Shown piece after piece: positions 1-64,000 of a stretch of DNA of 64,000 bases (positions are counted from its first letter, which is position 1; each line of letters opens with the position of its first letter). The stretch comes from Candidatus Thorarchaeota archaeon. GTDB taxonomy: Archaea > Asgardarchaeota > Thorarchaeia > Thorarchaeales > Thorarchaeaceae. Under the pieces are notes generated by a model that worked only from the letters and a program-made list of their open reading frames with translations, was not told where the DNA came from and made no database searches. The stretch covers positions 124,001 to 188,000 of the forward strand of contig RDOC01000004.1 of NCBI GenBank assembly GCA_011364985.1, in the 5' to 3' direction. Position numbers and translations under genes: made by a program.

Positions 1-144
1 CAGTGATTGAGGATCAATATCACAGATGGCAGCAATTTCCGCGTTAATCAGCCTTGCATCCAAAAGAGCAGTCAGGCTAGTAAGATGTGTCCGGCCAATA
101 TTGCCGGTACCAATCAGCCCCACGCCGATTCGTCCTTTGTTCAA
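1..144 (-). CDS. Gfo/Idh/MocA-family oxidoreductase, N-terminal fragment (runs off window)
   Basis: Only the first 48 codons are inside the window. They encode a Rossmann nucleotide-binding start with the glycine motif GVGLIGTGNIGRTHL, followed by a strand ending AAICDID, where the acidic residue normally contacts the NAD(P) ribose. This is the usual opening of Gfo/Idh/MocA NAD(P)-dependent sugar or polyol dehydrogenases. The start is a TTG at 144-142, because an in-frame TGA lies three codons upstream (153-151). Substrate cannot be told from this fragment. It is divergent from the TPR gene that follows. Confidence 0.75.
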   Translation of the reverse strand, partial: MNKGRIGVGLIGTGNIGRTHLTSLTALLDARLINAEIAAICDIDPQSL

Positions 145-274
145 AGGAATTCAACTACCAAGTGTTTCTTCACAAGCACGTATTTTAGTCTTATGAGAAC
201 GCCAACTGCATTTTAGAGCGTACAATGAGATTTAATAAGAATCAACAGCCGAAGAGCTGCAAGGAGCAAATGAT

Positions 275-2119
275 TTGACATCTGCAGAAGACCTAGTGAG
301 AAATGCAAGGAGTGCACTTCAAGAGGGGAATAGAAATGAGGCAGCGGAACTGATGAATAGAGCTGCCTCAATCTACGCAGATGAAGGGGACTATGAAACT
401 GCAACCATACTCTACGAAAGAGCTGCACAGTTCTTCTGTGACACATATCAAGCTGAGAAGTGCTTTGTGGCCTTTGAAAATGCCACGCTGATGTTGGTCA
501 GACAACCGTCGTCCTCTCAAACTCATGATCAAATCGTGAGAATTAACGAAGAAGCAGCAGATATCGCGTGCCGTGCAACCGAATTTCGACGCGCCGCCAA
601 TTTTCTGTTTCGAGCTGCAGATTTTGCGGTGGATGACGAGAAGAAACGGCACCTCCAGACAAGAGCTGGTGACTGTCTGGAGAACGTAGCTGATACTCAC
701 GAGGAGAGAGGTAATCTGGAAGAAGCAGTGGCTGTACTGAAGAAGGTAGGAAGGTTATACTACACAGTTGGTGACATCGAACTTGGTGAAAGAATCAGTA
801 ACCGAGCAGCCAAGATAGCACTTCGATGGGCAAAGGATGCAAAGGGCAACAAGAACTACTTCTCAGCAGGCAGCGCCATGGCTGAGGCTGCTCAAATAAC
901 TCACTCACTAGGCGATGCTCCTGAAGCCACGAGAATGATGATGGAAGCTGGAGAGCTGTACGAGGAGGCAGGCCACTTCGAAAGGGCAGGCAATATCTAT
1001 GACGCCGCACAAGAGGCCTATTCACTCCAACGTCTTACAACGGCACGTCGACAGGCCATGGCGAAAGCTGCTGAGGCATATCTGAAGATGGAAGGAACTC
1101 CCGAGGCTATAGCCCCGCTTCTGGTGAAAGGTGGAAACATGTTTCTTGAACTTGGTCGGGACATGAAGGCCAAATGGGCGTTCAAGAGGGCTAGTGAGTT
1201 CTTTAGTGAGCTCGCTGCGAAAGCCTCAGCAGAGGATGATATTGAATCCAAGATGAGATACCTCAGGTTTCAGGCCATGTCCTTGCGAAAATGGGGAAGG
1301 TTTGAAGACGCAGAAGATGTCTACCGTGAGGCCATTGAATACTACATTCATCAGGCACAAATCCATGAAGAAGAAGGAGAGAAAGAGGAACAGGCGATAT
1401 CATTCGAAGCAGTAGCGGAGGTTCTAGAAGAATCAGGTGACAAAGCAGAAGCAGTCGTTCAGCTTGAACGGGCTCTTGCCCTGTATGTTGAACTAGCTAA
1501 CGATTTCTCCTCGACGAACCAAAACGATGAAAGCTCCAAATTCTATAGCAAAGCCGCAGAATGCGCCAAGCGTCTTGGGAACACAGAGCAGAGTCTATCT
1601 TATCATGAAATAGCAAGTGACAAGGCAGAACTTGCAGCCAAATACTATGAGGAAATGGGTGTCAAGGAACTATCAACAATTTGGAAGCGTACAGCAGGCT
1701 TGGAAGCATTGAGAACAGAGAATAATGAGCGCATTGGAAAAGGAATTGACCTTTTGCAGCAATCAGCTGCAGGCTTCAAGGAGATTGAAGAGATGATGGA
1801 TTCCTTTGACGATCTCTTTGCAATCTTTGAAGCCCTCTTCCTCAACTATCCTGACGACCGTGATTCTATTTCCAAAACACTGATGGAAATGGATGATACT
1901 TCTCGAAAGACAGACGATGTGAGAATGGCAGCAATAATGTCTGTGATACATGCTGTTGAGAGCGGAAATCCCACTGCTGCTCTACTAGCTTTGCAAGAGC
2001 GAGAAGAGGAACTTCTGGATTTAAATGACCGACTGAGAGCGCTTATATCGCAGTCAAAGGTTGTTAGAAAGCCAGAAGATGTCAAAACAAAAGACAGCAC
2101 TCATTGGGCATATAGATAG
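275..2119 (+). CDS. TPR-repeat protein, SNAP-like helical repeats
   Basis: A 614-residue all-helical protein built of tetratricopeptide-type repeats along most of its length, for example AAELMNRAASIYADEGDYE near the N-terminus. The spacing and the repeated A-A-x-x-Y/F pattern resemble eukaryotic alpha/gamma-SNAP, the adaptor that recruits NSF to SNARE complexes. No membrane segment or signal peptide is visible, so it is probably a cytosolic scaffold. The start is TTG, with a GGAG eight bases upstream (263-266). SNAP-like TPR proteins are common in Asgard genomes, but the TPR fold is generic. A direct SNAP homology is an inference, and no SNARE or NSF partner is in the window. Confidence 0.65.
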   Translation: MTSAEDLVRNARSALQEGNRNEAAELMNRAASIYADEGDYETATILYERAAQFFCDTYQAEKCFVAFENATLMLVRQPSSSQTHDQIVRINEEAADIACRATEFRRAANFLFRAADFAVDDEKKRHLQTRAGDCLENVADTHEERGNLEEAVAVLKKVGRLYYTVGDIELGERISNRAAKIALRWAKDAKGNKNYFSAGSAMAEAAQITHSLGDAPEATRMMMEAGELYEEAGHFERAGNIYDAAQEAYSLQRLTTARRQAMAKAAEAYLKMEGTPEAIAPLLVKGGNMFLELGRDMKAKWAFKRASEFFSELAAKASAEDDIESKMRYLRFQAMSLRKWGRFEDAEDVYREAIEYYIHQAQIHEEEGEKEEQAISFEAVAEVLEESGDKAEAVVQLERALALYVELANDFSSTNQNDESSKFYSKAAECAKRLGNTEQSLSYHEIASDKAELAAKYYEEMGVKELSTIWKRTAGLEALRTENNERIGKGIDLLQQSAAGFKEIEEMMDSFDDLFAIFEALFLNYPDDRDSISKTLMEMDDTSRKTDDVRMAAIMSVIHAVESGNPTAALLALQEREEELLDLNDRLRALISQSKVVRKPEDVKTKDSTHWAYR

Positions 2120-2197
2120 GTGCAGATTGTCTCTTGTACCCCACGAAGAAAGACGCAAAAGGGAAGTAATCCTGCCTCAGAGTTAGGGTGATTTCAT

Positions 2198-2617
2198 TTG
2201 GGAACTCATCATCAATCAATCAGCTTTCAGACAAGAGGCGACTGCGACATTATTGATATTACTGAAAGGGTGGAGGAAATTGTTGAGAAGAGCAAATTCA
2301 GAAATGGAATCTGCACAGTATTTGTGCCGGGTTCAACTGCATCAGTTACTACAATAGAGTACGAAGATGGCCTGCTAAAGGATTTTCCCGATGCAATGGA
2401 CAGACTAGTGCCGGAGGACATTGTATATGAGCATCATCTTAGATGGAGAGATGGAAATGGTCATTCGCATATCAGATCTAGTATTCTGGGCCCAAGCATA
2501 GCAATACCGTTTGTGGATGGCAGATTGACTTTGGGCACATGGCAGCAGATTGTGTTGTGTGACTTCGATAACAGACCGCGCAGCAGAAAGGTCGAAGTCA
2601 TGTTGCTTGGTGACTAG
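2198..2617 (+). CDS. yjbQ: YjbQ/UPF0047 family protein (secondary thiamine-phosphate synthase type)
   Basis: A 139-residue protein matching the YjbQ (UPF0047) family along its whole length. The family hallmarks are the stretch GHSHIRSSILGPS followed by LTLGTWQQI and the acidic-basic tail CDFDNRPRSRKVEV. Members form trimers, and some complement thiamine-phosphate synthase mutants; the true activity is uncertain. The start is TTG at 2198, preceded by a GGTGA Shine-Dalgarno. It lies 78 bp after the TPR gene on the same strand, and a short minus-strand gene converges from the right. Confidence 0.88.
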   Translation: MGTHHQSISFQTRGDCDIIDITERVEEIVEKSKFRNGICTVFVPGSTASVTTIEYEDGLLKDFPDAMDRLVPEDIVYEHHLRWRDGNGHSHIRSSILGPSIAIPFVDGRLTLGTWQQIVLCDFDNRPRSRKVEVMLLGD

Positions 2618-2620
2618 GCA

Positions 2621-2944
2621 TCACAAGTCAACAGGCTCTGGAAGATCCCACTCGAGGTCCTTTAGACCGGCGGGAAGAGGCTCCGAATCCCGAATTTTGT
2701 ATGCAAGATAGTGGATTCTAAGAGAACGACGAAGCCGATGAATCTGAAATGGAGTATTCCATGCAGGATCGGGCTTCCGGTAGCCCAGCGTATCAACGAG
2801 GCCGCGAATCGTATCAAGTTCTCGCCGCACTTGTGCCTTAACATCTTCAAGGTCACGGTCTATTGTAAGAGCAGAACTCCCAGTCATTTCTAGTACCTCA
2901 AGAGAGCCAGTTCCCAAATCCATTAAACTAGGAGTATGACCCAA
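2621..2944 (-). CDS. Hypothetical protein, co-transcribed with nob1
   Basis: A 107-residue soluble protein with no recognised domain. It has a predicted helical middle rich in Arg, Asp and Leu (DLEDVKAQVRRELDTIRGL) and a basic stretch FQIHRLRRSLRIHYLAYKI. It begins at TTG only three bases after the nob1 stop codon, so it is almost certainly the distal gene of the NAD kinase-nob1 operon. It converges with yjbQ, leaving three bases between the stop codons. No function can be assigned. Confidence 0.6.
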   Translation of the reverse strand: MGHTPSLMDLGTGSLEVLEMTGSSALTIDRDLEDVKAQVRRELDTIRGLVDTLGYRKPDPAWNTPFQIHRLRRSLRIHYLAYKIRDSEPLPAGLKDLEWDLPEPVDL

Positions 2945-2947
2945 GTA

Positions 2948-3469
2948 TTACTCACTTGAGTGGACAGGTTTTCGCTTCGCCGGGACTCTTATCATGACGG
3001 TGCCACAAATTGGGCACTCTTCAACTTGAGAGATTTTTCTCTCGGCATGACCACAGGCAGGACACTTTCTCATCCAGATTATTTTATTTTTCATCCTTTT
3101 GTGTGGATCTAAGAAAGCCAATCCCAATTCCTCAGCCGTGTTAAGAACAGCCAAATCAGAAGAAACTACGACAACAGTGTCTCCAGCTACTTCTCTTGTC
3201 AGTGCCAAGGCTAGGAGTTGTATGTCAGTGTCGGACATGATATTGAGGTCACCAGTTCTTCTTGCTGCTTCTTCGATTTGAGTTGTCAAATGTGAATCAG
3301 GGGATTCTTCCAATATTCTACCGGTTGAAAGAAGCATATCAGCTCTCTGTTTACTAGGTCTATTTCTAAGCTCGTCCAGTATAGTGGGAGTTGTGATCAA
3401 TTTCAATTCGGGATTCTGCTGCGCCCATGTTGAAAGAAGTGCACTGGTATCTAGAACGTGAACTTTCAG
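2948..3469 (-). CDS. nob1: Nob1-like PIN endoribonuclease with C-terminal zinc ribbon
   Basis: A 173-residue protein of the Nob1 family, the PIN endonuclease that cleaves the 3' end of 16S/18S rRNA during small-subunit maturation. The N-terminus reads VHVLDTSALLSTW, the first PIN strand with its catalytic Asp. Acidic residues follow in LRNRP, SDTDIQLLALAL and SSDLAVLN. A C-terminal zinc ribbon has CPACGH and CPICGT knuckles. The first ATG/GTG/TTG (TTG at 3406) would remove the catalytic Asp, so translation must begin upstream. An in-frame TAG at 3472-3470 leaves CTG at 3469 as the likely start. It follows NAD kinase directly in an operon. Confidence 0.85.
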   Translation of the reverse strand: MKVHVLDTSALLSTWAQQNPELKLITTPTILDELRNRPSKQRADMLLSTGRILEESPDSHLTTQIEEAARRTGDLNIMSDTDIQLLALALTREVAGDTVVVVSSDLAVLNTAEELGLAFLDPHKRMKNKIIWMRKCPACGHAERKISQVEECPICGTVMIRVPAKRKPVHSSE

Positions 3470-3483
3470 CTACCGAACCACCT
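3467..3483 (-). promoter_or_regulatory. Shine-Dalgarno and CTG start codon of nob1
   Basis: On the minus strand AGGTGG (3483-3478) overlaps the TAG stop of NAD kinase and stands eight bases before CTG (3469-3467). This is the spacing expected of a real ribosome-binding site. No ATG, GTG or TTG lies between the upstream in-frame stop and the conserved PIN Asp codon, so CTG, or less likely a GTT or ATC codon, must be used. Confidence 0.7.
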
Positions 3484-4360
3484 AGAGCGTTCGCGGAACA
3501 AGTCTCGTGTTTATTCTATCCCAATAGTTGTCGTACAGTCTGATGAATCTAGTGATACCCTTAGACTTACGAACCCATACCTTCTCTTCAGGTTCTATGT
3601 CCCAGCGAGTTTGTCCGTCAATAACGGCAAGGCCAGGAGCCTCTGGTTTGATTAGCTCAAGTTCTATCGTAATATCATCGGGAATGACCACAGACTTGAG
3701 TTCAAATCGGGGAGGACATACTGGAACAAATATGAACCCATGAACATTCGGAGAGAGAATGGACCCACCTGCTGCAAGAGCATAGGCAGAAGATCCTACC
3801 GGCGTCGCAACCATTGCTCCATCGGCACGACCATAATCAATTCGAACGCCATCAAGAAGTATCTGAAAAGTCAGCAATCGTCCGGGGATTCTTGAAACAA
3901 CATAGACCTCATTGAGCGCATCCTCAAATCGCCTATCACCGACGCCAGACGCAATATTGACATTCTTCTCGATTACACATTCGTTTTGAAGAATCTTCTC
4001 CAAGAAGCCAATAGCCGTGGTTGTGCTGCTTTCTGTCATAAATCCGACATTTCCGCGATTAACACAGAACAAAGGCGTTTCACGGTCCGCAAGCTTTGAT
4101 AGAGTATAGAGAATCGTTCCATCTCCCCCAATTGTAATGACAAAATCGACATCCATATCTTCAATCAGAGTGGGGGTGGTACGTGGATGAGCCGCGTGAC
4201 ACGAACCTTTGTCAACCAGAACTTCCATCTTATTAGCAACGAGGAACTCCGCAATTCGGTCTGCATTGCGTTCAATTTCTGGTCGGCCCGGTTTGCAAAC
4301 TAAGCCAACAGCTCTACGGTCTGATAGAATTTGCGGATTTGTTTCTATCAACGCTTGCAC
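3482..4360 (-). CDS. nadK: NAD kinase
   Basis: A 292-residue NAD kinase that phosphorylates NAD+ to NADP+. The diagnostic GGDGT motif lies at about residues 78-82 inside DFVITIGGDGTIL, followed by the NxGxxGF-type stretch VNRGNVGFM. The substrate-binding region VATPVGSSAYALAAGGSIL is also canonical. Its length is normal for archaeal NadK. The start is GTG at 4360. It is the first gene of an operon with nob1 and a short unknown gene. It is divergent from the aIF5A gene, with 113 bp between them carrying both promoters. Confidence 0.93.
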   Translation of the reverse strand: MQALIETNPQILSDRRAVGLVCKPGRPEIERNADRIAEFLVANKMEVLVDKGSCHAAHPRTTPTLIEDMDVDFVITIGGDGTILYTLSKLADRETPLFCVNRGNVGFMTESSTTTAIGFLEKILQNECVIEKNVNIASGVGDRRFEDALNEVYVVSRIPGRLLTFQILLDGVRIDYGRADGAMVATPVGSSAYALAAGGSILSPNVHGFIFVPVCPPRFELKSVVIPDDITIELELIKPEAPGLAVIDGQTRWDIEPEEKVWVRKSKGITRFIRLYDNYWDRINTRLVPRTL

Positions 4361-4473
4361 ATCCGCTCACGTTCTCGCCAAATCCCCCTTTTACTCTTGT
4401 CATTCTGAGAATAGGGACTTCCCGTAAAGTATTTAGATAGAACAGAAGGTAACGGTGGATTGGCCTTTAATAC

Positions 4474-4884
4474 GTGGTGATAGTCGTGAGCATTCAAAGG
4501 AAAGTTGTAAAGACCCTGAAACCTGGTAGCTACTTCATGATTGACGAGGAACCATGCCGAATCGTTTCCATCGAGAAGTCAAAGCCAGGAAAACACGGCG
4601 CTGCTAAGGCCAACATTGTGGCAATTGGGCTTTTCGACGATAGAAAACGAAATGTGATCTACCCTGCTGACAGACAGGTTGATGTTCCAGTGATTGACAA
4701 AAGGAGTGCAACCGTAATAGCTGATATGGGTGAATCCCTTAGCATGATGGATATCGAGTCCTATGAAACCTACGAAATCCCGCGTCCTACTGATGAAGAG
4801 ATTGCCTCCAAGATTCAACTCAATGTGGAGGTTGAGATCTGGGAGGTTATGGGCATCAAGAAAATCATGCGTGTAAAATCCTAG
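4474..4884 (+). CDS. eif5a: Translation initiation factor aIF5A (hypusine-containing)
   Basis: A 136-residue aIF5A, the elongation and termination factor that relieves ribosome stalling. The hypusination loop is intact as SKPGKHGAAKA, the second Lys being the modified residue. It is followed by the family strand IVAIGLFDDRKRN and a C-terminal OB-fold ending EVMGIKKIMRVKS. The start is GTG at 4474; an internal GTG (MSIQRKV-type) a few codons later is an alternative. It stands alone between NAD kinase and an Lrp-type regulator. Deoxyhypusine synthase is not in the window. Confidence 0.95.
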   Translation: MVIVVSIQRKVVKTLKPGSYFMIDEEPCRIVSIEKSKPGKHGAAKANIVAIGLFDDRKRNVIYPADRQVDVPVIDKRSATVIADMGESLSMMDIESYETYEIPRPTDEEIASKIQLNVEVEIWEVMGIKKIMRVKS

Positions 4885-4973
4885 TGCTTCTGGCGCCTTT
4901 ATGGTATGCTGCAAACAGGTATACCATCTATTTATCAACGGGATAGAAGATAAGTCCTCATGAGGCTGGCTTA

Positions 4974-5414
4974 ATGGCTCCTTCAGAGAAGATTGACAAG
5001 TATGACCGCAAAATCATCGAGCTTCTGTCGGAGGATGCACGCAGTTCGCTTAGAGACATAGGCAAGAAAGTGAAGCTGAGTGCGAGCTCCGTACGGAATC
5101 GAATGGCGCGCTTGGTGGAGATAGGTGTAATAAAATCATATACGCTCGATGTGGATTGGAGAAAAGTGGGGTATGACATACAGGTCTTGCTCTTAATCTC
5201 ATCATGGAGTAGCTCGGTAAAGGAGATTTACAATACGCTTATAGAACAGGATGAAATTCTGCAGGTATTCTGGACCTCAGGTCCTGCTAACCTTGTTTGC
5301 CTGCTTCGAGTGCGAGACATGAATGAGCTCTCACAATTCATCACCGAAAAGCTCGATCGGATTAGAGGTATACAAAAAGTGGAAACGATGTTCTTAATGC
5401 CAAGTCCACACTAG
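4974..5414 (+). CDS. Lrp/AsnC-family transcriptional regulator
   Basis: A 146-residue Lrp/AsnC regulator. The N-terminal winged helix reads KIDKYDRKIIELLSEDARSS, then the recognition helix SASSVRNRMARLVEIGVIKSY, the usual family opening. The C-terminal RAM-type domain runs from about residue 65 to the end (VWRKVGYDIQVLLLIS, then VETMFLMPSPH). Such proteins form dimers and octamers that sense amino acids. The start is ATG. It is a single gene, and its target is unknown. Confidence 0.88.
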   Translation: MAPSEKIDKYDRKIIELLSEDARSSLRDIGKKVKLSASSVRNRMARLVEIGVIKSYTLDVDWRKVGYDIQVLLLISSWSSSVKEIYNTLIEQDEILQVFWTSGPANLVCLLRVRDMNELSQFITEKLDRIRGIQKVETMFLMPSPH

Positions 5415-5469
5415 ATTGTCCTCTAATTCTTGCAAAACGACTGCGATGTGAACTTGTCAAACCACACAC

Positions 5470-6489
5470 TCAACTCGTTCTCTTTCCCGTGTCCCGAGAC
5501 CAAACCATAAGAACTAACATTGACAAAAAGCCTCCAATCAAAGAACCGAGCAAGGCGAATCCCATAGCATTTTGGAGAAAGGATGGAGGGGCAGTGTTGT
5601 TTGTTAATGTAGACCCGTTATGCGTGGTGGTTGTAGAAGTTGTCTGGGTTGTAGTGGTTGTCCATGTGGATGGTCCAGGAGGATGATACTCATTCAATAC
5701 AATGACACAAAGAAACCCAGCAGTTATTGGATCGCAATAGAAATTGCTTAGAAAAGCAGAAGAATAGGGGGGAGCAATGCTCCACGCCGTCAAATATCCA
5801 GTATCGTCTTCAGTGATATTTCGTCCCTCATCTGGACCAAACCATATGCAGTAATACTCGACATTTCTGGCCTTTGGGACTGAAATTCGACAGTCCAGTC
5901 TTGTAGAGGCATTGATAATATTGTGTCGATTAAAACCGAATCCAATCTGGAATTGATCAGGATAGTCACAGGTAACTCGTATGTTGTCAACGAAGAATAC
6001 GTCTACGGCTGTTTCTCCCGGAAGCGTTAGGTTGATCAAAGCGTTGTGGTAGTCGGTACGATTACTTTCATAGGATGGAAAATTTGGCGGGAGATGGATG
6101 GGCTCTGTCAGATTGGTGAGATCAATCTGTTCAAAATGGACCATTTCCCCAACAATTCTGGATGAAAAATTGGATATCAATGAAGGCCAAAGCACTGAAT
6201 ACCAGTTTGGTGTGTAGAGTAATAATACATTCTGGCTATCGCCATCCATATTGGTTAGCTTCAAGGCGCCTTCCACTTCTACTGTAAGCAGAACGTTTCC
6301 TATCGTTTCAATGGTCATATTGATTTCAACATCGGTCATCTTAGCTCCGGAATTTAATGTGATTATGCTTGGATAGCACGGTATAAAGCTAGGCGGAGCC
6401 ACAACTTCAACGACCGGAGTATTGGCAAATATGAGAAAGACCAACAGAAGAATTCCTATCATCTTTTGTATTCTCATGATACTTGCCAA
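5470..6489 (-). CDS. Secreted, C-terminally membrane-anchored protein with Thr-rich stalk
   Basis: A 339-residue surface protein of unknown function. It has an N-terminal signal sequence (residues about 8-30, IGILLLVFLIFANTPVV) and a beta-rich ectodomain with many N-x-S/T sequons. A Thr-rich stalk (TWTTTTTQTTSTTTTH, about residues 276-292) would be a likely O-glycosylation site. A C-terminal membrane helix (FALLGSLIGGFLSMLVLMVW) is followed by a short basic tail. This layout is typical of archaeal cell-surface glycoproteins. The gene is monocistronic and converges with the Lrp gene. No enzymatic motif is visible. Confidence 0.75.
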   Translation of the reverse strand: MASIMRIQKMIGILLLVFLIFANTPVVEVVAPPSFIPCYPSIITLNSGAKMTDVEINMTIETIGNVLLTVEVEGALKLTNMDGDSQNVLLLYTPNWYSVLWPSLISNFSSRIVGEMVHFEQIDLTNLTEPIHLPPNFPSYESNRTDYHNALINLTLPGETAVDVFFVDNIRVTCDYPDQFQIGFGFNRHNIINASTRLDCRISVPKARNVEYYCIWFGPDEGRNITEDDTGYLTAWSIAPPYSSAFLSNFYCDPITAGFLCVIVLNEYHPPGPSTWTTTTTQTTSTTTTHNGSTLTNNTAPPSFLQNAMGFALLGSLIGGFLSMLVLMVWSRDTGKRTS

Positions 6490-6549
6490 GATACTCTATG
6501 CATCATTTTCGTAATATTCTAATTCTTGAACACAGGAAAAGTAGGGAAA

Positions 6550-6667
6550 TGGTGCGGAGGGCGAGATTTGAACTCGCGATTCGGACGCCGAGTGGCAATC
6601 GCTCAGCGAACTCCTACGAGATAGGGATCTGAACCCTACGCCTTTGACCAGGCTTGGCAACCTCCGC
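6550..6667 (-). tRNA. tRNA-Leu(CAG) with encoded CCA and a likely 29-30 nt insertion in the variable region
   Basis: The minus strand folds as a type II tRNA. The acceptor GCGGAGG (6667-6661) pairs with CCTCCGC (6560-6554), with discriminator A and an encoded CCA (6552-6550). The anticodon arm is TAGGG-TTCAGAT-CCCTA, giving anticodon CAG at 6631-6629 (Leu). The T arm is GCGAG-TTCAAAT-CTCGC. From acceptor to discriminator it is 115 nt, about 30 too long. The excess lies between the short variable arm (about 6620-6609) and the T arm. It contains a 7-bp hairpin, CGCTGAG/CTCGGCG (6608-6602 with 6592-6586). A non-canonical intron there would leave a normal tRNA-Leu of about 85 nt. Confidence 0.9.
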
Positions 6668-6739
6668 TTTGCTAGAGCCCAGTGAGTCACAGTTGTGATA
6701 TAATGCTTTTCCTGCCGCCGGTGTGACTAATGTTATTAC

Positions 6740-7513
6740 CTATGTTGGATACCCTATATTACGCACCCTGTTTCGCGATTCGATCATATCCTGCTTGAGG
6801 TGTTCCCAATTGCCAATCTGGTTCAAGACATCTTCTCTAGCGAGAGCTTCATTCACAGAGCCATCGTAAAGAACACTGCCGTTTCTAAGGACGAGCACCG
6901 AATCTGCCCAGTTCTCTAGAAAGAATCTGTTGTGGGTGGTATACAATACACTCATGTCTTCATTTCGGGGATCTTCGATAATCTTAACCAGGCGGCGAAC
7001 CATTGGAAAATCAATACCAGTAAAGGGCTCATCGAGGAATAGAATCCGTGGCCGCATAGCAACAACTCCGGCAAGAGCTACACGCTTAGCCTGACCGTGA
7101 CTCATCTGATTGACTGGCCGGTCTCTAAAATCAGACATCTGGACAATTCCCAACTCCGTTCTGATCCTTTCCTCGACCTCGTCTTCTGAGAGGCCTTGGT
7201 TCCGTGGTCCAAAAGCAACGTCTTCCCATACAGTTAGAGCAAAGAGCTGGTCATCTAGATTCTGAAACAGGAATCCTATTTCCTGTCGGACCTGCCATAG
7301 ATTTTTACGGGTACGAGCTCTATCAAATACATATATCTCACCTGCCTCAGGTTCAAGCAAACCAAGAATCAGTTTGAAGAGCGTTGTCTTTCCAGAGCCA
7401 TTCAACCCGACCAAGGCTTTCTACTCGCCTTGATGTAGCTGGAAACTCACGTCCTCGATAGAGAAGTCATCATAACTGAAGTACAGTCTGGTAATATCAA
7501 GTGCGCACGTCAA
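6740..7513 (-). pseudogene. ECF transporter ATPase (EcfA/NikO/CbiO type) interrupted by an in-frame TAG
   Basis: The reading frame starts at TTG 7513, overlapping the ecfT stop as TTGA. It encodes LDITRLYFSYDDFSIEDVSF and then, just before the Walker A loop, hits TAG at 7423-7421 (HQGE-stop-KALVGLNGSGKTT). After that stop everything is intact: the Walker A, the Q-loop LFQNLDDQLFA, the signature MSHGQAKRVALAG, Walker B ILFLDEPFTGID and the H-loop TTHN. Full length would be 257 residues, near family size. Because the partner ecfT is also broken, decay is the simplest reading. Reinitiation at GTC/TTG near 7414 would give a protein lacking the first strand and the A-loop. Confidence 0.75.
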
Positions 7514-7950
7514 GCAAATAGCACCTCCAATGAAAATGGGATGAGCACGAAGATGACCCACAATAGGCCAAGAAGCAACAAGACAAGAAGCGTGTCAGCT
7601 CGTCTAAAGCCTGAGTCAGGCAACACCATTTGTCCATCAAAACCACGAATCTTCATTGACTCGTAGATAGCAATGCTCTAATCAAATGCACGATCTATAT
7701 TGGAGCCTATAAGAAACCCCAGCGATTTAATATGCTCCGTTCTGGTACCCCTCTCAAATCCACGGAGGCTTTGTGCATCTTGCATTCGCTGTCGTTCCTC
7801 AATGAACAAGGGAATGTATCTGAGCATGATTAAGAGCGAGCCCAAGATGGATCATGGAATTCGAAGGGTTCTCAATGCTCCCATGAACCCAGACAGAGTC
7901 ATATGAGATAGGACACTAATGAAGAGAAGCGGTGACGATGCAAGAGTATT
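7510..7950 (-). pseudogene. ECF transporter membrane subunit (EcfT/NikQ/CbiQ type) remnant with two in-frame stops
   Basis: One minus-strand frame encodes the C-terminal half of an EcfT protein. It reads SPLLFISVLSHMTLSGFMGA, then LRYIPLFIEERQRMQDAQSL with the conserved RG motif. This is followed by ESMKIRGFDGQ, the second coupling-helix motif, and a final membrane helix (LLVLLLLGLLWVIFVLIPF). TGA at 7854-7852 replaces what is usually a Trp or Arg position after LRTLRIP. TAG at 7680-7678 interrupts the stretch before SIAIYESM. The N-terminal membrane half is missing; nikR occupies its place. The frame ends at TGA 7512-7510, overlapping the ecfA start. Confidence 0.75.
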
Positions 7951-7990
7951 AATATGTGCCACTTCTTGCGAAATCGTGTTACTATAGGAT

Positions 7991-8431
7991 GTGATTCGTG
8001 TCATGGTTTTGAAGAGATTCGGTGTCTCAGTACCAGAAGATATATTGAAGCGCTTTGACGAGCTTGTTGCGAAGAAGGGGTACATGGGTAGGTCTGAGGC
8101 ACTTCGAGATGCCATGCGCCTATTCCTATCACAACATGAGCTTGAAGAAAGTGATGTGGGGAATGTCGCAAGTCTTAGCATTGTTTACAAACACAACCCG
8201 CGCATTATGGCGGGTCTCATCAAAATGCAACACGATTCTATTGCAGATGTCATTTCCACATTACACGTCCATCTAACACCGTCGTATTGTCTTGAAGTCA
8301 CAACGCTCAAAGGATCGCGCGAAAGCATTCAGAGAATGGCTGACCAGATTGAAGGGCTATCTGGTGTTGAATATACTCGCCTCTTCACCTTTCCCTTGCC
8401 TGACGAGTCTACCGATCCCCATGAACATTGA
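7991..8431 (+). CDS. nikR: NikR-family nickel-responsive regulator
   Basis: A 146-residue NikR. The N-terminal ribbon-helix-helix domain (KRFGVSVPEDILKRFDELVA, then GRSEALRDAMRLF) precedes a C-terminal ACT-like metal domain. That domain has the high-affinity Ni ligands in the pattern H...HVHL...YCLEV (about residues 75-105). NikR normally represses nickel uptake genes when Ni is sufficient. Here the neighbouring ECF uptake genes on the opposite strand are decayed. Start candidates are GTG 7991 or ATG 8003; the second gives the usual family N-terminus. The gene itself shows no damage and may regulate other loci. Confidence 0.85.
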   Translation: MIRVMVLKRFGVSVPEDILKRFDELVAKKGYMGRSEALRDAMRLFLSQHELEESDVGNVASLSIVYKHNPRIMAGLIKMQHDSIADVISTLHVHLTPSYCLEVTTLKGSRESIQRMADQIEGLSGVEYTRLFTFPLPDESTDPHEH

Positions 8432-8510
8432 TAAACAGCGGACTTCAAAAGGGTCTTGCGCTGAAAGTCCCGTTCTTATTGCTTCGGTGGGCTTCATGAA
8501 TTGAATTGCT

Positions 8511-8756
8511 ATGTCCATTGATGATGAAGGCATCGGTCCTCCAAGTCTCTATACAAAACGGACCATTCTTTGGATGCTGATGACCTTTGTCCTTACTCCT
8601 TTCACTGCAGGACTGCTTGCCCAAATGGAATATATTCCCTTCACAGTCGAGATGGCGATGCTGAATGGCCTTATTGTTGCCTTTGTCTACGTCGGATTCA
8701 GAGTATGGAAAGTTAAATCTGCTACTAATCAAATCAGAACAGCAACAAGTGTTTGA
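8511..8756 (+). CDS. Small hypothetical membrane protein
   Basis: An 81-residue protein starting at ATG, with two likely membrane helices (about residues 18-38, ILWMLMTFVLTPFTAGLLA, and 45-66, VEMAMLNGLIVAFVYVGF). A basic tail follows the second helix. It lies 79 bp downstream of nikR on the same strand. It does not resemble NikM/CbiM or NikN. No function is assigned. Moderate confidence comes from length, hydrophobic pattern and position. Confidence 0.45.
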   Translation: MSIDDEGIGPPSLYTKRTILWMLMTFVLTPFTAGLLAQMEYIPFTVEMAMLNGLIVAFVYVGFRVWKVKSATNQIRTATSV

Positions 8757-8854
8757 ACACTTCACAGGAAAGGGGATTCTGGATGATGGAACAGAACTGG
8801 CTGTAAATCGGTTTCTTGGCTCTGCAGAGGATGTTTACAATAGGTGGTGAGAAA

Positions 8855-8876
8855 TGGGGCCCGAAGGGGGAATCGA
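8855..8876 (-). pseudogene. 3' fragment of a disrupted tRNA-His gene (T-loop to CCA)
   Basis: On the minus strand, T-loop-like TCGATT (8876-8871) is followed by CCCCC, then TTCGGGC, discriminator C and CCA (8857-8855). Against the intact tRNA-His in this window about 19 of 22 bases agree. TTCGGGC also pairs with the GCCCGAG of the separated 5' fragment near 17.5 kb. The 5' side of the T-stem is missing. It is interpreted as the distal piece of the original tRNA-His gene. Confidence 0.65.
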
Positions 8877-8963
8877 GAATCAGACTCCCATTAGCTTGAG
8901 TTAGATTCTCCTTGTAAACAAACTTATCATCATATTTACATGTACTAAAATGATGATAAGAAA

Positions 8964-9194
8964 ATGGAGGCGGAATTGAAGGACATCTTGGAAAACGGAA
9001 AGGATTGGGAAAAAGCAAAAACGACTACCCCAGGACTATGGATTTGCAAAATGCCCGGAAAAGGCGACAACCCTCCGAGCCTTGTCATCATCATTAATCC
9101 AATTGAGAATATTAACCCGCCTACATCAAAGAAATTAGATAGAAGTAGATTCTTTGAAGTAACAATGTCAGTATATCGTTTCAACGATTCTTAA
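8964..9194 (+). CDS. Small hypothetical protein
   Basis: A 76-residue soluble protein starting at ATG. The core KTTTPGLWICKMPGKGDNPP, then SLVIIINPIENINPP, looks like a compact beta-rich domain with conserved-type Gly and Pro positions. This suggests a real, possibly truncated, coding sequence. The last 20 residues look less ordered and could reflect a frameshift. It lies inside the interval between two pieces of the broken tRNA-His gene, next to the intact tRNA-His, so it may have come in with it. Function unknown. Confidence 0.4.
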   Translation: MEAELKDILENGKDWEKAKTTTPGLWICKMPGKGDNPPSLVIIINPIENINPPTSKKLDRSRFFEVTMSVYRFNDS

Positions 9195-9304
9195 TGAGTA
9201 GTTTCGGCAATTTCGATACCACAGAGAAAAGAACTGACAGGTGGATAAGATGGATAAGCTAATAAGCCGCTGGCGAAAATCAGCTTCTTCGTTTGAGAAG
9301 CAAT

Positions 9305-9379
9305 GGCCCGAGTGGTGTACTGGCAGCATAAGAGATTGTGGCTCTCTTGAAACGGGTTCGATTCCCGTCTCGGGCCCCA
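9305..9379 (+). tRNA. tRNA-His(GTG), complete, with G-1 and encoded CCA
   Basis: The acceptor GCCCGAG (9306-9312) pairs with CTCGGGC (9369-9375). G-1 at 9305 faces discriminator C at 9376, the hallmark of tRNA-His, and CCA follows at 9377-9379. The anticodon arm AGAGA-TTGTGGC-TCTCT gives anticodon GTG. The T arm is ACGGG-TTCGATT-CCCGT. All stems pair. The D loop, anticodon stem and T stem differ from the broken tRNA-His whose pieces flank it, so it is not a simple duplicate. It is probably the functional tRNA-His. Confidence 0.93.
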
Positions 9380-9461
9380 TATTCCATCTCATCACGAGGC
9401 GTAGCAGTTTTTTGAGATAATGTCTTTTGTTATCCAGATGACATTAATAATCCAACGATAG

Positions 9462-9473
9462 CAAAGGAGCCAC
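9462..9473 (-). pseudogene. Anticodon-arm piece of the disrupted tRNA-His, right flank of the IS607-like element
   Basis: The minus strand reads TGTGGCTCCTTTG across 9474-9462. Joined at GG to the 5' fragment at 17503, it rebuilds a perfect anticodon arm AAGGA-TTGTGGC-TCCTT. After this point (9461 downward) the match to a tRNA-His ends. A 13-base match is short, so the case rests on it sitting exactly at the end of tnpB and completing the stem. Confidence 0.5.
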
Positions 9474-9560
9474 AGCCGTTCATTTTCAATTGGACCTGAT
9501 TTTGCATCAGGCTGTCCCTCCAGGAACGGCACTGGATACTCTGTCTTGAACATGAATGAT
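9470..9560 (-). ncRNA. Candidate omega-RNA 3' end / element right end with hairpin
   Basis: TnpB proteins use a guide RNA (omega-RNA) whose scaffold overlaps the tnpB 3' end and right element end, and whose guide is the flanking host DNA. Here the tnpB stop lies within a perfect 6-bp hairpin CCTGAT-GCAAA-ATCAGG (9511-9495). About 25 bases later the proposed element boundary (9470) is reached. The guide would then begin CTCCTTTG, from the tRNA-His anticodon arm. Placement follows family knowledge; expression and the 5' limit are unknown. Confidence 0.4.
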
Positions 9561-11672
9561 GTTTCGGGCTGCATTCACATCAGCATGGAAATGTTCGTCA
9601 CACAATGAACAATAGAAGTATTCTCCACCCCTTCTCTCGACGGTGGACTGCTCATCTGCAACACGAACACCACGCTCACCACATACATGGCAGGTCTGAG
9701 AAGTGAACCTTGGGTTCACTGTCCACACACTGTATGGTGAGTGTCCAAGTGACACTCGCATATATCTCACTGTGTCTATAATCTTCCCCCATAGATTCGA
9801 ACTTAGGTTGTACGACAGGTCCTTTGACCCACCATGAGCCTGAAAGCTCCTGAGATCCTCGAAGAAAATCTTCTTGACTCGATGCTCCTCACAGAACCAG
9901 ACGGTCTTTGATGCAATGATTCGGGCGATCTCACGGTCAAGACGACGGATCTTTCTCCATAGGGCTTTGATATGCCTGTCCTTCTTGAGGATGTGTTTTG
10001 GATATGACAGTCCTGATCGTTTGCGTCCCCAATTGTTCCTCTTCCTGTCTGTAACTGATTGCAGATCATAGGCCTGCTTTCTCAAGAACTCTCTCTTCTT
10101 CACAAGCTGGTCCACTCTCAACAGGAGTTCCCTGTATTCCTTCCCCTTCATCACCGAGAGCACCACGGGAACTCTAATTCCTCTGTCAACACCAGCCCTT
10201 GCTTCATACTCTCTTTCTCCAAGAACCTGCTGTATCAAGAAATCATCAGGAGCCAAGAAAGGAATCTGCAATGAAATTCTATTCCCCCTCAGAAGAAGTC
10301 GGGGAGGAGCGCTCCTCCTTGAACTCCTGAGTTCTGTGATCTTACTCTGAAGTTTGGTAGTTTCTTCTCCATCCTTACCCTTCTTCTGTTTCACTTTGTA
10401 GAGTCTGTGTGTCAGATGCTGTATCTCAATGGTGTTCATGAGCTGTTGATGCATATCTTCGAACATCGCCGCTCGAAACCTCAACCGCTGGGCACGATGA
10501 CAATCTCCATTGTCCTCTGCGTTCTGAGCCTTGGCTCCGTCTTTGATCGTGGCACTGGACATCCAATCCAGAAATCGAAAAGCCAAGGTCTTTCCCTTGT
10601 ACGGAGAACTCTCATGATGAGTGCCATTAATTCCTGGAGGGAGCTTGATGTGAAAGAGAATCTCATTCTTTCTCTCTGGGTCGACACTAAACCAGTACCC
10701 CTGTCCAGGCGAGTTCTCTGTACTTGCACTGAAATCCAGACTATGACTCCGAAGGCATGGAACAGAGAATAGGTATCCATTCTCTTTCCAAACCTCAAGT
10801 TTCCTTGCAGTAAGAAAGAGGATGCGTTCTTTCTCAGAAACAGAATCCTGAAGCAAGGATGCTACATACTTGCGTTGTCTTCCCCTCCATTGTATCTTGA
10901 CTCCTTGTTCCTCAAGAATGTGGTCATCCAGAGCTAGCCTGAGCTGTCTTAGGACTCCAAGGGAGTGATGAAAACCAGCCCCATCGTTCTTTGCTGAATC
11001 GCATGCATCTCTCACTCTGCGGATAAGATTGGAGGGAATATGCTTTCTTCTCAGAAGTTGAAGTGCATCAGCAGCAGACTCGCTTAGCACCTTGATCGCT
11101 GCATTGAAGAGCTGCCTTCGTGTCCAGTCTGCCAGAAGTGTACGTCCAGCGTGCTCAAGGGCATTGCGATAGAGTCGCTCAAAGCATAATGCCTGAATTT
11201 CCTCGTTCTGCTGGTAATTCAAATCCCTCATCTTCCTGAGAAGGGTATAAGCTCGCCCCCTGTATTCGGATAGTTGCTGACCAAGTGACTGCACACGGTC
11301 ATTATCCTTGTATATTCTTGCAAGCATGAGATTCACTACTTGGACATAGTTGTCAAAGAGAGAACCAAGAAGCTGCAAGTCAACCTCGTCCGCTTTCTTC
11401 CCAGAGCGCTTGGGTATCAGCGTAAATATCTCTTGATTTGGTTTTCTTGATGAAGAAAAGAAGGGGTCAGGTCTTCGATTTCTCCTCCTCTTTGCAATAA
11501 CTCTGTCAACAGAGTTCAGAACAAACGACTCGACAAGATAGGATTTCGATGGGGGTATTATAAAGTTGCCATCAATTTTCTCTTGCTTCTTCTGAGTTTG
11601 AGTGACAGAACCAGATTTCTGCTTCCAGTGATGGCGCTGGATTTCTTGCTTCATCATATGTTCCTGAGTCAT
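9507..11672 (-). CDS. tnpB: Large TnpB/Cas12-like RuvC nuclease
   Basis: A 721-residue protein whose C-terminal third is a TnpB/Cas12 nuclease. RuvC-I is AGVDRGIRVPVV (D496), RuvC-II is KIFFEDLRSF (E605) and RuvC-III is HADVNAARNI (D698). Between the last two lies a zinc ribbon with C661/C664 and C688/C691. All catalytic and zinc residues are present. Ordinary TnpB is about 400 residues; the first 480 here include a basic N-terminus and a long helical region. This puts it in the size range of Cas12 effectors, but no CRISPR array is nearby. It is divergent from the 1774-residue gene. The start ATG lies just downstream of a TATA-like box, suggesting a nearly leaderless mRNA. Confidence 0.85.
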   Translation of the reverse strand: MTQEHMMKQEIQRHHWKQKSGSVTQTQKKQEKIDGNFIIPPSKSYLVESFVLNSVDRVIAKRRRNRRPDPFFSSSRKPNQEIFTLIPKRSGKKADEVDLQLLGSLFDNYVQVVNLMLARIYKDNDRVQSLGQQLSEYRGRAYTLLRKMRDLNYQQNEEIQALCFERLYRNALEHAGRTLLADWTRRQLFNAAIKVLSESAADALQLLRRKHIPSNLIRRVRDACDSAKNDGAGFHHSLGVLRQLRLALDDHILEEQGVKIQWRGRQRKYVASLLQDSVSEKERILFLTARKLEVWKENGYLFSVPCLRSHSLDFSASTENSPGQGYWFSVDPERKNEILFHIKLPPGINGTHHESSPYKGKTLAFRFLDWMSSATIKDGAKAQNAEDNGDCHRAQRLRFRAAMFEDMHQQLMNTIEIQHLTHRLYKVKQKKGKDGEETTKLQSKITELRSSRRSAPPRLLLRGNRISLQIPFLAPDDFLIQQVLGEREYEARAGVDRGIRVPVVLSVMKGKEYRELLLRVDQLVKKREFLRKQAYDLQSVTDRKRNNWGRKRSGLSYPKHILKKDRHIKALWRKIRRLDREIARIIASKTVWFCEEHRVKKIFFEDLRSFQAHGGSKDLSYNLSSNLWGKIIDTVRYMRVSLGHSPYSVWTVNPRFTSQTCHVCGERGVRVADEQSTVERRGGEYFYCSLCDEHFHADVNAARNIIHVQDRVSSAVPGGTA

Positions 11673-11700
11673 TGTTCTTCATCAGCAATATTAACTCAGA

Positions 11701-11710
11701 GTATTATAAA
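11701..11710 (-). promoter_or_regulatory. TATA-like box for tnpB
   Basis: The minus strand reads TTTATAATAC about 30 bases upstream of the tnpB ATG at 11672, in a very AT-rich divergent interval (11673-11848). The spacing fits an archaeal TATA box with transcription starting at or just before the start codon. The divergent gene has AAGGT (11838-11842) before its ATG as a Shine-Dalgarno. Confidence 0.45.
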
Positions 11711-11848
11711 GTTATCAAGATTACTAATTTATTGTCTCTTATTTTTTCTAAAAAAGGGATATAAAGGCTTATAATTGAATTATATGTTATTTTGTTTACT
11801 AACGAAATTTAATTACATGTATGTCGTAGTGTTTTCTAAGGTATCCCC

Positions 11849-14800
11849 ATGAGAGGTAGAAAGGGAAGAATAAACAGCCCAAGTGGCATCCTGAGTACTG
11901 CAATCTACATGGGTCTGGTCGCCCTGTGTCGAATCTCTAGAAACAGAGCAAGTAAGAAGACTAGAAAGTTCCACCGAAGTATCGAGAAGATGTGGGCATC
12001 AGCCCGAGAAGACTACAAGGTCCAAAAGGGCCTAAGACAGAATGACTTCTCGCCTATCAAAAATGCGGAACCAAACATGCGAGGACAATTTCTAAAATTT
12101 GTCTGGACAAGCACAAAACGATATGGAAACAAGGAGTTCAAGCGCGTCTATAGCTGGTTGGAAGGAACGGTTGGACCTCTCAATGCACTTCTGAACTATG
12201 CTGGAGCTTGCCTTCGAGACCTTGCTATGGTTCTATATCCTTTTCCACAGCCTCAGAGGTTCCAAATTCGTGAATGGCCGAACGGGACTAGAAGGATTCT
12301 CACTGAATCAGAAGCTAGTGAGATTACAAAGGATGGTACAGTAAAAGTCCACTGGCGGAGTGGGTATGAGAGGAATGGCAAGAATCCTCGAGTGTTACTC
12401 TCGCATCCAACCTTGCCTAGTCTGGATTTTGTAGACATGATACGGACACATTGCGTCGAGCTCTGTCGACAATGTTTTATCTATCACGTCCCTAGGACTG
12501 AGGCACATCGATACATACGCCTCCTTATTCATCGACTCAAGCCCTTCCTTGACTGGATCTACACAAATGGACAAGAGGGCCGTTCTGGGTTCAATCCTCA
12601 TGCTGACCATGAACTTAGGAAGATGGTCCTTGAGATAAGGTCACTCTATAGAAAAAGTGCTAAGACTAGTAGACGTATCTCGGGGCAGCATAACGAGAAA
12701 CCCATTGACCTCTCTCTTGAGAAAATCCGCCAGAAGGGCATCAAACAATTGGAAGAATCCACTGATGCAAAGGAAAGAAAGCTGTTACAGAAATTCCTAA
12801 ACTATATCGATACTGCATCAGGAGTCGTAGCACGACGTGATATCGAGAAACTAATAGGTCAGATATTGGCTCTTAGTTCACGAGAGGGTACTACTTGGCA
12901 CAGGGTCCTGCTCTCAGACCTCCACCATCCGAAGTCCCTTCGTCAGGTCATTTTTTCTGGGGATCAGCTGCTTACTTCATTCTCATCAATCCTAATAGTT
13001 GCGGAACTCCCTGTTGCAGGACATTCCGGACGAGTGGACCTGACCATTTTCATCAGAAGAGAGATTGCAGGAGAGGTCTTGTGGACTCCGGTGATGATCC
13101 TTGAGATTAAGACAAAGGCAACCTTTGATTTCAACCTCTACGGATTTGAACTCAAGCGAAAAAGAAAGCATGCTGTCACCCCTGCTTTCTACGCATGGAA
13201 ACGCACTATGACTGGGAATGAGTGGCAGAGCATTGTCAATGCAAGTCCCGACCCAGATGCCCTTAATCAACTTCGAGCCTATGAACAGGAGCTTATTGCA
13301 GAGTATAGACAGTTAGCCGCTCATGACCCAGCTCCGCCCTCCTCGCTTTGGAAAGGAGTCATTGTCTTGGATGCTGAAGCGAGTCCGGAGGACATATTTC
13401 CAGCCGTCCAGTTTCTTCTTGAAGATCTGAAGACTGGGCTCCTACAGCAGCTGATTGATCGAGATTCCTTCATTGCTGTTACACCAAAATCCCTAGCTTT
13501 AGAAGGGGACGATCCCAGGGTTTCTCTACTAGTTTCTCCAGCCAGGGGACCTACTGGATTACTCGGCGAGATGGAGCCTCCCACAAGTCTACCCATTGAC
13601 GATCCCTTTGCTGACCGAGAGAGCGACGACCGACTTCTAACACTCTATGTTTCCATTCCTTCTCCAACCTCCTCGGGAGTGACTGCAGCAAGACTCTCTC
13701 GAAACTGGCATCTCCTTCATCATATTCAGGAGTGTATTGAAACAATCTCCTCCATAGAAGATGTGGTGTGGCTAGACCTTATGGGGGATTACAAGAGCGA
13801 TGAGCTTGTCAAGAAACGATTCGGCTTGCATTCCTTGAGACAGGAGAAGATGATATCCAAGAAGTCCTTTCGGGAACTCACCTCAATCCTTCAATCCATC
13901 AGGTTTCTCGACCTGAGTCCATTCATGAACGGGATTCTTACCGAAGGCGCACAGGCATTTAGCAGCCTACTAAACCATATTGCAGCTACAATCCCAGCTG
14001 AGAATGGAGAACAGATCATCATCCTTGATGGATGGACAGACCTGCAAGATATGATTCCAAGACATCAACAGCACCTACTTCGTATCCTTGAGCGAAAACT
14101 GCTTCATGCGCTCCCTCAATCAAATGTTAACATCATCTGGATTGATGACGGTGTGCCCCATACTAAGATGAACCCAGACTACCAGCGTCAGTGCATCAGT
14201 CCTCTTAGGTATGACTCCCTCCGCAAGACTCATGTTGATGAGTTCATCTACAATATGCCAATACCCTCTCCTAGGTTCTGGTGGACAAATCCACAACATG
14301 ATGATATTCGAATCATTGTGCAAGACACCCCGACCAGAGAAAACCCCTGGAAGACGGCAATCTACGTTCCACAACTTTCGGGACTTGCAGAGAAGTTTAG
14401 AGGTCTTGCCAAGCGGGACAGAGTCATTGCTCCTAAGGAAATAGCACAGGATTTGGAAGGGAAGAAACCTATGTATGGACGAGATGTGACCCTGTGTCGC
14501 ATTCATCCATCTTCAGGTATTCTCTCAGAGGATGAACTCTCTGACCTTCTAGAAGATGCGCTCACTCTTGTGCCCAGTACCCTGAGAGAGAGGATGCCCC
14601 GACTAGAAGAAGAGTGTGAAGAAATCCAGATTTCTGAAGATGCTATCTGGCAATCTGTTATCCAGACGACTAGCTCTGCAAGCGGTTCTACGATGGAAGA
14701 AAGGATGAGAATTGATGTAACAAGACCACCCCCACGACCAGGGGGAACTGACCGATACATCGATGTTCTCATCAATGCTAAAAGAGAGCGGATTACAAGA

Positions 14801-17173
14801 TCTTGGTCCTATGACCAGACCCCCAAGCAATTTCCTGATGATGCAGATGAGTCTTATCTGTGTACATTCCCTCCAGAGTTGACGATCTCTGATGCAGTAG
14901 AGATCGACTCCATTGAAACCCGTGAACGAGAGCTTGGACGGCTCAAATCAGCAACCAGATACCTGAAGCAACAGACCTTCCTCTCACAGAAACTAAGGAA
15001 AATGTGCAGGAGGATTGAGAGGCATTGCAATCAGCAATTTGCTCTCATTAAAGACAACCCCTCACTGAAGACCAGTAACTTCTTCTTTAAAGCACTCAAA
15101 CAGGTCGAAACAATTATCCTAGAGGACACGCTAGGAGCAACTATCTGGGAAACACTCCGTTCATCTCGACAAGAACTACTTGATGTTCTGAACTCAGACA
15201 ACAGACAATTCTTAGAGGAGGTCATGAAGGAAACACCTGATGCTCTCCTGCTCTATGGCAATAATCTTGTCCTAGCAATTGTTTCTGTTCTCAAGGACAG
15301 CAACTTGTCTTTAGCAAAGCCTCTCTGGGAGTCTGTTGCTAGGTGGACATTATATCAGATAGGAATGAACAGTGACAATGATATCACAAAGACAGTCTAT
15401 AGCTTTCGAGCAATTCTCTCCAACCTGAGAGCGCGCATCAATACTCTTTCGCATCTCAATCTCCCTGAGATGATTCTGGAACAAGAGCAGGTTGGTGCGA
15501 TCATTTGGATGGAGTCTGAGGCCAGGTATGATGCACTTCTTCTAATATCTCATGATAATACTGGCTTTCTAATTGGCATTATTGAGGGACTAAACAATAG
15601 ATGGATTCCAGCAAAATGGCACTCCTGTAAGACAACTCCCCAGCAGTTAAAACACCATGTGCAGAACGCTCTCACATCCACAGATAGGACACCTGTTATC
15701 ACGACCACGGTTAGAGATTTGAGTGTCCTCCTGATACCTGCGTTGACCGAGGATGATGAACTCGTCTGGAGCTGCTTCTCTCTGAAGCATGGTAGACCCA
15801 GCGGACGACGAAACAGTATTCCATGGATAAAGCTAGAACCTGCTGAATCTCTGGCAGCGCCCAGCCACGTACCTGAGATCCCAGACGAAATTGACGAAAC
15901 TCTCCGGAAGATAATTCGGGTCAAGCACAGCATCACTCCTGTAAAGCTCCTCGTTGGTATAGATGAGGAGCTTGAGGTCTACGAAGTTCAGTTAACGGGC
16001 GAAGGCATTGAAGAACGACGTAAGTTCAGACGAACCAGAGAAGCGGTTCGATTTCTCAGAACTCCAATCAGAGAGGGAGTGGGGTATCGGTGGCAGGGAC
16101 AGACTCTCACTTGGGACCATCGCAAAGATATCGATTATGGCGATTCACTCTCTTTTCTCAGACCTCTTATTCATCGGAGCAAGTTCTACCCCGATATCTA
16201 TCATTATCCAAAGACATGCAAGGACCTCCTTACCGCAAGCAAAGGACATGAGATAATCATGGTCATCAGTCAAGAGGGACCGACATACCGGGTCAAGTTT
16301 CAGGATCTCCCAGACCAATCTGCTCTGAGAGAACTGGAGATAGCGGAACTGGACATCCATGCACTGGGCCTACTTGCAGAGTGCAAGGAACTCTTTGACC
16401 TCGGAAGCAGGACTTGGCACCCATTAGTGCTAGATGTCAACGCTATCATGGACCTCTGGTTCCCCAAGCTTCATGAATACCCCCGGCTAATTGAGGCGAT
16501 TCAGGCCGCTGATGTTAACGAGTTCAACTGGTCAAGAGAAACATGGTTCATAGAGATTAGGCTTTGGAGAAATGAACTGAGATGGTGCATCATGTCGAAG
16601 ACAACAGGACTGCCTTGGATGAACAGGGAATTCACATATATCCTTACTCTTGGAAGAGAGCCTGATAAGGAGTTGGAGGCTTTCAAGGAGGTGGTCACGG
16701 CCATTGTTCAGCCAGAGCATCTCTGCAATCTGGATGACGAGCTTGAAACGTACAAGGTGACACTCAAGGAGAGGTATAGTGAATACCTTCGGACTGTCAG
16801 TGTGGAAGACGCGGATGAGAGAAAAGCTGAAGATGAGCTGGAGAAAGCTGCTGCTATAGGCGCTCCATGGGAGAGAATAGCGTTCAGGTATAGCGGAATG
16901 AAACTCAGGAGAATAAAAAGAAACACCGTGGTTGTTGTTTCCTTGGTGTCCGGCGAAGAAGAAGCAGAGGTGTACGTGGTGAGGGATGTCCAAAGGTATG
17001 TGAATGAATCTCGGTCAGCAGGTGCAATCCACTCAGAACCTGTTGATGATGAGGTGAAGGAGAGTCTTGCAGACTATGAGTTTGAGAAGGGCGAGCTTGA
17101 AAGAATCAAGGCGGCTGTCAGGAAAGTGTTGGAGGAGGAAGGAGTCAGGTTTTCTAATGAACAGGCCTTTTAG
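11849..17173 (+). CDS. Giant protein with RecB-type PD-(D/E)XK nuclease core and possible degenerate RecA-like domain
   Basis: A 1774-residue protein not recognised as a whole. Residues about 340-490 carry a RecB-family nuclease core: GHSGRVDLTIF (D397), MILEIKTK (E419, K421) and NQLRAYEQEL (Q474, Y478). Residues about 595-820 show a RecA-like strand order: VSIPSPTSSGVTAARLS where a P-loop would be (Lys replaced by Val), VVWLDL, then EQIIILDGW like Walker B, then NVNIIWIDDG. The remaining 950 residues are soluble, charged and partly helical, with no membrane segments. It lies in an IS607-like element divergent from a large tnpB, so it is cargo or partner. A role in defence or element maintenance is a guess. 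ATG with an AAGGT ribosome site; the stop abuts the tnpA relic. Confidence 0.8.
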   Translation: MRGRKGRINSPSGILSTAIYMGLVALCRISRNRASKKTRKFHRSIEKMWASAREDYKVQKGLRQNDFSPIKNAEPNMRGQFLKFVWTSTKRYGNKEFKRVYSWLEGTVGPLNALLNYAGACLRDLAMVLYPFPQPQRFQIREWPNGTRRILTESEASEITKDGTVKVHWRSGYERNGKNPRVLLSHPTLPSLDFVDMIRTHCVELCRQCFIYHVPRTEAHRYIRLLIHRLKPFLDWIYTNGQEGRSGFNPHADHELRKMVLEIRSLYRKSAKTSRRISGQHNEKPIDLSLEKIRQKGIKQLEESTDAKERKLLQKFLNYIDTASGVVARRDIEKLIGQILALSSREGTTWHRVLLSDLHHPKSLRQVIFSGDQLLTSFSSILIVAELPVAGHSGRVDLTIFIRREIAGEVLWTPVMILEIKTKATFDFNLYGFELKRKRKHAVTPAFYAWKRTMTGNEWQSIVNASPDPDALNQLRAYEQELIAEYRQLAAHDPAPPSSLWKGVIVLDAEASPEDIFPAVQFLLEDLKTGLLQQLIDRDSFIAVTPKSLALEGDDPRVSLLVSPARGPTGLLGEMEPPTSLPIDDPFADRESDDRLLTLYVSIPSPTSSGVTAARLSRNWHLLHHIQECIETISSIEDVVWLDLMGDYKSDELVKKRFGLHSLRQEKMISKKSFRELTSILQSIRFLDLSPFMNGILTEGAQAFSSLLNHIAATIPAENGEQIIILDGWTDLQDMIPRHQQHLLRILERKLLHALPQSNVNIIWIDDGVPHTKMNPDYQRQCISPLRYDSLRKTHVDEFIYNMPIPSPRFWWTNPQHDDIRIIVQDTPTRENPWKTAIYVPQLSGLAEKFRGLAKRDRVIAPKEIAQDLEGKKPMYGRDVTLCRIHPSSGILSEDELSDLLEDALTLVPSTLRERMPRLEEECEEIQISEDAIWQSVIQTTSSASGSTMEERMRIDVTRPPPRPGGTDRYIDVLINAKRERITRSWSYDQTPKQFPDDADESYLCTFPPELTISDAVEIDSIETRERELGRLKSATRYLKQQTFLSQKLRKMCRRIERHCNQQFALIKDNPSLKTSNFFFKALKQVETIILEDTLGATIWETLRSSRQELLDVLNSDNRQFLEEVMKETPDALLLYGNNLVLAIVSVLKDSNLSLAKPLWESVARWTLYQIGMNSDNDITKTVYSFRAILSNLRARINTLSHLNLPEMILEQEQVGAIIWMESEARYDALLLISHDNTGFLIGIIEGLNNRWIPAKWHSCKTTPQQLKHHVQNALTSTDRTPVITTTVRDLSVLLIPALTEDDELVWSCFSLKHGRPSGRRNSIPWIKLEPAESLAAPSHVPEIPDEIDETLRKIIRVKHSITPVKLLVGIDEELEVYEVQLTGEGIEERRKFRRTREAVRFLRTPIREGVGYRWQGQTLTWDHRKDIDYGDSLSFLRPLIHRSKFYPDIYHYPKTCKDLLTASKGHEIIMVISQEGPTYRVKFQDLPDQSALRELEIAELDIHALGLLAECKELFDLGSRTWHPLVLDVNAIMDLWFPKLHEYPRLIEAIQAADVNEFNWSRETWFIEIRLWRNELRWCIMSKTTGLPWMNREFTYILTLGREPDKELEAFKEVVTAIVQPEHLCNLDDELETYKVTLKERYSEYLRTVSVEDADERKAEDELEKAAAIGAPWERIAFRYSGMKLRRIKRNTVVVVSLVSGEEEAEVYVVRDVQRYVNESRSAGAIHSEPVDDEVKESLADYEFEKGELERIKAAVRKVLEEEGVRFSNEQAF

Positions 17174-17174
17174 A

Positions 17175-17384
17175 CTAATGAGCACACAACTCGTAGACCC
17201 TTCATGAGAAGAAGGCGATGAGAGATATCATGTCAGAAACCAGCTCCTTCTGTGGACTCTGCTGTTCTGGTATATAGAGAATCTCAACACCCACTCCATA
17301 GTCCTTGAGGATCCCTAGAAGAATGCTGGTGACCTTGACATCCTACTCGGTGTTTAGGACTGACCTAGTCTTTAAAGCAGTCAT
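17175..17384 (-). pseudogene. tnpA: IS607-type serine recombinase (TnpA) relic, C-terminal part
   Basis: One minus-strand frame encodes YGVGVEILYIPEQQSPQKEL, then VSDMISLIAFFS, stop, RVYELCAH. This matches the IS607 TnpA signature in which a Gly-Val-x-Val-Glu strand leads to P-x-x-E-L-V-x-D-x-I-S-I-x-x-x-F-S-x-R-L-Y-G-L. It is broken by TAG at 17345-17343 and TGA at 17204-17202, the latter where Gly or Ala is usual, and ends at TAG 17177-17175. The N-terminal HTH and catalytic Ser domain are not intact upstream. Only one base separates it from the stop of the convergent giant gene. Confidence 0.65.
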
Positions 17385-17500
17385 CTTACCCTTTGTCAAG
17401 AAAAAAAGCAGTGTTTTTTTCTCAAGGATTTTCAGTGGGAAGCTAATATTGAACATACGGAAACACGAGCGAAGAACGAGGTGAGATACATGCAGAGATT

Positions 17501-17539
17501 AGCCACAATCCTTTATGTTACCATTACACCACTCGGGCC
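17501..17539 (-). pseudogene. 5' half of a disrupted tRNA-His gene
   Basis: The minus strand reads G-1 (17539), acceptor GCCCGAG (17538-17532), a full D arm, then AAGGATTGTGGC with anticodon GTG at 17506-17504. Nineteen bases (from CAATGG through GTGTA) are identical to the start of the intact tRNA-His at 9305. The following bases differ at several stem and loop positions, as between two real tRNAs. After GTGGCT the sequence leaves the tRNA and no T arm follows within 330 bases. The rest of this 514-base gene-free interval (17174-17687) holds the tnpA relic and AT-rich sequence. Confidence 0.75.
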
Positions 17540-17687
17540 ATTGTTTACTAAGAAGCCAGCGATGACCAGCTCGTTTGTTTTTTCTTATTAGGTTATCCGT
17601 TTAGCAACTCCACAAGCATCCCAAACAAAAGCATGGCATGATTCAAAAACATCTTCCATCAATCGGAAGCGAGGAGATTGTAATAGG

Positions 17688-18248
17688 GTGAGTGAAGTGG
17701 AGAAACTAACAAATGCATTGGATAAGCATGCAACATTACGGAATTTGGCACTAGCGATAGTTGTCTGCATTGTTGTTATTGCGATCATGGGTTATGCTAC
17801 CGAGACCCTCGTTTACACCGTCTTTGGCGACACGACAATGCCCGATACTAGGCTATGGTACAGCTATGGAGAGATACTCAGCGCTTTCATCATCTTGGGT
17901 CCAGAGGGACTCCAGATTTGGTCGCAAGTCCATCTGCTTGACCTACTACTTCCGCTAGCCTATTCCTTTTCATTGGTGTTTGGAATATTGATGGAACTCA
18001 GAGTTGTTCTTCCTGATAGACGAAATCTGCGGCAGCTTGGCCTTCTTCCGCTCTTGGCTGCAATTGCAGACTACCTTGAAAATACACTAATCGCATCTCA
18101 AATAGCAGCATATCCTAATCTCTCCGAGCCTGTCATCGAAGTGGCAAGCGTTGTGACCACCACAAAATGGGTTCTGTTAGGGACTTCCTTTGCCATTGTC
18201 TTCTTCCTTCTAATGCTTCTGATATACAACAGAGCGGCAAAGAAATAG
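17688..18248 (+). CDS. Hypothetical four-helix membrane protein
   Basis: A 186-residue integral membrane protein with four likely transmembrane segments: residues about 20-45 (LALAIVVCIVVIAIMGYAT), 85-110 (LLLPLAYSFSLVFGIL), 118-140 and 160-182 (LLGTSFAIVFFLLMLLIY). A short soluble loop lies between the first two. The start is GTG; the N-terminus MSEVEKLTNALDKH is amphipathic. It is the first host gene to the right of the mobile island, in a separate transcription unit. No family is recognised. Confidence 0.6.
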   Translation: MSEVEKLTNALDKHATLRNLALAIVVCIVVIAIMGYATETLVYTVFGDTTMPDTRLWYSYGEILSAFIILGPEGLQIWSQVHLLDLLLPLAYSFSLVFGILMELRVVLPDRRNLRQLGLLPLLAAIADYLENTLIASQIAAYPNLSEPVIEVASVVTTTKWVLLGTSFAIVFFLLMLLIYNRAAKK

Positions 18249-18585
18249 AGTGTTAGGTGAAGATCCGCTCCTCCGCAGGTCTTCAAGATATGAGAGATCT
18301 ATCTGTCGAATCGGGTTAGAGGAGGAGCTCTTACATCCTCCCCAACTAGAGGATAATAAGAGGAGGAGGAGAGGCAAGCTACATGATCTGAGGAGGTCTT
18401 CCTATTGCGAATTATCTGAATCGTCATTTTTCTTCATCTGTAAACAATCGTACCTTGACCGAATATTACTTGCTGGCCAATTGCAGCTGAAGAAACAGGC
18501 ATATTTCGAGAGAATTTCTTTCAGGAATCGCAAGCAGGATTGCGGAGGCGATACGACCAGAAACTCAGAAGAATGATGCCATTTG
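18249..18585. other. Gene-free interval, no supported feature
   Basis: These 337 bases between a membrane-protein gene and a convergent regulator contain several GAGGAGG and CCTCC runs that can pair locally (around 18315-18370). A 108-codon open frame across it has low-complexity Arg/Ser/Glu composition and no ribosome site, so no gene is called. The purine-rich runs could form a stem, but no known RNA family is evident. Confidence 0.4.
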
Positions 18586-19503
18586 CTATATCCCTGCCTT
18601 TTCCAACATCTGTCTGAGCTTAATCTCGCCCAGATACGGGTACTTCAAGCTTGAGTACGAAACCAAGGTTGCGGTTGACCGTACATGGTCCAGTCCTCTG
18701 ATTTTCTTTGCAATTGCCTCTGCCTCATACAAAGTATCAACCACAAACTCTGCAAACAGAATGGAATCTGTTGCCGATACCCAAGGACTCCAAAACTCAA
18801 CTGGATACTCATTATGAAGCCATTCGATCATATCATTCATGGAGACCTTCTTCTCGTCTAAGTCAATTCTGATATTGATGTTTACAAGACCGCCTGCCGC
18901 AAGATCAGGTCTAGCTGCAAACCAAGCGGCCTCCTCTTCAGCAATTTCATCAAGGGCACGGCGTACGGTTTTTGAGGACAACCCAGACTCCCTTGCAATA
19001 TCGGCAATGAGTCTTCGAGGGGCATCAATTAGAGCTTTGAGAACCTTGAGATGCACTTTCTTGAACCTAAACTTCAAGCCTCTGTCATTAGTCAAAAGTG
19101 GATGCATCTCAACCTTCAGCGTTTCATTCAAACCTCTTAGGAAGGCTCCAATCTCATGAAGCATCTCTGTACCAATGTATTGTCCCCAGACCAAGTAAGC
19201 ACCACCGCCCACAGTTGCAAGGAGACTGATATGACCAATCATCGAATTTCTACCCATGATATCAACAAACTCATCAATGTTCTCAGTACCATCGGTGACA
19301 ACAATTGCCTGAAAGTCGTTAGCTCCTATTACCTCCCTATCTAGAGCAACGAAGAATTTGGCCACAACACCTGTATCAATCAGACCTGCAACTCTATTCT
19401 TAACTGCATTTGGACTTAGACCTGTTTCTCTTGCAAGGCTTTCATAACTCACTCGGCAATTCGTGCAGAGATTGGAGAGGATCTTCTTGTCAATTCTGTC
19501 CAA
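18586..19503 (-). CDS. Lrp/AsnC-like regulator with two winged-helix domains
   Basis: A 305-residue protein. The first winged helix (RIDKKILSNLCTNCRVSYES, then LSPNAVKNRVAGLIDTGVV) is of the Lrp/AsnC type. A middle alpha/beta region follows. A second winged helix at about residues 145-195 (KVHLKVLKALIDAPRRLIAD, then LSSKTVRRALDEIAEEEA) precedes a C-terminal beta domain. Double-HTH Lrp-like regulators of this length are known in archaea. It reads toward the left and has no close operon partner. The ligand is unknown. Confidence 0.75.
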   Translation of the reverse strand: MDRIDKKILSNLCTNCRVSYESLARETGLSPNAVKNRVAGLIDTGVVAKFFVALDREVIGANDFQAIVVTDGTENIDEFVDIMGRNSMIGHISLLATVGGGAYLVWGQYIGTEMLHEIGAFLRGLNETLKVEMHPLLTNDRGLKFRFKKVHLKVLKALIDAPRRLIADIARESGLSSKTVRRALDEIAEEEAAWFAARPDLAAGGLVNINIRIDLDEKKVSMNDMIEWLHNEYPVEFWSPWVSATDSILFAEFVVDTLYEAEAIAKKIRGLDHVRSTATLVSYSSLKYPYLGEIKLRQMLEKAGI

Positions 19504-19565
19504 TGGTAGACCTCCGTGGAAATATCCGACAAGGGAATCCTAATATTGCTAGATTGATATCTGCA

Positions 19566-19922
19566 TTACGAAGGGCCACTCAATACGCCCTTCAAGTTGT
19601 CTATTTCCTCTTCCAAATCATCAACCTTTTCAGAGAGTGCGATAACGGAATTTAGTAGCATGGAAATGATATAACCATGATTCACTGAGTATCCCTGTTC
19701 TCGCTCTATCAATTCAGCCTCTTCTAGCCTCCGAGCAGCATTAGTCACAGACTGCTTGGACAACTTCCTCTCCTTGATTGGTCGGTTTACCGTTTCTCGG
19801 ACTTTGGTGGGAGAAATCACCGGACCTTTCAAGGGAGCCAGCAGACTATGAAGCAGCAGCAGTCCTGCACTCATACGTGGATTCCTGATCTTCTCAAATG
19901 CCAATTCCAGTTGATCCTTCAA
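19566..19922 (-). CDS. Small winged-helix DNA-binding protein with coiled-coil tail
   Basis: A 118-residue protein with a likely winged helix at residues about 25-85 (ISPTKVRETVNRPIKERKLS, then QSVTNAARRLEEAELIEREQG). A C-terminal heptad pattern (VIALSEKVDDLEEEIDNLKG) suggests dimerisation. It lies 62 bases upstream of the Lrp-like gene on the same strand and may be co-transcribed with it. The family is not recognised beyond the HTH. Between it and the TraB-like gene (19923-20155) no feature is supported. Confidence 0.6.
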   Translation of the reverse strand: MKDQLELAFEKIRNPRMSAGLLLLHSLLAPLKGPVISPTKVRETVNRPIKERKLSKQSVTNAARRLEEAELIEREQGYSVNHGYIISMLLNSVIALSEKVDDLEEEIDNLKGVLSGPS

Positions 19923-20155
19923 TGTTTTGCGCCCCCGATGATTTCATGATTACGTGGAGCAGTAAACGCATAGTCCATGAAAAAGCTTCTTGTTATTAGA
20001 AACCGACCAGAAATGATACACTGCGGAATTCTGAGTAGAGCAACGTTTACTGACTCAGAGGTAACCTCGAAAGATGAATTGCTATTTCAAATCGTATCTG
20101 ATAGGTCATGTCAAAACAATGAAAAGACAGTTACTCTGAAATGCTTTGACTTCAA

Positions 20156-20842
20156 TTGCAGACAGACATCAACCGAATAGTGTTCATCCCGGTAATCCAC
20201 ACGGACAAAGAGAGTGTGGATAGGGTGATTCAGACAGTGAATTCAGTGAAACCCGACGTGGTAGCCGTTGAACTAGATAGAGAACGGTACTATCAGTTGA
20301 CAGAGGCAAAAGCCGGCAAGAATGCGACACCGCAAAAAATGGCAGAAGACGCTGTACAAGGCCTTATGCAAAACCTAGCGATACTGGAACAAAGACTGGG
20401 GGAGACAACTGGGTCAAGTGTGGGAGAGGAAATGATCGCCGCGATTGAGGAAGGAAGAAGAATTGGGGCCAAGATCGCTCTTGTGGACAGACCACTTCAT
20501 CTCACAGTGCAGGCCCTGATGTCTGTGCCTTTAGATGAGATCTACAGGTTAACGGGTCTTGTCCCAGAAGCAAATGAAGAGATCGTTCAAGGGGATTCCA
20601 AGGACATTTTTGGGATATTAAAGGAAGAAGGAGCAATTGCAGACTTGATGAAGGACTTTGAAAACGAGTTTCCTTTGACCGCAGAAGCACTTATTCATCA
20701 GCGAGACCGCTATGTGGCAAATGCTCTTGTGACGATCTTAGATGACGTTGAGGGGAGAATTGTCGTCGTATTAGGAGCTGGGCATATCAACGGCGTTCAG
20801 AAAGTACTCAAGGAGCTTTTAGAAAAACAAAGCGCATCCTAG
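20156..20842 (+). CDS. TraB/PrgY-family protein (soluble domain only)
   Basis: A 228-residue protein matching the N-terminal domain of TraB/PrgY/GumN-like proteins. It reads IVFIPVIHTDKESVDRVIQ, then VKPDVVAVELDRERYYQL, later KIALVDRPLHLTVQALM, and ends VVVLGAGHINGVQKVL. The His in the first motif and the final GAGH are family positions. Archaeal homologues often carry C-terminal membrane helices; this one ends after the soluble part. PrgY is implicated in pheromone inhibition, but the archaeal role is unknown. The start is TTG. Its stop overlaps that of convergent hypB in the shared tetranucleotide CTAG. Confidence 0.75.
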   Translation: MQTDINRIVFIPVIHTDKESVDRVIQTVNSVKPDVVAVELDRERYYQLTEAKAGKNATPQKMAEDAVQGLMQNLAILEQRLGETTGSSVGEEMIAAIEEGRRIGAKIALVDRPLHLTVQALMSVPLDEIYRLTGLVPEANEEIVQGDSKDIFGILKEEGAIADLMKDFENEFPLTAEALIHQRDRYVANALVTILDDVEGRIVVVLGAGHINGVQKVLKELLEKQSAS

Positions 20843-21489
20843 AGTCCGAGTCCCTCGATCAGTCTGTCGATGCCAGTGTCACTCTTGGCGCTTACACTAT
20901 ACACGGGAATTCTTGCATCAACCTCTCGTACATCATTGACCAAGGAATCAACATCAACTCCGATTGCCTCTGCAAGATCTATTTTGTTTATGACAACCAT
21001 ATCCGACCTCTTTATTGTTAGAGGATGCTTTCTAACCATGTAAGGACCCTCTGTGACGCTTACTACGACAACTTTCTTGTCAACACCAAGAGAATAACCT
21101 GCAGGACAGATTAGATTGCCAACATTTTCAATAAATACGAGATCGTAGAGCGATAGGTCGACATCATTTAGTGCAACACGAACCATTCGGGCATCTAAAT
21201 GGCAGGCAGTTCGTGTATTAATCTGAACTGTATCCACTCCGTGAGATGATACACGGTCAGCATCAATAGTAGTAGCAAGGTCACCCGCAATCATAAGAAT
21301 TCGATACATGCCCTTAAGGCGGTCACAAAGAGCTTCGATGATTTGGGTCTTTCCTGTACCAACAGAGCCCATGATGTCGATTGCTGTGATTCCATGATCC
21401 TTGAATGTAGCTGCATTCATGGCTGCAGCTTCTTCATTCGCACCAAAGAGGTCCTTCCTAATATCGATTTCAACGGTTCGTTCTGGCAT
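20839..21489 (-). CDS. hypB: HypB, hydrogenase nickel-incorporation GTPase
   Basis: A 216-residue HypB, the GTPase that delivers Ni to [NiFe]-hydrogenase with HypA. The P-loop is GSVGTGKTQ (about residues 41-49). The Ni/Zn site TACHLDARMV and the G-motifs FIENVGNL and NKIDL are all present. The N-terminal Cys-rich high-affinity Ni site seen in some bacteria is absent, as in many archaea. It lies six bases downstream of an ECF-type membrane gene. No hypA, hydrogenase or other hyp gene is in the window. Confidence 0.9.
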   Translation of the reverse strand: MPERTVEIDIRKDLFGANEEAAAMNAATFKDHGITAIDIMGSVGTGKTQIIEALCDRLKGMYRILMIAGDLATTIDADRVSSHGVDTVQINTRTACHLDARMVRVALNDVDLSLYDLVFIENVGNLICPAGYSLGVDKKVVVVSVTEGPYMVRKHPLTIKRSDMVVINKIDLAEAIGVDVDSLVNDVREVDARIPVYSVSAKSDTGIDRLIEGLGL

Positions 21490-21495
21490 TGTTAA

Positions 21496-22074
21496 TCAGC
21501 TCTCAAGTTCCTCAAGTTGAAGGGAAACCATTTCAGGATATAGGTAGTTGCCAAGGATTGGTCGGACGATGGTCCTTTCAATGGCTAGTGCGAGAGCTGC
21601 CCAACCGAATGCCTGTACCATATCCACAACTGCCCCTAGGAGAATCAGTTCCGTAGGCAAGAGGAATATCGACAGGATGACTAGGTCAGCCAAGAAACCG
21701 CCAATAATTCCACCACCAAGGATTGCCATTGCAGTGTATTTCATGCTATCACGCTCTCTGGTCATATGAACGGCATAGCCAGTCCCGACACCCAATGCCA
21801 TATTTCCGATGAAGGGCACAAGTGGATAGGTAGTTCCGGAAATGATACCACCAAGGCCTACAATAAACCCAACGAAAATCCCTCCGGGAACGCCACCCAC
21901 AACTCCACCCAAAAGGGAGAAAGTGAACGCAGGGGTCAGCTCAGCAACATCAGGAACAAGCATGAACCAAAGAGTGGACCTAACAACAATGCCTACTGCT
22001 GCAATCATAGCAAGAGTGGTTATTGTCACAGTATTCAATCGAATTGGCACCGCCACCATCGCAAAAGGCTCCAC
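21496..22074 (-). CDS. ECF transporter S component-like membrane protein
   Basis: A 192-residue membrane protein with about six hydrophobic segments and Gly-rich loops (FSLLGGVVGGVPGGIFVGFI, GNMALGVGTGYAV, ILGGGIIGGFLADLVIL). This is typical of substrate-binding S components of ECF vitamin or metal transporters. The start is GTG at 22074 or ATG four codons on. It sits between a TrmB-type regulator gene (six bases upstream) and hypB (six bases downstream), so the three form an operon. Coupling to hypB hints at a nickel or cofactor substrate, but the sequence is not of the NikM/CbiM type. Confidence 0.65.
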   Translation of the reverse strand: MEPFAMVAVPIRLNTVTITTLAMIAAVGIVVRSTLWFMLVPDVAELTPAFTFSLLGGVVGGVPGGIFVGFIVGLGGIISGTTYPLVPFIGNMALGVGTGYAVHMTRERDSMKYTAMAILGGGIIGGFLADLVILSIFLLPTELILLGAVVDMVQAFGWAALALAIERTIVRPILGNYLYPEMVSLQLEELES

Positions 22075-22080
22075 TTGAGT

Positions 22081-22512
22081 TTACTCTGAGTTGTCCGGCC
22101 AGCTCTCCAACAAGAACTTTCTGGTTTGATTGTACCACTCCTCAAGCTGAGCGAGTACTTGATCTCTGACCTCTGTGGAAGACACAGCGCTATACACGTA
22201 GTAATAGCCGCCACGGTCGAATGTCCTTTCCTCCTGTTCGACAAGGCCTTTCTGGCACAGCTTTTTCAGCACACGTTGAACAGTACTTCTATCTCGGCCG
22301 ACCTTTGATGCAATCTCTTTCACCGTCAGCGGCCCAGACATAAGCGAAAAGAGAGCATCAATCTCAGTACTCCTAAGACCAAAAGCACAGCAAAGGAGAT
22401 CCGATGGTTTATCAAACCCTTTCTCAAACAAGCCCACCAAGGCACTTCTAGTTGTCATTCCAAATATAAAGCCAGAAGATTCGCCAGATAAGGGTTGTGC
22501 AATGGCTTGCAC
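22081..22512 (-). CDS. TrmB-like winged-helix regulator
   Basis: A 143-residue regulator with a winged helix at residues about 45-100 (LRSTEIDALFSLMSGPLTVK, then IASKVGRDRSTVQRVLKKLC), which matches the TrmB/MarR-like fold. The wing has a hydrophobic tyrosine-rich strand (GGYYYVYSAV). A C-terminal helix (VLAQLEEWYNQTRKFLLE) probably dimerises. No sugar-binding TrmB domain follows. It is first in the operon with the S component and hypB and may regulate it. Confidence 0.75.
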   Translation of the reverse strand: MQAIAQPLSGESSGFIFGMTTRSALVGLFEKGFDKPSDLLCCAFGLRSTEIDALFSLMSGPLTVKEIASKVGRDRSTVQRVLKKLCQKGLVEQEERTFDRGGYYYVYSAVSSTEVRDQVLAQLEEWYNQTRKFLLESWPDNSE

Positions 22513-22579
22513 ACTCGAATGGGCATAATACTGGCCTTCAAAAGATATGAAGTCAATAGCTGGATGGGTGCAAATCTAA

Positions 22580-23029
22580 ATGGACTTCAGCGCTCTAAGA
22601 GACGAGATGACTAGAAATCCTTGGGAAAGAACAGAAAGCGAAGAAAGACCATTGCAACCGGTCAATCTGGCTCCATTGAAAGGGGTTATTGAGACTGACG
22701 CAGTCAGATCCAAGGTTCTCAGAGTCCTAATCGAAGATGGTACTTGGGTCACCACTGCGGATCTTCTAAAAGAGGCACGAAAGGAGAGACCAATTCTAGG
22801 TGCAGTTTCTATTGGGACGATTCTCAACGGTTTAAACAACTTGGTGGCCTCGCGACTGATTCTTAGCAGAACCTCTTCAGCCGCAGGTACAGACTGGGCA
22901 GAGTGGAGGATAAATCCAGATTTGCTTAAACCAACAAGGAAGCTGCTGCAAATGCTGACCAGACCTAAATTCGAAAAGATGCTCCTTAGCAAGAATCAAT
23001 CAGAGGAAATTGGTGAGGTCAGGGAATAA
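22580..23029 (+). CDS. Winged-helix DNA-binding protein, hypothetical
   Basis: A 149-residue soluble protein with a likely winged helix at residues about 40-105 (AVRSKVLRVLIEDGTWVTTA, then VSIGTILNGLNNLVASRLIL). The C-terminal helix is basic. It is divergent from the TrmB-like regulator (67 bases apart). It is followed 37 bases later by a membrane S-component-like gene on the same strand, which it could regulate. No named family is recognised. Confidence 0.6.
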   Translation: MDFSALRDEMTRNPWERTESEERPLQPVNLAPLKGVIETDAVRSKVLRVLIEDGTWVTTADLLKEARKERPILGAVSIGTILNGLNNLVASRLILSRTSSAAGTDWAEWRINPDLLKPTRKLLQMLTRPKFEKMLLSKNQSEEIGEVRE

Positions 23030-23066
23030 TAACGATGTATACTCAATATTGAGTAGCTAGAATTAG

Positions 23067-23822
23067 ATGAGTAGACTTATTAGGATGTGTTTGGGCGGAA
23101 GACCCATGCAGCATCAGAATAAGAACGAGGTGTCCCCCTCTACGGTTCGTGAGGGGAATGATGAAAATGAAATGGAAATGGAGATGCTTGGCATATCCAA
23201 GAGCAGCGAGAAAGTGAAAAAGGTGGCTGTAGCAGCCATTATGGCATCTCTTTCTGTGGCGGTAACGCCAATCGCCGCAGGCATCCCCAGAATCCCAGGA
23301 TTTGGAATTGCTATATTCGACCCAATCTCGCTCTTCTGGATGATTGCCTTTCTGATTGGAGGATTTTGGGTGGGACTTGTCAGCATGATAACGGGAGCAA
23401 TTATGTTGAACTTCTTCGACCCAACGCCCATTTTTGGGCCACTTCTGAAGTTCCTTGCAACGTTTCCGATGGTAGTACTACCATGGCTTGCAGTTCGCAA
23501 GACTGGAGATAAAAGGCATAGTCGACTTCTATCCGTTGCTGCGAAGGTTGCTCAACGAAAGGAGCCCTCCCATCAAGGGGGAATCATTCTATCTGGGGAA
23601 CGTGTTTTTGGTGCTTTGATGATGGTCTCCTATTTGATCAGAATCTCAATGATGGTTCCAGTAAATCTTGTCGTTGTTCCCTTCATATGGGGTGTGACTG
23701 ATGCGGGTTTCATCATCACCTATACTCTCATTCTAAACACCCTTCAGAGCTTCTGGGATGCTTTGATTCCATTCATCGTGGTTCATCGAACCCCAGTATT
23801 CAGGAATTATGGTATGTGGTAG
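23067..23822 (+). CDS. ECF transporter S component-like membrane protein
   Basis: A 251-residue protein with a hydrophilic N-terminus (to about residue 50) and then five or six membrane segments. These begin VAVAAIMASLSVAVTPIAAG and continue LFWMIAFLIGGFWVGLVSMI and FLATFPMVVLPWLAV. The AVAAIMASLSVA opening followed by a Gly/Phe-rich loop is typical of S components of ECF transporters. A loop of about 45 residues (TGDKRHSRLLSVAAKVAQRK region) is unusual for the family. The start may be ATG 23067 or ATG 23106. The substrate is unknown. Confidence 0.6.
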   Translation: MSRLIRMCLGGRPMQHQNKNEVSPSTVREGNDENEMEMEMLGISKSSEKVKKVAVAAIMASLSVAVTPIAAGIPRIPGFGIAIFDPISLFWMIAFLIGGFWVGLVSMITGAIMLNFFDPTPIFGPLLKFLATFPMVVLPWLAVRKTGDKRHSRLLSVAAKVAQRKEPSHQGGIILSGERVFGALMMVSYLIRISMMVPVNLVVVPFIWGVTDAGFIITYTLILNTLQSFWDALIPFIVVHRTPVFRNYGMW

Positions 23823-23914
23823 ATCTCCAGCAGAAGTACTCGCGGAGAAGAGGGAATCCTAGAAACCGCTATATGCGTCACACCGTATGGTGACCCAATC
23901 TGGAATGAGAAACA

Positions 23915-24733
23915 ATGCGAAGATGCGAATATTGTGACAGTCCAGTTCCCGCAGATGCAACTGTCTGTCCAGTTTGCAAGGAGAAAATTGCTCAGGAGGC
24001 CCTAGAACGCATTCTTCCGCTCTTGAAAAGGCCTGATGCGCCAGATGTTCGAGAAATGGGTATCCTTGAACGTACATGGAATGTGATTAGAAGACCTGGG
24101 GCGGCCTTTCGTGACATCGGGCAGCGGCCAGATGCAGCAGGACCGCTTTTGGTAGTACTTGCTAATGCACTAATTGTTGCAGGGTTGTTTCTCGCGCTAT
24201 CATCGAAGTTTTACAGCCGGGTCCTTGTAAATGCTACCACAGGCACATATGCAGACATCAGCATCATCTTCCTTGACGGTGGCTCTTCGGTATTAATAGC
24301 AGCTCTCGTATCGATTCTTCCAAACATAATGCTAGGTATGCTCTATCTCTTTGTTGGCAGTGCTTTTGCTCATTTGGCCTTCAGAATAACAGGGGGAACA
24401 GGGAGCAAGATGAAAACGCTTTCTGTTGTTGGTTATAGCATGATTCCCGTGGTTCTATTTCGGCTTATTGCCTTGGCTCTTGTATTCGTTGCAACTCTAC
24501 CCATTCAGGTATCAGGTATTGGAGACCCTAACATCCCAGAAATCATCGCCTCATTGTATTCTTCTAGTACTTGGATGATGATTGATTACATAACGGTAGC
24601 GGCCTTCTTCTGGACAGGATTCCTTTTGATATTTGGAATCAGAGAAGCGCATGATACATCAACGTCCTGGGCGTTCTTGGTTGCACTAGGATGTATGATT
24701 GTCCTCATCTGGACCTTTTGGCAGGTTCATTAG
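23915..24733 (+). CDS. Yip1-domain membrane protein with N-terminal zinc ribbon
   Basis: A 272-residue protein. The N-terminus is a zinc ribbon (CEYCDSPVPADATVCPVC). It is followed by the Yip1-like opening IRRPGAAFRDIGQRPDAAGP and five membrane helices between about residues 75 and 270. In eukaryotes Yip1-domain proteins act in Rab-dependent vesicle trafficking. Prokaryotic members are common and of unknown role, so no trafficking function should be assumed. The start is ATG. The stop overlaps that of the convergent prenyltransferase gene by four bases. Confidence 0.75.
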   Translation: MRRCEYCDSPVPADATVCPVCKEKIAQEALERILPLLKRPDAPDVREMGILERTWNVIRRPGAAFRDIGQRPDAAGPLLVVLANALIVAGLFLALSSKFYSRVLVNATTGTYADISIIFLDGGSSVLIAALVSILPNIMLGMLYLFVGSAFAHLAFRITGGTGSKMKTLSVVGYSMIPVVLFRLIALALVFVATLPIQVSGIGDPNIPEIIASLYSSSTWMMIDYITVAAFFWTGFLLIFGIREAHDTSTSWAFLVALGCMIVLIWTFWQVH

Positions 24734-25719
24734 ATTGCGAGGATTATGTCAAACAAAGGAATCGCAACAAATGCAACTAGACCGATAAGAGCACCAATCT
24801 TGTCAAGTGTACTGCCGATGAGAAGTCGCTTTGCGTCTGTGGGTCCTGTCAAGGGGGCGATACCAGCCCCTGTGACAACGACACAACCTGATATTAGTAG
24901 GGGCCAAAGAACCCAGTTGGCAAATCCAAGCAACCACACAGAAGCAAAGCAAATCACGCCTACGGCATTTAGGAGAGCCGCAATAAAAGCAGCTGTTTCG
25001 TGACCATAAACCCGAGCGATTGTTCTCACATCACGAATAGCATCACCCTTCACATCCTCTGCACCCTTGATTGTCTCTCTGGCTTGAAGAATCATGAAAG
25101 CTGTCAGAAAGAACAGCCATACTGGCAAAGGAATTACAAATGCTCGGGTAATGCCTCCGGCAACTTCTCCATATACTACGGAGCCATAGACTATCCCGAA
25201 GGCAAAAGAAAAAGCAACCATGATATTGCCTGCAAGTCCAAGTGATTTTACTTTTGCAGCATAAGCGTAAGCAATAGCTACAAACACTATCACTACAAAC
25301 AGGCTAACATATCTTCCTTGCGTCAGATTGACTGCAATACCAAGCCACGAGAAGAATACACCAATAATGACCCAGAATGTAACATAATACCAAGCCTGCT
25401 TAATCGTCATTCTTCCGCTTGGTAAGGCACGATGGGGTCTGTTTATTCTGTCAATCTCTATGTCATAAATATCATTCACAATATTGCCGCCAGCAGCAAC
25501 TGCGAAATATGTGATATAGGAGTATATGAAGAGATCAAGAAAATCCCATAGGCTTGTGGTTAGAGGGAATAGCTTGAATCCCATCGCGATTCCAGCTATT
25601 ACTGTAAGACCACCGATGAAGCAGTTTTGCGGTCGGATAATTGTCAGGAACGCCTTTGCATCAAAACGGGGTTCCTCAGGCTGTATCCTTGGCTCAGTCA
25701 TCGCAGAACATTCCTCCAC
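24730..25719 (-). CDS. ubiA: UbiA-family prenyltransferase, probable digeranylgeranylglyceryl phosphate synthase
   Basis: A 329-residue UbiA-superfamily membrane enzyme with about eight helices. The first Asp-rich motif is NIVNDIYDIEIDRINRPHRA and the second is DVKGDAIRDVRTIARVYG. Archaeal proteins of this type transfer the second geranylgeranyl group to geranylgeranylglyceryl phosphate in membrane ether-lipid synthesis. Protein length and RPHRALPSG motif fit that role, though a menaquinone or heme prenyltransferase cannot be excluded. Start candidates are M1 or M7 (MTEPRIQ); the latter is the likelier. Monocistronic. Confidence 0.85.
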   Translation of the reverse strand: MEECSAMTEPRIQPEEPRFDAKAFLTIIRPQNCFIGGLTVIAGIAMGFKLFPLTTSLWDFLDLFIYSYITYFAVAAGGNIVNDIYDIEIDRINRPHRALPSGRMTIKQAWYYVTFWVIIGVFFSWLGIAVNLTQGRYVSLFVVIVFVAIAYAYAAKVKSLGLAGNIMVAFSFAFGIVYGSVVYGEVAGGITRAFVIPLPVWLFFLTAFMILQARETIKGAEDVKGDAIRDVRTIARVYGHETAAFIAALLNAVGVICFASVWLLGFANWVLWPLLISGCVVVTGAGIAPLTGPTDAKRLLIGSTLDKIGALIGLVAFVAIPLFDIILAI

Positions 25720-25821
25720 TATGTTCCCACGCTCAGCTGCGATTAAAGACTTCCGTTAAACATTGGAATAACCCAATGACTCTTATCTCAGTCAATTCTC
25801 GACCATATCATGTGAGCTGCA

Positions 25822-26328
25822 ATGTTCGAAGACTTACCACGTGAAACTCTTTTGAAATTGATTGATGCCTACGCCAAGGCCTGGCAGGCAATGGATGGGG
25901 CATACTTCCTTGCCCTTGAGAAGAAGTATGGGATAAATGTAGCAATAGAGATGGATGAAGAAGCCTGGCGTATCTTCTCTCCTATTGAGGCAAAGAGAAT
26001 CATGAGAGAGTTCGGAATCCCGGAGAATGGAGGACTCGAGGCATTAGAGAAAGCATTGAACTTCAGAGTTTATGCTGCACTTAACACTCAGTCAGCAGAA
26101 TATGTAGATGAGAACAAGCTCATCTTCAAGATGCATGAGTGCAGAGTGCAGGTGGCGAGGAACAGGAAGGGTCTTCCCGATTTCCCATGCAAGTCAGTGG
26201 GCCTGATCGAATATGAGGAGTTTGCGAAGACCTTAGATCCCCGCATTAGGACACGATGCATTAGCTGCCCTCCAGATCCTCACCCCCCAGACTATTATTG
26301 TGCATGGGAGTTCACGTTGGAGAAGTGA
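25822..26328 (+). CDS. Conserved hypothetical protein (DUF6125-like)
   Basis: A 168-residue soluble protein with an N-terminal helix (ETLLKLIDAYAKAWQAMDGA) followed by FLALEKKYGINVAIEMDEEA. Its C-terminus contains four Cys, including RCISCPPDPHPPDYYCAWEF. This pattern is found in the archaeal and deltaproteobacterial DUF6125 group, whose function is unknown. The Cys residues could bind metal. The start is ATG. It is followed directly by a TIM-barrel gene. Confidence 0.6.
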   Translation: MFEDLPRETLLKLIDAYAKAWQAMDGAYFLALEKKYGINVAIEMDEEAWRIFSPIEAKRIMREFGIPENGGLEALEKALNFRVYAALNTQSAEYVDENKLIFKMHECRVQVARNRKGLPDFPCKSVGLIEYEEFAKTLDPRIRTRCISCPPDPHPPDYYCAWEFTLEK

Positions 26329-26333
26329 AATAA

Positions 26334-27176
26334 CTGGACTCTATTAGGTTTGGACCAGCTGGGTATCCGGAAGAAGCAAAAGGGAATGTAAAACGTGTAT
26401 TTGAAATTCTAAAAGAAGCCGAATTGAACGCCTTGGAATATGCTGCAGTGTATGGCCTCAGAGTGAGTGAAAAAAAAGCCCACGAGATTGGGAGACTTGC
26501 AAGAAAGTATGGGATTGCAATGAGTATGCATGCAGCATATTATATCAGTCTAGTTTCAAAAGACCTAGCTGTAAGGAAACGTTCAAGAGAGAGGCTTGTG
26601 AAGGCGCTCAGATTTGCTCCCTTAATGGAAGTCAAGAGAATTGTTTTCCATTCTGGAGGCTATAGCGGACATAGTCCGCAGGAAGCATATGCAGCTGTAA
26701 GAGATGCCTTAATCGATGTCTGGGAAACTGCCGGACGAGAATCAGGAGATGCAATCCTCATGCCAGAAATTGCTGGAAAAATCAGGGCCTTTGGGTCTGT
26801 GGAAGAACTGATCAGTCTGTCTCAAGAGGTAGACCACGTGCTCCCTACCATAGATTGGGCTCATCTCTATGCAAGATCCCAAGGTAAAATATGTGATAGA
26901 CCACAGTTCCTTCAAGTTCTGGAAGCCTTCGAGAAGGCTCTCGGAAAAGAGTTTACAGACAATATGCATTTCCATGTGAGTGGGATTACGTTCACAGAGA
27001 GAGGAGAGAAGGAACATAGACCATTAGGTGGAAGATGGGGACCCGATATCTTGCCACTAATGGACATCGTTAGAGAAATTGGCTACAAGCCCACGTTCAT
27101 ATCTGAAACACCACCTCCGCTAACCGGTGCTCTTTATGCCAAGTTCCTGCTTCACGAGCTGGAGAGAATCAAATGA
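26334..27176 (+). CDS. AP-endonuclease-2-like TIM-barrel protein (endonuclease IV family), CTG start
   Basis: A 280-residue xylose-isomerase-like TIM barrel of the endonuclease IV type. The metal-ligand pattern is present: MHAAYYIS (His), VFHSGGY (His), MPEIAGK (Glu), TIDWAHLY (Asp, His), MHFHVSG (His) and FISETP (Glu). The first barrel strand, DSIRFGPAGYP, lies upstream of the first TTG (26424). An in-frame TAA at 26331-26333 leaves CTG at 26334 as the likely start, five bases after a GTGA that overlaps the previous gene's stop. Activity on abasic DNA is plausible but could differ. Its end overlaps the next gene. Confidence 0.8.
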   Translation: MDSIRFGPAGYPEEAKGNVKRVFEILKEAELNALEYAAVYGLRVSEKKAHEIGRLARKYGIAMSMHAAYYISLVSKDLAVRKRSRERLVKALRFAPLMEVKRIVFHSGGYSGHSPQEAYAAVRDALIDVWETAGRESGDAILMPEIAGKIRAFGSVEELISLSQEVDHVLPTIDWAHLYARSQGKICDRPQFLQVLEAFEKALGKEFTDNMHFHVSGITFTERGEKEHRPLGGRWGPDILPLMDIVREIGYKPTFISETPPPLTGALYAKFLLHELERIK

Positions 27177-28516
27177 CGAGATACGTGTTTGTTCTGGGAA
27201 AGAATTGGATGCTTGGAATTGCAGAACTGATAGTCTACCTTCGAGATAGGAATCTTGCCAAGGAAGTCCTTGACTACACTAGAACCACGGCCATTGTTGA
27301 TATTCAAGAAGACCTGAAGGATGTGGAATTGATAGACGTCCTTGGTGCGTTGGGAGGATCATTCAAGATTGCCAGAGTTGTCTCTGTCTATGACAGAATA
27401 CTACTGGAGGAAGCATTTCCAGCGAAGGGCAAGGTTCAGAAGCAGGCACGGGCACTACTTCAGCAAGTTCCGTGGGCAAAGAAGACTTGGAAAAATGTAA
27501 AGAACAAGAAGGTCAAATTTGCAGTAAGTACATATTCAACATATGCCAAACAAACCACTATAGACCTTCGCAAACTCACGATGGGATTCAATGAGTGGAC
27601 AAAACAGCAGCTAATCAGAATGGGAGCAAGAAAGGTGATTTACTATGTTTATGAAGGTCCTGACAAGAGAGGAGCAAAGAGACCTAATGTAGCGCTATGG
27701 CCAAAATCTATTGCCAGACATGGCCTCCTAAGTCCTCCAAATGCTGAAATAATCATGGCTATTGCGGAGTCTTCCGTCTATGTGGCAAAAACGATTGGGG
27801 TTTATGATGCCCAGCTTCAGAGATACAGAGATGAATCACGACCGTATATTTCAGAAGAGGTTAGTACCAGTCCCAAACTCTGCAGAGCTCTGCTGAATTT
27901 CGCGGGAACACGAACGGGAGACACTATTCTTGACCCGTTCTGCGGTTCCGGAACGCTACTGATGGAAGCAGCACTCCTAGGAATGAAGTGCGTGGGCGTT
28001 GACATTGATGCCAATGCCGCCAATGGAGCCAAGCAGAATCTGAGATGGCTCAGTAGAGACCTAGGAGAAAGAATGAGCTTCAAGATCGTTAAGGGTGACT
28101 CTCAACAGATTGACGAACTCATCACCGAGAAGATCGATGCTGTTGCTTCTGAACCAGAATTAGGACCAGTGCATAAAGATAGACCGACGAAAGAAGAAGC
28201 AGTACGCCATATTTCGGAGCTGACTCAGCTCTACAGAACGGTTCTGTTGAAGATAGGTAAGATACTGCGATCTGAGGGCAGAATAGGAATGACTATTCCA
28301 GTTATTAATTCAAAAGACGGACAACTCTCCATAGACCTTGAAGAAATGACCGCCGGAACGGAGTTTCACGTTCTCATGATGCTTCCCAAGGAGGCATTTG
28401 AGTCATCCATACCCAAGAGCAAGCAACTGAAGATTACACCTGATAGGCCCGTACTTCCAGAGAGAAAGAGAGGGCAAGTAGTGGAGCGAGGGGTAGTGAT
28501 GCTTGGAAGATACTAG
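27173..28516 (+). CDS. THUMP-domain tRNA guanosine N2-methyltransferase (Trm-G10/Trm11-like)
   Basis: A 447-residue methyltransferase with an N-terminal ferredoxin-like/THUMP region (residues about 1-170, RYVFVLGKNWMLGIAELIVY). A Rossmann SAM domain follows, with motif I DPFCGSGTLLMEAALLGMKC and a GVDIDANAANGAKQNL ribose-binding acidic strand. The usual catalytic D-P-P-Y is replaced by ASEPELGP. Trm-G10 enzymes make m2G/m2,2G at tRNA position 10. The altered motif IV leaves substrate and activity somewhat uncertain. It overlaps the previous gene by four bases (ATGA) and ends convergently at a shared CTAG. Confidence 0.78.
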   Translation: MTRYVFVLGKNWMLGIAELIVYLRDRNLAKEVLDYTRTTAIVDIQEDLKDVELIDVLGALGGSFKIARVVSVYDRILLEEAFPAKGKVQKQARALLQQVPWAKKTWKNVKNKKVKFAVSTYSTYAKQTTIDLRKLTMGFNEWTKQQLIRMGARKVIYYVYEGPDKRGAKRPNVALWPKSIARHGLLSPPNAEIIMAIAESSVYVAKTIGVYDAQLQRYRDESRPYISEEVSTSPKLCRALLNFAGTRTGDTILDPFCGSGTLLMEAALLGMKCVGVDIDANAANGAKQNLRWLSRDLGERMSFKIVKGDSQQIDELITEKIDAVASEPELGPVHKDRPTKEEAVRHISELTQLYRTVLLKIGKILRSEGRIGMTIPVINSKDGQLSIDLEEMTAGTEFHVLMMLPKEAFESSIPKSKQLKITPDRPVLPERKRGQVVERGVVMLGRY

Positions 28517-29346
28517 AACAGATGGCGTATCACATCATCAATGATTGCGTAAGTCTGAAGCCGCTGGAGGTCTGACTTGACATAAGGCATTGCTTCACCA
28601 AATATCATATCCTTGTATGCCTTCTCAGGCACGGTTTCTCGAGCAGCTTTTGTCAATACTTGCAGAATCTCTTCAAGACACACCTTCAAAGCTCTATACG
28701 GGACCGCATAGACATCAATCCCAAGTACTTCAATTCCAGCCTCATCCACAGGGACATCTACGAGGAATTCATATTCCTTTTTAAGAGGTTCCATGAGTTT
28801 CTTAACACGTCCAACCAGTGTTCGTCGAGTGGACTTGGGGACTTGCACCCGCATAATCGCTCTGTACAAATGACTGAAAACTGAGAGAGCATCCATTGAT
28901 TTTCCAGCCATTAGACTATCATCAGTTTCCTCATATTGGCTGACAATTTCATCCACAAATTCGCCGAAGTCCTTGAACGTATCTGGTTCTCCATTCCAGT
29001 GCTCAAGGACATTTGCTAGAAACTGACCCTCAGGAACCTTTTGTTTCGAGAACTCATTCAATGCGTATCGGAGAAGAAAACGCATGTGGCTTATTCTAGC
29101 ACCCTTTGAAACCACCATGACAAATAGAAGGTCGTCATTTGCTTCCCAAATGTAACGATTCGTTTCAGTGTCAACCGTTGTAAGATTCTCATTAGATGCC
29201 TTATCAATAAAGGTATGAGTTGCGCTCAGAAATGGTGCAATTAGATCCATGTCGATCTCGATGCCAGAGTAGGCACGAGCCACGAGATTCCTTCCGCTAC
29301 CTCGCTCAATAAGCCAGACTCCGTGAATACATCGTCGATCAGACAT
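28513..29346 (-). CDS. Longin-like domain protein
   Basis: A 277-residue protein whose first 110 residues look like a longin/roadblock-type profilin fold: CIHGVWLIERGSGRNLVARA, then IDMDLIAPFLSATHTFID, then NRYIWEANDDLLFVMVVSKG. These are the alternating strands and helix seen in longin domains of SNAREs, adaptins and TRAPP/Mon1-type GTPase regulators. The C-terminal 160 residues are mostly helical and unrecognised. Asgard genomes have many such proteins alongside small GTPases; no GTPase gene is in this window. The start is ATG. Confidence 0.6.
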   Translation of the reverse strand: MSDRRCIHGVWLIERGSGRNLVARAYSGIEIDMDLIAPFLSATHTFIDKASNENLTTVDTETNRYIWEANDDLLFVMVVSKGARISHMRFLLRYALNEFSKQKVPEGQFLANVLEHWNGEPDTFKDFGEFVDEIVSQYEETDDSLMAGKSMDALSVFSHLYRAIMRVQVPKSTRRTLVGRVKKLMEPLKKEYEFLVDVPVDEAGIEVLGIDVYAVPYRALKVCLEEILQVLTKAARETVPEKAYKDMIFGEAMPYVKSDLQRLQTYAIIDDVIRHLF

Positions 29347-29488
29347 TGCAATACATTACTCCTAGACATGAATCTGATACTCTGAAAAATAAGCGTTTGT
29401 CGGATGTTAGAGGGATATATTCCAATATTACTCGGAGAGAGAAAGTGATGGAGCAAGAGGACTGGATTGCCCACTCCCCTTGCTCGGT

Positions 29489-30601
29489 CTATGTTGTTGT
29501 TATGCCAAGTCGTTCAACCATTTCCTTGTAGCGGTTCCTCACGGTCACTTCCGTCACTCGAGCAGTTCGGGCAATTTCTAGCTGAGTGCGTCGCTGACCG
29601 GTGAGAATACTCGCCACATAGATCGCAGCTGCTGCCATTCCTTTGGGGTCCTTGCCTATTGTTAGCCTCTCCTCCCTAGCTTTCTCCAAGATGTCAATCG
29701 CTGCCTTCTTAGCATCTCCTGGTAGTCCCAGTTCTGTGCCAAAGCGATGGACAAACTCGACCGGGTTGCTGTGGGGAATTTTGAGATTCAGATATCGAAG
29801 AATGAGTCTTACACATAGACTCAATTCCTTACGAGTGATGTGTATCTGATCGCACACTTCTTCCAACGGTCTCGGAACCTGATGGACTCTACAGGCGAGG
29901 TACAATGAGGCAGCAATCATCCCGAGAATTGTGCGTCCACGAGTAAGACGCTTTCGAAGAGCCTTACGATAGATCACCGCCGAGGTTTCTCGAATAGAGT
30001 ACGGAATACTCAATTGCGAACTGATTCGGTGGAGCTCTGTCATTGCAACTGCAAGATTACGCTTGTCAGAGGAATGAACCTTGGTACGTATTTGCCATTT
30101 ACGTAGTCGGTGTATCTGAGCTCGTCTAGTAGACGTAAGCTTTCGTCCTGAGGCATCAACATTCTGACGACCAATGATTGTTGTAAGGCCTTGATCGAAC
30201 TTACTCCAATCAGTGGGACCACCCACTCGTTGCCTTGCGTTCTGCTCATCTGCAGTGAAGGCACGCCACTCTGGGCCCATGTCGATGGAATGATCAGAAA
30301 GAACAAGTCCACAGTTGGAGCAGATCACCTCACCACGGGTCACATCGATATAGACTTCATCAGAACTACACGTAGAACAAACGTATCGAGCTGCACCAAG
30401 CTTTGCATCCCTGGTTTTTCTAGTCTGGGCATGTTTACTGACCAGTGCGATCATCTCCCTGCAAGCCCCATCCTTTAGGGGTTTTGCAAGAGTAGTTACG
30501 GAATTAGTGCAGTACGTCCCTCCATGGCGCATGAAGAGACAAGCTACTTTCGGCGGATGCTGAGGGCAGTTCTTCTGAAAGAAGAACACATCTGCGCACA
30601 A
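29489..30601 (-). CDS. tfb: Transcription initiation factor B (TFB/TFIIB)
   Basis: TFB bridges TBP and RNA polymerase. A zinc ribbon (YVCSTCSSDEVYIDVTRGEV, then ICSNCGLVL) is followed by the B-finger region and two cyclin-fold repeats (MTELHRISSQLSIPYSIRET, and LRYLNLKIPHSNPVEFVHRF). It ends with a helix-turn-helix (TQLEIARTARVTEVTVRNRY). The longest frame begins at TTG 30601, nearly at the expected transcription start. Internal ATGs (MRHGGTY..., MIALVSKHAQ...) are as likely, so the first 50 residues are doubtful. The extra N-terminal segment has Cys and His but no obvious motif. Confidence 0.93.
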   Translation of the reverse strand: MCADVFFFQKNCPQHPPKVACLFMRHGGTYCTNSVTTLAKPLKDGACREMIALVSKHAQTRKTRDAKLGAARYVCSTCSSDEVYIDVTRGEVICSNCGLVLSDHSIDMGPEWRAFTADEQNARQRVGGPTDWSKFDQGLTTIIGRQNVDASGRKLTSTRRAQIHRLRKWQIRTKVHSSDKRNLAVAMTELHRISSQLSIPYSIRETSAVIYRKALRKRLTRGRTILGMIAASLYLACRVHQVPRPLEEVCDQIHITRKELSLCVRLILRYLNLKIPHSNPVEFVHRFGTELGLPGDAKKAAIDILEKAREERLTIGKDPKGMAAAAIYVASILTGQRRTQLEIARTARVTEVTVRNRYKEMVERLGITTT

Positions 30602-30609
30602 GGAAAAGC

Positions 30610-30617
30610 ATTATAAA
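30610..30617 (-). promoter_or_regulatory. TATA box for tfb
   Basis: The minus strand reads TTTATAAT in an AT-rich context, preceded by a purine-rich CAAAGAG that could serve as BRE. Archaeal transcription would start about 25 bases downstream, near 30587. That makes a start at TTG 30601 unlikely and favours an internal ATG for TFB. Confidence 0.5.
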
Positions 30618-30763
30618 CTCTTTGCAAATTCTTGCAATTTATTTGTGCAAATGGGCAATGAAAAGTAATTTCGGCTCGGAAGAACAACAGAAAACGACGT
30701 GGATACCAGGGAGCATAGAATATATGATTTGTCAAGCACCAAAGTGGCCGTAGCTCCGGATAG

Positions 30764-30771
30764 TATTATAA
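30764..30771 (+). promoter_or_regulatory. TATA box for argS
   Basis: TATTATAA lies about 79 bases before the argS ATG at 30850. A start of transcription near 30797 would give a leader of about 50 bases containing the GGTGA Shine-Dalgarno at 30839-30843, six bases before ATG. Confidence 0.45.
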
Positions 30772-30849
30772 CAGCACATGTAGACCTTCTTTGTACGTCA
30801 TTCAAGGGCTCATGTCAGAAGTCCGCAACATGATTCAAGGTGAATAACG

Positions 30850-32760
30850 ATGAGCAATGCAAAATCCAGAATCGACAATCCTTGGCAATTTGCAAGGAGC
30901 AAGGTTGTAGACATTTTGGAGAAGGTGACACAGCTTGATCGTGAAAGTATTGCAGACAATCTTGAAACTCCACCTGATTCGTCTCTTGGTGATTTTGCTA
31001 CGACTCTCGCCTTTGGACTTGCTAAGGAGAAGAAGAAGAACCCAGCAAAGATAGCGGAGGATATTGCAAAGGAGATTTCAGAGCTAAGCAAGACCGAAGC
31101 CTTACTGACTGCGGTGAAGCAGAAGGGGCCGTATATCAATTTCTATCTCTCACGCGGGGAGCTCGCAGATTTGACAGTGAAATCTGTACTGACCATGGAA
31201 ACAGCATACGGCAATTCGGATGAGTACAAGGGACTCCGGGCACTAATTGAATCACCTGCTGTGAATCCGTCAAAGCCTTGGCACATTGGTCATGCAAGGA
31301 ACGCAGTAATTGGAGATACATTGGCAAACATGTTGGAGGCAGTTGGATATGCTGTGCTACGAATGGATTACATCAATGACTTGGGCCTTCAGATTGCTCA
31401 GCTTGTATGGAAGTTGAAGGATGCGGAAGGACCAGAATCCAATGAGAAATATGACCATTACTTGGGTCGACTCTACGTGGGTGTCAATGAGACATTTGAG
31501 TCAAACGAACGAGTTGAGGAGCAAGTTAGAGAAGTCAGCCGCAGATTAGAGGATCTCAAGTCGAAAGAGGCCAAAAGAAGCGACAAGATGGTTTCAGATT
31601 GTGTGGAGGCACAAAGTCAAACAGCATACCGATTGAACATCTATCATGATTACCATATATGGGAGAGCATGATTGCTTACAGCGGACTGCTCGAACAGGC
31701 TAAAGAGATGATGCTCAAATGTGACAACATTTTCATTCCGGATGAAGGCGATAAGAAAGATTGTGTAATAGCAGACCTGACTGCTATTGACGAGTTTAAG
31801 GACATGAAAGAACCCAACAAGGTTCTATTTAGGTCGGACGGGACACGGACCTATACGGGAGCTGACGTTGCCTTCCAGATGTGGAAGTTCGGAATAATAG
31901 AGGATCCATTCACATACAGCCTTTTTGAAGAACAGCCGAATGACAAACCAGTTTATCGTACAAAGTTTGGGGGCAAGAAACACGACCTTGGAAAGGTCAA
32001 TCTTGTTTTCAACGTAATAGGGTCTGGCCAGGCACATCCTCAAAGACTGGTATATTCCATAATGGATCTGTTGGGATACCATGAACAAGCTAAGAATTCA
32101 CACCATGTTGCCTACGAGTTTGTTGGTCTTGAAGAGGCTGATTTCTCAGGGCGAAAGGGAACATGGAGAGGATATTCCTGTGACGATGTACTAGACAAGG
32201 CAAGAGAGCTTGCCAAGAAAGAAGTGAGCAAGAGGAATCCAGATGAGAGTGATGCCTTCAAGAACCATGTTGCAGAACAGATCGGCACGGGAGCAGTCAG
32301 ATATCGCCTTCTGAATGCTTCGCCTGACAGAAGAATAACATTCAGATGGGAGGATGCCCTTGATTTCAATGGAGATGCAGCCCCCTATTTGCAGTACTCC
32401 TGTGCGAGAGCCTCAAGAATACTCGAACGCGCTGTTGAGGATGAATCAGCTGACCTATCGCTCTTGAATACCAACGAGGAATTTGCTCTAGTCAAAGCCA
32501 TAGCACGATTTCCTGAAGAAGTCCTTGGTGTGATCCAGGGCATGACAAAGCAGGTTTGGGGAACAAGTTTCAGCACCAACAGAATGACAGCATATTGCTA
32601 TAATCTAGCAACTTTGTTCAGTCGATTCTATGATTCATGCCCCGTGTTAAAGTCCGAACCAGATTTCAGAGCCGCACGGCTTCAGCTTGTACAAGCTTTC
32701 AGAATAACCATGAGCAACTGCCTACGTCTTCTGGGAATTCCAGTGGTAGAAAGAATGTGA
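30850..32760 (+). CDS. argS: Arginyl-tRNA synthetase
   Basis: A 636-residue class I ArgRS. Residues about 1-110 form the ArgRS-specific N-terminal Add-1 domain. The catalytic domain has the HIGH motif in SPAVNPSKPWHIGHARNAVI, and a KMSKS-equivalent loop around FSGRKGTWRGY as in archaeal ArgRS. The C-terminal DALR anticodon-binding domain ends SNCLRLLGIPVVERM. Strong GGTGA ribosome site before ATG. It converges with the tldE gene with no intergenic base. Confidence 0.95.
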   Translation: MSNAKSRIDNPWQFARSKVVDILEKVTQLDRESIADNLETPPDSSLGDFATTLAFGLAKEKKKNPAKIAEDIAKEISELSKTEALLTAVKQKGPYINFYLSRGELADLTVKSVLTMETAYGNSDEYKGLRALIESPAVNPSKPWHIGHARNAVIGDTLANMLEAVGYAVLRMDYINDLGLQIAQLVWKLKDAEGPESNEKYDHYLGRLYVGVNETFESNERVEEQVREVSRRLEDLKSKEAKRSDKMVSDCVEAQSQTAYRLNIYHDYHIWESMIAYSGLLEQAKEMMLKCDNIFIPDEGDKKDCVIADLTAIDEFKDMKEPNKVLFRSDGTRTYTGADVAFQMWKFGIIEDPFTYSLFEEQPNDKPVYRTKFGGKKHDLGKVNLVFNVIGSGQAHPQRLVYSIMDLLGYHEQAKNSHHVAYEFVGLEEADFSGRKGTWRGYSCDDVLDKARELAKKEVSKRNPDESDAFKNHVAEQIGTGAVRYRLLNASPDRRITFRWEDALDFNGDAAPYLQYSCARASRILERAVEDESADLSLLNTNEEFALVKAIARFPEEVLGVIQGMTKQVWGTSFSTNRMTAYCYNLATLFSRFYDSCPVLKSEPDFRAARLQLVQAFRITMSNCLRLLGIPVVERM

Positions 32761-34110
32761 TTAACCAGACGTGATCTTGGCGCTCTCAATGACAATGGAC
32801 GGGGCAATCACACTGCCAATTGATCGTGTGTCCCCACCGATTCTTGTTGCACGCAAAAGGACGTCGCGCATGTTGATGCCAATTAGCGTGTTCTTCAGAG
32901 AATGCTGAATCTCGCCATTCTCAAAATAGAGCCCCTCCATCACCATAGCACTTAGGTCTCCAGTAGTCATATTCGGACGGTCACCTGTGTTTCGGCAGAT
33001 AATGCCCCTCTCTGTTTCTTCAACCAAATCGTCAAGGCTTCCTTTTCCTTCAGATATTACAAAGTTGGAGGAGGAGATTGAGGGTGTGCCTGCATATGAG
33101 GGTCTACTAGCATTGGCCGTATTTTCTACATGCTCTTTGTTTGCAGTATACGAGTTGTGAAGAAGTCCCTTTAGAACTCCTTCAACAAGAACTTCAGTTC
33201 TTTGTGATGACACACCCTCGCAGTCGAAGGCGCGTGTCCCTAGGCCACCGGGAAGGAGACCATCATCCACGATTTCCAACTTGTCCGATGCGATCTCTTC
33301 GCCAATTGCATCGGCGATATATGACCGGCCATATTGAACCTCTTCAGCATTCACTGCTCCGGCAAATCCCTGACCAATGATGGTGCCGACAGCAAGCGGA
33401 GCAAGAATCACAGGCAAGTCATCACTCTTGATGATTTTTCCGCCAAGATTTCCGATCGCGTTGTGTGCAGAAGTGTATCCTATCCATTCAGGATCGATTT
33501 CAGAAAGATTTCTGGTCAGCTGGAATTCGTAGCTCGAAGTCTGATCTGTGCCTTCCTTTACAGTCGGATAGGTGTAGAGCCAAAGGGTAGTACCTCTTGC
33601 AGATCCTGCTATCCCAAGTGAGTTTACAATTGCTCTAAAATCTGATGAGGCAATAAGACGTGCTTCAATCGCCATCTTCATTTCCGAAAGCTCATTCTTT
33701 GTAGCATCAACTGCACGAAGAATAAGGGATGCTGCTTCCTCAGAAGAGAGCTGGTTGATCTTTTCATCAAAGAGCCCAGACACAGTAGGGTATCTCCCTC
33801 CAGATCTTGGCAGGCTTTCAAAGTCAGGGTCCTCTATTGAGGAGCGAGCTAGACGGACTGACTTCTCTGCTGCTTCAGATATATCCTCATCTTGAAGTGT
33901 TGTGACGTAGGCAAATCCAATTCCTTTTCCGATTACAGAGCGGATTCCACAACCTGCATCCCTCTTGTTTCGTGCCGACTTAATTGCGTTGTTTTGGACA
34001 TCGATGGAGAATGACTTCGAAGAGCCAATATAGACCTCTGCTTGCTCAGCACCAAGAGCCTCTGCCTTCTTGATGGCACTTTCAGCCAAGTCAAGTAATT
34101 GGGATTCCAT
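32761..34110 (-). CDS. tldE: TldE/PmbA-family subunit of the TldD/E metalloprotease
   Basis: A 449-residue TldE/PmbA-type protein, the non-catalytic partner that shapes the TldD/E chamber. It shows the family stretches IGKGIGFAYVTTLQDEDI and LPVILAPLAVGTIIGQGFAG, and lacks the HExxxH zinc motif. The C-terminus MEGLYFENGEIQHSLKNTLI is canonical. It lies directly downstream of tldD with no gap, the standard tldD-tldE operon. TldD/E degrades unfolded peptides and processes modified peptides in bacteria. The archaeal role is unknown. Confidence 0.88.
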   Translation of the reverse strand: MESQLLDLAESAIKKAEALGAEQAEVYIGSSKSFSIDVQNNAIKSARNKRDAGCGIRSVIGKGIGFAYVTTLQDEDISEAAEKSVRLARSSIEDPDFESLPRSGGRYPTVSGLFDEKINQLSSEEAASLILRAVDATKNELSEMKMAIEARLIASSDFRAIVNSLGIAGSARGTTLWLYTYPTVKEGTDQTSSYEFQLTRNLSEIDPEWIGYTSAHNAIGNLGGKIIKSDDLPVILAPLAVGTIIGQGFAGAVNAEEVQYGRSYIADAIGEEIASDKLEIVDDGLLPGGLGTRAFDCEGVSSQRTEVLVEGVLKGLLHNSYTANKEHVENTANASRPSYAGTPSISSSNFVISEGKGSLDDLVEETERGIICRNTGDRPNMTTGDLSAMVMEGLYFENGEIQHSLKNTLIGINMRDVLLRATRIGGDTRSIGSVIAPSIVIESAKITSG

Positions 34111-35523
34111 TTACATACCCCCAACTGGTACTTGACGGATTCTTGCATGTGGACCACCACTATTGTCCGGTACCATCTGACCATCCTTTCTACATGTGCC
34201 GGCTTCCATTTCAAAATCCTTTGCTACTGCATCGATCTTCGGCAAAATGTCCAAAATCTGCCCAGCCAGAGAAACATCCCGAACCATTTGTCCAATCTCG
34301 CCGTTCTCAATTAGATAGCCATGACTCGCCTGAAACATAAACTGGCCCTTGGAAGGTTCTGTATAACCATAGTTGAAATTGCATAGCAACATACCAGTTC
34401 CCATGTCCTGCATAAGTTCATCAACATCCCAATCGCCTGGTTCCATCATCGTGTTTGACATCCTTGGGAGGGGCTCGAACATAAACGACTGGGCTCTTCC
34501 AGCACCATTGGGCTCCATGCCCAAGCGTGATGCGGTTTCAAGTGTATGTAGTAATTCTCTAAGAATTCCGCCCTTGACAAGTAAACGTTTCTTAGTCTTT
34601 GTTCCCTCCCAGTCGAACTCATAAGTGCCTCTCTGTCCCTCCATTGTGGGATCATCGCTGAGGTTCAGATGTCCGGGACCGACCATTTTCCCGAGTTTGT
34701 CTTCTAAAACAGTGGTGTGTGCAGGCCAATTATCGGCTTCACATGCATGCCCAAACGCTTCATGAACCATAACTCCATTGAGAACTGGGTCCACTATGAC
34801 ATCATATGTCCCACCTTTTGCGGCAACAGAAGAAAGTAGGTCAATGGCGTTCCTTGCTGATTCTTCCCCTAGATTCTGAGGCCGCTCAAGGCTGTAGACT
34901 TCAAAACCACCACGAATCCCGAAGGACTTGAATGATCTTTGACGACTGCTACCGTCCTTGGCAGTTGATACTGATATCACTCTTGGAAGTGAGTTCTCCA
35001 TCCAAACACTTGTCCCAAATGAGTTTGCTGTATATCTCTCAGTCCATAAGTCTCCATAGACTGTTCGCGTGTTCACAATCCTTTTGTCAAAGCTTCGTGC
35101 TTGGTCATTAATCATCTTAACATAAGCCATCTTCTCTTCAAATGTGACATCCGCAAAGGGCACCTTGACCTTGAATCGAACCCTGTCTTTGAAGACTGGA
35201 CCTTCCATCTCAAACTTCTCAGCAACCTTGGTCTTTGTTGCAAGGGCCAATTTGCCAACAGATTCTCCCGTTTCTCTCATACCACCAGTAGTTAGATCGG
35301 TGGTCTGTGCAAAAGCCCATGCGCCATCAATGAAAGCGCGGATTCCAGCTCCTTTCAGCCTTGACGCAAGAGAATCCTTCGAAACGCCATCAGTGATTTC
35401 GATGATTGTTGTCACTGTATTCTCGATTCGTACATCAGCGAAGGTTGCTCCAACATCAAGAGCAGCATCAATGGCAGCTTGAGCAAGGTCTTCCATGGAA
35501 AAATCCCCTCTGAAGTTGAACAA
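34111..35523 (-). CDS. tldD: TldD-family zinc metalloprotease
   Basis: A 470-residue TldD. The zinc motif HEAFGHACE (H254, E255, H259) sits in a typical VLNGVMVHEAFGHACEADNW context. A later Cys in MGTGMLLCNFNYGYTEPSKG supplies the third ligand expected of the family. The C-terminal region LIENGEIGQMVRDVSLAG is shared with TldE. The ATG at codon 10 (MEDLAQAAID) is a likely alternative start and gives the usual family N-terminus. Operon with tldE, which follows immediately. Confidence 0.92.
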   Translation of the reverse strand: MFNFRGDFSMEDLAQAAIDAALDVGATFADVRIENTVTTIIEITDGVSKDSLASRLKGAGIRAFIDGAWAFAQTTDLTTGGMRETGESVGKLALATKTKVAEKFEMEGPVFKDRVRFKVKVPFADVTFEEKMAYVKMINDQARSFDKRIVNTRTVYGDLWTERYTANSFGTSVWMENSLPRVISVSTAKDGSSRQRSFKSFGIRGGFEVYSLERPQNLGEESARNAIDLLSSVAAKGGTYDVIVDPVLNGVMVHEAFGHACEADNWPAHTTVLEDKLGKMVGPGHLNLSDDPTMEGQRGTYEFDWEGTKTKKRLLVKGGILRELLHTLETASRLGMEPNGAGRAQSFMFEPLPRMSNTMMEPGDWDVDELMQDMGTGMLLCNFNYGYTEPSKGQFMFQASHGYLIENGEIGQMVRDVSLAGQILDILPKIDAVAKDFEMEAGTCRKDGQMVPDNSGGPHARIRQVPVGGM

Positions 35524-35677
35524 TGCGGCTTTCTATTCGATTATAACTTATGCGGACAGGGAAATTTTGCCAGCAGCATGTCTGAAAGAATTCTGAAAGG
35601 CATAAAGGTACTAATACCGAGGTTATACACACGTTATTCTGTGATATGTCAGTCATCATTACAATGGAGGAAGCTAC

Positions 35678-37234
35678 GTGAGCCTAGATTCTGCACATCT
35701 GTGTTGTCAAAAATGCAATCAGAACAGAGCCAGTCATCTCTGTGAAGATTGCGGGAGCATTTTTTGCAACACCTGCATAGAAAGCAGAAACAACGATTAC
35801 ATGATGTGCAAGGACTGTCACTACCCAATTGATAACTCTTCTCAAGGAGAAGAGATTCTAGAGTGCCCCGAGTGTGGTTCCAAAAATCTAACTAAAGCGC
35901 GAAGAACCGAGGATATCTGCCCTCAATGCCATTCTGGTAAAATCACATTAGTGGAGGAAAAGAGGCGTTCACTTGCACAAGAAATGCGCCATGCTGTGAT
36001 GACACTGCATTATGGTCCTACTAAACTAAAGGAATTCGGGAATAGACTTGATTCTGCAAAGAGAACTCTCGTATCATTGCGGATGGCAAATTTTCTGCAT
36101 TATCATTGGCTCGAAGATAAGCTCGAGGAGATTCAAGAAGAACTTCCAGCCATTAAGAATAGAATCACCAATCAAGGAGAGATAATCGCGAAACGAATGG
36201 CTGCAGAAACAAAGGGACTTATGGATTATAATCGATGGACGCCTGACCAGTTCCCTTTCATTGAAGGGGTTACAAATAGAATATCAGAGATCGGAAGGCA
36301 GTACAAGCAGAATACAGATGATGCATTTCAGGATTGTAAGGCGAAGCTGAAGGAACTTGTCGAACAGCTGGATGGCCTCAATTTCTATCGATCAGAATTC
36401 TCGGCCTTCTATGAACATGTAGACCTATCTGTGGGCGAGCTTCCTGTTTGCGCACTGCCCGAAGTCAAGGTTATCGGTAGTGACTTTTTGAAACACGACA
36501 AAGCATCTGGAACGCTCTATATGACAAATAAGCGGTTGATACTCATTGCAGAAAGAGGCCTTCTCTGGAAGAACACAGGACCAGTATTTGACTTCCCCTT
36601 AATTTACCTGAACAGTCTTGAAGAAGATGGGAGATTCAGAAAAAAGCTTGTCCTAAGAATGAAGCAGGGATATATCCGAATATCCTGCAGTGAGGAGACT
36701 ATGGAGGTCCTTCCGGATTATGTGTCAATTGCAAAAAGATTCGACAAGTACGTGCAAAAAGATATGCAGAGAGTCCGAAAGATTGAGCAAGCCAACGTCA
36801 ATATCAGCGATGTAAGAATGAAGATAGAGAGTCTGGTCTACTCCCTTTTGACAGGAGATTTGGATTCTGGATACTACGGAGGACGTATAGATTCATTTGA
36901 ATATCGTCCGGACATCAGGCATGGTGAACGTGGCCATTATGGAAGTGATTATGGCCGCCAAGATGTGCTGAAAGAAGAACTGAACAGAAGATTTGGCCTT
37001 GGAGGAAATGGCAGCGATGCATCTCAATATGAATATGCTAGTTCCATTGACTCTTTGAAGAGGAGTGCCATAGAAATCCAAGATGCAATCCACGACACCA
37101 TCCGTATGATGAGAAGCGGTCACCTTGTTGCGGAGGACTTCATTCGAAGATATCGTGGACTTGTTAGAGACTCATACGAAACCCAAAAGCAGATTGAACG
37201 AATTGATAGAACGAAACACGGATATGGTTGGTAG
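35678..37234 (+). CDS. B-box-like zinc-finger and GRAM/PH-like domain protein
   Basis: A 518-residue protein. Residues about 8-90 hold treble-clef Cys/His pairs (CCQKCNQNRASHLCEDCG, CNTC, CKDCHYP, CPECGS, CPQCHSG) resembling a B-box followed by a second zinc ribbon. A long helical coiled region covers about 105-250. Residues about 265-345 look like a GRAM/PH-type module (ASGTLYMTNKRLILIAERGL, then FDFPLIYLNSLEE). The C-terminus is helical. B-box and GRAM modules bind proteins and membranes in eukaryotes. It is convergent with and adjacent to the ESCRT-III gene, so a membrane-linked role is possible. The start is GTG with AGGAAG upstream. Confidence 0.65.
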   Translation: MSLDSAHLCCQKCNQNRASHLCEDCGSIFCNTCIESRNNDYMMCKDCHYPIDNSSQGEEILECPECGSKNLTKARRTEDICPQCHSGKITLVEEKRRSLAQEMRHAVMTLHYGPTKLKEFGNRLDSAKRTLVSLRMANFLHYHWLEDKLEEIQEELPAIKNRITNQGEIIAKRMAAETKGLMDYNRWTPDQFPFIEGVTNRISEIGRQYKQNTDDAFQDCKAKLKELVEQLDGLNFYRSEFSAFYEHVDLSVGELPVCALPEVKVIGSDFLKHDKASGTLYMTNKRLILIAERGLLWKNTGPVFDFPLIYLNSLEEDGRFRKKLVLRMKQGYIRISCSEETMEVLPDYVSIAKRFDKYVQKDMQRVRKIEQANVNISDVRMKIESLVYSLLTGDLDSGYYGGRIDSFEYRPDIRHGERGHYGSDYGRQDVLKEELNRRFGLGGNGSDASQYEYASSIDSLKRSAIEIQDAIHDTIRMMRSGHLVAEDFIRRYRGLVRDSYETQKQIERIDRTKHGYGW

Positions 37235-37855
37235 TTATATACCTAGTTCTTTCTCTAGTTCCTTAATATCTTCCTCAAGCGTACCTATATCTGTGTCAGC
37301 TGTCATTTCGGCAGTTCTTTCTGCCAGCCCTGCCTCAACATCGAGCTCATGCATTGCCGTGGTGAGGTCCTCTGAGGAAACATCCATTGACGCATCAAGG
37401 GCATCTGATGATATGCTGCTTTCAATTTCAAGCTCCTCAAGACGCCGGGAAATCTCATCAGCATTCTCTACTAATCTTGTGGCTTCAGTTGCGTCACCGA
37501 GCATCCCAAGCAGCTTTGCCACTTCCTGAAGCGCAATATTCGTTTTGGCTGATGTTTGGGCACGGTTTAGATGTGCAAGAATCTTAAGAATCTGGAGCCT
37601 AGATTTGTCAAAGGACAAGGCAAGTCGTCGGAAGCGAATCATCTCTGTGGCATAGGTTTTGAACGCTTCACCTTGACCAGCCTTTCTGGCTCTTATGGCC
37701 CGAGCTCTTGTCTCGCCCTCCTCTTTCTCAAGCTTGTTTCGTTCACGTGCAAGCTGCTTTGCCAAGATTCGTAGTTGACTAGAGATTTCTCCAACGTCGG
37801 GTTTTTTACGCCCCCAGGAGAAGGCCTTTCTAAACGAACTCAAGAGTTTCACCAC
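37235..37855 (-). CDS. ESCRT-III (Snf7/CHMP-family) protein
   Basis: A 206-residue ESCRT-III protein. It has a basic N-terminus (LSSFRKAFSWGRKK), long alpha1-alpha2 helices (LAKQLARERNKLEKEEGETR, then AIRARKAGQGEAFKTYATEM) and a helical continuation LLGMLGDATEATRLVENADE. An acidic C-terminal tail ends LEEDIKELEKELGI, which could serve as an MIT-interacting motif for the Vps4 encoded nearby. ESCRT-III polymers remodel membranes. Asgard genomes usually have two ESCRT-III paralogues; only one is in the window and its subgroup is not settled here. The start is GTG (GTGGTG). Confidence 0.85.
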   Translation of the reverse strand: MVKLLSSFRKAFSWGRKKPDVGEISSQLRILAKQLARERNKLEKEEGETRARAIRARKAGQGEAFKTYATEMIRFRRLALSFDKSRLQILKILAHLNRAQTSAKTNIALQEVAKLLGMLGDATEATRLVENADEISRRLEELEIESSISSDALDASMDVSSEDLTTAMHELDVEAGLAERTAEMTADTDIGTLEEDIKELEKELGI

Positions 37856-38034
37856 ATACCGAACTGGACGAACAAGACTAGAAGTAATGCTTCTCGTTTA
37901 AACCTTCGTAGAGCTGCTTATCCTCCTTATACGAATCTGCACCTTGCATATTAAGATTAGCGCAGATTGTGGCGTCTAGGAACAGGTTTAGAAAGCTTTT
38001 CGAAGATATCACTGATAACAGAGTGTGATTAGTC

Positions 38035-38283
38035 ATGGCATATGGAGCAGAGAGTGCAGCTATTGCGGCACAACATACGAGTTCCTACCGAGTCAAGTTC
38101 GAGAGAAACGAATTCCTAGAGCTGGTGCAAATAGCACAGCCGCAAATCATCTATCATGTGCGAAGAATGCATTTCTTTGCATACGATGGCTTTGTCATGT
38201 ATACCTTCGAGTGCGAGTCTGAGGATTTCAGCCAGAAAGTGATGCATGCCATCGAATTCTCAAATATGGCGTGGAGGGAATAA
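38035..38283 (+). CDS. Small conserved-looking protein inside the ESCRT locus
   Basis: An 82-residue soluble protein starting at ATG: RVKFERNEFLELVQIAQPQI, then IYHVRRMHFFAYDGFVMYTF, then a short helix EDFSQKVMHAIEFSNMAW. The pattern of one helix, a beta-hairpin and a final helix suggests a compact alpha/beta domain. It lies between ESCRT-III (divergent, 179 bp) and vps4 (147 bp, same strand). No family is recognised. Position makes an ESCRT-associated role worth testing. Confidence 0.6.
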   Translation: MAYGAESAAIAAQHTSSYRVKFERNEFLELVQIAQPQIIYHVRRMHFFAYDGFVMYTFECESEDFSQKVMHAIEFSNMAWRE

Positions 38284-38430
38284 CTAGCAGCCGATACGAT
38301 GGTCAGCGGAAGCAAGTACATCTTTGCGTTACTGTGTAATCATTGAACCATTACGCGCTCAGAATGAAATTGGGAAGAAAGTGGTAAGAGAAGTTATTAA
38401 CATGGATTTATCTCATTATTCTGAACAGGA

Positions 38431-39648
38431 ATGTCTGATAGACTAGACCAAGGACTCAGGAACCTCCTTAACAAAGCAATTGATCTTGATAGAAGAGGAA
38501 TGGCAAAGGAGGCTGCCCAATACTATCTAAAGGCTAGCAAGATCTTGATCAAGCTCTCAAACGCGGCTTCATTGCCGTCTATACAGAAGCACTATCTTGA
38601 TAGAGCGCAGGAGTGCGTTGATAGGGTCCGTTACATCTCAGGCATAAAGAAGAAGGCTAGAGGGCTAAGAAACGGGCTTACGACCCCAGTATCCCCAATG
38701 CCACATTCAGAATCCGAGGCAGTTGCTGAGCACGCTCCGCAGGCAGATGCGGAAGTTGATGAAGACACTCGTAGGCTTCAGGAGATGATATCTGATACCA
38801 TTATCTCGGAGAAGCCCAATATCAAGATGAGTGAAGTGGCTGGACTTGAGAAGGCGAAACAGGCAATTCATGACGCAATTATAGCACCTATGAAGCATCC
38901 TGAACTCTTCAAGGGCAAGGCAAGACAACCATGGAGAGGTATTTTATTTTACGGGCCAGCAGGTTGCGGAAAGACCCTGATAGCTAAAGCTGTTGCGTCT
39001 GAAATTGATGCGACTTTCTTCAATGTATCAGCGGGTAATATTGTTAGCAAGTGGTTGGGAGAATCAGAGAAATTGGTGATGAATCTCTTTGATTTGGCAA
39101 GAAGAAGCCAGCCGGCGATCATTTTCATGGATGAGCTCGATTCAGTTGGAGTATCAAGATCAGGAGATGATGTAGGAGGAGAAAGAAGGCTGAAGACTCA
39201 GCTGCTTACGGAACTCCAGGGTCTTGAAAGCGATCCAGAGGAGAGAATAACCGTCATAGGTGCTACAAATCTGCCATGGGAACTTGACTTTGCCTTACGG
39301 TCTCGATTTGAGAAGAAGATTCAAGTTCCACTTCCGGACAATGAGGCAAGGACACACATCTTTGAAATACATATGGAAGAGGTCAAAATTGCTCCAGAAG
39401 TCGATTATGAGGAATTGGCGGACCTAAGCGAGGGTTATAGCGGCCGCGAGATTAGCGTCGTCTGTAGAGAGGCGGCAATGGAGCCCATAAGAGATCTGCA
39501 GCGTACAGGCAGACTAGATGACGGAGAGGTAATACTAGAGGTGCGCCCTGTTTCAAGAGAAGATTTTCTTGAGGCCATTGAAGACATCCGTCCAGCAACC
39601 TCACCAGAAGACTTGAGAAGATACACCGATTGGGCGGAGGGGTCCTAG
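38431..39648 (+). CDS. vps4: Vps4-type AAA ATPase with MIT domain
   Basis: A 405-residue Vps4. The N-terminal MIT three-helix domain (residues about 5-75, LRNLLNKAIDLDRRGMAKEA) is followed by a linker and one AAA module. Walker A is GPAGCGKT (175-182), Walker B IIFMDELDSV (D234-E235), with sensor 1 ATNLPWELD and Arg finger region ALRSRFEKK. A C-terminal Vps4-type helix follows. It disassembles ESCRT-III polymers. It is first in an operon with the Vps25-like gene three bases downstream. Confidence 0.93.
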   Translation: MSDRLDQGLRNLLNKAIDLDRRGMAKEAAQYYLKASKILIKLSNAASLPSIQKHYLDRAQECVDRVRYISGIKKKARGLRNGLTTPVSPMPHSESEAVAEHAPQADAEVDEDTRRLQEMISDTIISEKPNIKMSEVAGLEKAKQAIHDAIIAPMKHPELFKGKARQPWRGILFYGPAGCGKTLIAKAVASEIDATFFNVSAGNIVSKWLGESEKLVMNLFDLARRSQPAIIFMDELDSVGVSRSGDDVGGERRLKTQLLTELQGLESDPEERITVIGATNLPWELDFALRSRFEKKIQVPLPDNEARTHIFEIHMEEVKIAPEVDYEELADLSEGYSGREISVVCREAAMEPIRDLQRTGRLDDGEVILEVRPVSREDFLEAIEDIRPATSPEDLRRYTDWAEGS

Positions 39649-39651
39649 GCT

Positions 39652-40371
39652 GTGGACGTCAAGGAACGACGTAGAGAGCGAAAAAACACAAAGTCAGCAG
39701 AAGAAGAACGACCAAGAAAGACCGAAGGAGAGACCATAGAAAAGGAGGAGAAGACAGGAGATCAATCCAGTACGATCATGGCACTAACGGAAAGAACAAC
39801 CCAGGCCACTCAGCGCCAGCTTGAAATACTGCCCACCGAAACCGTTGTGGAGGAGATCGATGAAGAGATACTACTCCCAGACTGGGGAGACATCACTCAA
39901 AGCGAATGGATGTATAGTATTCCGGACAGAGAAAAAGACAAACCAATGTGGGCAGAGGAATGGAGCGACTTTCTCTTGGAGTGGACAAAGAAAAAACACA
40001 TTCACGTGATTTCTGTTTCCTTGTTCCTCAGCGAGCCACCTTTCAAAGACATTGCTGGGAAGGTAGATTCGTTTCGATGCATCGGTGAAGTTCTTGTAAA
40101 GAAGGAAATTGCCGAATGGCTGGATAAGAATCGACGACAGCTTCGAGTCTATTGGAGATTTCTAGAAGAGTGGGCAGATTCTGTTTATCGATGGGCACTG
40201 GAAAGCGGGACAGTTCGACTTGATGTGAAGTCAATAGTAATTCAAGAAGAGGCCCAAGCATTTTCGAATCTTCCAGAGAGAGACCTCCATATCATCATGA
40301 CACTCCTCGTAGAGAAACAACTGGCGGAATGGATTGACAAGAAGAAAGGTGCTATCAAAATCCTACTTTGA
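39652..40371 (+). CDS. vps25: ESCRT-II Vps25-like winged-helix protein
   Basis: A 239-residue protein. The first 75 residues are highly charged and disordered. Residues about 80-239 match Vps25, with two tandem winged helices: AEEWSDFLLEWTKKKHIHVI, then CIGEVLVKKEIAEWLDKNRR, and YRWALESGTVRLDVKSIVIQ, then IIMTLLVEKQLAEWIDKKK. In eukaryotes Vps25 bridges ESCRT-II to the ESCRT-III subunit Vps20. The charged N-terminal extension is not in eukaryotic Vps25. The start is GTG three bases after the vps4 stop, with GGAGGGG as ribosome site. Confidence 0.85.
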   Translation: MDVKERRRERKNTKSAEEERPRKTEGETIEKEEKTGDQSSTIMALTERTTQATQRQLEILPTETVVEEIDEEILLPDWGDITQSEWMYSIPDREKDKPMWAEEWSDFLLEWTKKKHIHVISVSLFLSEPPFKDIAGKVDSFRCIGEVLVKKEIAEWLDKNRRQLRVYWRFLEEWADSVYRWALESGTVRLDVKSIVIQEEAQAFSNLPERDLHIIMTLLVEKQLAEWIDKKKGAIKILL

Positions 40372-40411
40372 ACGGCAGTAGCCGAAGATTGCTGTGTGGC
40401 ATGCTGCTATG

Positions 40412-41224
40412 TCATTTGGCAATATGACCATCTTGGCTATCACGTGCCCTCAAGCCTGGGAAATAGTACCGCCCACCAGTGGAGAATTTGATATCTGCGA
40501 CAGCCATGCCTGCGTCAACAAGACTAGACAGGACCCTTCGAGCATGATCCTCAGACCATTTCAGTTTGATCATGACTTCTTCAACTGAAACATAGCCCTT
40601 GGAAGCCGCCAGATTAACCACATCGCTTTGATCTTCTCGTAACTCAAGAGGGCGTAATTCGACAACTTTCACGCCACCTTTTAGAACACGAATTCCAGGG
40701 ATTAGACCATGATCGGAAACCCGATTGACAGCCTCGATCACATCGCTGTAGCTCACACCCTTTATCTCCGGCAATCGTTTCACAACTTCCACGATTAAGT
40801 CAGCCAGCCCCATTAGCCCCTTTGAAGCATTTGCAGTGGCAACATCAAGTATTGCAAGTCCTATGAAATCATAATACTCGTCTTGCGTCAATCCATGATG
40901 AAAAAGGACTCCCTGCCTACGGTCCATATTTAGCATCCGAATAGCGTCAGGAAACCGCTCATACACGCGTTCTGTATCCAAGAACGCTGTAATGCTCATG
41001 CCAGTCCGTCGCAATTCAGCAATACTTGACTTGAGTTCCATAACAAGTGCTTCGGACTCTCGTTGAAAGGACCTAATGTCAACTACACCCATGTCGTACA
41101 TCTTCCTAAGCTGATCAAGAGTAGCAAGTGATGCGTAGAACTCGGTTTGTAGTCGGCTTTGCATGGGTTGGAATCCCTTCATTCCTATGGCTGACCCAGA
41201 CTGGGCATACCAAGGGATGAGCAA
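40412..41224 (-). CDS. Vps28-like domain fused to EAP30 (Vps22/Vps36-like) ESCRT protein
   Basis: A 270-residue protein. Residues about 25-100 resemble the Vps28 N-terminal core of ESCRT-I: FYASLATLDQLRKMYDMGVV, then SSIAELRRTGMSITAFLDTE. From about 120 the EAP30 fold of ESCRT-II Vps22/Vps36 follows: FIGLAILDVATANASKGLMG, then SDVIEAVNRVSDHGLIPGIR, and a second winged helix LKWSEDHARRVLSSLVDAGM ending YYFPGL. It therefore seems to join ESCRT-I and ESCRT-II modules. It converges with vps25 (40 bp). The longest frame starts at TTG 41224; ATG 41182 or 41164 are better family-like starts. Confidence 0.78.
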   Translation of the reverse strand: MLIPWYAQSGSAIGMKGFQPMQSRLQTEFYASLATLDQLRKMYDMGVVDIRSFQRESEALVMELKSSIAELRRTGMSITAFLDTERVYERFPDAIRMLNMDRRQGVLFHHGLTQDEYYDFIGLAILDVATANASKGLMGLADLIVEVVKRLPEIKGVSYSDVIEAVNRVSDHGLIPGIRVLKGGVKVVELRPLELREDQSDVVNLAASKGYVSVEEVMIKLKWSEDHARRVLSSLVDAGMAVADIKFSTGGRYYFPGLRARDSQDGHIAK

Positions 41225-41315
41225 GAATGTGCTTTAAGAGAGAGTATTATCCGATTATGGTTCAATAGGAAGTAGTCCCATCCAGCTGCAATGTATCTTT
41301 GGACGATGAAGAGTA

Positions 41316-42683
41316 CTAGGGGGTAATTCTGTCTCGGTCTCTTGGTAGAAGAATTGCTTCACGAATATTCTCAATGTCTAGCAGCTGCATGGTCAAACGC
41401 TCCACTCCCAAACCCAGACCACCGTGAGGTGGCGCACCGAATTTGAAAGGATCTAGGTAGAAACTGAAGTCGGCAGGATTGAATCCTTTGACTCGAAACC
41501 GTTCCACCAGCAGGTCATATAGATGAATTCGTTGGCTACCTGTTGTGATCTCCATGCCCTTGTAGGTCAGATCGAAGCTTTCTGTCATCCCTTCGTCTGT
41601 AAGACTTGGCATTGTATAGGCAGGTCTCAACTCCAGCGGATAATGAGTGATGAATACCATTTCTGTACCGAATTTCCTAGGAAATATTTCGCCAAGCAAG
41701 CGCTCACCTTCTGGGTCGACATCATCAGTAATCGACATCTCTTTCCCTTCTTGATTGAGCAAATCAATTACTTTTGCGTACTTAATTCGCTTGAAGGGTA
41801 GTTTCGGAATCTCAAGCTTGACTCCGAGTAGTTCAAGCTCTGCTGCTGCTGCTTGTGCGGTGTTCTTGAATGCGTGACGGAGCATCTTCTCCTCCATTTT
41901 CATGACATCGTCGACATCGCCAATCCATGCCATCTCAAAGTCAAAAGATGTGTACTCATTGATATGACGCCGCGTGTTATGCTTTTCTGCACGGAAGACC
42001 GGGGCAATCTCAAAGACTCGTCCGAACCCAGCCAATAACATGAGTTGCTTGTAGAATTGCGGGCTTTGAGCAAGGTAGGCTTTCTTCTCGAAGTACTTCA
42101 CCTCAAAAAGATTGGCTCCGCCTTCTGTGGCTTCTGCGACAATCTTTGGTGTGTGTATTTCGATAAATCCGTTCCTCTCTAGGAAATCCCTAGCAAACCG
42201 GACTAGTGAATGTTGAATACGGAATATTGCATTAACTGCGGGCTTACGGAGGTCGAGTATTCTATGATTCAAACGAGTGTCTAAATCGATATCGACTTTG
42301 CCTTCGACCACATCAATGGGAAGCCGTTCTGCTGTATTGATTACTTTGATCTTCTTGGGAATCACCTCAGCCCCAGTCGCGACCTGTTTCGCTTCAACAA
42401 CATCCCCACAAACAAGCACTACGTACTCTGGTTTCAGTTCGCCGGAAATTGCAAATACCTCACCAGTGACTTTCTTCTCAGGAATTGTCACCTGAACTAG
42501 TCCGTGTTCGTCTCTGAGGATGAGAAACTTGATTCTTCCCTTGTCCCGAAGGATATGAACCCAACCAAGAAGAGTGACTTCGATACCAGCAAGCGAAGGG
42601 CCAATCTCACTACTGAAATGAGTTCGTTTGTCTTTTCCAAGAGGCTCGACACCGGCTTTCGCATAGAAATCCATAGAATTCAT
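41316..42683 (-). CDS. aspS: Aspartyl-tRNA synthetase (archaeal type)
   Basis: A 455-residue class IIb AspRS. The N-terminal OB-fold anticodon domain has [20 protein letters not shown]. Class II motif 2 lies around [20 protein letters not shown]. Motif 3 is [20 protein letters not shown], ending [11 protein letters not shown]. Archaeal AspRS may charge tRNA-Asp only or also tRNA-Asn; that cannot be decided here. The start is ATG at 42683; an ATG four codons later is an alternative. Monocistronic. Confidence 0.94.
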
Positions 42684-42829
42684 CTCTTATTCCTAATCAT
42701 CCTGACGAGTCTGCTAGCATTATGAGGCTTTTGGAGTTGGGATTCTTCCGTACATCGTTCTCAAGATCCAAAGAGGAGATGCCTCCGGAATGCTTCCGGA
42801 AACATCAAGATAATAGGATCACGATGTTT

Positions 42830-43063
42830 CTACATCGGCGCAGCGATGAGCTCGTAGACCATCCTTCGCTTATCCCTTCCATGCGTATGCTCTCGGATTA
42901 GACCGAGATCCTTAAGCCTACTGAGTCCGTAGTTCAGAGTCCGCGGAGGTAAGTAGGTTCGTTGAAGCAGGTCTTGCCGGGTCATCCGGTGCCTTGCTTT
43001 AAGAAGCACGTAGAGGAATTTCGCGGAAGGAGGTAAAGCTAAGAACGAGCGTCTGGCAAACAT
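42830..43063 (-). CDS. Small winged-helix regulator (MarR-like)
   Basis: A 77-residue single-domain winged helix: SAKFLYVLLKARHRMTRQDL, then LPPRTLNYGLSRLKDLGLIR with a basic wing HTHGRDKRRMVYEL. This is a common type of minimal archaeal transcription factor. The start is ATG. It is divergent from an alpha/beta hydrolase gene with 138 bp between them, and could regulate it. Confidence 0.75.
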   Translation of the reverse strand: MFARRSFLALPPSAKFLYVLLKARHRMTRQDLLQRTYLPPRTLNYGLSRLKDLGLIREHTHGRDKRRMVYELIAAPM

Positions 43064-43201
43064 GATCCCACCGTGAAGTTGTTGCCATAATATCTATGAC
43101 CTCCTTTTTGCTTTCGTTTGATTGTACAGCTCGTCAAAATAAGCATTCCCATTTCATCATTGTGCATAGGCTTTTTCAGTTGAAAGCGCCGTATGTAAGT
43201 T

Positions 43202-43870
43202 ATGTATTCTCTTCAGAATCTCGATATCATTGGATATGATGGTGCGGCAATCCCAAATACATACTTCAAACTGGAAGAGACCGATGAAAAAGCCGCCATT
43301 GTGTTCCCGGGAAGGGGGTACACTTCACAGGGGCCACTCCTACACTATACCATCAGCCTCCTTCTTAAGAATCGCATCAATGTCCTTTCCGTTGATTATC
43401 AGTACTTCAACAATCAGGAATATGAAGCGTTGGACTGGGAAGAGAAACGAAAATGGCTCTTTTACGATGTTGGAGAAGCATTCAAAGCTCTAGTGGATTA
43501 TACGAACAGAGACATTGATATTATGGTGGGCAAATCCCTAGGTACTCTGGCCATGGGATACCTATTAGACAGGTTTACGGCTGCAAGAAGAGCCACCGCA
43601 ATTTGGCACACACCTCTCCTTAAGCAAGCGGAATTAACAAGACAAATCCACAAACATCACCCGAGGTCTCTATTTGTTATAGGTACACGAGATCCCCATT
43701 ACGATGATGAGATTCTTGAAACAGTCAAGAGAGTGACCAGAGGGAAGACACAGGTGATTGAGAATGCGAACCACAGCATGGAAGTGCCAGGGGATGTAGA
43801 GGATTCCATTAATATCATTCTCAGAGTAGTAGATGGTATTAGGAATTTCTTATGGCCGGTGGATAAGTGA
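43202..43870 (+). CDS. Alpha/beta hydrolase-fold protein
   Basis: A 222-residue alpha/beta hydrolase. The nucleophile elbow is VGKSLGTLAMGY (Ser), the acid is in LFVIGTRDPHYDDE (Asp), and the base in VIENANHSMEVPGD (His), all in canonical order. The oxyanion loop is FPGRGYTSQGP. The N-terminal strands are typical. The substrate is unknown; the small size without a large lid suggests a carboxylesterase- or thioesterase-like enzyme. The start is ATG, and it converges with the DNA methyltransferase gene (5 bp). Confidence 0.8.
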   Translation: MYSLQNLDIIGYDGAAIPNTYFKLEETDEKAAIVFPGRGYTSQGPLLHYTISLLLKNRINVLSVDYQYFNNQEYEALDWEEKRKWLFYDVGEAFKALVDYTNRDIDIMVGKSLGTLAMGYLLDRFTAARRATAIWHTPLLKQAELTRQIHKHHPRSLFVIGTRDPHYDDEILETVKRVTRGKTQVIENANHSMEVPGDVEDSINIILRVVDGIRNFLWPVDK

Positions 43871-43875
43871 GTATC

Positions 43876-45270
43876 TCACTGGGGCTTCCTTAGAATTAAA
43901 ACCCATTCGCCTCTCATTCTTTCTTTCCGAGGTATCTTGATAAAATGCCTAATCAACCCAGAGAAGAAGATCTTCTCCAGCTCGAACCCAACTTCATCTG
44001 ACGTAGCAAGCTCGCCAAGAACCTCCTGAGACGGAATTGGAACACCCCGAATGACGTTATTTCCAATCGCTAGGCAGTAACGAGCTCCTGGGCGAAGAAC
44101 GCGTATCATCTCTTGTAGCTGCATCTTCATGTCACAAAAGAACTTGAAGACAATGAATGATCGACGGGGGTCTTTATCGAATATGGCTTCTAGGAGGGGA
44201 TCAAGTGCTGAGAGACCTGAAACCCTGAGAGACCTGTACTCCTTCTTGTAGACAGTCTCAGTTCCAATGTATTCTCGTTTCATCTTTGACAGAGGCTCAT
44301 CGCCTGCCAGTCCTAACCAGTACATCTCAAGCTGATGCGTTCGAGGGTAATCAACGGCATTAATGTAGGGAGGTGATGTCACAGCCAGGGCGATAGAATC
44401 TGAATCAAGACCTGTGTCTTCTGCCCTTGATTGAGGAAGTCGTACTTCTTTGAATTGCAGTTGACTGCATACCTTGGCAAATTCAATCATCGAATCAATC
44501 TGTTTCTCCAAATTCTCCCTGAATCTACCAATTGTGTTTCCCGGAAGAATAGAACGCTGAAGATTCTGCCTAATCACGGTACGCGTGCAATGAGGATCTG
44601 CATTTGACACATCTCGGATGATAGACGAGAAAATGATCTTGAAAAAATTGGTTATATCAACTTGCTCTTCAGATGATATAGCATTCCCAAGAGGAGAATT
44701 CGGAAGGTCAGAAATGGTAGATCGGATAATGGCAAGCTCCTTGATGACAAAGCTGTGAAACCAATTGTCTTGGTAGTTGAATCTGGGTATATCAGGCTCG
44801 TACCCGGCTGTAAGGTACCTTTCTTGAATTGTCTCGATAAGCCAAGTACTAGCAAGCATCAGTATTTCCGGGTCAATGGGTGTTGTCTTCACCCGTGTGA
44901 TTAGCTGAGCTATGGGGTCAATATCGATGCCAACAGCAAGCCTCTCCATGAGCATGGCTTCAAGAGCAACAGTGCCACTACCACACATTGGGTCAAGTAC
45001 GACTTGCCTTGAATCCGAGTACTTCTCTATAAGATACCTTGGTAGCTCTGGAAAAAACTTGGCAGGAAATCTGTGAATTCCATGGGTTAGGTAGGACTGG
45101 TCCTTACTATAGATGAGGATCTCTGCCTCATTTGGGATATCCACAACAGGATCAATGGTTCCAGAGAACTCCAGTATGGGCATATCTTCTGATGATGCAT
45201 CCGCCTTGGTCGGTTCATCCGGAGCTTCCATCATCTCTGTTTGCATCCTGAATCGTTCAAGAAGCAACAC
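43876..45270 (-). CDS. DNA (cytosine-N4/adenine-N6) methyltransferase, solitary
   Basis: A 464-residue SAM-dependent methyltransferase. Motif I is VVLDPMCGSGTVALEAMLME, followed by VGIDIDP. Motif IV is AVTSPPYINAVDY; S-P-P-Y is typical of N4-cytosine and some N6-adenine DNA methylases. The order of motifs, with a long helical segment between them, is the gamma/alpha-like arrangement. No restriction endonuclease or specificity gene is adjacent, so it may act in regulation, protection or as a remnant of an R-M system. The longest frame starts at TTG; ATG at codon 9 (MQTEMMEA) is likely. Confidence 0.75.
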   Translation of the reverse strand: MLLLERFRMQTEMMEAPDEPTKADASSEDMPILEFSGTIDPVVDIPNEAEILIYSKDQSYLTHGIHRFPAKFFPELPRYLIEKYSDSRQVVLDPMCGSGTVALEAMLMERLAVGIDIDPIAQLITRVKTTPIDPEILMLASTWLIETIQERYLTAGYEPDIPRFNYQDNWFHSFVIKELAIIRSTISDLPNSPLGNAISSEEQVDITNFFKIIFSSIIRDVSNADPHCTRTVIRQNLQRSILPGNTIGRFRENLEKQIDSMIEFAKVCSQLQFKEVRLPQSRAEDTGLDSDSIALAVTSPPYINAVDYPRTHQLEMYWLGLAGDEPLSKMKREYIGTETVYKKEYRSLRVSGLSALDPLLEAIFDKDPRRSFIVFKFFCDMKMQLQEMIRVLRPGARYCLAIGNNVIRGVPIPSQEVLGELATSDEVGFELEKIFFSGLIRHFIKIPRKERMRGEWVLILRKPQ

Positions 45271-45535
45271 ATCCTCATGCCATTTAAGTGATTATTCAAC
45301 GGAATTCAGCTAATACGGCATTTGACGATTAAGAAACGCGGCTTGCCGGTTATGTTAAATAGGAGAAATGAATTCCTTAAACCTCAATCCCTTTCTTTGA
45401 GTTGAGAGTTTCGTGTTCATGATGGCCGGAAGAAAAGAGAAACGCGCCATACTGCTTTCAGATGGCGCACGCTCCAATTATCATGAATTCGAAATGACTT
45501 GAAGCTATGGGAGTTACGCAAAGGAGTTACATGCA

Positions 45536-45865
45536 ATGGCAGACCTAAAGAAGATTGGAGACCTACTGGTCCTCCTTGGTGCCCTGATTGGCCTTGTCCA
45601 AGGAATTCTGCTAATCTTTAATATGGCATTCAATTATGTGAACGTCCTTGGAGGATTCCTTGACCCATTGATATTGGGAATCCTTGCAATTCTATTCTCA
45701 CTGATCGCATTGGTGAATTGCGGATTCCTGAAGATCAGTGCCCTCGATTTTGGTAAGACGAACAAGTTCATCGTGATTCTTATAGTTGGCATCCTGATGA
45801 TACTGTTCGCCAGCGACATCGGTGGCATTCTGTGCATTGTGGGCGCAATACTATACCTTCTATAG
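45536..45865 (+). CDS. Small membrane protein, four helices
   Basis: A 109-residue protein of four hydrophobic helices: LGALIGLVQGILLIF, ILGILAILFSLIALV, KFIVILIVGILMILFA and GGILCIVGAILYLL. It starts at ATG. Proteins of this size and pattern are frequent in Asgard genomes and unassigned. It shows the same general design as the protein at 47400. The 265 bp before it (45271-45535) contain only a 28-codon open frame and no supported gene. Confidence 0.6.
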   Translation: MADLKKIGDLLVLLGALIGLVQGILLIFNMAFNYVNVLGGFLDPLILGILAILFSLIALVNCGFLKISALDFGKTNKFIVILIVGILMILFASDIGGILCIVGAILYLL

Positions 45866-45927
45866 ATAAGTAATGCTCATCTCCTGCTTTTACAGGAGAT
45901 GAGTCATCTTTCTTTTTGTTGAAGTAC

Positions 45928-47286
45928 TCATATCGATTCCTTGATTGCACTATCAATACGGTTTACAGCTTCGTCTATGTTCTCCTTCGTAATAATGTAG
46001 CTTGGAGTTAATCTCATGACGTTTTGGCCGGCGCCAAGAACCCATAGCTTTTGTCTTTGCACTGCATTCTTGATGATAGTATCTCGAAGCTTGGGAGCTT
46101 TCTCCTTGGATTTCTTGTCTTTCACAAATTCAATACCAATCATCAAGCCCATCCCACGAACATCGCCAATAACTTCGTGTTTTTCCTTGAGTTCATCCAG
46201 CAGCTTCAGAAAGTATACTCCATTCTCAGCATTCTTTCTGAGATAATCACCATCTTCCATATGTTTGAGAATCCATAGCGAGAGAAGCCCCATCTTGGGC
46301 TCGGCAGAGAAAGTCTCCGAGTGACGTGATGGCCCAGTAAACATGGGCACAGGTCCGATTGACGCTCCCATTGGATATCCTCCACCTATTGCTTTGCCCA
46401 TAGAGATGTAATCGGGAGTAACATCATGATTCTCCATAGAAGTCCACTTCCCTGTGCGTCCCATGCCAGCCTGGACCTCATCGCCCATGAAATAAGCTCC
46501 AAATTCCTTGGCGAGTTTGTAGAAGCCCTGTACAGCCTTGCTCGGAGGCACAATCAGACCACCCTCACCAGCAAGTCCTTCCATTACAACGGCAGCAATA
46601 TCATCACCCTCCACTTGTAGTACATAGCGAAGATACTCCACACACTCAAGATTACAATCCTCAACATTCTGCCCGTAAGGACACCTGTAGCAGTAAGGAT
46701 AAGCAACTCGAATTACATCAACGCCTTGAGGAAATCCGTACTTGTGTCTTGAATTGGAAGCCGTCAAAGCCAAAGCATATCCTGTTCTGCCATGAAAAGC
46801 CGGACGGAAGGCAACAAACCGTTTCTTGCCGGACAAGTCAATTGCAGACTTCATACAACCTTCCACAGCCCTTCCTCCGGAGGTCGTGAAGACAACTCGT
46901 TTCTTGTGGGTACCAGGAGTTATTCGAGATATCTTCTCAGCCAATAGAGTCTGGGGAATCGCATCAAAATCCATGCCTGGCAATTCATGGACGATGTCAA
47001 CAATGCTCATCTCGAAATCCAGATAGGGCTTGTATCTCAGACCGAAAGCGCGGACTGCTACGCCACCAGTCACGTCAAGATATTCGGTTCCTTCGATATC
47101 AAAGATTCTTACGCCTTCGCCTTTGGTGTGGTCCAGACAGCCGTACACATCACGGTCCTGAGTTGTTATGGCAAGTGCATCAGCAGCTCTAGCCTTCCAA
47201 TACTCGTTTGTCATTTTCTTCTCATCTATATCATCAAAACCAAGTTCATGAAGAAGTCGAATGTGCTTGTCATCCATTGAGCTCAC
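45928..47286 (-). CDS. Class III PLP-dependent aminotransferase (4-aminobutyrate type)
   Basis: A 452-residue class III aminotransferase. The PLP-binding aspartate lies in YFMGDEVQAGMGRTG and the Schiff-base lysine in ISMGKAIGGGYPMGAS. The GGRAVEGCMKSAI phosphate loop is also present. Archaeal members act as 4-aminobutyrate, ornithine or broad-specificity omega-aminotransferases; the substrate is not readable. A Cys-rich insert (CYRCPYGQNVEDCNLECVEY, about residues 197-216) is typical of the archaeal GabT-like subgroup. The start is ATG. Monocistronic. Confidence 0.88.
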   Translation of the reverse strand: MSSMDDKHIRLLHELGFDDIDEKKMTNEYWKARAADALAITTQDRDVYGCLDHTKGEGVRIFDIEGTEYLDVTGGVAVRAFGLRYKPYLDFEMSIVDIVHELPGMDFDAIPQTLLAEKISRITPGTHKKRVVFTTSGGRAVEGCMKSAIDLSGKKRFVAFRPAFHGRTGYALALTASNSRHKYGFPQGVDVIRVAYPYCYRCPYGQNVEDCNLECVEYLRYVLQVEGDDIAAVVMEGLAGEGGLIVPPSKAVQGFYKLAKEFGAYFMGDEVQAGMGRTGKWTSMENHDVTPDYISMGKAIGGGYPMGASIGPVPMFTGPSRHSETFSAEPKMGLLSLWILKHMEDGDYLRKNAENGVYFLKLLDELKEKHEVIGDVRGMGLMIGIEFVKDKKSKEKAPKLRDTIIKNAVQRQKLWVLGAGQNVMRLTPSYIITKENIDEAVNRIDSAIKESI

Positions 47287-47399
47287 ATCCTGTATGGACT
47301 ACAACCTTGATGCCCTTGCCATCTCATTATTTAATTTGTGATGTCGGCGGATGTGCTGAGAAAAAAGATGATGCAAGCTGAATGCGCTCGTATGATTAT

Positions 47400-47780
47400 C
47401 TAGGATCTGGCCACAAGTAAGATGCCAGCAATCAGAATCATGAAGCCAGCGAGAGTGCCTGCATTCAGCAGCCAACTTACTAGATCAAAACTCACGTTTC
47501 TCAGGACAATGAATATTGAAGAAAGCCCAAAGATTGCCAGAAGTCCACCGCTCTTACGTACTTTCCAGTTTATGAAACCGCATGCGTCGTACGACAAAGC
47601 AACCATTAGTAAGAGAGCAATAGCAATCAATACATCAATCAGGGCATTCACACTTCCACCTAGAAAAGTATTGATTCCGCCCACGAGCATCTGAAGCCCG
47701 ATCACGGTGAGAACTAATCCGCCTAACACTGTGAATCCCTGTGCAGCGCCTTCAGCCTTAAGACCCATTATGTTGACCAT
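47400..47780 (-). CDS. Small membrane protein, four helices
   Basis: A membrane protein of about 126 residues with four hydrophobic helices: GGLVLTVIGLQMLVGG, VLIAIALLLMVALSY, GLLAIFGLSSIFIVL and LNAGTLAGFMILIAGILL. The open frame extends to 47909. However, a TATA-like TATATTATT on the minus strand (near 47836-47844) places transcription start near 47813, favouring ATG 47780 or 47768. Unassigned. Confidence 0.55.
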   Translation of the reverse strand: MVNIMGLKAEGAAQGFTVLGGLVLTVIGLQMLVGGINTFLGGSVNALIDVLIAIALLLMVALSYDACGFINWKVRKSGGLLAIFGLSSIFIVLRNVSFDLVSWLLNAGTLAGFMILIAGILLVARS

Positions 47781-47925
47781 CCATCGGGAGAACGTATTCT
47801 CTTTGCGAATAATCCTTATTGATGGTGATGAGAATAATATAGTTTTCCAAGAATTAGTTAAGTTACGCTCGTAATACACAGGTTCTATTCCAGATGCATA
47901 GGATATCAAATAGGGCTCCTATGAG

Positions 47926-48801
47926 GTGAATATTATTACATACCATAGCCAAGAAAGAGAAGATACAGCAGCCAGACCGGTTCGACTTGATAGAACTGAA
48001 GGGCATGTGATTATTGAGGGAAGGGCCTACCCCGCAAGAGAACTGGTTGAGGCTTTGGCTCAGAGTGGATATGCTGAGCTGAGATCCATGGGAGACTCTC
48101 TTGTTCTAGGAAGAAGAAAGATAACACCTATTTTCAAGTCGAGACAGGAACGAGCAATGGCGGCACTTTGTCATGGAAGTCTGGCCTTTTGCTGCCCTCT
48201 TTCGAAACGGTGCGCTGAGAGAAATAGGGCTCTTGAGATGCTGGGATTGACCCCAGCCGACTATGAACAGATGAAAGGTGAAGCGCATCTCAGGTTTATA
48301 GAATTGGCCAAAGGACATCCTCGCGAATCGCGTTCCTATGAGCCTCTCGGATACAGGACAGCGAATCGACCGGCAGACGATTACGGCTACGGACAGGATG
48401 AATACAGAAGAGACTTTGATTCCCTTGACAGAGCTCTTTCACGAGAAGAGCAAAAGCAAGATAGCCAACGCTCACCATGGTCTTCCGAGTCTGATACTCG
48501 TGGTTCTCAGACTCATTCTGAGTATAATAAACATGAAAGGAGTGATCTGTACTCTGACCTTGGATCGCTCTTCGGCGAACATGCTGGCTCAGGCATCGAA
48601 ATCCCATCTTCAGGAAGAGCATGCAAGACTTGTGGTGATGAGAATATCGAAGGCCTTGGCTCGCTATTCAGTCAGGGCGAACTAAGTCCATTCAGTAGTG
48701 ATCATCGGGACAATCGTGAGGAACGTGCTTTCTGTTTCTCGTGCGGAAGAACATTCAGAGAGGGCACTAAGGTCTGTCCATGGTGTGGAGTCACTCAGTA
48801 G
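47926..48801 (+). CDS. Hypothetical protein with C-terminal zinc ribbon
   Basis: A 291-residue soluble protein. The N-terminal 60 residues form a beta-rich domain (EGHVIIEGRAYPARELVEAL). A Cys cluster CHGSLAFCCPLSKRC (about residues 83-97) could bind metal or an Fe-S centre. A disordered charged middle (about 115-225) follows, then CKTCGD and a zinc ribbon CFSCGRTFREGTKVCPWCG at the end. The first Cys cluster resembles a four-Cys Fe-S or zinc motif, but the family is not known. The start is TTG or GTG/ATT near 47926. Confidence 0.6.
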   Translation: MNIITYHSQEREDTAARPVRLDRTEGHVIIEGRAYPARELVEALAQSGYAELRSMGDSLVLGRRKITPIFKSRQERAMAALCHGSLAFCCPLSKRCAERNRALEMLGLTPADYEQMKGEAHLRFIELAKGHPRESRSYEPLGYRTANRPADDYGYGQDEYRRDFDSLDRALSREEQKQDSQRSPWSSESDTRGSQTHSEYNKHERSDLYSDLGSLFGEHAGSGIEIPSSGRACKTCGDENIEGLGSLFSQGELSPFSSDHRDNREERAFCFSCGRTFREGTKVCPWCGVTQ

Positions 48802-49826
48802 TTGCCAATAGCACTCTCACGTCTAGTTGAGTAGTCTGCGGGATAACTAAAGGTGGTCATGAACCGCTCAATGCTAGCATCCCTTCCCAATGCCTTCAAT
48901 TCTTGAAGTTGCTCCATGGACACTACTCCCCATCGAAATAGCGAAGCTGTACCACCACGCCGTGTGAACTCGTTAGTGAAATAAAGCGACTCTATTAGCT
49001 CATTATACTCTGCGGAACCGCTGGTCGGAAGAATCGGACTCCACGGATAGAGATTGATAATCACACTTCCTGTAATGTCAAGGATTCCATTGTAGTCATA
49101 ACCGTACTGACCCTTCCCTCCCTCTGAGAAGCCGGTTTCAGGGTCAAGCAATACTTCAACTGAAAGCTTCAGAGGCGTTTCTCTGCCGGTTTTCTCATCT
49201 GATGCTCTTGCTGCTGCTTGCAGGCGCCTAAGACCCTCATTGACCTTGCCAGCCCTCCACTCATGCCACTTGGCATGGTAGTCAGGATTCTCAGTAATAT
49301 ACTCGTATGTGAGCCGAGCTGGTTCCTGATCGACAGTTGGTGCGAACTCGTTTCTGCACCTGTCACAGAAACAGAAGTGGTCACGAATGAATCCAGCGCC
49401 AAAAAGAAGGATCTCATCTATGGGAAAAGCACCGAGCTCACTTACTATTTCTGCACCGTATGCCCAAAACTCCTCCCTGTTAGGACATATTTGGTGAGGC
49501 ATTGGTTCACCTCTGGGCGAAACAGTGTGGTACTTCGGGTCGCGTGCAAACCATCCATCAGTGTAGAAATCCATGCTGGCGACAGTATGAATGTCTAACG
49601 TGTGTGTTAAGTCGACCAGCTCCTGAAAAAGCTGAGTATTCTGCTCCTGCACTGGTGCAATCTTACTTGGAAAATTTACATATCCAGTGGGACCTTTCCC
49701 AACAATCCCTATCGATTCCATGTAAGATGCGTAGGTTGATACGAAATCCTTCGCGGACATGTCAATGTCCCCGGGCTTCAGAAGGATGAGAAGTTTTTGC
49801 ATGAAGAATTCCCTGAAGTTAGACAT
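48795..49826 (-). CDS. Hypothetical TIM-barrel, glycoside-hydrolase-like protein
   Basis: A 343-residue protein with features of a family of putative sugar-acting TIM barrels: HTVASMDFYTDGWFARDP, ICPNREEFWAYGAEIVSELG, IDEILLFGAGFIRDHFCFCD, RCRNEFAP, and VIINLYPWSPIL. The CFCDRCRNEF segment with paired Cys resembles those in archaeal and bacterial proteins near glycoside hydrolase folds (HTH- and Cys-containing GHL groups). No catalytic acid pair can be named with certainty. It overlaps the preceding convergent gene by seven bases. Start near MSNFREFF (TTG/ATG). Confidence 0.5.
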   Translation of the reverse strand: MSNFREFFMQKLLILLKPGDIDMSAKDFVSTYASYMESIGIVGKGPTGYVNFPSKIAPVQEQNTQLFQELVDLTHTLDIHTVASMDFYTDGWFARDPKYHTVSPRGEPMPHQICPNREEFWAYGAEIVSELGAFPIDEILLFGAGFIRDHFCFCDRCRNEFAPTVDQEPARLTYEYITENPDYHAKWHEWRAGKVNEGLRRLQAAARASDEKTGRETPLKLSVEVLLDPETGFSEGGKGQYGYDYNGILDITGSVIINLYPWSPILPTSGSAEYNELIESLYFTNEFTRRGGTASLFRWGVVSMEQLQELKALGRDASIERFMTTFSYPADYSTRRESAIGNY

Positions 49827-49940
49827 TTTTCCGACTCCGGCAACGTCAATGGTCTTGTATCTGCCCTTTAGCGTTTTCCCATGTGTCCTCTATAAGAATT
49901 TCTTGGGGATACTCGCAGCATTTCCCGTTGCTACACCTTC

Positions 49941-52730
49941 TTAAAAGAACTGGTCCAATGTAGTGAATCCCAATAATTCTTCAAAATCGATGCCTACTGA
50001 ATCCAAGACTTGCTCAAAAACTGACCGCAATGTATCGATATACTTGTCTTTATCAAGCCAGTAGCTCGACCCTTCGGCAAGCTGCACTGGAAGCAAGTCC
50101 TCTGGTCCCTTTATCTTAATGTATTCAACAATAGTACCAGGCGGAACATCATATCCAGCATCCTTCAACATCAAGGCAGCACGGACATGCTGTGGTGTAG
50201 TCTTTCCATAGGCATCGAGGGGTTTGGTCATTTGAACACGAAAAGCAAGTTCCTCAGGCTCATAGGGATCTGCTTTTCCTTCAAGGCGGTCGATGACACA
50301 ATTGACTATTTCTCGCACCTCATCCTTTGCCGTCTCAAATCCTTCAGGGTTATCGACTTTGCTCAATGCATGTAGCATTTCACGGAAAGCATTTTGAACA
50401 AAGTCTGGCGTGTTTCGCTTCTTTCCGCTGAGCCCCTTAACCTCGACATAGCCTGATGGGTAGACTCCAATGTAGTTCTTCTTTCTCTCTGACAAGGCCA
50501 CATACTTGTAGGTTTTTTCAACCTCAAGGTCAATCCCCAGCTCCTCTCGGGACCACTTGATCAGATCATCTTGTTGTTCGGGAGAGGGATTGTCAAGGAA
50601 TACCGAGTCTGTATCACCATACAAGACTCGAACATCCATCGATTCCGCCTGTTCCTTGGTCTTCATGATTGCATTTCTTCCATAGGCAGTAACACTCTCT
50701 GCAGCCGGCATACAGAAGAGCTCAAAGTGCTGTGCTCCGGTTACGCCATAGGCCGCGTTGACAAAGACCTTGAGCGCCTTTTCCACCACACCGTACCAGT
50801 TACGCGCCTGATCGTCAAGGCTCCTGTCTTTGCTCCTCGACTTGAACCATTTTACTCTCGTGTCTCGAAAGAAACCAATAGTCTGGCTAATCATACCCTT
50901 TCGTTTCTTGCATATCCAGTGGTCTGTTTCAGGAACACGATTATCTGTCGCATTCTTGCATTCTTCGTGAGAACAATCAACAGTTTCATAGCTGATGTTA
51001 TGTTTCTTCATAATTGTGGGATATAGACTTGCAAAGTCTAGGACTGTTGTATTGAAGTGAACTCCAGCTTCAGGTTCAATTACGATAGCTCCTTTGAACC
51101 GCTTTTCTTTAATCATTGCTTCAGTGTGAGCCTCGGCTGACTTTAACGTGTCAATATCAATTCGCCTTGGAATAAGGAATCCTCGAGACCTATGTTCCTG
51201 TCTAAAGAGAGACTGAATCCATGAGGATATGCCAAGACGAGTAACGTCTTCCATTGAAAGGCGCGAGATACGCATCAATAGGACAATTAGGCGCAATAAG
51301 AGATTGTCATCATAAGAGGTAATTCTTTGAGTAATATTGGCATCAAGCCAACAATAGTGAGCTAGTTCGTTGTACGGCAAGGCAGAGATATCAGTACTAA
51401 GCTCCAGTTTCCCGATTCCTAGGAGTCCATGTGCAATGGAGTCTAAGTTTGATTGCTCATACGCACCGGAAAGAGCATAGAGTCGAATGGATGGGTTCTT
51501 GAGAAACCTATAGAGATCAACGTGAATTCCTTTGCGCAAAAGAGCCAGATCTCTTGCCAGATAGATTGGGCAATCAGTATCCATGTCGACATTAAGCTTC
51601 TTCGCTCTATTGTACAAGTATTGAAGATCAAAAGCATCGCCAACAAAAGTCAGAACAATGGGATAGTCATCCATGAGTTGGAAGGCATCAAGGAGCATTT
51701 TCCGCTCATCCTCGTAATAGACAATGTCAAGCTCCTTCGGGAAGTTTGGTTGCTTTGGACCTTCAACTATACCTTTTCTCTTTAGAACAAAACACTTCTG
51801 GAAGGTTTCGTTATCAGAGAAACCAATAGCCGTTACCTCATTGGGTGCCGTCGCAGCATCAGGAACCCTATTCCTAACGGGAGTGTACACCTCTATGTCA
51901 ACAGCGATTCTTCTAATGTCAGGAACCTCTGTGAAAAACATTGGAGAATATGATGAGATTATGTCATCCAGACCTTTCTCATCACCAATCACTTGTTTGA
52001 ACTCATTAAGTAAGGATTCATCCAATTGTGGAGGACACGGTACCAAGTTACCCTTCTCAATCTTGTAGAGCAGTCCACTCACAATGTTCTGATCATAGGT
52101 GTAACAATTCCGGTATCGGATGTTTGCCTCCCAAGCGTGACTAATAGGCTCAGGGCCACTTCTGTCCACAAGACGGTCTCTAATGGCACCCGCAGAACCG
52201 CCAATTGCAAGAGGATCAGTTCCAATGACCTTTGTCATTTTCACCGTTGTATCACGCAAGAGATCAGTCAATGGCACCTCCTCAACCCGAACAAAGCCTC
52301 TATGAGAGCCAGTCTTTTCTTCCACAACTTGCACTGGATAGTCGGTGTAGCAATACGGTTTGTGACCACGATTATCAAACCAGAAATGGATTCTCTTTGA
52401 TTTGGGTTCATAGAGTCTCGCAAATGCACAATTTTCGGAGCCGGAATAGTCAACAGAAAGAAGATATGATGGTGGAAGATCCGTTGGCCTATCTTGTTCC
52501 TGTGCTTTCAGTGGAGCTACAATTTCTTCCTCTTCTTCCTCCTCCACCTCATTTTCATCCGTGGAATTGTCGTTTAATTCGGTGTTCTTGCTAGATGTGT
52601 GTGCTTTGGCGTCAGGTGATAGCGGTTTTCTTGGAGGCACTTTTGGCTGTTTGTCGTCGGTTTGACCAAAGAAGTCCTCTAAGTTGGATTGTGTGTCTTC
52701 GTCATCTTGCCTGTCATTGGACAATTCCAT
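49941..52730 (-). CDS. polB: Family B DNA polymerase with N- and C-terminal PCNA-binding motifs
   Basis: A 929-residue replicative PolB. The 3'-5' exonuclease has Exo I RRIAVDIEVYTP (D278, E280) and Exo III YCWLDANITQRI. The polymerase has motif A DFASLYPTIMKKHNI, motif B KVFVNAAYGVTGAQ and motif C YGDTDSVFLDNP. A QSNLEDFF peptide at residues 14-21 is a full PIP box, and the C-terminus ends TTLDQFF, a second PIP-like motif. An acidic linker (about 61-69) separates the N-terminal PIP from the body. The N-terminal extension of about 85 residues is unusual. Monocistronic. Confidence 0.93.
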   Translation of the reverse strand: MELSNDRQDDEDTQSNLEDFFGQTDDKQPKVPPRKPLSPDAKAHTSSKNTELNDNSTDENEVEEEEEEEIVAPLKAQEQDRPTDLPPSYLLSVDYSGSENCAFARLYEPKSKRIHFWFDNRGHKPYCYTDYPVQVVEEKTGSHRGFVRVEEVPLTDLLRDTTVKMTKVIGTDPLAIGGSAGAIRDRLVDRSGPEPISHAWEANIRYRNCYTYDQNIVSGLLYKIEKGNLVPCPPQLDESLLNEFKQVIGDEKGLDDIISSYSPMFFTEVPDIRRIAVDIEVYTPVRNRVPDAATAPNEVTAIGFSDNETFQKCFVLKRKGIVEGPKQPNFPKELDIVYYEDERKMLLDAFQLMDDYPIVLTFVGDAFDLQYLYNRAKKLNVDMDTDCPIYLARDLALLRKGIHVDLYRFLKNPSIRLYALSGAYEQSNLDSIAHGLLGIGKLELSTDISALPYNELAHYCWLDANITQRITSYDDNLLLRLIVLLMRISRLSMEDVTRLGISSWIQSLFRQEHRSRGFLIPRRIDIDTLKSAEAHTEAMIKEKRFKGAIVIEPEAGVHFNTTVLDFASLYPTIMKKHNISYETVDCSHEECKNATDNRVPETDHWICKKRKGMISQTIGFFRDTRVKWFKSRSKDRSLDDQARNWYGVVEKALKVFVNAAYGVTGAQHFELFCMPAAESVTAYGRNAIMKTKEQAESMDVRVLYGDTDSVFLDNPSPEQQDDLIKWSREELGIDLEVEKTYKYVALSERKKNYIGVYPSGYVEVKGLSGKKRNTPDFVQNAFREMLHALSKVDNPEGFETAKDEVREIVNCVIDRLEGKADPYEPEELAFRVQMTKPLDAYGKTTPQHVRAALMLKDAGYDVPPGTIVEYIKIKGPEDLLPVQLAEGSSYWLDKDKYIDTLRSVFEQVLDSVGIDFEELLGFTTLDQFF

Positions 52731-52809
52731 TCACACTTTCTGTCAATTTATTTGACCTGATAAGCACTTCCCATGATAAACAGAGTTCTTAAGAACAACA
52801 GTACTTTAG

Positions 52810-53250
52810 ATGGACATGGTTCGTTCGATTGAAACAAGACCGATGCGTGTGATCGTTGCCCGTATGGAACCTGGAGAGGATATTCTTGACACAATCGAAA
52901 AAGTTGTGGAAACAAAAGGTATTCGCTCAGGAACCATCAACCTGATTGGTGCAACATCGAGGGTGCAACTTGGATATTTCGATAGAAGAGCAAATGAATA
53001 CAAGAGCTTCCTCCTCAATGAAGACTTGGAAGTCGTTTCCTGCATGGGGAATATCTCAAGACTGGAGGATGGAAGTCCTGTCATTCATGCACACATGATA
53101 GTATCAAGTGAAACTGGGAATTGCTACGGGGGACACTTGATGAAGGGATGTGAGGTATCAGTCACAATCGAGATGATTATCCAAGAAATGGATATTGACA
53201 TGACTAGGGCAACAGACTCGCACACAGGTTTGAATCTGTTAGACCTTTGA
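52810..53250 (+). CDS. PPC/DUF296-domain protein
   Basis: A 146-residue protein of the PPC (DUF296) family: VIVARMEPGEDILDTIEKVV, then GIRSGTINLIGATSRVQLGY, then HAHMIVSSETGNCYGGHLMK. In plants this domain is linked to AT-hooks and DNA binding; in prokaryotes it is a small trimeric protein of unknown role. The H-x-H and GGHL positions match a family metal site. The start is ATG. It is divergent from polB (80 bp) and converges with a HIT gene. Confidence 0.85.
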   Translation: MDMVRSIETRPMRVIVARMEPGEDILDTIEKVVETKGIRSGTINLIGATSRVQLGYFDRRANEYKSFLLNEDLEVVSCMGNISRLEDGSPVIHAHMIVSSETGNCYGGHLMKGCEVSVTIEMIIQEMDIDMTRATDSHTGLNLLDL

Positions 53251-53270
53251 AATACTCAGGAACTTCCAAA

Positions 53271-53705
53271 CTAGATATCAACTGATGCAATTAGTCTTGC
53301 AGTGAACTCTAGTTCCTTCTTATCTGCCATCTTCTCTCTATAATCATCGGGAAATCGGAACCCAAACGCATCCCCCTTATTGCGGGGTATCACATGGAAA
53401 TGAAGGTGTGGGACTTCCTGTCCCGCACCAGCACCATTGGCTGCGGCTGTGAGTACTCCATCAGGGTTTAGAGCACTTTTGACCCTTCGGACAAGTTCTG
53501 CAAGTCGCTTGCTCATATGTGCTAAGACACTCAGATCGACATCAAAGAGATTCTCATAATGCATCTTTGGAATTAGCAGACAGTGTCCGTTCCGCACTGG
53601 GAATATATCCATGAAGGCGATGCAAATGTCATCTTCAAAGACTCTTGTTGATGGAATTTCGCCTCGTATTATCTTGCAGAATGTACAATCACTTTGGCCA
53701 GACAT
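53271..53705 (-). CDS. HIT-family nucleotide hydrolase (Hint/Fhit-like)
   Basis: A 144-residue HIT protein with the histidine triad HLHFHVIPR. The N-terminal CTFCKIIRGEIPSTRVFED carries the zinc-type Cys pair, and LLIPKMHYENLFDVD is typical. HIT enzymes hydrolyse dinucleoside polyphosphates or nucleoside phosphoramidates. The start is ATG. It is divergent from the GIFT-domain gene that follows. Confidence 0.93.
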   Translation of the reverse strand: MSGQSDCTFCKIIRGEIPSTRVFEDDICIAFMDIFPVRNGHCLLIPKMHYENLFDVDLSVLAHMSKRLAELVRRVKSALNPDGVLTAAANGAGAGQEVPHLHFHVIPRNKGDAFGFRFPDDYREKMADKKELEFTARLIASVDI

Positions 53706-53814
53706 GGAGAAGAAACGGTAATACTACGAGATAAAGTGTTGCATAGATAAATAGGAGAGCTGCACAAGTCTCATTAGTTAGTCTCTCCGGTGAAGGAATT
53801 AGACTCTTCAGACG

Positions 53815-55005
53815 GTGGTGGCATTGAGCGGTAGAAGAAAGCTTGTCCTCTTTGACCAAACGCAGAACGAACGTGGAAGGTTAGATACGACCTATTCCGA
53901 CTTGGGAGAACTTCTCAGAGATAATGATTTCGATGTAGAGCCTTATACTGAGTTCATGCTTCTAGCAAAGAATTTGAGTAACGCAGATGTGCTGGTCTTC
54001 GGATGCCCAAATAGCTCGAAGCTAAGACCAGCAGAAATTGATGTGCTGAAGAGATTCGTTCAAAAGGGAGGGGGCTTGATGCTGCTTTCGCTCTCGGGAG
54101 GAGACCGAGGCCTAATGAACAACATGAGCCAAATCTCAAAAGGCTTTGGCATTAGCTTTGAGAATACCGCGGTAAAGGATGAAAGAAGTAACGCAGGCTT
54201 ACCTACAATGCCCCTGATTTCAAACATAGCCCCACACCCAACAACGGTTGATGTAAACGACATTTTGGTGCCATCGGCTTGCACACTCTCGGTGAGCGAA
54301 AATGCAAAGGCTATTGCAACGACTTCGGAAACGGCGGAACCATCCAATAAGCCAGTAATAGCCATCGCAGAAAGTGGAAAAGGCAGAGTGCTTTGCTCAG
54401 GAAGCTATGAGATCTTCAGAAGAGGTGGAGGTCTAAAGCACCAAGGCAACAAGGTTCTTGCTGTAAATGCCTTCAAGTGGCTAAGCGGAGAAGTCACGGT
54501 CGCCAAACCAAGCAAGGTTGCTGAATCCCAGAGAAAAGATTCGGACAAGGAATCCAAGACTCCTAAAGGTACAAAGATGGAAACTTCCCCGGAGATTGAA
54601 GCAACACTTCGTAGGCTTGTTAATGCAGTATTCGACCTTCAGAAGGATATATCAAAGGTTACAAAAGAAACAGAGAAGATTGAAAAGAATATTGAAAAGC
54701 TCAGGAACCAGTTTCAGGATTTTGCAGAAAAGACACAATCGCAACTTGGAGTAATGATTCCTGCAAAACAATTCAAGACGGAAGAAGAAAACCGCATGGC
54801 GGAGCTTGAAGGAGATATCAAGGCGCTGAGGAAGGAAATTGACTCGGTTCAACAGCTTCGAAACCATATTGAGGAACGCCACTCTGCTGCAGCAATGCCC
54901 AAAGAAACCTATGAGGAGCAGGCAAAGAAACTTGATACACGAATGAAAAGTCTTGAGGAGAAACTGGCAAAGAGAGAGATGGAACTCGCCGACTTGGTCT
55001 CTTGA
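53815..55005 (+). CDS. GIFT-domain (IFT52-like, GATase1-like) protein with coiled-coil tail
   Basis: A 396-residue protein. Residues about 8-225 form a GATase1-like fold of the type in IFT52 and GldG: LRPAEIDVLKRFVQKGGGLM, then LLSLSGGDRGLMNN, then CTLSVSENAKAIATTS, then VIAIAESGKGRVLCSGSYEI and GNKVLAVNAFKWLSGEV. Each has a counterpart in the IFT52 GIFT domain. It lacks a glutaminase Cys triad. From about 265 to 396 it is a long charged coiled coil. IFT52 is a ciliary transport protein; the archaeal protein must have another role. The start is GTG. Confidence 0.7.
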   Translation: MVALSGRRKLVLFDQTQNERGRLDTTYSDLGELLRDNDFDVEPYTEFMLLAKNLSNADVLVFGCPNSSKLRPAEIDVLKRFVQKGGGLMLLSLSGGDRGLMNNMSQISKGFGISFENTAVKDERSNAGLPTMPLISNIAPHPTTVDVNDILVPSACTLSVSENAKAIATTSETAEPSNKPVIAIAESGKGRVLCSGSYEIFRRGGGLKHQGNKVLAVNAFKWLSGEVTVAKPSKVAESQRKDSDKESKTPKGTKMETSPEIEATLRRLVNAVFDLQKDISKVTKETEKIEKNIEKLRNQFQDFAEKTQSQLGVMIPAKQFKTEEENRMAELEGDIKALRKEIDSVQQLRNHIEERHSAAAMPKETYEEQAKKLDTRMKSLEEKLAKREMELADLVS

Positions 55006-55010
55006 ATATC

Positions 55011-56555
55011 CTAATAGCCATCTGCTCTGCTCGTATTCTCTGTCTGGTCATAAACGTGATACTTTGCCTTTGAAAGAATCAGTCGTAGTCCTGCTCTAGC
55101 GGGTCTTGTTAGGAGGTTGTATATATCAGAGAAAGCACTTTTGAGAATGTAGGCAAGGAATATCAGAATTAGATAGAGAAGGTATAGGTTCCTGTCAGGA
55201 ATCATAATGGCAATAGCAAGAATGAACGGGTTAACAAGCATGGGCAAAGAGACCTGCAACTTATCCAAATCCCTGTTGCATATTGCAGATACTGAGAGAA
55301 TTGAGAAGAAAGGAGCAAATACCACTGTATAGTACTTGTAGATGCCGCGGGGAGAGAAGAGGTGTACACTTAACATCAAGAGAAAGGTCAGATAGAATAT
55401 TCTCCGCCAGTACCCACGAAGGTTGCGATCATCCTTGACTTCGATAAGTAGAAGCAGAAAGACTGGAATGACACCAATCAGTAGCAAAATGGAGTATAAG
55501 TTCAGAAGGTCAAGGATTTCGGCTAGCCATTGTAGCATCGGCACAAGGGCTTCGAGCTGAGTGGTCTCAGCTTGTATACCCGCAACAACGAATAAAACAG
55601 CAATTGTGATAGGGGAATTAGAAGGAGGGAGCTTTGTGAAGCTTGCTAGATGTGTAGCTCCTGCTCTTTGCAGAATGTTATACAAGTAATTGGCAGGATC
55701 TAGAATGTATGGCATCGATGCAATGCCTGCATAGATAATCACGATAATCGCAATCTTTGCAAATTCTACGAGATCCAGATTATCATCAGCCTTGTGGTTT
55801 TCTTCTTCAGATACTTCATTGCTTTGCTCGATCATCCTAGGAGGCCGTCGAAACAAATACGCGAAGAGGGGAAGTGCGAAGAAGAATGCCGTCTGTTTGA
55901 AAAGAGCGGACATTGTCATGGAGATTGCCCCTGCAATCCTATAATCCTTCATCAGCAGATAGAAGGAGAGCATAGCGAAAAAGACGAAAGGCGCAGGATT
56001 TAACCATTCAAAGACTGTATAATAGAGAACAATCGGACTGAAGAGATAGGTAGCGGCGGCGGCCTCGCCAACTCTGCGGTTCTCAGAGAGGTACTCCGCT
56101 ATCCCGTATATCGGGAAGACCGTCAGGAATCCGAAGAGCGTGATGATGAATCCAATGCCAAAATCAGGGTGGAGAAGCTTGCCGATTACGCATATGTAAA
56201 GGTATAATGGAGGAAAGAAATAGGGGACATTGAACGAGTCTGAATTAACGATGATGGTATCAAATTCGGGGGTATACGGAAGCTCGCCACCGAGGAACTG
56301 TTCAGCCCAGTTATGATAGAAGTAGTCATGATCAGCCCAACCTTCCAAGTTCAGATGAATTGTATAGCCGAAGATATCAAACTCGCCATATCCGTTCCAC
56401 ACCGCTCTGAAAGGACGAGCTCCACCAGAGACAAAGTCAATAGCAGCTTCATTGAACACCCAAGCCCAGACAGCTGCTGCAGCTAGTAGAACTACGATGA
56501 ACAGACCATTTCCTTTGATTGTATTCTTAACGCTATTCAAAGGATAACGTTTCAT
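55011..56555 (-). CDS. Multi-spanning membrane protein, probable GT-C glycosyltransferase, paralogue 1
   Basis: A 514-residue protein with about 10-12 membrane helices beginning GLFIVVLLAAAAVWAWVFNE. A large first extracellular loop contains DHDYFYHNWAEQFLGGELPY, whose acidic pair after the first helix is typical of GT-C glycosyltransferases that use lipid-linked sugars. Other shared motifs are PYFFPPLYLYICVIGKLL and FSPRGIYKYYTVVFAPFFSI. It is 11 bp downstream of a paralogue with the same motifs. Likely role: surface glycan or lipid-linked sugar transfer; unproven. Confidence 0.65.
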   Translation of the reverse strand: MKRYPLNSVKNTIKGNGLFIVVLLAAAAVWAWVFNEAAIDFVSGGARPFRAVWNGYGEFDIFGYTIHLNLEGWADHDYFYHNWAEQFLGGELPYTPEFDTIIVNSDSFNVPYFFPPLYLYICVIGKLLHPDFGIGFIITLFGFLTVFPIYGIAEYLSENRRVGEAAAATYLFSPIVLYYTVFEWLNPAPFVFFAMLSFYLLMKDYRIAGAISMTMSALFKQTAFFFALPLFAYLFRRPPRMIEQSNEVSEEENHKADDNLDLVEFAKIAIIVIIYAGIASMPYILDPANYLYNILQRAGATHLASFTKLPPSNSPITIAVLFVVAGIQAETTQLEALVPMLQWLAEILDLLNLYSILLLIGVIPVFLLLLIEVKDDRNLRGYWRRIFYLTFLLMLSVHLFSPRGIYKYYTVVFAPFFSILSVSAICNRDLDKLQVSLPMLVNPFILAIAIMIPDRNLYLLYLILIFLAYILKSAFSDIYNLLTRPARAGLRLILSKAKYHVYDQTENTSRADGY

Positions 56556-56566
56556 CTGGTCACCTC

Positions 56567-58237
56567 TTATGATTCCGTTTCTCGATGTTCATCAACAATC
56601 GTCATTTCCTGTGAGAACTCCTCAGGATAGATGAATGCAGTAAGTCGTTCATGTAAACTCAAGAACCTCGAAGTGAGAGGCGCAAACATAGAAGTACGTT
56701 TCCTGATCCATCGTCCCGGAGCGGTCAAGTAATACCAGAAGTCACCTACTTGATTGACAAAGACATAGATAAGAAAGATCAGAAGCACATAGGCTAGATA
56801 TACATTCCTAACGGGTATCAGAATCATCAGACTAAACAGAATAGGGGCCCATATCATTGATACTGAGAAGCCAATATCACTTTCCATACTAGAAGCCATG
56901 CTTGCAGATGAGAAAATTGAGAAGAAGGGCGCCATCAGTGTGAAATAATACTTGTATACGCCTCGCGGGCCCATCAGATTCACCCAGAGCATCATCAGCA
57001 TTGTCAGAAAGAGAAGTCGACGAAGATAGACTTTGGTTTCACCCTCGCGCTTCGGTTCCAAGAACATTAAGCCAGCAAGCACAATGACGCCAAGAACGAG
57101 TAGAAATCCAGAGAAGATGAGACTGTCAATAAGCTCTGCAAGAGTGGGCAGACTAGCCATCACTAGAAGAACCTGAAAGCGCATGGGACTTGAGTAAGGA
57201 GGTGGATTAGTAAATGACTCAAGAGGAAATCCTCCCATCGCTAGCCGCAGATTTATCCATATTTCAACGGGTTGGGCAATGATGAAAGGAAACATGATCA
57301 CACCGGCGAATATTATCACAATAATGACACTAATGATAAATTGCCACAGATCAAGATATCTTCCTACTGCCTTTCGAAGCGCTTGAAGTCTTGGCATATC
57401 TTTGGACTGGGCGGAACCTTCTTCGCTATCCCTTGACCTCATAAGCAGGAAGACCACGAGTGGTATGCCCAAGAACCATGCAGTCTGTTTGAATAGCGCT
57501 GCGGTAACAATAAGCAATGTGCCTGTATGTCTTTTCCCCTTTGTGAGCATATAGAAGCCTGAGAAAAAGAAGAAGATGAACGGAGCAGGATTGGTCCAAA
57601 GGAACGTGGTGTGATATAACACGTTTGGTGCAAGAAGATAGGTCAAGGCAGCAGCCTCACCAACGTGACGATTGCTAGATAGCTCATGCCCGATGCCGTA
57701 GACTGGAAGAGCAGTGAAATAACCGAATGAAGCAATTAGAAGCCCAATGCCCCAGTTATCCACAGGAATGAGGATACCAATTGCATAGAATATCGCCGTC
57801 AGAGGTGGAAAGATGTAGAGCCCATTATTGTTGGTAATGCCATCCATCTCGAGGTGACCAAACTCTGTGCTATATGGCAACACTCCATTCAGTATGTTGT
57901 GTCCCCAATGAACGTAGAAGAAGCTGTAATCGCTATAGCCTTCAAACTGATACTGAATCGTGAATCCGAAGATTTCAAAGGTGGCCGGGCTTAGTCCTCC
58001 AGTCCCAGCGCCCCCAAGCCAAACAGCCCTACTATTCCACCGATCCGTCGCAAGGTAGTCAACAAGAGCAGACTGAAATACATTCGCCCACACTATGGCG
58101 CCGATTATTAGCACTATGATTAGGATGATGTACTCGTACAGAAATCTAACAACGCGCCGTTTCAGCTCTGCTTGGTCCATGCTGTGCGAATTCTTGACAT
58201 ACCCCTTAATATGTGTCCTCATGAGTGTTATCAGCAA
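56567..58237 (-). CDS. Multi-spanning membrane protein, probable GT-C glycosyltransferase, paralogue 2
   Basis: A 556-residue paralogue of the gene downstream. Matching blocks include YSFFYVHWGHNILNGVLPYS, then LYIFPPLTAIFYAIGILIP, then VGEAAALTYLLAPNVLYHT, and GPRGVYKYYFTLMAPFFSIF. It has about 11 membrane helices and a soluble C-terminal tail of 60 residues that the paralogue lacks. The two genes form an operon reading away from the DNA-repair genes, and the next gene upstream, rad50, ends nine bases before. They may be co-transcribed with the herA-mre11-rad50 cluster, though their functions differ. Confidence 0.65.
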   Translation of the reverse strand: MLITLMRTHIKGYVKNSHSMDQAELKRRVVRFLYEYIILIIVLIIGAIVWANVFQSALVDYLATDRWNSRAVWLGGAGTGGLSPATFEIFGFTIQYQFEGYSDYSFFYVHWGHNILNGVLPYSTEFGHLEMDGITNNNGLYIFPPLTAIFYAIGILIPVDNWGIGLLIASFGYFTALPVYGIGHELSSNRHVGEAAALTYLLAPNVLYHTTFLWTNPAPFIFFFFSGFYMLTKGKRHTGTLLIVTAALFKQTAWFLGIPLVVFLLMRSRDSEEGSAQSKDMPRLQALRKAVGRYLDLWQFIISVIIVIIFAGVIMFPFIIAQPVEIWINLRLAMGGFPLESFTNPPPYSSPMRFQVLLVMASLPTLAELIDSLIFSGFLLVLGVIVLAGLMFLEPKREGETKVYLRRLLFLTMLMMLWVNLMGPRGVYKYYFTLMAPFFSIFSSASMASSMESDIGFSVSMIWAPILFSLMILIPVRNVYLAYVLLIFLIYVFVNQVGDFWYYLTAPGRWIRKRTSMFAPLTSRFLSLHERLTAFIYPEEFSQEMTIVDEHRETES

Positions 58238-58246
58238 TCAGAGCTT

Positions 58247-60316
58247 CTAGCCATTTCCAGAAATTGCTGCATTACTTGTTGAACCTGCTTTTGTGACTTC
58301 TATAACTGGTACTCCTTCCCAGCCCTGTACATCAGTATGCGTGATTAGGAAGATTTGTTCGAAGCTCTGATCATCAACCAAATTCTGAACCACAGCCGTC
58401 CTTCTATTCTTGTCGAGCCCACCCAATGGTTCGTCAAGAAGAACACAACGTACGCGTGGAGAAATAGCAGGGCTGTCCTTTAGTGGGCGTATACTGCTCA
58501 TCGTGCGGCTTATACCTAAACGAAGACCAAGACTAATAGCTGTTCTGTCACCGAAGCTTAACTGGTTGGTTTTCTTGTTTGCCTTGTCGCGATCGTCCCA
58601 AATCTTTAGAACAAGTCCAGGCCCCGCCCGGCCTCTTGCCGGGGTCGGTTCAAGATCTATGGCTGTGTACTGGTTATTGGTGAAGGAGCGGACATACTTG
58701 TTCGAAGCAGTCCGAATGATGCCAATGAGGCGCTTCTGGAATACATAATCAGCGATGAAACCGCTGACAATCTTTCGACGCACGTATTTCGTATGTTCAT
58801 CTATGGCCTTCAGAGAGGAAATTTCGGCCTCCATCCTTTTCATCTGCGTTTCCTTGCCTTCGTTCTTGACAATCTGCTCATTGGCATCATCAATTTCCTG
58901 ACGCAGACGGTCACATTCGCTCTTAGAGGACTTGAGATTATTCTGCTGAACCAGTATTGAGTTTCGCAGCTCATTCAAATCATCAGCCTTGTGTTTCTTG
59001 AGCAGCTTTTCAATATCCGCGACCTCCATCTTGGCTAACACATCTGATAGGCGGCTTGCAGCCTCCTCAAGCCGCTTCTTTGCCTGGCTAACTTCCTTTT
59101 GGTGCTCTGCCACCCGTCCAATGGCATCAATGGTTCTTGCAATAAGTCGCTGTCGTTCTTCTATCGCCTTGATTTGTGCAGGAATGTTATTACGTCCTTT
59201 TCTGAGTTCTTCTAGTTCTGTGCTCTTTTCCTGGATTACTGCATCATATTCAGTAAGCATTTTTTGCATGTCCTCAGGATTCAACTCCCTGAAGCAAACA
59301 GGGCAAATGCTTTCATCCTGCACAGAGGCTCGGTTTGCCTCTGCTTCTTCAATCTGGCTCAAAAGCTGGCCTGCTGCTCTGTCTATTTTCGAGGCACTGC
59401 TCCTTGCCACCTCACGCTCGCTTTCGAGTTTCTTATCCTCTTTCTGCAGCGACTGCAGTTTTGCCCTTATTATTCGCTCATCAGCATCTACCAGACCGGC
59501 ATCATGGATTTCTTTGTCGCGTCGTTCGACACTAAGAGTATGATCCCTTTCGAAAGATGTGATTTTTTGAAGAAGGTCGTAAGCGGCCTTTAGATCATCA
59601 GGGTTGGGCAGTGAAACCAAAAGGCCTTCTGCTTTGGAAATCTCCTTCTCTTTCTCTTCCAATTCTGCTTCCAACTCTGCCACTCGAGCTTTCCCCGCGG
59701 CCACAAGTTCGCTTAGGACATAAGGTTTAATGAATTCCTGATCAAGACTGGAAATCTTGGCAGAGAGCTCAGATTCAAGAGCCTGAAGATGGCCACCCAT
59801 TTTATCAAGTAGGTCAATATTGTAGACTGTCACCAACTGATTTCTCAAATCAGATGGCGATGCATGCGCGATTCTTGCCACTTCACCCTGTCTAACTAGG
59901 AGTGTGTTCAATGCTTGTCCTAATTCTAAATTCAATATCCCTTCAAGTGCGGTATCAACCGTCTTACTCTTGTCAGCCATTCTCTTCCAAGTATTGCCCT
60001 TTTCCACATACAGGATAACTGCCATCTTGTTTGCAGGGTCATATGACCGGTCAATCTTGTACCTTGTTCCAGCCACCTCAAATTCCAAAACAACCCTACA
60101 AAATGATGAGGCAAAGCTAATCAGTTCATCATTTGTCAGTCCTACGGCGTTTGCACCCCATAATGCCCAAAGAATGGCCTCGAACAATGAAGACTTCCCT
60201 GTCGAATTCGGACCGCGGATAAGGATTAACCCATTGGGCAAGTCCTCATCATTGCTGGGAAGATTTAGGTCTCGAAACGGCTTGAAGTTCTTGAGTTCTA
60301 TGCGCAAGAGCTTCAT
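58247..60316 (-). CDS. rad50: Rad50, SMC-family ATPase of the Mre11-Rad50 complex
   Basis: A 689-residue Rad50. Walker A RGPNSTGKSSL (about residues 34-44) is followed by long coiled coils interrupted by a zinc hook CPVC (C338, C341). The signature LSFGDRTAISLGLRLGIS and Walker B VRCVLLDEPLGGLD are near the C-terminus. It is shorter than most archaeal Rad50 (about 850-900), so the coiled-coil arms must be short. It works with Mre11 in double-strand break end processing. The start codon overlaps the mre11 stop by four bases. Confidence 0.93.
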   Translation of the reverse strand: MKLLRIELKNFKPFRDLNLPSNDEDLPNGLILIRGPNSTGKSSLFEAILWALWGANAVGLTNDELISFASSFCRVVLEFEVAGTRYKIDRSYDPANKMAVILYVEKGNTWKRMADKSKTVDTALEGILNLELGQALNTLLVRQGEVARIAHASPSDLRNQLVTVYNIDLLDKMGGHLQALESELSAKISSLDQEFIKPYVLSELVAAGKARVAELEAELEEKEKEISKAEGLLVSLPNPDDLKAAYDLLQKITSFERDHTLSVERRDKEIHDAGLVDADERIIRAKLQSLQKEDKKLESEREVARSSASKIDRAAGQLLSQIEEAEANRASVQDESICPVCFRELNPEDMQKMLTEYDAVIQEKSTELEELRKGRNNIPAQIKAIEERQRLIARTIDAIGRVAEHQKEVSQAKKRLEEAASRLSDVLAKMEVADIEKLLKKHKADDLNELRNSILVQQNNLKSSKSECDRLRQEIDDANEQIVKNEGKETQMKRMEAEISSLKAIDEHTKYVRRKIVSGFIADYVFQKRLIGIIRTASNKYVRSFTNNQYTAIDLEPTPARGRAGPGLVLKIWDDRDKANKKTNQLSFGDRTAISLGLRLGISRTMSSIRPLKDSPAISPRVRCVLLDEPLGGLDKNRRTAVVQNLVDDQSFEQIFLITHTDVQGWEGVPVIEVTKAGSTSNAAISGNG

Positions 60317-61620
60317 GAATCGCCCTCCAAAAAGCTGTCTATGGTGAGCTTCTCATCAGGCCCACCAACTGCAAGCTTCAATGCCCTCACTGCAACTTTG
60401 GTAAGCAGCTCAGTGTCAAATTTCTCATCTATTGCAACAGAGTCCAAGTATTCTCTAAAGTCATTTTCAGGATCTTCAATTAGATATTCTGACTCAATCT
60501 CAGGATAGGCAGCCGCGTCGAGATCCACCTCCTTTTGATGCATTGCCCAAACAAACTGGGAAATGTTATAGTCTGAGTCACGACCGAGCAGGCTAATTCT
60601 CAATCCTTCCAATGCAACAGCCAACTCAATTCCTCCGATTCGCGAAGACTGTCCTTGAAAAGTCAGACGGATTCTGGCCGCCGTTGACGGATTCCAGGGA
60701 ATCTTCAACGACTTATCACCGATATACTTCTCAACCTTTCCGATGAGTGATTCTACGGTGTCATCTTGGACAACCTCAATCTTATCACTGTAAACCGGCC
60801 TTGAGAATTCCAAGTGGAATGGTTGTATCTTAGGTTTTTTTCCGACTTCTACTTCCACCAAGAGGAAGCCCTTCTTGTGCTTCTGTTCATCAAATCGCCA
60901 TCTCTCAGGAGACCCGGCATACCACGCATGGTCACTCAGTTTGTGCTGATGGTGGTCGTGTCCTAAGGCAATGTAGTCGTACCCCATGCTAAAGATAGGA
61001 GTGGGAAGAGACCTATCTAGGTCCATGCCATGGGCTACAGCAATCGAGGTCCTCTTTGGTGTGGGATTTTGTGCTGTGGAGATCCAGTCATTGAAATCAG
61101 TAACAAGATCGGATGATTCTAACACATGATAGTCCATGAAGGGAAAGCAGAAGACATCGAAATCATCAAACTCAAAAATGAGGGGCTCCTTGTTGGCAAA
61201 CGACCGTTTCAGGTCAACTTGCGTTGCCACGCGAAGTTCGGGTATCGTCATTCTCAGATAATCAAGCAGTGACACGTCTCTATTCCGATAGAGTCCATGA
61301 TTTCCCTCAATAATGAGAACAGGAATTCCAGTGTGCTTGATGAAGTCATGGATGACTCTCCAGGCAGTTTCCTGAGCCACCACGGGAGGCTGCTGAGGGT
61401 TGTTCTCCCAAGGAGAATCATAAAGGTCTCCTGAGTGAACTACCAAGTCAACCGCCGGTTCAAGCTCTGCAATTGTGGCAAAGATCTCCTCAAATCGCTC
61501 ATAGAAATCATGCTCAAGAAGATGGCTCCGCATCTCCTCGCCCCAGACGTTCTGTTTTACACCACGTCTAGGTCTTGCACCCAAGTGCGTATCGGAAATG
61601 TGAGCAATTCTTGTTGGCAT
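60313..61620 (-). CDS. mre11: Mre11 nuclease
   Basis: A 435-residue Mre11 of the calcineurin-like phosphoesterase fold. Metal motifs are AHISDTHLGARP (D10, H12), VVHSGDLYDS, IIEGNHGLY, AVAHGMDL and ALGHDHHQHK. The usual GNHD is GNHG here, with Asp replaced by Gly after the catalytic His; the other ligands are intact. A C-terminal Rad50-binding region follows. It overlaps rad50 and lies 10 bp after herA in one operon. Confidence 0.93.
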   Translation of the reverse strand: MPTRIAHISDTHLGARPRRGVKQNVWGEEMRSHLLEHDFYERFEEIFATIAELEPAVDLVVHSGDLYDSPWENNPQQPPVVAQETAWRVIHDFIKHTGIPVLIIEGNHGLYRNRDVSLLDYLRMTIPELRVATQVDLKRSFANKEPLIFEFDDFDVFCFPFMDYHVLESSDLVTDFNDWISTAQNPTPKRTSIAVAHGMDLDRSLPTPIFSMGYDYIALGHDHHQHKLSDHAWYAGSPERWRFDEQKHKKGFLLVEVEVGKKPKIQPFHLEFSRPVYSDKIEVVQDDTVESLIGKVEKYIGDKSLKIPWNPSTAARIRLTFQGQSSRIGGIELAVALEGLRISLLGRDSDYNISQFVWAMHQKEVDLDAAAYPEIESEYLIEDPENDFREYLDSVAIDEKFDTELLTKVAVRALKLAVGGPDEKLTIDSFLEGDS

Positions 61621-61630
61621 TACTAATTCC

Positions 61631-63400
61631 TCATAGCTCGTGCTTTTTGGTACTTCCAGTCTTTTTACCCTTGTAGTCGTTCATGTCCTTTTCAAAGACG
61701 CTGTCAAAGAGAGGAATTCTGACCGAGAGAGGGAGCTCTCGGTAGGATGCTGTGACAATACATTCGCCTCTTGACATGACTCGGAATTCATTCTCAAATC
61801 CCGAGATGTTCACACTTGCGTTTTCTATGCAAGCTCTAATCTCTCGCTCATTACCAAGGCGAAGATTGATTTCGGTGTTCATCTGACTAAGAATCACATT
61901 ATCTAGGACACTAACCTGCTGGCTTACTACTAGCAAGCCAATATTGAACTTTCGACCTTGCCTAGAGATGTCTTTGAAGACCGACTGGCCTCTCATTAAT
62001 TCGGGATTGAGGATTGATGGAGCCTCCTCTACAGTGACGAGGATCACTGGTAGATTTCGGGGGTCACGAACAGGCAGGTCGTCTGTAATGCCGCCAATGC
62101 CATAGAAGGACTTGGCCTGTGTCTTGACTCGGCTAAAGAATTGACTTGGGAGTCGCATATACCCCTGTCTCTCAAAATCGCCCAGAGTTCCGCTGCTCTT
62201 CAACGCGCGCCTCATATCTGACAGGGTTCGGGTGACGATGGTTGTCAGTAGGAATTGCTCCATGTCACTCATGAGACTGGTATTGACTACAAGAATTCGT
62301 CCTGATTCCATGGCGTGAAAGATGTCATCCAAGATAGAGCTGCACCTCTTCTCGAAGATGGGTGATCGCTCTAGCAAGCCGAGTCTCCGCTTGACTGCAT
62401 TTAGAGTGCCGCTAGGTGTTCCTGCTGGGTCATCTGTCATATCCAGTATATTCTCAATCCAGTCCTCTCGATGCTGACTATACTGAGTATCGATGAAGGA
62501 CGACATCTGTGGTGTAAATTCCATAATCGAATACAAATCACGTGGTTGGATTTCATTCCATTGAACACGAATCTCCCTAGCATATCTTTTAACTTCGCGT
62601 GGAGTGGCCTTCTTATGAGTTGTCAAATAGTAGAAATCACCCACGACCTCTTTACGTGTTTTATCGTCCATGGTTTCTACTATTGATTGGATTCCATACT
62701 TGTCCACGCCTTTCGCAAACTCATCATGTGGGTCAATACAAAAGGCAGACAAAGTAAGACGCTTGTCATCGGATACGCCTGTGAGGCCCATGTTTGAGTC
62801 GATAATTGATTTTATCAGGACCATCATCAGATTGCTCTTTCCCGATCCAGTGGACCCGAATATGCCTACGTGCATGGGTAGAAATTCTGAAGGTATCAAT
62901 ACAGGTACATCCAAGGTATCTTCACCGACTTGGAGGTCTCCAATGTAGATGTGACCATCAGTCTGGGTGGCAAGCATGGTCCTGATCTGTTCATCAGAGA
63001 TGCCAGGCATGGGACGATAAACAGACGCAAGATGGTCAGGAAGACGTCTAGGAGACATGAACGTCCATTTCCCATTCGTTTGCTGGGCGTACCCCAACAT
63101 CTTGCCATTCACGGAGAGGAGCATGTTTCGCTCAATACCTGAAAGGTAGGCATCACCTTCAACCATGAGAGTTCCAGCTACTCCCCCGATGTCGTCGACA
63201 TGGCGGAGGTAATTCTCTAGGCCAAGGACACGGAAGAAGAACACTCGTTCCGTTCCGTCCCGCTGGGAGTAAATCACAAAGATTTCACCAACGCTGATGT
63301 CACGGTTGCGGCCCATGATACCAAGCATTGTCTGATTTCCCATGCCAACCTTTCCGTAAAGCTCACCTAATTTATCACGGTCAAGTACCATCGTTTCCAT
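61631..63400 (-). CDS. herA: HerA hexameric DNA translocase ATPase
   Basis: A 589-residue HerA. An N-terminal HAS-barrel (residues about 1-110) precedes the FtsK-like ATPase with Walker A FGSTGSGKSN (181-190) and Walker B VILVTVEEAPSIL. A sensor region LVVSQQVSVLDNVILSQMNT follows. HerA pairs with NurA to resect DNA ends for recombination. The start is ATG, seven bases after the nurA stop. Confidence 0.94.
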   Translation of the reverse strand: METMVLDRDKLGELYGKVGMGNQTMLGIMGRNRDISVGEIFVIYSQRDGTERVFFFRVLGLENYLRHVDDIGGVAGTLMVEGDAYLSGIERNMLLSVNGKMLGYAQQTNGKWTFMSPRRLPDHLASVYRPMPGISDEQIRTMLATQTDGHIYIGDLQVGEDTLDVPVLIPSEFLPMHVGIFGSTGSGKSNLMMVLIKSIIDSNMGLTGVSDDKRLTLSAFCIDPHDEFAKGVDKYGIQSIVETMDDKTRKEVVGDFYYLTTHKKATPREVKRYAREIRVQWNEIQPRDLYSIMEFTPQMSSFIDTQYSQHREDWIENILDMTDDPAGTPSGTLNAVKRRLGLLERSPIFEKRCSSILDDIFHAMESGRILVVNTSLMSDMEQFLLTTIVTRTLSDMRRALKSSGTLGDFERQGYMRLPSQFFSRVKTQAKSFYGIGGITDDLPVRDPRNLPVILVTVEEAPSILNPELMRGQSVFKDISRQGRKFNIGLLVVSQQVSVLDNVILSQMNTEINLRLGNEREIRACIENASVNISGFENEFRVMSRGECIVTASYRELPLSVRIPLFDSVFEKDMNDYKGKKTGSTKKHEL

Positions 63401-63407
63401 CTCCGGA

Positions 63408-64000
63408 CTATAGATTATAATCGACTCTCATTGGTTCTATCTTTCTGTCAACCAGCCCCAATTCTCTTCGGACATCTTTGCTGATATCTCGGGCAAGTCG
63501 AAGGTCTTCATAACTTAGCTTACAAGACTCATGTGCAAGTGCGAGAGCCACCGGGTAGCCATACCATCTTGCATCTCTTGACATGAATTCGAGGTCCCTG
63601 AAAAGAGCTTTCTCATTCTGTCGTGTTGCTATTGGATCATTTGGGACAAAGACGTTCTCTAGCCACCAGATTCGATCAAAGTCAATTCGTGATGGTCTAT
63701 TCTCTTGGGAGAAGCTGAAAAGGTAGGGAACAGCCAATTCGGGAGGAATATAGGTGCGGTCCTCGATAATGTGCAGTCCGCCGCCAGGATCATCCTCGCA
63801 GGGAAGATGGCAGAACCACTTCGCATCTTCTCCAAAGAGGTCTTGTGCCGTCTTTGCAATGCGATGTGCAAAAGGAATTGTGTGGTTCTTGCTCACTGCA
63901 CACAGTATCACACCCTCTCTTCTGGCCAGTTCCGCCAAGTCACGAAGCATGAATCCACTTGGCATAGAAGGGTATTTTCTGGCAAAGTGCATGAAGACCG
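63408..64000 (-). CDS. nurA: NurA 5'-3' nuclease, C-terminal part (runs off window)
   Basis: The last 197 codons of a NurA-type nuclease continue to the window edge; the frame is open through 64000. The family pieces are LAELARREGVILCAVSKNHT and the C-terminal core ARWYGYPVALALAHESCKLS. The latter is followed by the conserved DLRLARDISKDVRRELG. The N-terminal RNase H-like catalytic Asp lies outside the window. It is first in the visible nurA-herA-mre11-rad50 order. Confidence 0.88.
   Translation of the reverse strand, partial: VFMHFARKYPSMPSGFMLRDLAELARREGVILCAVSKNHTIPFAHRIAKTAQDLFGEDAKWFCHLPCEDDPGGGLHIIEDRTYIPPELAVPYLFSFSQENRPSRIDFDRIWWLENVFVPNDPIATRQNEKALFRDLEFMSRDARWYGYPVALALAHESCKLSYEDLRLARDISKDVRRELGLVDRKIEPMRVDYNL

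What the first reader, a model, noticed from the sequence alone, without database searches (positions are those of the whole stretch)
11849..17173. 1774-residue protein with a RecB-type nuclease core and a possible dead RecA-like domain, carried in an IS607-like element
D397, E419-x-K421 and Q474-x3-Y478 form a full PD-(D/E)XK/RecB-type active-site pattern. About 200 residues later, strands VVWLDL, IIILDGW and NIIWIDDG suggest an ASCE/RecA fold whose P-loop position reads PTSSGVTAA without Lys. The other 950 residues match nothing I know. A giant putative nuclease divergent from an intact RNA-guided-type nuclease gene could be a two-part defence or element-protection system.
Basis: partly seen in the sequence, partly recalled or inferred. 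Interest (0 to 1): 0.85.

Follow-up and report, generated by a model that had tools for sequence, protein, structure and literature searches.

The report
Archaeal TnpB transposon with giant integrase-like protein
In Thorarchaeota (Asgard archaea), a giant protein that joins a Cas1-like region, an intact RecB-type nuclease and a dead Rad51-like domain is almost always found head-to-head with the RNA-guided nuclease TnpB in a two-gene jumping element, which looks like an undescribed class of TnpB transposon whose mobilising enzyme would be of a new kind.

Summary
ORF 11849-17173 is intact. AlphaFold (pLDDT 87) and 47 relatives confirm an invariant RecB-type nuclease and a Rad51-like fold without a conserved Walker lysine. 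About 60 relatives lie in Thorarchaeota and Heimdallarchaeota MAGs; 57 are divergent from a TnpB gene. Only four with at least 1 kb of upstream sequence are not, and those four carry a RadA/Rad51-like gene downstream instead. TnpB type switched at least nine times on the giant's tree while the slot stayed filled.

The pair forms a mobile unit. In the window it spans 9475-17500 (8,026 bp) between 7-bp repeats; joining its flanks rebuilds 48 of 50 nt of a tRNA-His anticodon region. A second copy has a matching empty site. Multicopy ~440-650 bp derivatives keep only the two ends, including a conserved omega-RNA-like scaffold. No IS607 recombinase or other known transposase is present, so the giant is the best candidate mobiliser.

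Its N-terminus shows a weak but in-register Cas1 match (E74, N112, H186, D193, D196 invariant). A second giant family with a recognised Cas1 domain also pairs with TnpB. I infer a TnpB transposon with a casposase-like giant; the Cas1 link and integrase role are not shown.

The parts
9475..17500 (.). The mobile element, 8,026 bp: tnpB and the giant gene with their two ends
   Evidence: Omega-RNA end conserved across copies; 7-bp repeats outside it; joined flanks rebuild a tRNA-His gene
9468..9474 (+). Left target-site duplication AGCCACA
   Evidence: Identical to 17501-17507
17501..17507 (+). Right target-site duplication AGCCACA
9507..11672 (-). tnpB, 721 aa, RNA-guided nuclease; RuvC residues (D in AGVDRGI, E in FFEDLR, D in HADVNAAR) and zinc-ribbon cysteines present
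   Evidence: Pfam Cas12f1-like_TNB 7e-13; NCBIfam guided_TnpB 4e-19, below its cut-off; alignment of 54 TnpBs
9476..9538 (-). Omega-RNA-like scaffold overlapping the tnpB stop codon: hairpin plus pseudoknot (CCGTT loop with AACGG end)
   Evidence: Conserved in the long-TnpB copies and ending sharply at the element border; 98.2% of cells paired, 26-55% when slid
9461..9475 (-). Start of the inferred guide, 5'-CTGTGGCTCCTTTGC: its last 14 nt match the tRNA-His anticodon arm of a sister species with one difference
   Evidence: guide use itself is inferred from known TnpB biology
11673..11848 (.). Intergenic region between the two divergent genes, 176 bp (median 241 bp in 54 copies)
11849..17173 (+). 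Giant gene, 1774 aa
   Evidence: ~60 relatives
11849..12658 (+). Residues 1-270: helical domain, candidate Cas1-like integrase (E74, R78, N112, H186, D193, D196, R199 invariant)
   Evidence: profile match to Cas1
12833..13372 (+). Residues 329-508: RecB-family PD-(D/E)XK nuclease with all four motifs
13616..14398 (+). Residues 590-850: Rad51/RecA-like core without a conserved Walker A lysine
14546..17170 (+). Residues 900-1774: helical bundle then beta-rich modules, no known relative; variable in length
   Evidence: AlphaFold pLDDT 82, pTM 0.44; no confident match
17501..17546 (-). 5' half of the tRNA-His gene split by the element
9306..9379 (+). Neighbouring intact tRNA-His gene, just outside the element

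Best explanation
This is an autonomous transposon made of two divergent genes. TnpB is the RNA-guided nuclease; its omega RNA is read from the element's right end and takes its guide from the flanking target. The giant protein is the mobilisation enzyme: a Cas1-like (casposase-like) integrase domain joins element ends to target DNA, the RecB/Cas4-like nuclease trims or resects DNA ends, and the dead Rad51-like domain probably serves as a scaffold for DNA or for host RadA. TnpB would cut the empty target (here the tRNA-His anticodon arm), which favours retention and homing of the element. Shown here: the pairing, the nuclease and Rad51-like folds, element ends, insertion sites and non-autonomous derivatives. 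Inferred: that the N-terminus is Cas1-related, that the giant catalyses insertion, and that TnpB uses the guide.
For: Pairing: 57 copies have a divergent TnpB; other TnpB pieces near them are rare (five in all the flanks searched). TnpB type changed at least 9 times on well-supported branches of the giant's tree while the slot stayed filled. Mobility: L079 and L082, 93.7% identical over 8.18 kb, have unrelated flanks, and G005 (L084) has L079's empty site, with GCCAAAA at both ends of the insert; the window insertion rebuilds tRNA-His at 48/50 nt with a 7-bp repeat; the same tRNA-His site in a sister species holds a different element whose giant is only 26% identical; mini-elements with only the two ends occur in many copies in unrelated flanks, 83-100% alike in one genome. 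Folds. Cas1: the profile alignment puts E74 on the Cas1 catalytic E and N112 on the DPVN motif over ~100 columns (P 0.006); with the insertion 135-182 removed it extends to DxxD (137 columns, P 0.003; 0 of 200 column shuffles reach it). Parallel: in another Asgard genome, three DEAD-helicase giants with a Cas1 domain (Pfam Cas1 4e-9 and 3e-6 in the two scanned; profile E 9e-10 in the third) are also divergent from TnpB. No other transposase gene lies in the element.
Against: The Cas1 link is weak in absolute terms (hhalign probability 3-11%; no Pfam, PDB-sequence or Foldseek top-50 hit to Cas1), and one shuffle in 150 beat it in the first test. Cas1's N-terminal beta domain is absent. The 7-bp repeats are clear in two insertions and blurred in a third, but are not seen at 14 mini-element or element junctions; casposons give 14-15 bp and have inverted terminal repeats (PMC6977970), which I did not see here. 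The shorter TnpB type lacks the usual RuvC-II glutamate at the aligned position.
Confidence: 0.55

Rival explanations
1. Homing rather than transposition: TnpB cuts the empty target and the giant handles repair (RecB-like resection, Rad51-like bridging to host RadA), so the element is copied into the cut by homologous recombination. First insertions come from an enzyme acting in trans.
For: RecB and Rad51 folds; the TnpB-less subgroup carries a RadA/Rad51-like gene with a P-loop beside the giant; the inferred guide equals the insertion target; one tRNA-His site occupied by different elements in sister species; nearly identical guide-like flanks in elements of different genomes (L057/L065, L059/L089).
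Against: Insertion into unrelated sites (L079/L082) with short repeats, and the spread of mini-elements, need an activity that does not use flank homology.
Confidence: 0.25
2. The giant is a transposase of another, unknown type that uses the PD-(D/E)XK nuclease for cleavage; the N-terminal helical domain is unrelated to Cas1.
For: The RecB motifs are the best-supported catalytic site; Cas1 similarity is only a weak profile match.
Against: PD-(D/E)XK enzymes are not known to me to join strands by themselves (own knowledge); the invariant E/N/H/DxxD order matches Cas1 and beats shuffled controls.
Confidence: 0.12
3. One reading: a two-gene defence or element-protection system carried by an IS607-like element.
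For: TnpB plus a nuclease could attack invaders; variable neighbourhoods are typical of defence genes too.
Against: No shared defence-family match; no IS607 recombinase; the two genes fill the element from end to end, and end-only derivatives have spread.
Confidence: 0.05

Closest known systems
IS200/IS605 and IS607 TnpB elements
   Same: TnpB with an omega-RNA-like scaffold at the right end that overlaps the tnpB stop codon, and a guide that would come from the flank
   Different: No Y1 (HUH) transposase or serine recombinase; a divergent giant gene takes that place; 7-bp repeats at the clear insertions; TnpB is long (~720 aa) or medium (~560 aa)
Casposons
   Same: Cas1-like integrase as the likely mobiliser; archaeal; a subset inserts in tRNA genes
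   Different: No PolB gene or inverted terminal repeats seen; short or absent repeats instead of 14-15 bp (PMC6977970); insertion in the anticodon loop rather than the 3' end in the window copy; Cas1-like domain fused into a protein of 1.4-1.96 thousand residues; TnpB present
Aloposons of Heimdallarchaeia (PMC8813620)
   Same: Asgard elements with giant proteins, found at tRNA genes
   Different: Aloposons have tandem 3,000-6,000-aa genes and a ParA-like gene; the paper's main text mentions neither TnpB nor Cas1
RecB/Cas4-family nucleases and Cas4-Cas1 pairs of CRISPR
   Same: All four RecB motifs; the nuclease follows a Cas1-like region
   Different: Iron-sulphur cysteines of Cas4 not examined; only two genes in the element, so no Cas2; additional Rad51-like and unknown domains
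Rad51/RadA family
   Same: Fold of the 590-850 region
   Different: Walker A lysine and Walker B aspartate not conserved, so probably not an ATPase

Membership tests
RecB-family PD-(D/E)XK nuclease | Motifs GxxxH, GxxD, (E/D)xK, QxxxY | tested here: met
   G347/H351, G394/D397, K421, Q474/Y478 invariant in 47; 419 E or D
RecB-family PD-(D/E)XK nuclease | alpha-beta-beta-beta-alpha-beta core | tested here: met
   H329-354, E381-389, E394-406, E409-423, H469-489, E501-508; no separate fold search of this domain was possible
Rad51/RecA superfamily | Fold | tested here: met
   Foldseek E 1e-5, probability 1.0 to RAD51-paralogue complexes
Rad51/RecA superfamily, active ATPase | Walker A lysine and Walker B aspartate | tested here: not met
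Cas1 / casposase | Sequence-profile membership (Pfam PF01867) | tested here: not met
   No Pfam match
Cas1 / casposase | Catalytic E, H, D and the DPxN motif in order on helices | tested here: inconclusive
   E74, N112, H186, D193, D196 invariant and in order; profile P 0.003-0.006, 0 of 200 shuffles in the last test
Casposon | 14-15 bp target duplication and terminal inverted repeats | tested here: not met
   7 bp at two clear insertions, none at mini-elements; inverted repeats judged by eye only
Casposon | PolB gene | tested here: not met
   Only two genes between the ends
IS607 | Serine recombinase TnpA | tested here: not met
   No such gene in the element; neighbouring genes look chromosomal
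IS200/IS605 | Y1 transposase and terminal hairpins | tested here: not met
   No such gene in the element; hairpin ends not examined beyond the omega RNA
TnpB | RuvC D-E-D triad and zinc ribbon | tested here: met
   Window TnpB has all; both D conserved in every copy that covers the sites; the E only in the long type
TnpB | Omega RNA at the gene's 3' end | tested here: met
   Conserved hairpin and pseudoknot ending at the element border; expression not testable
Aloposon | Tandem 3,000-6,000-aa giant genes and ParA-like gene | tested here: not met
   Single 1774-aa gene, no ParA

The most novel reading that the evidence does not exclude
A previously undescribed class of transposon in which an RNA-guided nuclease (TnpB) is coupled to a giant Cas1-RecB-Rad51 fusion integrase. 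The protein lineages that meet in type V CRISPR systems (TnpB to Cas12; casposase to Cas1, with a RecB-type Cas4) would thus already work together in one mobile element outside CRISPR, and this coupling would have arisen at least twice in Asgard archaea.
Probability: 0.5. Interest if true: 0.95.

Novelty: new variant of a known kind. Interest (0 to 1): 0.85.

Why it matters
Known TnpB transposons rely on a Y1 or serine enzyme. Here the partner is a giant protein with an intact nuclease, a dead recombinase fold and a probable Cas1-like integrase. If confirmed, it is a new route of DNA transposition and a natural coupling of the TnpB and Cas1 lineages that meet in type V CRISPR. It is abundant in Thorarchaeota and comes with multicopy minimal derivatives that define the ends, so integration is directly testable in vitro. 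I found no paper describing it in the open library searched.

Tried and rejected
Pfam, NCBIfam, PADLOC and PDB-sequence searches with the whole giant, its N- and C-halves and the alignments gave no family. Viral contigs hold no relative, and the viral-protein structure library gave mostly RecA-like primase/helicase matches. A plain tRNA-integrase model (direct repeats of tRNA 3' ends) was considered after the L078 locus, where tRNA-Gly 3' halves occur three times around two tandem insertions. It fits L078 and perhaps L052 and L063, but not the window or L079, so I do not use it as the general mechanism. A fixed 7-bp duplication for all copies was tested and not found at the mini-elements. B-family polymerase similarity of the C-terminal half (to be expected of a casposon) was weak (E 0.05, probability below 0.3) and is not claimed.

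Full report
What was checked. The 1774-aa frame (11849-17173, +) and the divergent 721-aa TnpB gene (9507-11672, -) are intact. The window is from a 1.7-Mb, 74%-complete assembly; relatives named in the public genome collection are Candidatus Thorarchaeota, with a distant branch in Heimdallarchaeota.

A family, not a singleton. The own genome has three more copies, one of them broken. Searching 59 relatives found the family in 25 genomes, all in the same family of archaea. A profile search of 228 genomes of the phylum added three genomes of a second family and none elsewhere. Copies are 1.4-1.96 thousand residues long, several per genome.

Pairing with TnpB. In 57 loci a TnpB-like gene starts head-to-head with the giant (54 measured, median gap 241 bp). 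This includes three loci of the second family (L138-L140). The only loci with at least 1 kb upstream and no TnpB are L061, L062, L068 and L069; these four have a RadA/Rad51-like gene directly downstream (Pfam Rad51 5e-23 for L061; RadA model 4e-37, below its cut-off). On a 50-protein tree of the giant, the TnpB type (long ~720 aa or medium ~560 aa) needs 10 changes, at least 9 forced by well-supported branches. The TnpB slot is therefore kept while the TnpB itself is exchanged. The window and its close relative L042 differ in just this way.

Anatomy of the giant. AlphaFold on a 47-sequence alignment gave pLDDT 87 and pTM 0.86 for residues 1-905. Residues 329-508 have the core order and all four motifs of RecB-type nucleases. 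Residues ~590-850 match Rad51 paralogues and carry W641, D643, G728 and W764 as invariants, but no conserved Walker A lysine. Residues 1-270 are largely helical with E74, R78, N112, H186, D193, D196 and R199 invariant. Residues 860-1774 fold as a helical bundle followed by beta-rich modules, without a confident relative.

The Cas1 question. The N-terminal motifs E-x3-R, GPLNxLLNYAGAxLR and H-x6-DFxDMIR recall Cas1. I collected Cas1 proteins from the phylum and compared profiles. The alignment covers residues 12-122 in the right register (P 0.006); with the inserted stretch 135-182 removed it extends through the DxxD motif (137 columns, P 0.003, 0 of 200 shuffles as high). Probabilities reported by hhalign stay low (3-11%), no database lists the match, and one shuffle in the first test (1 of 150) exceeded it. 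I treat it as probable, not shown. The same Cas1 search uncovered a second family of giants (1,325-2,772 aa) with a DEAD helicase and a recognised Cas1 domain. In one genome (G131) three of these are divergent from a TnpB, an independent instance of the same architecture.

Ends and insertion. In the long-TnpB copies a ~63-nt scaffold overlaps the tnpB stop codon and ends sharply at the element border. Its hairpin and pseudoknot are kept in 98.2% of cells against 26-55% when slid, as expected of an omega RNA; with 11 sequences only one pair shows changes on both sides. In the window the border is at 9475/9476. Outside it lies AGCCACA, repeated at 17501-17507; joining the flanks across this repeat rebuilds 50 nt of a tRNA-His gene of a sister species with two differences that keep the anticodon stem paired. 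The element therefore split a tRNA-His gene in its anticodon loop; an intact, different tRNA-His lies at 9306-9379. In the sister genome G003 the same tRNA-His position holds an element whose giant is only 26% identical. A second insertion, L079, has its empty site in G005 (L084) with GCCAAAA at both ends, and its 93.7%-identical copy L082 lies in unrelated flanks. A third, L050 against L063, shows a blurred ~7-bp repeat. Eight of the eleven tRNA genes found within 800 bp of copies begin within about 210 bp of the element's genes, so tRNA genes seem favoured but are not the only target.

Non-autonomous derivatives. In genome G030, where only a fragment of a giant was found, 14 pieces of ~440-bp mini-elements, 11 of them nearly complete, share both ends of an L051-type element, including the end of tnpB and the scaffold, at 83-100% identity in unrelated surroundings. 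A similar ~650-bp set belongs to the L080 type. They show no consistent target duplication, so insertion may not always duplicate, or their borders are not exact.

How it most likely works. The two genes fill the element, so the giant is the only candidate for an integrase within it. I propose that its Cas1-like domain joins element ends to target DNA, the RecB-like nuclease processes ends, the dead Rad51-like domain holds DNA or host RadA, and TnpB cuts unoccupied targets with a guide copied from the flank. A homing-repair role without strand joining is the main rival. Defence is not supported.

Known or new. It is neither IS607 nor IS200/605 (no recombinase), nor a casposon as defined (no PolB, no inverted repeats seen, short repeats; casposon features from PMC6977970), nor an aloposon (PMC8813620). 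I found no paper on TnpB coupled to a Cas1-like giant; the library holds only open-licence papers.

Noticed in passing
L214, L216, L217 (G131); L219-L221 (G057, G217): A second family of giants (DEAD helicase, cysteine-rich part, Cas1 domain, up to 2,772 aa). Three in G131 are divergent from TnpB; those of G057/G217 lack TnpB, and a RAMP-superfamily gene was confirmed downstream in L219.
   Followed up: partly
L061, L062, L068, L069: A TnpB-less subgroup of the giant family has a RadA/Rad51-like gene directly downstream (intact P-loop seen in L061, L062, L069).
   Followed up: partly
L078:4804-14697 (own genome, contig 16): tRNA-Gly followed by two tandem insertions, each bounded by a copy of the tRNA 3' half: the TnpB-giant pair, then a 981-aa Schlafen/AlbA-domain gene; two sister species have the empty site.
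   Followed up: partly
L263-L273 (G030) and L274-L282 (genus g3): Multicopy mini-elements that keep only the element ends and the omega-RNA scaffold.
   Followed up: partly
L057/L065/L096 and L059/L089: Elements in different genomes share nearly the same guide-like flank (GTGCATGCAGCC..., GGACGTCCCTGCTTCTTGC), suggesting conserved non-tRNA targets.
   Followed up: no
L090:6598-8770 (own genome, contig 15): A decayed copy: giant gene broken, TnpB (558 aa) still open.
   Followed up: no
Medium-length TnpBs, e.g. L078:5011-6693: The usual RuvC-II glutamate is absent at the aligned position (GRLKNIR-like motif); whether another residue replaces it was not examined.
   Followed up: no
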